Below are positions 1 through 20,183 of a stretch of 20,183 bases of DNA, in pieces (within the stretch, counting starts at the first letter, position 1; the number at the start of each line of letters is the position of its first letter). A model generated the notes under the pieces. The model did no database searches. It had not been told where the DNA came from and saw only the letters and a program-made list of their open reading frames with translations. This stretch comes from a virus: positions 1 to 20,183 of the IMG/VR virus record IMGVR_UViG_3300033141_005384. One strand, given 5' to 3'. A program made the position numbers and the translations under genes.

Positions 1-668
1 TTACATCAATAATATCTATGCTAAATTTGATAAGACAATTTTGAACAGTGTGTAAACCATGATTTTGATAAACACCAATAGCGTCGGATGTAGTATAGAT
101 ACGACACTCTCCCCCACCGACTGATTCTGTAATATATGCATCTCCATCTTCCGTTCCACTAACACCCCAGTCGTCTGGATCGTCACCTGTCCATGCAGTG
201 AAAGAACTATTGTCTATAATATTTGAATTTAATGTCTCCCCACCACCAGCAGCCTCAACATAGGCAACTGCTTTTCTTCCCTCATCATCAACCAGTGTGA
301 TCTTATAGCCTGTATTAGCATAGGCAGAGTAATCCTTCCCATCTATGGCAACCCAGGATTGCCCATCTGCAAAACTGCATCGACTATCAGCAGAGGCAAC
401 AGCTTCACCGAATACCACACTTTCCTTTACCCATCCATTAGCTACGCTATTCCGCAGACTGACTTTCCTTTACCCATCCATTAGCTACGCTATTCCGCAG
501 ACTGGTTACATCGCCATCGCCGAGGCCAGCCCTGTCAATACTCGGTCTGACATCATGTGCAAGCGGTATCTTCCAATCCGGCTGAAATGCCCTCCGGCCT
601 TCTCCTGCAAATACAAATGGAGGTAAAGCTAAAAAGCCAATCAGTATTGTTATTAGTATTTTCAACAT
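1..668 (-). pseudogene. Secreted or surface fibre-like protein with carbohydrate-binding-like domain; frameshifted and cut by window edge
   Basis: The gene starts at ATG 666-668 behind a strong ribosome site (AGGGAGGTGAGCTGAT then ATG). The first 22 or so residues (MLKILITILIGFLALPPFVFA) form a signal peptide. The start frame runs to a TAG at 447-449. A perfect 43-bp tandem duplication (419-504) shifts the frame by one base. Deleting one copy joins the two halves, and the restored frame is then open to position 1, giving roughly 200 residues without a stop. The downstream half reads VVFGEAVASADSRCSF and later NSSFTAWTGDDPDDWGVSG, a pattern reminiscent of jelly-roll carbohydrate-binding modules in phage fibres and glycosidases; that reading is by eye only. 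It lies 14 bp after another signal-peptide gene. It could be a true pseudogene, a phase-variable gene, or an assembly error. Confidence 0.7.
419..504. repeat. Perfect 43-bp tandem duplication
   Basis: Bases 419-461 and 462-504 are identical over all 43 positions, and the match stops exactly at both outer ends. Because 43 is not a multiple of 3, the second copy causes the frameshift in the surrounding gene. Each copy encodes the same peptide (SLRNSVANGWVKES) in the intact frame. Confidence 0.97.
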
Positions 669-682
669 ATCAGCTCACCTCC

Positions 683-1771
683 CTACCAGGCCGCTACAGC
701 ATTAGTTATTTTATATTGAATAAGCACACCGGCTAATAGTGCATCATCATCCATATCATCTGTGCCACCAACATTACGACTCATTTTATAATGGACAAGA
801 TCCCCAAGTGCTGGAGTTCCCTGGATAGTAATAGCTGGCGTTGCATCTGTAATAAATAAATCTGTATCTGTGCCGGTTGCGATGGTGTCAGAAATAACTT
901 GTGTATTCGCTGATGTTATATCGACTGGTTCGCTATCACCGATAGCATAACCACCTATTTCCCATTCACAAGTTTCTGCATCATCAGCTCCAACAGCACC
1001 TTTCCAATAGAATTTGACTTTAATAGTACTACGATCCCATCCTTCAGGCATCACTATGCTAAACTCTACGTATTCTTCTGTGGTAGGATCAAAGGCATAA
1101 TAATCATAATTTTGGTCATCAGTACTTTCTTCGATCGTTGTGGCTGTAGCTCCATTGGTCGCTGTGGGTGTCATCTGATTTGCAGGTATCCAGATGGTTT
1201 CATATCTATCACAGTCGAATGTTCCTGTGCTGGATAAATCAGTAAAACTCCCTGTCGCCGGAGTAGTGCCGCCAACTATACCATCAAAAGTACCTGCATT
1301 AATATCAGCCGTAGATACAATTAGACTTGCAATAGTCACTATTCCTGCAACTGAATCATATTGTATCCCTTCATCATCTAAAGCAACCCAGTTTATTCCG
1401 TCACAAATAAATTCCATTCCCATACCAGGGCCAAGAGTCACAATTGTAGCAGAAGCATCATTCTTAATAGTTATATCTTCTCCTATTCCATTGGCAGTAT
1501 TGTAAATAAAAAAAACCAAATCTGTAGAAATAGCTTCAGCAGGTAAAATGCCATCTCTATCAGAACCATTAGGATCCAATTTTTGAACTGGTTTATCTTC
1601 AACAACTAAAGTTTTGGTTCCAGAGAGAGTTTCTACATTTTGGTCTAATTTAAATTTTTCGAAAACTTCTCCATGATAAAAAGGATCCCCATCTGCTCCT
1701 AAAGATATGCTACAATTTAAGCAAATAAAAATAATAAATGCCAGAGATCCTAAAAAAATTCTTTTTTTCAT
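683..1771 (-). CDS. Virion-associated beta-rich protein with signal peptide
   Basis: This is a 362-residue protein. An upstream in-frame extension reaches 1834, but ATG 1769-1771 is preferred: it has AAGGAG about 8 nt upstream and directly begins a signal peptide (MKKRIFLGSLAFIIFICLNC, cleavage near SLGA). Residues about 25-140 are a repeat-like beta segment of the kind seen in phage fibre or decoration proteins (VETLSGTKTLVVEDKPV, then LDPNGSDRDGILPAEA, then FICDGINWVAL). The C-terminal 170 residues are acidic, Thr-rich and beta-predicted. No catalytic motif is visible. The context, downstream of portal genes on the same strand, supports a particle or surface role; the signal peptide is unusual for a virion protein assembled in the cytoplasm. 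The exact function is unknown. Confidence 0.8.
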   Translation of the reverse strand: MKKRIFLGSLAFIIFICLNCSISLGADGDPFYHGEVFEKFKLDQNVETLSGTKTLVVEDKPVQKLDPNGSDRDGILPAEAISTDLVFFIYNTANGIGEDITIKNDASATIVTLGPGMGMEFICDGINWVALDDEGIQYDSVAGIVTIASLIVSTADINAGTFDGIVGGTTPATGSFTDLSSTGTFDCDRYETIWIPANQMTPTATNGATATTIEESTDDQNYDYYAFDPTTEEYVEFSIVMPEGWDRSTIKVKFYWKGAVGADDAETCEWEIGGYAIGDSEPVDITSANTQVISDTIATGTDTDLFITDATPAITIQGTPALGDLVHYKMSRNVGGTDDMDDDALLAGVLIQYKITNAVAAW

Positions 1772-1796
1772 CTTTCTTCTCCTTACGATAGAGATT

Positions 1797-2159
1797 TTAA
1801 GCATTTCCATTTCTTCCGCTTTGTTTACAAACATTAGAACCTACACAAAACAATTTCATGTTATCATATTGGCTATCCATTGTAAAGTCTATTCGAATTT
1901 GTAAATAAGTTCCATTCTTAATTACTATAGTTTTTCCATTTTCCGGAGACAAAATAACTTCGTCTCCTACACTTAATCCGGTTATTTTATCAAGATCATC
2001 AGAAGAACCACTTTCAGGAGAAACTATATAACTTCCACTTTTTGTAAGATTTAAAATTCCTCCTGAAATAGTTGTAGAAATTGGAGACCCCCATTCCCCA
2101 GGATTTCCTCCTCCTCCCTGAATATCATCTCTATTAGTAATCGGAATTTCTCGACCCAT
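1797..2159 (-). CDS. Small beta-rich virion-type protein
   Basis: The 120-residue protein starts at ATG 2157-2159 behind GGGAGGATAAA. After a Gly-rich linker (GGGGNPGEWG), residues about 27-108 follow a pattern common in phage structural proteins: a short strand (ILNLTKSGSYIVS), an acidic DDLDKITGL turn, then GDEVILSPENGKTIVIKNG and a final FTMDSQYDNMKLFCVGS. The equivalent segment in the next gene ends FICDGINWVAL, so the two may share a fold. The C-terminus is short and basic. It sits 14 bp after the 135-residue gene and its end lies 25 bp before the preferred start of the signal-peptide gene, consistent with one operon. A decoration or fibre role is inferred. Confidence 0.75.
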   Translation of the reverse strand: MGREIPITNRDDIQGGGGNPGEWGSPISTTISGGILNLTKSGSYIVSPESGSSDDLDKITGLSVGDEVILSPENGKTIVIKNGTYLQIRIDFTMDSQYDNMKLFCVGSNVCKQSGRNGNA

Positions 2160-2173
2160 TTTATCCTCCCATT

Positions 2174-2581
2174 TTACTTTCTTCCAGAATATCTTCTATT
2201 AATATCATTTGTCATAGTTATTTCAATTGTCCCTGTTGCTTTGGAAAGATCTTTATTAATTATAGTAACATACAGATTCCTTGTTAAAGTCGCATCTCTG
2301 TTTTCCCATCCAAGAAAAAGATTGTCATCAATCATATGTCTATTAATTCCTGTATATCTGTAAATTTCATCAATGGTATGGTCTAAAGCATTTGACTTTG
2401 TACGAACACTTAGATCAAAACTCGTAGAATCACAAGAAACTCCTAAAGTTCTTAGGATTCCACAATGTACCCCCTGTTCATCGGAGTCTGTAACTCCCAA
2501 TGGACCTCCTCCAGTTCCATCTATAGCAATTGAAGGAAAAGAGTGGTGAGTAATAGAAGTTCTTTCAAAAATCCTTATCAT
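2174..2581 (-). CDS. Hypothetical phage structural protein
   Basis: The 135-residue protein has a strong ribosome site (GGGAGGAATGAAAA then ATG). I do not recognise the family. It is polar, with a Gly-rich stretch (IDGTGGGPLGVTDSDEQG) and a C-terminal part rich in beta-branched residues (NLYVTIINKDLSKATGTIEITMT). It lies 16 bp after the portal gene and before the small beta-rich protein, which is where head completion, decoration or capsid-stabilising proteins often map. No capsid protein is recognisable elsewhere in the window. Confidence 0.7.
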   Translation of the reverse strand: MIRIFERTSITHHSFPSIAIDGTGGGPLGVTDSDEQGVHCGILRTLGVSCDSTSFDLSVRTKSNALDHTIDEIYRYTGINRHMIDDNLFLGWENRDATLTRNLYVTIINKDLSKATGTIEITMTNDINRRYSGRK

Positions 2582-2597
2582 TTTTCATTCCTCCCTT

Positions 2598-4343
2598 TTA
2601 TTCATTAGATTTCTTAGTTGTATCGGTTTTTCTTGCCCGATCTCCTCTTCTTCCTCCAGGATTAATTCTTTTTCTATCAGAAGTTTGGTCAACACTTTTT
2701 TTTCTAGGAACCTTTCTTCCCTTTTTCTTAATTTTCTTATCATCTTCTTCTTTCTTTTTTTCATTAGATTCAGTCGTAACTGTTCTTTCTAATAATTCTT
2801 CTGCAGAAATCCCTGTCATTTCTTCCCAAGTTTGAACTGGAATTTCTAAAATTTCTGCCATTTTTTCAATATTTGGAATAATATTAGGAGCAATTCCCAT
2901 TTGAATCATTGTATCTATATTTCGAATAAGTTCTGAAAAGATTTCTTTAAGTGCTATTTTTCTATTCCAATCTAAAGGATCAAGTTTAATCCCACAAGGC
3001 TTTATTTTTTCAGGAAGAAAATTTGCTTCCACAAAAGGAGTTATTATCTGTTCGTTAACTGATTCTTCTATATCTGTAATTAGCCCCTTTTCTGACATTA
3101 AAAATAAATCTGCATGAATAGAAGACCCTGCATATCCACCTCCACCTTCTTGTGTAAAAATACTTTCAGGAACAAAAATTGATCGCAAACACCTTGCATC
3201 TAAATGTTGAAGAGCTTCTATAAACATTGGCCCTCTTGCATCATCATTTAAAAGCTCCAATTTCCACATATTTTCTTTACCATCTTTAGATTGCTGATAA
3301 GGCAGAACAGCAACACTTGTACTAATTAAAGAAGAAGCCAATCTTAAAGCCAATTCTAAATTAGAAATTTCTGTACCAACAGAATCTTGTGATTTACCAG
3401 GAGGAGCTGTAGCTATTGTGGGAGGAGTTCCTCTTCTTTCAAAATATTGCATCATAAATTGATACAATAATTCTTTCCAAAACCAAACTTTATAAGCATT
3501 TTTAAGTCTGGAAACTCCAAAAGGATTTCCAAATTCTTTATCATTTGTAAACAAAAAACATTTACGAATAGGAAGATGAATATCTTCTCCTATAGAAGAT
3601 TCTTGAATAATTTCTTCTACATTTTGATATTCATCAAATTTTATTTTAATCGAAGAAGGATGATGGGGCTTTATTTTTTTATAATAAACCAAATCTCCTT
3701 CATAATAAATTTCTTCTCCACCTTCTTTATCTATATGAGAAATTTTAACACTATCTCTTTCCCAAACCTTTTCATGGCTTGCGAACCCATAATCCACAGC
3801 CAATAAAGAAGATTTAATTAAATTTCTCCATATTTTAGAAATAGCCCATTCCACAGTTTTAGCTATTTTTTCATCATCACAAACTATTCTCCATGGTAAA
3901 GCTACTATTGGAAGTTTAATAATGGCAAGTCCAGCAGCTAATTGTTGATCCCTTCTCATCAAATCAAAAGTATCAACATCAATTGTTTCTGGATTATATT
4001 CCTCTGGAGATTCTGGCCCTCCTGCAGAAAAAAGAGGATTTCTATAAGAAGTTACTTCTTTAAAAGAAATAGGCTCTGAACCTTCTTTTTTATATTCTTT
4101 TTTTAATTTGGAAGATTTATTTTTAGAACGAATTCCTTTATTAGACTTAGTTCTTGTTTTTTCCTCAAGAAAAATTAAAAATTCCTTTCGAATATCTTCA
4201 CTAAAAAAAGAAATAATTTCTTTTACAAAGACACTTTGAGCTAAACTCTTTTTTGATCTCTTAGCAAGCCTAGGAGACACAATCTTACTTTTGGAAATTC
4301 TTTCTTCTATTTTTTTCTTTGTATTCTTTTTAGCTTTCACCAT
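2598..4343 (-). CDS. Phage portal protein, DUF935 (Mu gp29)-like
   Basis: The 581-residue protein starts at ATG 4341-4343 behind AGAGGA; an in-frame TTG five codons earlier is less likely. Portal proteins form the dodecameric DNA channel at one capsid vertex and dock the terminase. The recognisable DUF935-like pattern is: MRRDQQLAAGLAIIKLPIVALPWRI, then AVDYGFASHEKVWE (around residues 180-195), then FGNPFGVSRL, then YFERRGTPPTI, then AGSSIHADLFLMSE and VNEQIITPFVEANF. The N-terminal 80 residues and the C-terminal 60 are very Lys-rich and probably disordered. The start lies one base after the TerL stop, so the two are translationally coupled. The family call is from remembered motif order, not a search. 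Confidence 0.85.
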   Translation of the reverse strand: MVKAKKNTKKKIEERISKSKIVSPRLAKRSKKSLAQSVFVKEIISFFSEDIRKEFLIFLEEKTRTKSNKGIRSKNKSSKLKKEYKKEGSEPISFKEVTSYRNPLFSAGGPESPEEYNPETIDVDTFDLMRRDQQLAAGLAIIKLPIVALPWRIVCDDEKIAKTVEWAISKIWRNLIKSSLLAVDYGFASHEKVWERDSVKISHIDKEGGEEIYYEGDLVYYKKIKPHHPSSIKIKFDEYQNVEEIIQESSIGEDIHLPIRKCFLFTNDKEFGNPFGVSRLKNAYKVWFWKELLYQFMMQYFERRGTPPTIATAPPGKSQDSVGTEISNLELALRLASSLISTSVAVLPYQQSKDGKENMWKLELLNDDARGPMFIEALQHLDARCLRSIFVPESIFTQEGGGGYAGSSIHADLFLMSEKGLITDIEESVNEQIITPFVEANFLPEKIKPCGIKLDPLDWNRKIALKEIFSELIRNIDTMIQMGIAPNIIPNIEKMAEILEIPVQTWEEMTGISAEELLERTVTTESNEKKKEEDDKKIKKKGRKVPRKKSVDQTSDRKRINPGGRRGDRARKTDTTKKSNE

Positions 4344-4344
4344 A

Positions 4345-7260
4345 TTATCCTCTTGCAATTTCCCTTAAATGAAGCTGATTAATTTCAACTGGACTTTTAA
4401 GACCTGCTACTCCCATCGGCATTCTTGCTTTTGGTCTAATTGTTTTAGCAAACAATCTTGCTTGGCTTATAGGAACAACTCTAGGAGCCGCTTTTTCTAT
4501 TCCAGAACCCATATTAGGAATCATTATTCTTTGTTTAATAGGTCTTACTCCAAAAGAAGAGGCCATTGCAATAGACCAAAAAATGTCTCCATGATGAGCT
4601 CTGTTCTTTTCTGCATCAAAAATAAATCTTCCAGAATCAGTAACTTTTCTTTTAATTGAATGTATTTGATTTTTAACATCCTTTAAATTTGGAATAGCGA
4701 TTAATTGATCTTCTAACCTAATTCTTGTATCAGAACATATTTCCTCTTTCCACTTATTATCAAAATGTATAGGTTCTACTCTCCAAGAATAATCCCCTAA
4801 TTCCTCAGCCATATCTTCGCCCATACCTCCGCTATCTATTTTCATTTTTAAATTAGGGAAAACATCTAAACAATTTTTAAGGTAGTTTTTTTGAAATCTG
4901 AATTTTTTATTACGGAAAGTCCTTAGATGTCTAATTATCTGAAGAGGATGTTTTCCTCTTTTTTCTTCAATAATTGAAAATTCTCCAGAATGCTTTTTTC
5001 TTCCAACATCATAACCACTATATAAATCTCCTTCAATTTTGCCATCCCTTATGGCTAATTCTAAATCTTCTATATTTTTATAAAATTCAAAATCAACTTT
5101 GGGATATTTTTCTTGTATTGGAAAAGTTAGTTTTTCAGAATATTCATCTTCTTCTAGAAACAAATTATCAATAACAACTTCATAAACACATGAATTAATA
5201 AGGTCAATAGGGAAAAAAGAAACAGATTCATCAATATGAAGAAGTTCATATTCTTGTTGAAATTGTTCTATGTCCATAGAAATAAAGATCCCTACAATTT
5301 TCTCAGAACCAAAAGTAACAACCCTTTCTTCTGTAGACATAAAAGAAGCTTTACGCCAAGCTTCTTTAAATTTTCCTCTTTTAACAAAATCCTTACAATG
5401 CCACCAAAAAATTCTATGAAAAGTATAAATTCTTTTATAAGAATCTACTGCCATGATATCATAATGAATTCCTTTTTTCCCAAGAGGAGAACTTCCAATG
5501 GTTAATGACCCTGTCCCTCTGGTGATAATAGGAACTGCTGCGACATAAATTTCATTTCCCCATGTATAATGAGCAGCTTCATCTAAATAAACATCTACAT
5601 TCCCACCTTTCCCTCGAGGTTCTCTTTGGGCATGAGAAATAATCCTTGTTCTAGATTTCATTCTTCCAGCTTTATCTTCAAATTCTAAAGAATGTTTATT
5701 GTCAACAACTATTTTTTTCTTTACAGAAAGAGGAAGAGATTCAAAAAGCCCTTTTGCATAAATTACTTTTTCATTAGCTTCTTCTTGATTAATGGAAATA
5801 AAAATAGAGGTATGATGAGTTTGTAGATGAGATCTAGCAGTTGATCTTCCTGCATAAATATAACTAAATCCTGTATTATGAACAACTAATCCTTCAAAAA
5901 TAAAATTTTTATTTTTCTTTGTAGATATATCAAAACAAAGTTTATCTCCACATTCTTCAGACCACTTAAAAACCCTATTCTTTTCTCTCAGATGGTGCTG
6001 ATAATGCCTTAGTGGAATTTCTTGCTTTGTTGCAATACCAATTTCATTATAAAACTTTGAGATTGATCCTCTATAAGCAATTATAACTTTCCAAAAATCT
6101 CTAACAGTTCCATATTTAGGATGAGGGCCTCCCTTATATTCATTTATTTTTGATTCTATTCCAAAATTCCATAAAAGTTGCTGGATTTGATAAGCTAATT
6201 TTCTATTAGAAGTTCCAAACCCAACTCCTTCAACCATGTCTCTTGAACGACTATACCATCCATCACAACAAAACATTCGATTAAGGAGGAGACGAACACT
6301 TTTTCTATTCCATAAAAAAACTTCTTCTGGAAGAAATTTAACTTCTTTTCTTTTTCCTCTAAAGCCCCATTTTTCTAAAATATGATGGACTTTATTTTTT
6401 TTACAAGTTCCATATTTAGCATGAGGAAAAGTTTCTAATCCATTTTCTTTTGGAACTGTTCGAAATATTAAAGATGGATCAAAAATCTTAACAGCTTTAA
6501 TGAAATCCTTAATTAGCCGTTTATCATTATTTGTAAATTTCGGCTGAATTATAGTGCTTCCATCTGTTATGAAATATGCAAGAAGAAGAATTTCAGATTT
6601 TGGAGCTTTTATTTTTCCAAACTTACCTGAACAATATTTTAATTCATCCCCTTTTTCTAAATCTTTATTTTTCTTCCAAGAATTATCTTCTAACAAAAAA
6701 GGATGTTTTTTTCCAGCTTCTACTCTGTTACAGGATCTGGTAAAAAATCTTTGACATTTTTTTATTCCAGATTCCCAAACTTCAACAACTTCATCAATTT
6801 CAATTCTTCCTTTCTTAATATTATAGCTATAAACCAAATCACCTGATTTTAGATTTTCAATTTCAATAGGACCAATAGGGGTAGAAACCATACTTCCTTT
6901 AGGAAGACATTGTCTCGCTTTGTCTATATGGATAAAATAACTTCTATCATCAAGATATTTTATTTGATAACCATATAAACTAGAAGGATTTCCAAAAACA
7001 TCTTCTGTAAACCCTTCTAAGAACCCAGATTCCGTAGCAAGCCATTTCTGGATTTCTTCTTCAGCTTCCTTCTCATATTTTTTAACTATTGATTTAGGAG
7101 ATTTCTTTGACTTTAAAAGATCTTTAACTTTCAGAAGGGCCTTTTTCTTCTTTATTTTTTTTAATTCAGTTAAGCTCGATTTTTTCTTCTTTTTCTTTTT
7201 AGAAGATTCAAAAATTTCATCAAGCTCTTCCAGAAGATCTTTTTTCTTTATCTTCGACAC
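4345..7260 (-). CDS. terL: Terminase large subunit (TerL) interrupted by an intein
   Basis: The precursor is 971 residues; removing the intein (residues 118-462) leaves a 626-residue TerL, the ATP-driven DNA-packaging motor and nuclease. The start is GTG 7258-7260 behind AGGAG. Residues 1-70 are Lys-rich. The ATP-binding loop is formed only after splicing: KARQ (114-117) joined to TGFS (463-466). The Walker B motif is VDVYLDEA (555-562, Asp560 and Glu561), and TIGSSP (587-592) is a likely coupling motif. The nuclease domain shows three acidic sites: GYDVGR (Asp751), KIDSGG (Asp809) and HHGDIF (Asp892). It overlaps the small subunit gene by 41 bp. Confidence 0.93.
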   Translation of the reverse strand: MSKIKKKDLLEELDEIFESSKKKKKKKSSLTELKKIKKKKALLKVKDLLKSKKSPKSIVKKYEKEAEEEIQKWLATESGFLEGFTEDVFGNPSSLYGYQIKYLDDRSYFIHIDKARQCLPKGSMVSTPIGPIEIENLKSGDLVYSYNIKKGRIEIDEVVEVWESGIKKCQRFFTRSCNRVEAGKKHPFLLEDNSWKKNKDLEKGDELKYCSGKFGKIKAPKSEILLLAYFITDGSTIIQPKFTNNDKRLIKDFIKAVKIFDPSLIFRTVPKENGLETFPHAKYGTCKKNKVHHILEKWGFRGKRKEVKFLPEEVFLWNRKSVRLLLNRMFCCDGWYSRSRDMVEGVGFGTSNRKLAYQIQQLLWNFGIESKINEYKGGPHPKYGTVRDFWKVIIAYRGSISKFYNEIGIATKQEIPLRHYQHHLREKNRVFKWSEECGDKLCFDISTKKNKNFIFEGLVVHNTGFSYIYAGRSTARSHLQTHHTSIFISINQEEANEKVIYAKGLFESLPLSVKKKIVVDNKHSLEFEDKAGRMKSRTRIISHAQREPRGKGGNVDVYLDEAAHYTWGNEIYVAAVPIITRGTGSLTIGSSPLGKKGIHYDIMAVDSYKRIYTFHRIFWWHCKDFVKRGKFKEAWRKASFMSTEERVVTFGSEKIVGIFISMDIEQFQQEYELLHIDESVSFFPIDLINSCVYEVVIDNLFLEEDEYSEKLTFPIQEKYPKVDFEFYKNIEDLELAIRDGKIEGDLYSGYDVGRKKHSGEFSIIEEKRGKHPLQIIRHLRTFRNKKFRFQKNYLKNCLDVFPNLKMKIDSGGMGEDMAEELGDYSWRVEPIHFDNKWKEEICSDTRIRLEDQLIAIPNLKDVKNQIHSIKRKVTDSGRFIFDAEKNRAHHGDIFWSIAMASSFGVRPIKQRIMIPNMGSGIEKAAPRVVPISQARLFAKTIRPKARMPMGVAGLKSPVEINQLHLREIARG
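5875..6909 (-). mobile_element. Intein with LAGLIDADG homing endonuclease in the TerL ATP-binding loop
   Basis: The 345-residue intein runs from Cys118 to Asn462 of the precursor. Splicing block A begins CLPKGSMVSTPIGPIEIENL. Block B is GKKHPFLL with His186, but Gly sits where most inteins have the Thr of TxxH. Two LAGLIDADG-type motifs are present: LAYFITDGS (227-235, Asp233) and LLNRMFCCDG (325-334, Asp333). The C-terminal block reads LCFDISTKKNKNFIFEG and ends LVVHN, with the penultimate His and terminal Asn needed for cleavage. The +1 extein residue is Thr463. Insertion between Gln117 and Thr463 splits the Walker A motif, a typical intein position because mutation there cannot easily remove the element. 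Host protein activity depends on correct splicing. Confidence 0.93.
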
Positions 7261-7801
7261 ATGAATCTCCTGACTTTAACTTTTTCAATTTTTCAATTTT
7301 TCTTTTTCTTATCTTACCAGATAAAGAATCATTATAACGACCTTGTAAGCTTGTAAGGTCAACTAGCCCAATTTTCTGAGTAACAGAACCTGGACTATCA
7401 AGTCTAAATTCCCTTTGTGTCTCTACTATCATCTTATGGAGATCTTTTAATGGAATATCATCTAATTCGTCATTCGAAATCCTTTTTCTAAAACTATCGT
7501 ATAATTGTGATAAAGAAATTTTTGATTGATCTAAACAAAATTCATCATCAACTTCTTCAATATATTCTATCCTAGAATTTAGTTCTTCTACAAAATTTTC
7601 ATCTTCAAAAAAAGCCTTTATTGTAGGAAGAGTTGTTTCTAAAGTTCTAGCAACTTCTCTTACTGACTTTTTTTTATCAGAAAGAAGAACAAGGGCTCTC
7701 TGTTGTAATAAAAATTTTTCAGTCTCAGAAATTGAAGAACCCTTTTTAATTTTCTTCTTTTTGATTAAAGATAAACTCTTTTTTTTAGCTTTAAATTTCA
7801 T
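7220..7801 (-). CDS. Probable terminase small subunit
   Basis: The 193-residue protein lies directly upstream of TerL and overlaps it by 41 bp, the usual place for the small subunit, which recognises the packaging site and loads TerL. Residues 1-22 are Lys-rich. Residues about 45-70 (KKSVREVARTLETTLPTIKA) fit a helix-turn-helix, the normal DNA-recognition part of small terminases. The rest is helical and acidic, with a basic C-terminus (GKIRKRKIEKLKKLKSG). The ribosome site is weak (GGGG before ATG 7799-7801). The call rests on position and the helix-turn-helix. Confidence 0.68.
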   Translation of the reverse strand: MKFKAKKKSLSLIKKKKIKKGSSISETEKFLLQQRALVLLSDKKKSVREVARTLETTLPTIKAFFEDENFVEELNSRIEYIEEVDDEFCLDQSKISLSQLYDSFRKRISNDELDDIPLKDLHKMIVETQREFRLDSPGSVTQKIGLVDLTSLQGRYNDSLSGKIRKRKIEKLKKLKSGDSCVEDKEKRSSGRA

Positions 7802-7995
7802 AAATTAGGCCCCATTGTTTTAAATCTAAACAAAAAAGACAAAAAAAGCAACAAAAAAATTTTAAATGAAATTTAGTTAATAAAATTCTATCTCTTGTCA
7901 AAAATTTTTCTGACTATTCAAGAAATCCTCAGGAAATCTAAAAAATAGAAAACGGTATTAACCTATAATAATAAAATTTTTAATCGGAGGAAATA
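7802..7995. promoter_or_regulatory. Divergent promoter region between packaging block and plus-strand operon
   Basis: This 194-bp AT-rich gap separates genes facing away from each other. For the plus strand, TATAAT lies at 7964-7969 with no good -35 at the normal distance, and GGAGG at 7986-7990 is the ribosome site for the exonuclease gene. For the minus strand, a perfect TTGACA (plus positions 7896-7901) is present, but no convincing -10 follows at 16-18 bp. No repeat or operator palindrome stands out. Confidence 0.5.
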
Positions 7996-9135
7996 ATGTC
8001 CAAAATTCTAATTATTGACGGAAACCTTTTTGCCAGAAAAATGTTTTATCAATTTCGCAATTTATCTTGTAAGGTCAAAATTTCAGATCTTTCTATCTTT
8101 TCAAAAAAATTCAAAAAACAAATTCTTTCTAAAATCTCTAAAGAAAAAAACATCCCTATAAAATTTTTAGATTCTAATACTGGAGAAATGATTTCTTTCT
8201 CTAGTAAAAACAAAATTGGCAACAAAATCAAGGATTTACTTAAAAACGAAAAAACAAAAATCAAACTTAATACTGGAGTTACTTTTGGAGTTATTAGATC
8301 TTTAATAACTTCTATTAGAAAATATGATATAAGTAAGATTATCGTTTGTTACGACCCAATTAATAGAAACAGAAAAGATCAACTAAGAACCAAAATGTTC
8401 AAAAAATACAAAGCGTCTAGAGAAGAAAATTCAAGAAGAAAAATCTCAGAAACTGTTGATTTTTATAATCAGTTATCTATTGCTCACTACCTTTTATATT
8501 ATATGGGCGTTAAACAAGTTTGGACAAACAGCTTTGAAGCTGATGATTTATTACACTACTATTCTAAAAAAGTCTTTAAAGATAAAGAATGTTTAATACT
8601 TACTAATGACCATGACTTATTCCAGACTATAGATCAAAGAAATTCTATTCTACTTATAGGCAAAAATAATAATGTTTTTGACAAAGAAGGATTCCTTAAC
8701 AAATTTGGAATTTCTCCTTCTAGATATTTAGACGTAATGAGTTTATGCGGATGCACTTCTGATGAAGTTCCAGGATTACCAGGAATTGGAGAAACAGAAG
8801 CAATTACTTTAATCAAAAAATTTGGAAATCTAAAAAACTTGATGAAATCATACCATAAAGATCATTCTATTAAGCCAAGTATCTACAAAATTCTTAATGA
8901 AGATAAAGAGAATAATTTTTCAATAATTAAAAAAACAAGGAAACTTGTTAAATTATACGGATTTGATGAAAGGCTTAAGTCAGAGAAAATTGTTAAAAGA
9001 AAAAAATATAGCACAAATAACTTTAATCGGGTTACTACAATTCTAACTATTCTTAAATTTAAGTCCGTCTTACGAAAGGAAGAACTCAAAACTATAAAAA
9101 CTATTATGAAAAACCAAAATAAGGAGAAAAAATGA
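7996..9135 (+). CDS. Phage 5'-3' exonuclease / flap endonuclease
   Basis: The 379-residue protein belongs to the family of T5 D15, T4 RNase H and the N-terminal domain of DNA polymerase I. These remove RNA primers and 5' flaps at replication forks using two metal ions. Visible motifs: ILIIDGN (Asp8), VCYDP (Asp120), MFKKYKASRE (134-143), FEADDLL (Glu181, Asp183, Asp184), LTNDHDLF (Asp205, Asp207), and the helix-three-turn-helix SDEVPGLPGIGETEA (255-269). Unusual is a Lys- and Ile-rich stretch of about 70 residues (22-92) between the first Asp and the next conserved part. It is the first gene of the plus operon, with GGAGG five bases before its ATG, and it overlaps the next gene in ATGA. Confidence 0.92.
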   Translation: MSKILIIDGNLFARKMFYQFRNLSCKVKISDLSIFSKKFKKQILSKISKEKNIPIKFLDSNTGEMISFSSKNKIGNKIKDLLKNEKTKIKLNTGVTFGVIRSLITSIRKYDISKIIVCYDPINRNRKDQLRTKMFKKYKASREENSRRKISETVDFYNQLSIAHYLLYYMGVKQVWTNSFEADDLLHYYSKKVFKDKECLILTNDHDLFQTIDQRNSILLIGKNNNVFDKEGFLNKFGISPSRYLDVMSLCGCTSDEVPGLPGIGETEAITLIKKFGNLKNLMKSYHKDHSIKPSIYKILNEDKENNFSIIKKTRKLVKLYGFDERLKSEKIVKRKKYSTNNFNRVTTILTILKFKSVLRKEELKTIKTIMKNQNKEKK

Positions 9136-9770
9136 AAAAAAGTGCATGGACATCTGAGGAGCAAAAAGCTAAAATTTATAGAATAGAAGAATTAGCAAAA
9201 GAAGGATTTAATACTCCAAGATTTTTTTATCTTCCTCCTGATTCTTCTGATAAAAAATTTGATCAAGTAACAAAATGGATCTATAAAATCCATAAAGACA
9301 CCCCTGATCAAGTTTTTAACATAAGGACTTATAAAAGAAATAGAAAAACCGAATCCGTACAATCTCCTCACAAAACAGATGTTTCTTTTGTAAATATAAT
9401 TAACGAATCTTTAATCTTAACTTTCAAAAGTTATCATTGTATGATAGATGCAGAAACTCCAGATAATGGAAGATTAGCTGGAAATGTTGTAATTAAAGAA
9501 AATGGCGAATTTGCTGTAGATTTTTGTTATAAACTTTTAAGAGCTATGGTAAGAGATCATGACAAATCAATCAAAGGAAAACTTACAGAACTTCCACAAA
9601 GAGAATTTGGAAATATTTTTGTTACTTCTATTCTTAAACAAGTAATTAAAAAAGCTAATAGCTTTTCCAAAAAGAACGTGATCTTAGAATGGTGTTGGAT
9701 GTCTGAACCTGCTGGGACCAAACAGGAAAATCTGATTTGGTGGGAATATCGTAAATTTGAGGAGGTATAG
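9132..9770 (+). CDS. Hypothetical 212-residue phage protein
   Basis: The gene starts inside the stop of the exonuclease (ATGA) behind AAGGAG, so the two are coupled. I do not recognise the family. The protein is soluble, without membrane segments, and has aromatic and charged clusters: EGFNTPRFFYLPPDS near the start, FKSYHCMIDAETPDNGRLAGNV in the middle, and EWCWMSEPAGTKQENLIWWEY at the end. The tight coupling to the exonuclease suggests a role in DNA replication or processing, but that is inference from position only. Confidence 0.78.
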   Translation: MKKSAWTSEEQKAKIYRIEELAKEGFNTPRFFYLPPDSSDKKFDQVTKWIYKIHKDTPDQVFNIRTYKRNRKTESVQSPHKTDVSFVNIINESLILTFKSYHCMIDAETPDNGRLAGNVVIKENGEFAVDFCYKLLRAMVRDHDKSIKGKLTELPQREFGNIFVTSILKQVIKKANSFSKKNVILEWCWMSEPAGTKQENLIWWEYRKFEEV

Positions 9771-9771
9771 A

Positions 9772-10110
9772 ATGAAAGAATTAAAATATTGTCTAGTTTT
9801 ATTGTCATTAATAATAGGACCCATTGTAATTGCTTCAGGATTCGGATGGCTTCCTATTTTAGAAAAAAAAGTTTCTCCTATAGTTCCAAAAACTTATTTT
9901 AAACAAACAGAAGTTCTCGAAAATAGAATAAAAACTTTAGAAGCCTTGTATATGGCTTTAAACGAAAGAGTAGATTCTGTTAAAAATCGCCCAGATATGA
10001 TTATACATAAAGCTTATATTACTAATGAGAAAGGGAAAATAACAGTAGATTGTAAAAAAGGAGATGTGGAATGGGAGAAGAAAAAAAAGAAGTCAGAACG
10101 TTTGAAGTGA
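9772..10110 (+). CDS. Small single-pass membrane protein with coiled coil
   Basis: ATG 9772-9774 behind GAGGAGGT is a better start than the in-frame codon at 9757. The 112-residue product has one hydrophobic segment near the N-terminus (YCLVLLSLIIGPIVIASGF). A heptad-like helix follows (VLENRIKTLEALYMALNERVDSV), then a basic C-terminus (KKKKKKSERLK). An N-terminal anchor plus a coiled coil is the layout of inner-membrane spanins and of some phage membrane regulators, but no partner lysis gene is visible, so the role is left open. Confidence 0.72.
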   Translation: MKELKYCLVLLSLIIGPIVIASGFGWLPILEKKVSPIVPKTYFKQTEVLENRIKTLEALYMALNERVDSVKNRPDMIIHKAYITNEKGKITVDCKKGDVEWEKKKKKSERLK

Positions 10111-10298
10111 ATTGGCGATGTAATGTATGTAAATTAGGATTCTGTAGAGCCTTAGAAAATGGAAAAGTTGAAGATAACTTACTTACAAATAGAAGAAATA
10201 ATCTCTGGGCTCATGAATGTGAAAACTGTGGAGAAAAAGTTATTTTAGATGGAATGTATCCACACATAAGATATGAAAAAAAAGAAGAAAAAGAATAA
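10071..10298 (+). CDS. Small zinc-ribbon protein
   Basis: The 75-residue protein has two Cys pairs: CNVC at residues 18-21 and CENC around 50-53, with a nearby His, which is the layout of a zinc ribbon. It begins 40 bp before the end of the membrane-protein gene, in another frame, behind AAGGAG. The C-terminus is charged. Zinc ribbons of this size in phages usually bind nucleic acid or a protein partner; the specific target cannot be seen. Confidence 0.72.
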   Translation: MGEEKKEVRTFEVNWRCNVCKLGFCRALENGKVEDNLLTNRRNNLWAHECENCGEKVILDGMYPHIRYEKKEEKE

Positions 10299-10464
10299 GC
10301 TTATCCAAATAACTTCTCCTTATTTCTGTGCAGGGGTTGTTCTGAAAAACAATGTCTGTATCAAAGCTGCTCCTATCGTAAAATATATGAAATATAAAAA
10401 ATGGAATACAGAGCAAATCACAGATTACTGCAGATGGAAAAAATGGAAAATTAAAAATGTCTGA
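10273..10464 (+). CDS. Small conserved-type phage protein (APIVKYM motif)
   Basis: The 63-residue protein starts with six Lys and then ITSPYFCAGVVLKNNVC and AAPIVKYMKYKKW followed by YCRWKKWKI. I recognise this pattern (aromatic-CAG, AAPI-x-x-M, and a YxxxxGW-like end) from small hypothetical proteins of many phages, but no function is known to me. It overlaps the zinc-ribbon gene by 26 bp and the next gene by 8 bp. No good ribosome site precedes the ATG, so it may depend on translational coupling. Confidence 0.68.
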   Translation: MKKKKKKNKLIQITSPYFCAGVVLKNNVCIKAAPIVKYMKYKKWNTEQITDYCRWKKWKIKNV

Positions 10465-10642
10465 TCAAGAATACTATATGCCTTGGGGAAAATATAGAGG
10501 AGAAAATATTGATAATGTTCCTCGTAGTTATCTAGAATATTTACTTGAACAAGAATGGATTGATAAACATCCAAAATTAGAAGACGCAATTGAAGAACAA
10601 CTAGAAATAAGAAACAGAAGTCATCTTGAATTTTTAAAATGA
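10457..10642 (+). CDS. DUF3820-like small protein
   Basis: The 61-residue protein reads YYMPWGKYRGENIDNVPRSYLEYLL, which fits the DUF3820 pattern (M-P-x-GKYRG, then a short helix ending YLxWLL). Such proteins occur in phages and bacteria and are sometimes found attached to exonuclease domains; their own function is not established. The start overlaps the end of the previous gene, and the stop overlaps the next ATG in ATGA, so the cluster is translated in a coupled way. Confidence 0.75.
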   Translation: MSDQEYYMPWGKYRGENIDNVPRSYLEYLLEQEWIDKHPKLEDAIEEQLEIRNRSHLEFLK

Positions 10643-10860
10643 AACTAAATAAAAAATCTAAGTTAATTATCTTCAAAGAGAATCCATTAAATCATTGGTA
10701 TATCAGATACACATATCGACTACCTCAATGGATACAGATTCTTTTTACATGAATTCGTAAAGACATCCTAGGATGGATGTATGTAATTGGAGATCCATAT
10801 AAGATGAATAAGAAAGCTTTAAAAGCTAAATATGGAATTAAGAGAAATTCCAAATCTTAA
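10639..10860 (+). pseudogene. Small gene interrupted by one in-frame TGA
   Basis: ATG 10639-10641 overlaps the previous stop. The frame gives 37 residues (KSKLIIFKENPLNHWYIRY and so on, ending IQILFT), then TGA at 10750-10752. The same frame then continues for 35 more codons (IRKDILGWMYVIGDPYKMNK and so on) to TAA at 10858-10860. The downstream half looks like real protein and has no good start of its own. The TGA is therefore probably a recent nonsense change, possibly from a Trp TGG, or a sequence error. Recoding is unlikely because neighbours use TGA as a true stop. Confidence 0.6.
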
Positions 10861-10993
10861 AAAATCTTAAAAAATCCGAAGAAATTCTCTGGAAAGCATT
10901 GTTCGTCCATGCTGATCAATTAACTGATTAATCTCCAATTTCTAATTTCTCTCGAACTCTAAACACCCTCTCTAATCCTTTATAACCTTTTCT

Positions 10994-11079
10994 GGCTCCA
11001 AATGTCCTTTCTTGATCGTTTTTTCTTCATTTTATAAGCTTTTTCTTAGTTTGGGTTCTTTTTAAGGACATTTGGAGCC
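10994..11079. repeat. Perfect 16-bp inverted repeat with 54-nt loop
   Basis: GGCTCCAAATGTCCTT at 10994-11009 is the exact reverse complement of 11064-11079. The loop is T-rich. It sits where plus- and minus-strand transcription converge, so it may act as a two-way terminator or protect transcript ends, but it lacks the short GC stem and U-run of a classic terminator. Confidence 0.85.
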
Positions 11080-11260
11080 TCTTTTATTGTTTATGGCCTA
11101 TTTATGGCTATTTTACAGTGCATATTTAATAAGCCTTTTTGTCTAGAGAAGCTCTGAGACTGTCCAGGTTAGGTCCTTGGTGGTAAAGTTATAGTTGCCT
11201 ATGGGTTTTTTTAGCGGGATTTTATAATATAGCTTAAATTTGTCTCGATTATTTTATCTG

Positions 11261-11415
11261 AAGGGGGGATTAATTTAAGACTTAAATTTTTCAGGACTTA
11301 ATTTTCTCAATTCGGAATTGAAAAATCAGAATCATTTAAAAATTCTTCTTCGAATTGAGAAAATCAGGACTTAATTTTTTCGACTCCGAACTGAGAAGGA
11401 ACCTCCGCCCCCCTT
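11261..11415. repeat. Nested inverted and direct repeats
   Basis: An outer pair AAGGGGGG (11261-11268) and CCCCCCTT (11408-11415) encloses an inner perfect 14-bp inverted repeat, ATTTTCTCAATTCG (11301-11314) with 11351-11364. It also encloses two direct copies of TCAGGACTTAATTTT (11291-11305 and 11364-11378) and a small palindrome CAATTCGGAATTG (11308-11320). The arrangement could fold as one 155-nt RNA or be a protein-binding site. Confidence 0.7.
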
Positions 11416-11450
11416 TTTAAAAAAAATTATTTTGTGCATATACTTGTTTT

Positions 11451-11564
11451 GCTTGTTACTACTTGCAAGTAGTTTTATACTTGTCATTACTTGTTACTAC
11501 TTGCAAGTAGTTTTATACTTGTCATTACTTATTATTACTTGCAAGTAGTTTTATACTTGTTAAT
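11451..11564. repeat. Three 38-bp iterons each carrying a palindrome
   Basis: Copies lie at 11451-11488, 11489-11526 and 11527-11564, directly adjoining. Copies 1 and 2 differ only at their first base; copy 3 has a few changes. Each centres on ACTACTTGCAAGTAGT, a perfect 16-bp palindrome in copies 1 (11458-11473) and 2 (11496-11511) and with one change in copy 3 (11534-11549). There are no spacers, so it is not CRISPR. Directly repeated palindromes next to a small gene are typical of plasmid or phage origins and partition or repressor sites. Confidence 0.9.
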
Positions 11565-11757
11565 CAAAGTTTAATTGTTTATTTGGATTAATATAAAAGT
11601 CAATACTGTTATTATCATTACTATTAAAACTTGCTTGTTTAAAATTGCCTTGAAAATAACTATCATTACCGATGTCAATATTTGACATTGTGTGTTGTTC
11701 AATAAACAAATCAAAGTCTTTCAAAGCTTGTAAAGCTTTATCTATTGCTTTTTCCAT
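11560..11757 (-). CDS. Small hypothetical protein next to iterons
   Basis: The 65-residue protein starts at ATG 11755-11757 behind AAAGGA. It has a short helical start (MEKAIDKALQALKDFDLFI) and an Asn- and Ser-rich, probably disordered tail. It is not recognised. Its stop overlaps the last iteron. An inverted repeat and a TATAAT lie upstream, suggesting its own regulated promoter. Together with the 181-residue gene it forms a module set apart from the phage genes. Confidence 0.6.
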   Translation of the reverse strand: MEKAIDKALQALKDFDLFIEQHTMSNIDIGNDSYFQGNFKQASFNSNDNNSIDFYINPNKQLNFD

Positions 11758-11775
11758 TATTTATCCTTTTATATT

Positions 11776-11860
11776 AGCTTACAAGCGTACTTTGAGCCAT
11801 TAAATATTAACCAAATAAATTAAACATAGATTAAATTATAAGGCTATACGCTTGCAAGCT
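11776..11860 (-). promoter_or_regulatory. Candidate promoter flanked by inverted-repeat arms
   Basis: AGCTTACAAGCGTA (11776-11789) and TACGCTTGCAAGCT (11847-11860) are inverted copies matching at 13 of 14 positions. Between them, read on the minus strand, is a TATAAT (plus 11835-11840) that could serve the 65-residue gene; no good -35 is seen. The right arm contains CTTGCAAG, the core of the iteron palindrome, so one protein may bind both and repress the gene. This is inference. Confidence 0.4.
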
Positions 11861-11868
11861 TGAAAAGA

Positions 11869-12414
11869 TTATTTGATTAATTCATTGCATACAGGAACAA
11901 GCTTTTTCAAACTATCATCGGTAACGGCAACGAGGCAATATGTTTTATGCGCTGTAAAAACAAGCTTTGCCTTGTTAAGCTTTTCAACTATTGACGGAAA
12001 AGTGTAATGCCTATTTGCATTAATACAAATCATATTAGCTTTATGGTAAAAATAAGCAATGGTTGCTTTAAAGCTTTTACTTGCCTTATCACTTAAGCCA
12101 TAACAAGGGAAAGTGTTACGATATGCAAAGATATGTTTTTCAGTATTTGGCTTTAAAGCTTTAAAAAGCTTTTTGATGTTATCCGACATATTACTGATAC
12201 TATCAATATTGATATTGCTTTTTGTATTACTTTTGAAAGTCAAGGTTTTACCATTTAAAACCATATTACAATATTCAAGCTCCCCTTTTTTACTATTTGG
12301 GAAAAACATGGTATTGAAAAGCACTTTGTTATTGCCATCAATGGCCTTATTAGCTATCACAGCACGCTTTTTTTGCTTAGGGGTGACTTTACCCTTATTT
12401 TTTGCTTTAGTCAT
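11869..12414 (-). CDS. Hypothetical 181-residue protein with foreign codon use
   Basis: ATG 12412-12414 behind AAAGGA is preferred. The frame stays open up to 12600, but the only start there is a TTG without a ribosome site. The protein begins with a basic stretch (MTKAKNKGKVTPKQKKRA) and contains KKLFKALKPNTEKHIFAYRN and FTAHKTYCLVAVTDDSLKKL; no family is recognised. Codon use differs from the phage genes: all five Gly codons are GGT, GGC or GGG (none GGA), Arg is mostly CGT, and AAGCTT recurs. The phage genes favour GGA and AGA. It could be a replication or control protein of a plasmid-like module given the nearby iterons, but that rests on context alone. Confidence 0.62.
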   Translation of the reverse strand: MTKAKNKGKVTPKQKKRAVIANKAIDGNNKVLFNTMFFPNSKKGELEYCNMVLNGKTLTFKSNTKSNINIDSISNMSDNIKKLFKALKPNTEKHIFAYRNTFPCYGLSDKASKSFKATIAYFYHKANMICINANRHYTFPSIVEKLNKAKLVFTAHKTYCLVAVTDDSLKKLVPVCNELIK

Positions 12415-12563
12415 TGTGTTAGTCCTTTTATGCTCTATATCAGCTATTGAAAAAGTAATAAATAAGATTGATATGGCAAGCTTTAAAAGCTTTTTAACAG
12501 GCCATTGCTTTGCTTTGCTGATTATGCAAGGCACAAGGTACATATATTGACTATTTATTTGTA

Positions 12564-12589
12564 TTTTATACTTGTCATTCAAGCTTGAA
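12564..12589. repeat. Partial fourth iteron copy plus palindrome
   Basis: TTTTATACTTGTCATT (12564-12579) is identical to 16 bp of the 38-bp iteron. It runs into TTCAAGCTTGAA (12578-12589), a perfect 12-bp palindrome. It lies upstream of the 181-residue gene, between its promoter and start, so iteron-like sequence brackets both genes of the module. Confidence 0.75.
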
Positions 12590-12640
12590 CAAGTTAACAA
12601 GGTATGTGACTAAATAAAACATAATTAAGCATTAACTAAC

Positions 12641-12669
12641 ATACTACTAAATAATATTAAACTTGTCAA
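12641..12669 (-). promoter_or_regulatory. Sigma70-like promoter for the 181-residue gene
   Basis: On the minus strand TTGACA (plus 12664-12669) is followed after exactly 17 bp by TAGTAT (plus 12641-12646). The -35 is perfect and the -10 matches at four of six positions. The start codon is about 220 nt downstream, leaving a long leader that contains the partial iteron and 12-bp palindrome, which suggests control in the leader. Confidence 0.6.
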
Positions 12670-12881
12670 GGTTTTTTTTGCTTTTTTTTACTTTTATTTT
12701 ACTTTTATTTTTATATGCTTTTATATAGTTTTTGGCATATTGCTTGCATACACTTGTTAAGCACAAAAAAGTTTATATAAACTTAAAATGTTAGGCAAGC
12801 CTAAAAAAGCTTTTATAAAGCAAATTTTTTTTACTTAAAAAGCCACTATATATAATTATATATAATTAAGTAGCTTAACAA

Positions 12882-12913
12882 GTTATACTTAATTATATAT
12901 AATTAAGTATAAC
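12882..12913. repeat. Perfect 32-bp palindrome
   Basis: The sequence beginning GTTATACTTAATTATA equals its own reverse complement across all 32 positions with no loop. A related partial copy (AATTATATATAATTAAG) precedes it. Such a sequence can extrude a cruciform or bind a dimeric protein; without GC pairs it is a poor terminator. It lies near the right end of the module with foreign codon use. Confidence 0.95.
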
Positions 12914-12962
12914 GACTTTAAGCTCTAAGATCTTACCCTTCTTTCGCCAAGACCTCCTATAT

Positions 12963-13128
12963 GATCATTGGAGAAGATATGAAGAATACGAGATCGAAGA
13001 TTCCTTTAATAACTTTAGATCTTAGATCATATATGTGTAATATAAGATTTAAATTTATAGATCTATAGAGGAAGTTATTGATATAGCTGATCTTAGATCA
13101 TTGGAGAGGATATATATAATACGAGATC
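12963..13128. repeat. GATC-rich 33-bp direct repeat, two copies
   Basis: Bases 12963-12995 and 13096-13128 both start GATCATTGGAGA and end AATACGAGATC, with identical spacing and 29 of 33 positions the same. A third relative, ATTACGAGATCAAGATTTCC, begins at about 13822. Between 12929 and 13128 I count nine GATC sites, far above expectation for such AT-rich DNA. Confidence 0.8.
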
Positions 13129-13326
13129 AGAGATTTTAAATTAATTTTTAAATATTAAAATAGGGAAGGATACGGGTGTAGGGTCATGGGTATATAAAAG
13201 GCACACTTAGGTATGCAATTTATAAAAGGACGCAGTATGGACATCCTCAGACTTATCATAGATTAAATTATATGTTAGTTATTGCCTTATTTTAATATAG
13301 GGTAATAAGGATATGGTAAAGATTAT

Positions 13327-13533
13327 TTAAAACTGGCCTGCATAAATTAGCGGACTGACATAACCACAGCCATAAATACACTTTTCTTGCGATACTCTAT
13401 ACTCCCAATTATGTTCACAACTTTTTTCTTTTTCAGATAGTTGTTCTGGATATTTTTCTGTGAAAACGGACCTACATTTGGGACATTTACCCATAGCTTC
13501 TACTCCACATTTCGTACAATATATATTCCCCAT
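13327..13533 (-). CDS. Small zinc-ribbon protein
   Basis: The 68-residue protein begins GNIYCTKCGVEAMGKCPKC, two CxxC pairs at residues 6-9 and 17-20, followed by CEHNW and CIYGCGY near the end. It can therefore hold one or two zinc ions. The start is behind AAGGAGG and the gene lies about 60 bp after promoter P1, apparently as the only gene of that unit. A nucleic-acid or protein-binding role is likely from the fold; the target is unknown. Confidence 0.78.
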   Translation of the reverse strand: MGNIYCTKCGVEAMGKCPKCRSVFTEKYPEQLSEKEKSCEHNWEYRVSQEKCIYGCGYVSPLIYAGQF

Positions 13534-13590
13534 CCTTATTTCCTCCTTATCAAAATTAACTTTTTAATATTTATTAAATACACAGGTACT

Positions 13591-13626
13591 ACCATAATAC
13601 CCAGAACCTCAGAAGTAAAGTTCTTT
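13591..13626 (-). promoter_or_regulatory. Promoter P1 with shared -35 box
   Basis: The minus strand carries AAAGAACTTTACTTC (plus 13612-13626). TTTACT (13614-13619) acts as the -35, and after 17 bp comes TATGGT (13591-13596) as the -10. The same box and spacing recur at P2 and P3, which makes this call stronger than the fairly poor -10 alone would allow. It drives the zinc-ribbon gene. Confidence 0.68.
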
Positions 13627-14279
13627 TTTAATATCCCTTCCTGCTGCTTGCCGCTGCGATGATCTCATATCGACAGTTACCCTCGATAACCCTCGATTTA
13701 ACTATCGAACAGATGATCTCAGATCTTTCCCAAGCAACATAAAGCTGCTCAGCTCTCTAATTCTAAGATCTCAAATCATTTAATTTAATTAGATGATTCA
13801 TGTTACGTTCGGAATCTAATAATTACGAGATCAAGATTTCCTTCTAAAAAAAGCTATTAAAAAGAATTTAATCTAATAGGCCTCTGGATAACAGTTTGCT
13901 TAACATTAATGCTTGTGTGCTTAAATTAACAAGCTATTGCTCTGGAAGGGCTATTAGGCCGCTTCTGGATTAAAATAATATATAATTATTGCTGCTATAA
14001 AATACCTATATATTATAAGCCTATCTTCTCTAATTTTAAAATAGAGTCCTACGGTAACTTCGTTTTTCAGGAAACTTTACCATCTTACTATATCCAAGGG
14101 GGTATACAGTAATAACCAATTCTTAAATAACTATCTGTAATTACTACATTTATTTTTTTGCCCCTTAAAATCTATAATAAGACAGATCTCTAATAAACTC
14201 GTGGATCTCAGATCATCTTTTTATTGGCTCGATTCACTCCGCATATATTGTGATGAACAGACAGACAGAAGGGAGGCCT
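13627..14279. other. Non-coding stretch upstream of P1
   Basis: No gene is seen. It holds repeated TCGATA and TATCGA pairs (13683-13708), GATC clusters (13660-13770 and 14185-14215), TTACGTTCGG (13803-13812), which recurs upstream of P3, and an imperfect direct repeat of AATAGGCC-CTCTGGATAA type (about 13870-13893 and 13949-13973). The role could be regulatory or origin-like; nothing decisive is visible. Confidence 0.5.
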
Positions 14280-14395
14280 CCTTTTTCTTTACTTTTTATT
14301 GTAGTTATTGTATTATTTAAATCTTATTAAGATTTTTCCTTTTTCTTTACTTTTTATTGTAATTATTACATTATTTAAATCTTATTAAGATTTTC
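14280..14395. repeat. 58-bp tandem duplication
   Basis: Two adjoining 58-bp copies (14280-14337 and 14338-14395) differ at about four positions. Each starts CCTTTTTCTTTACTTTTTAT and ends with the near palindrome AAATCTTATTAAGATTT, whose 8-bp arms flank a single base. The copies are old enough to have diverged slightly. Confidence 0.88.
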
Positions 14396-14448
14396 TTAGA
14401 TTGTTCTTAGATTATTCTTGATTTGTTCTTAGATTCGTTCTTGATTTA
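14393..14448. repeat. Five 11-12 bp iterons, TTCTTAGATTN type
   Basis: Copies start at 14393, 14404, 14415, 14426 and 14438. Two of them read TTCTTGATTTN. The spacing of about one helical turn would place bound protein on one face of the DNA, as at many phage and plasmid origins. They run directly on from the 58-bp duplication. Confidence 0.7.
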
Positions 14449-14707
14449 TTATTATCTTTATTATATCATTCATCTATTGATCCTTCTTTTTCTTTATTAT
14501 ATTAAGGATCTTCTATCTGATATATTGATCTAACGATGAAGATAGATGAATAGATAGATGAATAGATAAAGATACTCTATATACTATACTCATTGGCATT
14601 CGTAATAAGCATCATTATAATTAAAGGGGGGAGTTCGGAAGAGAGGGGGAGGATCAAAACTAAATCAAGGGGAGAAGAGAATCAAGAAGAAAAGAAAGAA
14701 AAACAAG
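14449..14707. other. Non-coding AT-rich stretch with short repeats and polypurine tract
   Basis: It holds GATCCTT and AAGGATC as an inverted pair (about 14478-14510), a GATAGATGAATA tandem (about 14540-14565), and from about 14623 to 14706 a run that is almost all purine on the plus strand (for example AAGGGGAGAAGAGAA). No gene is found. Confidence 0.55.
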
Positions 14708-14732
14708 ATCTTCTTTATTATATAAAGAAGAT
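14708..14732 (-). terminator. Hairpin at the end of the P2 unit
   Basis: ATCTTCTTTAT and its exact complement form an 11-bp stem around a 3-nt loop, 30 bp after the stop of the 68-residue gene. On the minus strand it is followed by CTTGTTTTTC. The stem is AT-rich, so termination may be weak, but the position fits. Confidence 0.55.
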
Positions 14733-14761
14733 AGATTAATATAAAACTATTCTTTATATAA

Positions 14762-14968
14762 CTATTCTTTTGTCTTCTCTATTTCTATATAATATTTTTT
14801 CTTTATTTTTAAAGTTTCCACCACTTTAACTTTAAGTATTTGAGCGATTTCATCTATCTCTTCACCTACATTATCTAATATTTCCTTATCATTCAAAAAA
14901 ACATCAGTGTCTCCTGATTCGTAGTCTACTATATATAAGATTTCCTCTTTTTTCTTCTTCTTTACCAT
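14762..14968 (-). CDS. Small acidic hypothetical protein
   Basis: The 68-residue protein has a Lys run at the start (MVKKKKKEE), a central acidic region (DYESGDTDVFLNDKEIL) and a helical, charged C-terminus. The ribosome site is AAGGAGG before ATG 14966-14968. Not recognised. It is the last gene of the P2 unit, followed by a hairpin. Confidence 0.7.
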   Translation of the reverse strand: MVKKKKKEEILYIVDYESGDTDVFLNDKEILDNVGEEIDEIAQILKVKVVETLKIKKKYYIEIEKTKE

Positions 14969-14994
14969 TTCATTCCCTCCTTTATTTCTATTTT

Positions 14995-15252
14995 CTATTC
15001 TATTTCTGTTTCCTCAAGAACTTTTATAAAAGGCTTTATCACCTGTACTTCTTTATCTTCCACAAATCTAGTTATTTTCTTAACCTGATCATCTTCCTCT
15101 TCATCGTTGTCAAAAATTGTTCTAATTAAATCTTGATCTCCTTGACAAATAGTATCTCTCTCCGAATAAACCCACTCTATTATATAGAGATGGGTTTCTT
15201 TTTCTCCTTTTTCTATTAACTTTTTAACTATTTGCCTTTTCATTTCATCCAT
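14995..15252 (-). CDS. Small acidic hypothetical protein
   Basis: The 85-residue protein starts behind AAAGGAG. It is helical, with EWVYSERDTICQGDQDLIRTIFDND followed by an acidic EEEDDQ patch. No zinc pattern or membrane segment. Not recognised. It lies 26 bp before the last gene of the unit. Confidence 0.7.
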   Translation of the reverse strand: MDEMKRQIVKKLIEKGEKETHLYIIEWVYSERDTICQGDQDLIRTIFDNDEEEDDQVKKITRFVEDKEVQVIKPFIKVLEETEIE

Positions 15253-15276
15253 TTAAATTCTCCTTTAATTAATATA

Positions 15277-15450
15277 TTATTCATCATCATAATGATTATT
15301 AAACCTTTTAATTTCCTCCTTTGTAAGATCTCTCCCTCTCCAATCTAAAATCCCTAACTCTCTATCTATCTCCCATTGTTCAAATTCAGATAATTTAAAA
15401 TAGTTTGTAGGTCTTTTAAAAGATTCTTCAAACATCTCTCTTTCATTCAT
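15277..15450 (-). CDS. Small hypothetical protein
   Basis: ATG 15448-15450 with GGAGG five bases before it is preferred over the ATG four codons upstream, because the latter overlaps its own ribosome site. The 57-residue product is highly charged and helical (SEFEQWEIDRELGILDWRGR, then LTKEEIKRFNNHYDDE). It overlaps the upstream gene by four bases. Not recognised. Confidence 0.68.
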   Translation of the reverse strand: MNEREMFEESFKRPTNYFKLSEFEQWEIDRELGILDWRGRDLTKEEIKRFNNHYDDE

Positions 15451-15791
15451 CTTTTCCTCCATCTTTTAATCGATTTTTCACAAACCTTTGCAAGAGCCAG
15501 ATGTGAACTTCTTTTAATTTCCTCTAAAATCTTTATCATAATTTCCTTATCTCCTCTGGCTTCATCGTACACCTTGTCACCTAAGAGATCAGATAAAGTA
15601 TCCTCATCATTATAAAGTTCATCAGCCAACCATCCTTTAATATCTCTTACTCCATTCGCTTTAGCCTTCTTAATCTTCTTCCCCCAATACTCATCATCCT
15701 CATCTACAGAATAAGCGACATCAGAAACTGCTTCACCCACCCAATCGCTTATCATTCTTGCTTTAACCAATATTCCTAAGTGATCATCCAT
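15447..15791 (-). CDS. Hypothetical 114-residue protein
   Basis: The start is behind AAGGAGG. The protein is mixed charge, with an acidic middle (DVAYSVDEDDEYWGKKIKK, DELYNDEDTLSDLLGD) and a basic end (CEKSIKRWRKR). It appears all-helical. Not recognised. Highly acidic segments of this sort occur in phage DNA mimics and inhibitor proteins, but there is no specific evidence here. Confidence 0.72.
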   Translation of the reverse strand: MDDHLGILVKARMISDWVGEAVSDVAYSVDEDDEYWGKKIKKAKANGVRDIKGWLADELYNDEDTLSDLLGDKVYDEARGDKEIMIKILEEIKRSSHLALAKVCEKSIKRWRKR

Positions 15792-15816
15792 CTAATCCTC
15801 CTTAGCTCATATTTAT

Positions 15817-16149
15817 TTACGCAAATATTAAACGGTATTCTTTAGTCGCTTTTCGTAAGAAATTCTTTCTTTCAAAGCCCTTAAGATTTAACTGATCAGC
15901 TCGTTGTGTTTTCTGATAAATATAAGAACTTGCGTCTGATTGCATAACAAGCTTTATAAGATATAGCTCATTAGGAATATCGTTCCAACCGTCCTCCCAT
16001 TCTATCCATCTTCTCACTTCTTTAGCTGTAAGAATCGCAAATTCAGGATTTTTGGGATCTGGTTCAGGGAGTGGAAGAAAAAGAGCTTCTGCAAGTCTAC
16101 AAACAGATTTAAGCGACACAGAAATATTAGCCGACATATATTGTCCCAC
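15817..16149 (-). CDS. Hypothetical 110-residue protein downstream of the structured island
   Basis: GTG 16147-16149 with GGAGG seven bases upstream is taken as the start; ATG 16135-16137, four codons later, is possible with GGTGG as its site. The product contains LAEALFLPLPEPDPKNPEF, then TAKEVRRWIEWEDGWNDIPNE and RKNFLRKATKEYRLIF. Not recognised. Its ribosome site follows directly after the terminator-like stem of the GC-rich island, so its expression may be controlled by that element. Confidence 0.7.
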   Translation of the reverse strand: MGQYMSANISVSLKSVCRLAEALFLPLPEPDPKNPEFAILTAKEVRRWIEWEDGWNDIPNELYLIKLVMQSDASSYIYQKTQRADQLNLKGFERKNFLRKATKEYRLIFA

Positions 16150-16164
16150 CTACTTTCCTCCTAT

Positions 16165-16350
16165 TTAAAAATTAAAGTGGGCCGGTTTCCCACCGACACG
16201 GTATCTGTGTTGCCGATCGTTAGGGCTTCTCCGCTCTTCCGAGCTCCACCCAAACGGGCTTATCAACCCAATACTTCGCAAGAGCTGACACACTTGATCG
16301 AGGTCCGTAGTTCCGGGCCATAGATACGTTATTAATCCCGCCGTATCGCC
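16165..16350 (-). ncRNA. Candidate structured RNA or cis-regulatory element
   Basis: The island is far richer in G+C than its surroundings: 35 of 60 bases at 16201-16260 and 31 of 60 at 16261-16320. Read on the minus strand it can form GATACG/CGTATC (plus 16323-16347), GGGTT-GATA-AGCCC (16256-16269), GCTC-GGAA-GAGC with a GNRA tetraloop (16233-16244), ACAC/GTGT (16196-16210) and GTGGG/CCCAC (16177-16193). The last stem is followed by TTTAATTTTT, a terminator-like end, and then at once by the ribosome site of the next gene. No tRNA, 5S, tmRNA or common riboswitch signature was recognised. A 33-codon frame (MARNYGPRSSVSALAKYW and on) lacks a ribosome site. Confidence 0.38.
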
Positions 16351-16366
16351 ACTAATTATCTTTAAT

Positions 16367-16636
16367 TTAATGTGATCTACATATCCAAAAACTTCGGTGA
16401 CCTTGTATTCCTCCCCCTTCTTCCAGGATTGCGTCGTTTATATTAATTCTTTTATGACAGAGTTTACAGGTAACTTCTTTAGGTGGAATCAAAATTCTTT
16501 TGGCTCTCTTAATAGTTCTCTTGGGTCTAAAATATATTCTGCGCTTCTGCCTCGGAGCTTTGGCTTCTTCTGCAATTTCTATCTTAAAAGCCATTATCTG
16601 CTCTTTGTTTAAAATACCTAATTCTCCTATTTGCAT
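16367..16636 (-). CDS. Treble-clef-like zinc-finger protein
   Basis: The 89-residue protein has a very basic middle (KAPRQKRRIYFRPKRTIKRAKR) and a C-terminal CKLCHKRININDAILE then HRSFWICRSH, giving C-x2-C with a distal C-x2-H, a treble-clef-like zinc site. The ATG 16634-16636 (after GGGTGAAGAA) is used; an internal ATG 14 codons on has a weaker site. It is the first gene after promoter P2. The basic region suggests nucleic-acid binding. Confidence 0.74.
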   Translation of the reverse strand: MQIGELGILNKEQIMAFKIEIAEEAKAPRQKRRIYFRPKRTIKRAKRILIPPKEVTCKLCHKRININDAILEEGGGIQGHRSFWICRSH

Positions 16637-16677
16637 TTCTTCACCCTTTTTTGTTCAACCTTATTTAAGTTAAATAT

Positions 16678-16713
16678 AATATATAAGGCAGATTTAAGGA
16701 AGTAAAGTTCTTT
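16678..16713 (-). promoter_or_regulatory. Promoter P2 with shared -35 box
   Basis: The same 15-bp box as P1 lies at plus 16699-16713. TTTACT (16701-16706) is followed by 17 bp and TATATT (16678-16683). It starts three bases after the stop of the 66-residue gene, so the preceding unit may read through it. Confidence 0.75.
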
Positions 16714-16715
16714 AT

Positions 16716-16916
16716 TTATTTTAGAAATCTCTTAATCAAGCCCTTAGCTCTTTTAAGGGCTTCTATTAAACCTCTGTTTTCTGTATGAAATTGTCTAAAG
16801 TGATCAGAGTTAGGTTTATCTTCATCCACTTCTCTTACAAAAGAAATTGACTTTTCCATAACAGATAATATAAGTTCTTTTGCGCCAACTGTTTGATGCG
16901 AATCAACTTTTACCAT
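16716..16916 (-). CDS. Small hypothetical protein
   Basis: The 66-residue protein starts behind AAAGGAG. It is helical, with HQTVGAKELILSVMEKSISF and a basic end (LIEALKRAKGLIKRFLK). Not recognised. It is the last gene of the P3 unit. Confidence 0.7.
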   Translation of the reverse strand: MVKVDSHQTVGAKELILSVMEKSISFVREVDEDKPNSDHFRQFHTENRGLIEALKRAKGLIKRFLK

Positions 16917-16927
16917 CTCTTTCTCCT

Positions 16928-17137
16928 TTATTTAAAGTCTTTGTTCTGAGGAGCTCTTATTTCAATTTCCCATCCTTCTGCTAAAAGATCATTAACTTCT
17001 TCTTCAGAAATAGGGACTCCAACTTTAACATAAGTAGAATTCGTGGCTTTCTCTACACTAAAATCAACATCTTTCAGTTGTTCAGCCTCATATTTTCTAA
17101 AATCAACCAGATACATCTTCTTCTTCCGTTCTGCCAT
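16928..17137 (-). CDS. Small hypothetical protein
   Basis: The 69-residue protein starts behind AAGGAG. It has a basic start (MAERKKKMYLVDFRKYE) and a C-terminal half that resembles a small alpha/beta unit (VKVGVPISEEEVNDLLAEGW). It overlaps the upstream gene by 35 bp in another frame. Not recognised. Confidence 0.7.
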   Translation of the reverse strand: MAERKKKMYLVDFRKYEAEQLKDVDFSVEKATNSTYVKVGVPISEEEVNDLLAEGWEIEIRAPQNKDFK

Positions 17138-17372
17138 CTTCTTTCTCCTTCTTTAATTTTGTTTTTAAAAGAATCATTATTCTATCAACAATAGTAGGTC
17201 CTATATTTCGTCCTACCCCCAATGTTCCTAATCTTTTAACTTCCTTAGGAACTACATAGAAATCAAATTCATCTTCCGCATCAAGATCTTCGATTTCTGG
17301 TCCATATTCTGTTCTTATTGTCCATGCATCTATCACCGTTCCATCTTCATCTGTAAGATTTAACTTAAACAT
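17103..17372 (-). CDS. Hypothetical 89-residue protein
   Basis: ATG 17370-17372 is chosen because AAGGAG lies six bases upstream; the longer frame to 17450 has no ribosome site and overlaps the previous gene heavily. The N-terminal half is acidic (LTDEDGTVIDAWTIRTEYGP, EDLDAEDEFDFYVV) and the C-terminal half basic then acidic. Not recognised. Confidence 0.68.
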   Translation of the reverse strand: MFKLNLTDEDGTVIDAWTIRTEYGPEIEDLDAEDEFDFYVVPKEVKRLGTLGVGRNIGPTIVDRIMILLKTKLKKEKEDGRTEEEDVSG

Positions 17373-17511
17373 CTTCATCTCCTTTCTTCTTATGATCTCC
17401 CCATTTTTTTCCACAACACTCACACCTCTCCCAAGAAAAGTGAAAACCAATTATCGCTTTAATGGCGACAAGAGCAATGGTTAGTTTAGCCACAAACAAT
17501 AGAACCTCCAT
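17365..17511 (-). CDS. Tiny membrane protein with CxxC
   Basis: The 48-residue product starts at ATG 17509-17511 behind AAAGGAG, inside a longer frame without other good starts. It has one membrane segment (VLLFVAKLTIALVAIKAIIG) followed by CECCGKKWGDHKKKGDE, a Cys-rich basic tail that would sit on one side of the membrane. It overlaps the next start by eight bases. Not recognised. Confidence 0.62.
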   Translation of the reverse strand: MEVLLFVAKLTIALVAIKAIIGFHFSWERCECCGKKWGDHKKKGDEDV

Positions 17512-17513
17512 TC

Positions 17514-17696
17514 TCATCTCCTTTCTTTTAAAATTTTGACTCTGGTTTGACAACCTTGGCATTCCCATCTTTCAAAGTAATGTTCTCCTATTATTCGATC
17601 TTTATGCTGAATTAGAATCAATCTATGCTCCTTAAACACTCCGCAGACCTTACACAATCCTTTCTTTATGTTTTCTGTCCTAATTTCTTTATTCAC
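17514..17696 (-). CDS. Small zinc-ribbon protein with GTG start
   Basis: The frame opens further upstream, but the ribosome site AAAGGAGGG points to GTG 17694-17696, giving 60 residues. CKVC near residue 15 and CQGC near residue 48 form a zinc ribbon. The start lies inside the end of the upstream gene (eight-base overlap). Confidence 0.68.
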   Translation of the reverse strand: MNKEIRTENIKKGLCKVCGVFKEHRLILIQHKDRIIGEHYFERWECQGCQTRVKILKERR

Positions 17697-17865
17697 CTTT
17701 CCCTCCTTTAATTTCTTCTTGGACTTTAGAAAGAACCTTAACCCCTGTTTCAAATCCATTTGTCCAACAATCCCACCAATCACCATAATCATCCGGATGA
17801 AAAAGCTCTATTCCTCGTTTTTCTGCCCACTCTCTAAATTCTTTAGGAAACATTTCCTTTTTCAT
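17689..17865 (-). CDS. Small Trp-rich hypothetical protein
   Basis: ATG 17863-17865 (GGGAGAG upstream) is used; the longer frame to 17982 would lie wholly over the upstream gene. The 58-residue product has FPKEFREWAEKRGIELFHPD and DYGDWWDCWTNGFETGVKVL, a pattern of Trp and acidic residues. Not recognised. Confidence 0.66.
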   Translation of the reverse strand: MKKEMFPKEFREWAEKRGIELFHPDDYGDWWDCWTNGFETGVKVLSKVQEEIKGGKGE

Positions 17866-18049
17866 TTTTTCTCTCCCATTCCGGTTCATGTAATTTCCCT
17901 TCCAATAAATTCCTATTGATATCAAATTGAGAACAACAATACTGAGAAAAAATAATTCCTGAATCATGCCAAAATCTTCCATGTAAAAACTTTATTTCTA
18001 CCCCACAATGTTTACATCTTTTTTTCGTTGCTCCTGCTTTATTTTCCAT
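17843..18049 (-). CDS. Small zinc-binding protein
   Basis: ATG 18047-18049 follows AGGGGATGA. The 68-residue product has CKHCGVEIKFLHGRFWHDSG and then QYCCSQF, enough Cys and His for one zinc site of treble-clef or TRASH-like shape. It overlaps the next gene by 23 bp. Confidence 0.68.
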   Translation of the reverse strand: MENKAGATKKRCKHCGVEIKFLHGRFWHDSGIIFSQYCCSQFDINRNLLEGKLHEPEWERKNEKGNVS

Positions 18050-18064
18050 CAATTCTCATCCCCT

Positions 18065-18247
18065 TTAAAAATCCGGCCAAGCCTTAATCACTTTCCCCAG
18101 TTTAATTCTTTCAACATGAGGGAAAACACAATGATGAACTCTCGCTTCTTCTTTACTAAGAAGCTTGCCACAATCTGTACATCTGAAGAAAAGGGTAATT
18201 ATTCCCCTAATCTTCCTTAATACTCCGTTAAAAGTTTTAATTCTCAT
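18065..18247 (-). CDS. Small zinc-binding protein
   Basis: ATG 18245-18247 with AAGGAGGG seven bases upstream gives 60 residues. CTDCGKLLSKEEARVHHCVF provides a C-x2-C plus H-H-C zinc site; basic residues come before and after. The start overlaps the end of the upstream gene. Confidence 0.68.
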   Translation of the reverse strand: MRIKTFNGVLRKIRGIITLFFRCTDCGKLLSKEEARVHHCVFPHVERIKLGKVIKAWPDF

Positions 18248-18458
18248 TCTTGCCCTCCTTATCCATATATTCAACATAATCAAGATTAATGGGAGTCTTT
18301 TTCTCAAGCATTCCCCTAATTGCGGTTGTTAAAAGATGTATAGGATGCGATCTTAAATTTCCCTTAGGAGTAAAGAGCTGACTCTCTGAAAGTTCATAAA
18401 TATCTCTAATAGACTTTCTTTCGTCGTCAAAAATTATAATCCTTATGTTTTTTGTCAT
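18237..18458 (-). CDS. Small hypothetical protein
   Basis: The 73-residue protein starts behind AAAGGGAG. The N-terminus KNIRIIIFDDERKSIRDIYE has the look of a strand-helix unit; the remainder is helical. Not recognised. Confidence 0.7.
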   Translation of the reverse strand: MTKNIRIIIFDDERKSIRDIYELSESQLFTPKGNLRSHPIHLLTTAIRGMLEKKTPINLDYVEYMDKEGKNEN

Positions 18459-18473
18459 TTCTTTATTCTCCCT

Positions 18474-18632
18474 TTACTCATGAATCACTATTCCTTTTTG
18501 CTCAAGATAAATTAATATTTCATGGTCAACATAGTTCTCCAACTCTGTTTCGTCAATTAATCCAGCCAAATAATGTTTTTCTCTTTTGTTTAGTTTTTCA
18601 AGCAACATCCCTATTCTCCGTACTTCATTCAT
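18474..18632 (-). CDS. Tiny hypothetical protein, first gene of the P3 unit
   Basis: The 52-residue frame starts at ATG 18630-18632 behind AAAGGAGGT, one of the strongest ribosome sites in the window. It encodes a charged helical peptide (VRRIGMLLEKLNKREKHYLA, then DETELENYVDHEILIYLEQK). It ends 15 bp before the next gene and lies about 33 bp after the P3 -10 element. Not recognised. Confidence 0.72.
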   Translation of the reverse strand: MNEVRRIGMLLEKLNKREKHYLAGLIDETELENYVDHEILIYLEQKGIVIHE

Positions 18633-18664
18633 TTACCTTACCTCCTTTAAAAATTATTTACCTA

Positions 18665-18700
18665 ACTATATTTGTTGGACCTAAAGAAGTAAAGTTCTTT
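18665..18700 (-). promoter_or_regulatory. Promoter P3 with shared -35 box
   Basis: The box AAAGAACTTTACTTC lies at plus 18686-18700. TTTACT (18688-18693), a 17-bp spacer and TATAGT (18665-18670) give a good sigma70-like promoter. Here the box extends to AAAGAA-N6-TTCTTT, a short inverted repeat that could bind a regulator. It drives the ten-gene unit 18632 to 16716. Confidence 0.8.
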
Positions 18701-19050
18701 TTATTTTCTTCTCTCTCTTCTTGAATAGGATTTTAGATCTCAGATCGATATGATTTAACAACCTTGATCAACAGATCTTATAATCTATATATCCTTACTG
18801 ATCATTACGTTCGGGATTAGAATAAGGGGAGAATTAAAATAGAACAAAATTTAAGACTTAATTATAATATTTAGCACAACCTATTATCTAATATTAATTC
18901 TAATGGCTCTAATGGCCATCTGAGTAGTCCTAAAATATAAAGCATAGGGTGGCCTTATTTTGCCATTAAAGTTGTCTGGAGTAGCTATTAAAGCTGTCTA
19001 ATAGGGGTCTTAAAAAATAGGTATAAGGGTTTATTAATTTTTAAATAATA
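18701..19050. other. Non-coding stretch upstream of P3
   Basis: No gene is found. It holds a GATC cluster (18733-18803, five sites), TTACGTTCGG (18805-18814) shared with the P1 upstream region, and loose repeats around TGGCTCTAATGGCCATC and CTATTAAAGCTGTCTAATAG (18905-19000). No terminator for the upstream unit is evident. Confidence 0.5.
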
Positions 19051-19248
19051 CTATCTTCTTCTCTTTTTTTCCTTAATCATTTCTTCTATCTTTAACACAA
19101 GTTCCTTTTCTTTGATTCCATCAAGAACTTTAACAACATACCATTCACTATTAACTCTACGAAGAACAGTAGCCTTCTTACCATTCCAATAAGAATCGAC
19201 ATTTGGAATTTGAACAACCACCTTATCACCAGGATCAACAATTTCCAT
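19051..19248 (-). CDS. Small SH3/KOW-like protein
   Basis: The 65-residue protein reads DPGDKVVVQIPNVDSYWNGK, ATVLRRVNSEWYVVKVLDG and then a Lys/Arg helix. The strand pattern with G-D-K-V at the start and W-Y-V-V in the middle resembles small SH3-like barrels that bind nucleic acid or proteins. This is by eye. The start is behind AAAGGAG. Confidence 0.65.
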   Translation of the reverse strand: MEIVDPGDKVVVQIPNVDSYWNGKKATVLRRVNSEWYVVKVLDGIKEKELVLKIEEMIKEKKRRR

Positions 19249-19456
19249 CTAAACTCTCCTTTCTACATTTTTTACAAAGCAAATATTTGCATCCATCACA
19301 TTCCAAATCTTGATCTGGAGCCACACATTCATGTTCAGAACAATAAGTTTCTCTTAAATAACCACAATCCTGAGAAGGTTTTAATCCACATTTTGAACAT
19401 GGTTGAATTAACCCAAATGAAATTTCATAAAGATCCCAAAACCAATTCCAAAACAT
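19235..19456 (-). CDS. Cys-rich zinc-binding protein
   Basis: The 73-residue protein contains CSKCG, CGYLRETYCSEHEC and CDGCKYLLCKKC, at least nine Cys plus His, enough for two zinc sites in a cross-brace or B-box-like arrangement. The N-terminus is aromatic (MFWNWFWDLYE). It starts behind AAGGGGA and overlaps the next gene by 14 bp. The role is unknown; protein-protein contact is plausible. Confidence 0.7.
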   Translation of the reverse strand: MFWNWFWDLYEISFGLIQPCSKCGLKPSQDCGYLRETYCSEHECVAPDQDLECDGCKYLLCKKCRKESLDGNC

Positions 19457-19457
19457 A

Positions 19458-19700
19458 TTAATTCCCCTTTATTTTCTTTATTTTCTTTAGAAAAGCAGCA
19501 AATCCCAAAGCCATTTCCAGAGTATTTTTCTCTATTTTTGTTTCCTTTAAAGACAAATCAGTAATTAAAACATTTTGTTCAATCATTTTAAGAACTATTC
19601 TCTCTGTGTTTTTATGAATACAAAAAATCATAACATAAAAGGCAATAGAAAGGCCAAACACCACTGCTCCTAAAGTTAAAATTAAAAAAGCCTCAATCAT
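19458..19700 (-). CDS. Small membrane protein
   Basis: The 80-residue protein has an N-terminal membrane segment (FLILTLGAVVFGLSIAFYVM), probably a single pass, followed by a soluble helix and a Lys-rich end (FLKKIKKIKGN). The ribosome site is GGAGGTG. Not recognised. Confidence 0.7.
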   Translation of the reverse strand: MIEAFLILTLGAVVFGLSIAFYVMIFCIHKNTERIVLKMIEQNVLITDLSLKETKIEKNTLEMALGFAAFLKKIKKIKGN

Positions 19701-19719
19701 TCTTTTTCACCTCCCTCCT

Positions 19720-19938
19720 TTACATTTTCCAAATATCGATTCCTACTCCTGGAATTTCATCTAACTTTTCTGTTGCTTTGTCTGTTAGATTGCAGACATT
19801 AAAACTTCTTGTTGAAATAACAACATTGTGCTTTTTGAAAATTTTGAAAACTTTCTCGATATTTTCTTTAGTAATTGTTTGATCAAGATGAACTCCACCT
19901 TCCCATAGTCTCATTTTCTTTTCTTTTTCTTTATCCAT
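19720..19938 (-). CDS. Small hypothetical protein
   Basis: The 72-residue protein begins with a charged stretch (MDKEKEKKMRLWEGG) and then a strand-helix pattern (ENIEKVFKIFKKHNVVISTR, then DEIPGVGIDIW). The start is behind AAGGAGG and overlaps the upstream stop in TAATG. Not recognised. Confidence 0.7.
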   Translation of the reverse strand: MDKEKEKKMRLWEGGVHLDQTITKENIEKVFKIFKKHNVVISTRSFNVCNLTDKATEKLDEIPGVGIDIWKM

Positions 19939-20183
19939 TAATCTGTTTCCTCCTTAGTTAATTTCCACCATTCATCAGACATATTAATTATTTCCAATGC
20001 TCCATAGACTTGTTGATTAATGAGCCATAAACATTTCTTGAATTTATCCAACTCTTCTTCTTTAGCTTTATATTTCTTAAAATCAGATACACAGTTTGTT
20101 TTATTTTCTTGAAGAATTTCTATTAACCGATTAGCCATAGCTATCGTATTAACAGGAAGGCCCTGGTCTGCTATTGTATTTTC
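19938..20183 (-). CDS. Hypothetical protein, N-terminus beyond the window
   Basis: The frame has an ATG at 20136-20138 without a ribosome site, and the frame stays open to the window edge (ENTIADQGLPVNTIA before that Met), so the true start probably lies outside. The visible part is helical and charged (FKKYKAKEEELDKFKKCLWL). Not recognised. Confidence 0.6.
   Translation of the reverse strand, partial: ENTIADQGLPVNTIAMANRLIEILQENKTNCVSDFKKYKAKEEELDKFKKCLWLINQQVYGALEIINMSDEWWKLTKEETD

Follow-up and report, generated by a model that had tools for sequence, protein, structure and literature searches.

The dinucleotide GA, together with its complement TC, is largely missing from about 1.5 kb of a tailed-phage genome, in genes and intergenic DNA alike, and islands with the same signature lie at a like position in related phages. 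We put at roughly 0.4 the probability that this is an indigenous, conserved control or origin locus that is kept GA/TC-free so as to be exempt from a DNA mark or a DNA-acting factor directed at GA/TC.

One dinucleotide is depleted across genes and intergenic DNA

The DNA analysed here (the window) is a linear IMG/VR record of 20,183 bp from a tailed phage, with genes for a portal protein (phrog_113), the large and small terminase subunits, and a 5'-3' exonuclease (FEN), as well as numerous small ORFs. The island, its two genes and its flank are located as follows:

11405-12913, no strand: GA/TC-poor island, 67 GA+TC vs 203 expected; rho(GA) 0.45, outside about 1.2-1.3
11560-11757, minus strand: acidic, unrecognised 65-residue ORF; 10 D+E, 5 K+R
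11869-12414, minus strand: gene for a basic 181-residue protein; 33 K+R, 11 D+E; two paralogues in the phage pair G002/G005, at 26-30% identity
12914-14413, no strand: GATC-rich flank, largely non-coding; 11.3 GATC per kb vs 4.4 in the whole window

The depletion covers the genes and the intergenic DNA from about 11405 to 12913 and stops at sharp edges, beyond which rho(GA) is about 1.3. The remainder of the record predicts 203 +/- 11 GA+TC for the island (z -12.7). While G is followed by A in 42% and by C in 14% of cases outside the island, these values are 16% and 36% inside. Non-coding parts of the window island are at 19% of the phage GA/TC rate and coding parts at 47%. Plus-strand counts in non-coding DNA (11 GA and 9 TC in the window; 11 GA and 12 TC in L026, the island locus of a related phage) showed that both dinucleotides are about equally depleted, and the constraint thus bears on duplex DNA, or on each of the two strands. 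Such symmetry speaks for double-stranded DNA and against a single RNA strand.

An earlier note on this DNA had taken the codons of the 181-residue gene as foreign. Its counts are literally true (none of five Gly codons is GGA, two of three Arg codons are CGT), although five Gly and three Arg codons are too few to mean anything alone; foreign codon use does not hold, since GA/TC is purged from the non-coding DNA as well. The island-wide loss of one dinucleotide is a DNA-level signature, and the codon oddity is part of it. What looks like foreign codon use can therefore be a DNA-level rule and no sign of transfer.

As the note had stated, both genes are unrecognised: neither the 181-residue nor the 65-residue ORF has a significant Pfam, PHROG or PADLOC family, and the profile check that it had proposed for Rep, winged-helix and partition families recognised none in the two proteins. 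PADLOC and Pfam revealed no toxin, antitoxin or defence protein for P0001 (the 181-residue protein), P0002, P0008 and P0009, and the combination of a basic gene with a small acidic one is no more than a resemblance to toxin-antitoxin modules. Peptide-pattern scans, which miss distant relatives, found none of the 181-residue gene in IMG/VR beyond the pair G002/G005 and none in 84,980 prokaryote genomes. Likewise, no plasmid (72,556) or phage (50,697) record matched the window island DNA or its main protein. AlphaFold models were unusable (pLDDT 48.8 and 41.8), three sequences being too few for fold prediction.

The island recurs at the same site in related phages

Relatives were found by a portal search (G002/G005, about 61% protein identity) and by a terminase-profile scan (G006, with its island in L026). 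G002 and G005 (IMG/VR 3300031669 and 3300031539) come from two different metagenomes, and G002 (26,583 bp) is 99.97% identical to G005 (122,493 bp) over 14,252 bp, island junctions included, with 2 mismatches and 2 gaps. The agreement of these separate assemblies excludes, for the best copy of the island, the chimeric assembly that the earlier note had envisaged. G001 is identical to the remainder of G002 and adjoins G005, giving a total of about 136.8 kb.

The G002/G005 island spans 1,603 bp with 8 GA+TC against 222 +/- 12 expected, and includes 300-bp stretches with zero. The third phage, G006 (3300021511; 88,140 bp; terminase 72% identical to that of G002), carries an island of 1,582 bp with 78 GA+TC against 227 +/- 12 expected. 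Markov models built on the rest of each record gave z -12.7 for the window, -17.5 for G005 and -12.2 for L026; mononucleotide shuffles, used as a second null, gave -8.6, -16.4 and -9.0, respectively. Relative to the expected rate, GA/TC in non-coding DNA is at 0.19, 0.05 and 0.19 across the three islands, and non-coding DNA is hit hardest in two of the three.

Each island contains one basic gene of 181-204 residues and one or two small ORFs; in L026, these are a basic 184-residue gene and an acidic 56-residue ORF that escapes the purge (z -1.3). Repeats lie at the FEN-side end of all three islands, direct in the window and in L026 (an array of 27-bp repeats) and inverted in G002. The site is also alike, flanked by an array of small genes on one side and by the convergent FEN/terminase side on the other, with the L026 order being small genes, island, P0005-type gene, FEN, small terminase and large terminase. 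Profile comparison detected no homology between the L026 184-residue protein and the other island proteins, indicating that signature, layout and position are better conserved than sequence. Our comparison rests on three independent phages, two of them with a partial purge, and the island was present in all three (window included) whose contigs cover the site. In other relatives, including those reached via the P0005 family, the contigs stop before the site or differ in gene order. A fourth, more distant phage, G007 (124 kb, terminase 51% identical), has the lowest GA window of its contig upstream of FEN and terminase, where the dip is mild (rho 0.55, 500 bp).

The sharp compositional edges and the repeats at the ends could suggest that a plasmid or another mobile element was acquired and brought a foreign signature with it, as the earlier note had proposed among other origins. 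We consider such an acquisition very improbable, because like islands (in signature, gene size, layout and position) occupy the same place in two other phages of the family, presence/absence variation was not seen among phages covering the site, and no match was obtained in the plasmid and annotated phage records or in the peptide-pattern scan of prokaryote genomes. We also know of no cellular genome with a rho(GA) near 0.05. What stands of the proposal is that this locus forms a discrete module, one that bears repeats, has an unusual signature and may have an origin or control function.

Two features of the neighbouring DNA are recorded here as separate observations. In the large-terminase ORF of the window (4345-7260, minus strand; 971 aa), about 330 aa are inserted near the N-terminal third; the insertion matches intein-bearing helicase PHROGs, is absent from the G002, L026 and L006 terminases, and is a probable intein judging from these matches. 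About 0.7 kb from the L026 island, a GA-rich repeat array (L026:2718-3163; rho about 2.2) can be read as a Lys-Ser-rich ORF of 134 residues and its complement.

The purge overrides coding and is poorly accounted for by chance or mutation

The pair G002/G005 encodes two paralogues of the 181-residue gene that are 67% identical, gene 1 (P0006, 186 aa) and gene 2 (P0007, 204 aa). Gene 2 lies inside the island, whereas gene 1 lies ~300-400 bp outside it and has near-normal GA/TC and normal acidic codons. Among its 204 residues, the gene 2 protein has no Glu and just 2 Asp, and its serine codons are AGY only, with no TCN. Since 73 of the 134 codons that differ between the genes are synonymous, gene 2 looks like a real, constrained gene. 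These tandem paralogues (L009:10313-10873 and 11475-12089), one near-normal and the other GA/TC-free, form a natural pair for studying expression timing and exemption.

Synonymous recoding with the phage's own codon usage yielded GA/TC z-scores of -9.3 for P0007 (3 vs 51), -5.4 for P0008 of L026 and -2.9 for P0001 of the window, compared to -0.3 to +3.3 for neighbouring phage genes; the coding DNA of the window and L026 islands retains roughly half of the GA/TC expected there. While a constraint on DNA usually yields to coding, in the extreme case here the protein has yielded to the DNA.

Moderate GA dips do occur elsewhere, as two of 25 unrelated viral loci reached a rho(GA) of 0.50 and 0.52 over 1.5 kb. 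The medians of these two contigs are 0.66 and 0.86, however, and none of the 25 showed a comparable contrast, whereas the island values are 0.45, 0.47 and 0.04 against contig medians of 1.24-1.27. Each island is the sole GA/TC-poor one in the 122 kb of G005, the 88 kb of G006 and the window, and outside the islands 1-kb windows over about 478 kb of contigs never fell below rho(GA) 0.66. With z-scores of -12 to -17 against each record, the strongest purge in non-coding DNA in two of three islands, and two independent assemblies in agreement, the probability that chance, protein composition or an assembly artefact explains the loss is practically negligible. Stretches poor in CC/GG and CG in L003 and G004 were set aside as low-complexity serine-rich repeat genes (sequence read in L003). 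Long serine-rich low-complexity repeat genes that make CC/GG-free stretches (L003:13301-14412, L005:3646-4739, L041:12406-13515) are common to these phages.

A local mutational process could also have erased TC/GA, for example a TC-context cytosine deaminase or similar activity acting only at the island, such as on DNA kept single-stranded there. TC is the target context of DddA-type and some APOBEC deaminases, and where gene 2 departs from gene 1 at a GA/TC site of the latter (42 sites), the commonest single class is GA to AA (12 sites). The other 30 sites differ otherwise (8 GC, 6 GT, 3 GG, 4 TA, 4 CA, others), with the direction of change unpolarised. Moreover, rho(AA/TT) is hardly increased (1.20 vs 1.15), while GC rises to 2.6 in two islands, and the near-identity of the G002 and G005 assemblies indicates that no active hypermutation is seen. 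A mutational origin thus appears improbable, and we infer that the dinucleotide was lost through selection.

Repeats, promoter-like elements and a possible origin

In addition to the genes, the window island carries several repeats and promoter-like elements:

11449-11562, no strand: three 38-bp head-to-tail repeats at the FEN-side end of the island, each centred on CTTGCAAG in a 14-16-bp palindrome
11851-11858, no strand: fourth CTTGCAAG, in the gap between the genes, upstream of the 65-residue ORF
12564-12589, no strand: partial repeat copy upstream of the 181-residue gene, 26 nt, 81%
12641-12669, minus strand: promoter-like TTGACA-17-TAGTAT for the 181-residue gene; its -35 box has the sole GA/TC of 12610-12912
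12729-12752, plus strand: TTTTTGGCATATTGCTTGCATACA element, sigma-54 -24/-12-like with GG-N10-GC; the window's only TGGCAY-N5-TTGC, pointing away from the gene
12839-12919, no strand: AT-rich inverted repeat with 34-nt arms at the island's upstream edge

The earlier note had described three 38-bp iterons that each hold a 16-bp palindrome, a partial fourth copy and a recurrence of one motif in the promoter region of the first gene. The repeats are indeed present, copies 2 and 3 being 97% and 89% identical to copy 1 (3.2 copies by TRF). The palindrome ACTACTTGCAAGTAGT is perfect in repeats 1 and 2 only (11458, 11496), with 14 bp kept in repeat 3. The partial copy and the recurrence were confirmed: the core occurs at 11462, 11500, 11538 and 11851 and nowhere else in the 20-kb window, the last being the sole copy outside the repeats.

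Tandem repeats with palindromic cores near a gene for a basic protein, an AT-rich inverted repeat and GATC-rich DNA nearby are also found in iteron plasmid replicons of the P1, F and R6K type. The locus could be a phage replication origin or plasmid-like replicon, its composition being a by-product of origin structure (melting or initiator sites). Besides the three 38-bp repeats and the partial copy upstream of the gene, this reading draws on the repeats at the same end in L026, the inverted repeat there in G002, and the flank on the upstream side of the island gene, which is GATC-rich in all three phages (11-13 per kb vs about 4), with an excess well above the local-trinucleotide prediction in the window only. 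Unlike in iteron replicons, the repeats lie downstream of the gene, no Rep-like family was significantly matched in Pfam, PHROGs, a PDB sequence search or plasmid records, and a locus-wide dinucleotide purge, which is no feature of these replicons, extends through the whole coding sequence and is left unexplained by an origin. In addition, melting needs low GC, yet the G002 island has a GC content of 0.34 vs 0.38 for the genome; GC skew tracks gene direction and marks no origin; and by sequence inspection, DnaB-like, primase-like and PolIII-like genes of the phage itself lie elsewhere. An origin or replicon with the composition as its by-product is therefore unlikely. Within the long non-coding stretch upstream of the window island, two 58-bp tandem repeats were also noted (14279-14394).

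Promoter-like sequences were seen by inspection upstream of the island genes of the relatives as well (L026, TTGACA-17-TATCTT; G002, TTGGCA-17-TATATA). A single TC, placed in the -35 box of the window, is what would be left by a purge that gives way just where a site is required. Furthermore, a TTTTTGGCATW-N4-TTGCA-like element, which these genomes rarely contain elsewhere, is present in each island. TGGCAY-N5-TTGC sites occur at 12733 in the window and at 119547 and 120567 in G005 (both of that phage's sites), all inside islands, while the L026 island has two near-copies with GTGCA replacing TTGCA, and G006 has one site elsewhere. The sole 11-mer common to the three islands is TATGCCAAAAA, with 0.26 expected.

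The TGGCAT-N5-TTGCA element, almost confined to the islands, resembles sigma-54 (RpoN) promoters with its GG-N10-GC spacing, although the L026 fit is imperfect (GTGCA) and the promoter role is putative. Its orientation varies, being toward the gene in G002/G005 and the opposite in the window and L026, so that the element may serve for binding rather than as a promoter. Scanning IMG/VR for TTTTTGGCATW-N4-TTGCAT returned 31 contigs, among which a GA-free island occurred in the known pair only, and an Rfam search gave no match. An unrelated phage contig shows a GA dip (L076:8200-8330; 0.49 over 500 bp) around the sigma-54-like site TTGGCACGATAATTGCAT.

Exemption from a GA/TC-reading activity as the favoured explanation

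The strand symmetry, the strongest loss in non-coding DNA where the purge is incomplete, the override of amino acids, the sharp edges and the recurrence in diverged phages are best explained by selection to escape a GA/TC reader. We propose that a locus of about 1.5 kb, which would belong to the phage family and not be a recent acquisition, has been selected at the DNA level to lose GA/TC on both strands. Some mark or factor in the infection cycle would read GA/TC, either a context-limited phage DNA modification or a binding, silencing or cleaving activity, and the island would have to stay unmarked, so that the purge would amount to exemption. From the gene for a basic protein and the repeats, we infer a control region or replication origin: a promoter region with a gene for a basic, probably nucleic-acid-binding protein, whose likely binding sites are predicted to be the FEN-side repeats. 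The locus could then act as a regulatory switch, possibly as a replication origin. It may well be, at somewhat less than even odds, that this is a new kind of phage locus, a control/origin island that lacks one dinucleotide, down to the encoded amino acids, because a phage or host DNA mark or DNA-acting system recognises it. Counter to exemption, the purge is incomplete in the window and L026, and P0006, the paralogue that lies outside the island, functions there or is at least retained. A full-text search of the open literature matched no island of this kind.

The GA/TC reader could also be the ~180-residue basic protein itself, as a silencer, nicking or coating factor whose own locus is purged to stay active; the G002 paralogue outside the island would then serve an earlier stage. 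Consistent with such self-exemption, the purge tracks the basic gene and its surroundings and nothing else in these genomes, the proteins are strongly basic (33, 17 and 28 K+R vs 11, 2 and 10 D+E), and two paralogues of very different GA content lie side by side in G002. However, the few acidic residues follow in part from the purge, which makes charge alone weak evidence of binding, no fold or family was found for the protein, and the L026 protein is not recognisably homologous. We regard self-exemption as unlikely.

For exemption from a mark or factor in general, the island-wide purge would be the footprint of an activity that reads GA/TC in double-stranded DNA, and would make that activity searchable; dinucleotide-free islands in other genomes could lead to DNA marks or defence systems that are still hidden. 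Phage DNA is also known to lose short motifs selectively in restriction-site and PAM depletion. In contrast, such depletion is genome-wide and concerns longer motifs, whereas here a single dinucleotide is lost from one 1.5-kb island in a genome otherwise rich in GA/TC.

Candidate sources of a GA/TC-directed mark

Known DNA marks can have dinucleotide contexts, a precedent by analogy for dinucleotide reading. DpdA in phage CAjan is reported to act at GA and GGC sites (PMC8306585), and hypermodified thymine occurs at TG/TC in phages M6, ViI and phiW-14 (PMC6449724). The resemblance lies in the dinucleotide that such enzymes read, and an island without it would stay unmodified; unlike in those phages, no DpdA was found here and no 5hmdU kinase candidate was seen. 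To our knowledge, no unmodified island of such a kind is known in the CAjan, M6, ViI and phiW-14 phages.

No enzyme with known GA/TC specificity was found. For DpdA and 7-deazaguanine, PF01702 (TGT/DpdA) had no match at E<=1 in G005 and G001, together ~137 kb. A weak 6PF2K match considered for a 5hmdU kinase is an SbcD-like protein by PHROG, and P-loop motif matches resemble proteins of the DnaC, DnaB and MoxR types or are unplaced ORFs; these searches by P-loop motif and by the families scanned, which cover only part of the genes, gave no evident 5hmdU kinase candidate. G005 also encodes a NADAR-domain protein (L020:2635-3060; E 6.5e-30) that was not found in G006, G007 or the window. NADAR reverses DarT1-type guanosine ADP-ribosylation, and no consensus motif is reported for DarT1 substrates (PMC11543638); given this and the occurrence of NADAR in G005 only, NADAR/DarT1 was set aside as the GA/TC agent. 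A thymidylate-synthase-family gene (L018:2758-3984), also present in G006 and G007, has a CMP 5-hydroxymethylase as its best PDB match and is a possible nucleotide hydroxymethylase, which for a GA/TC mark is at most a hint.
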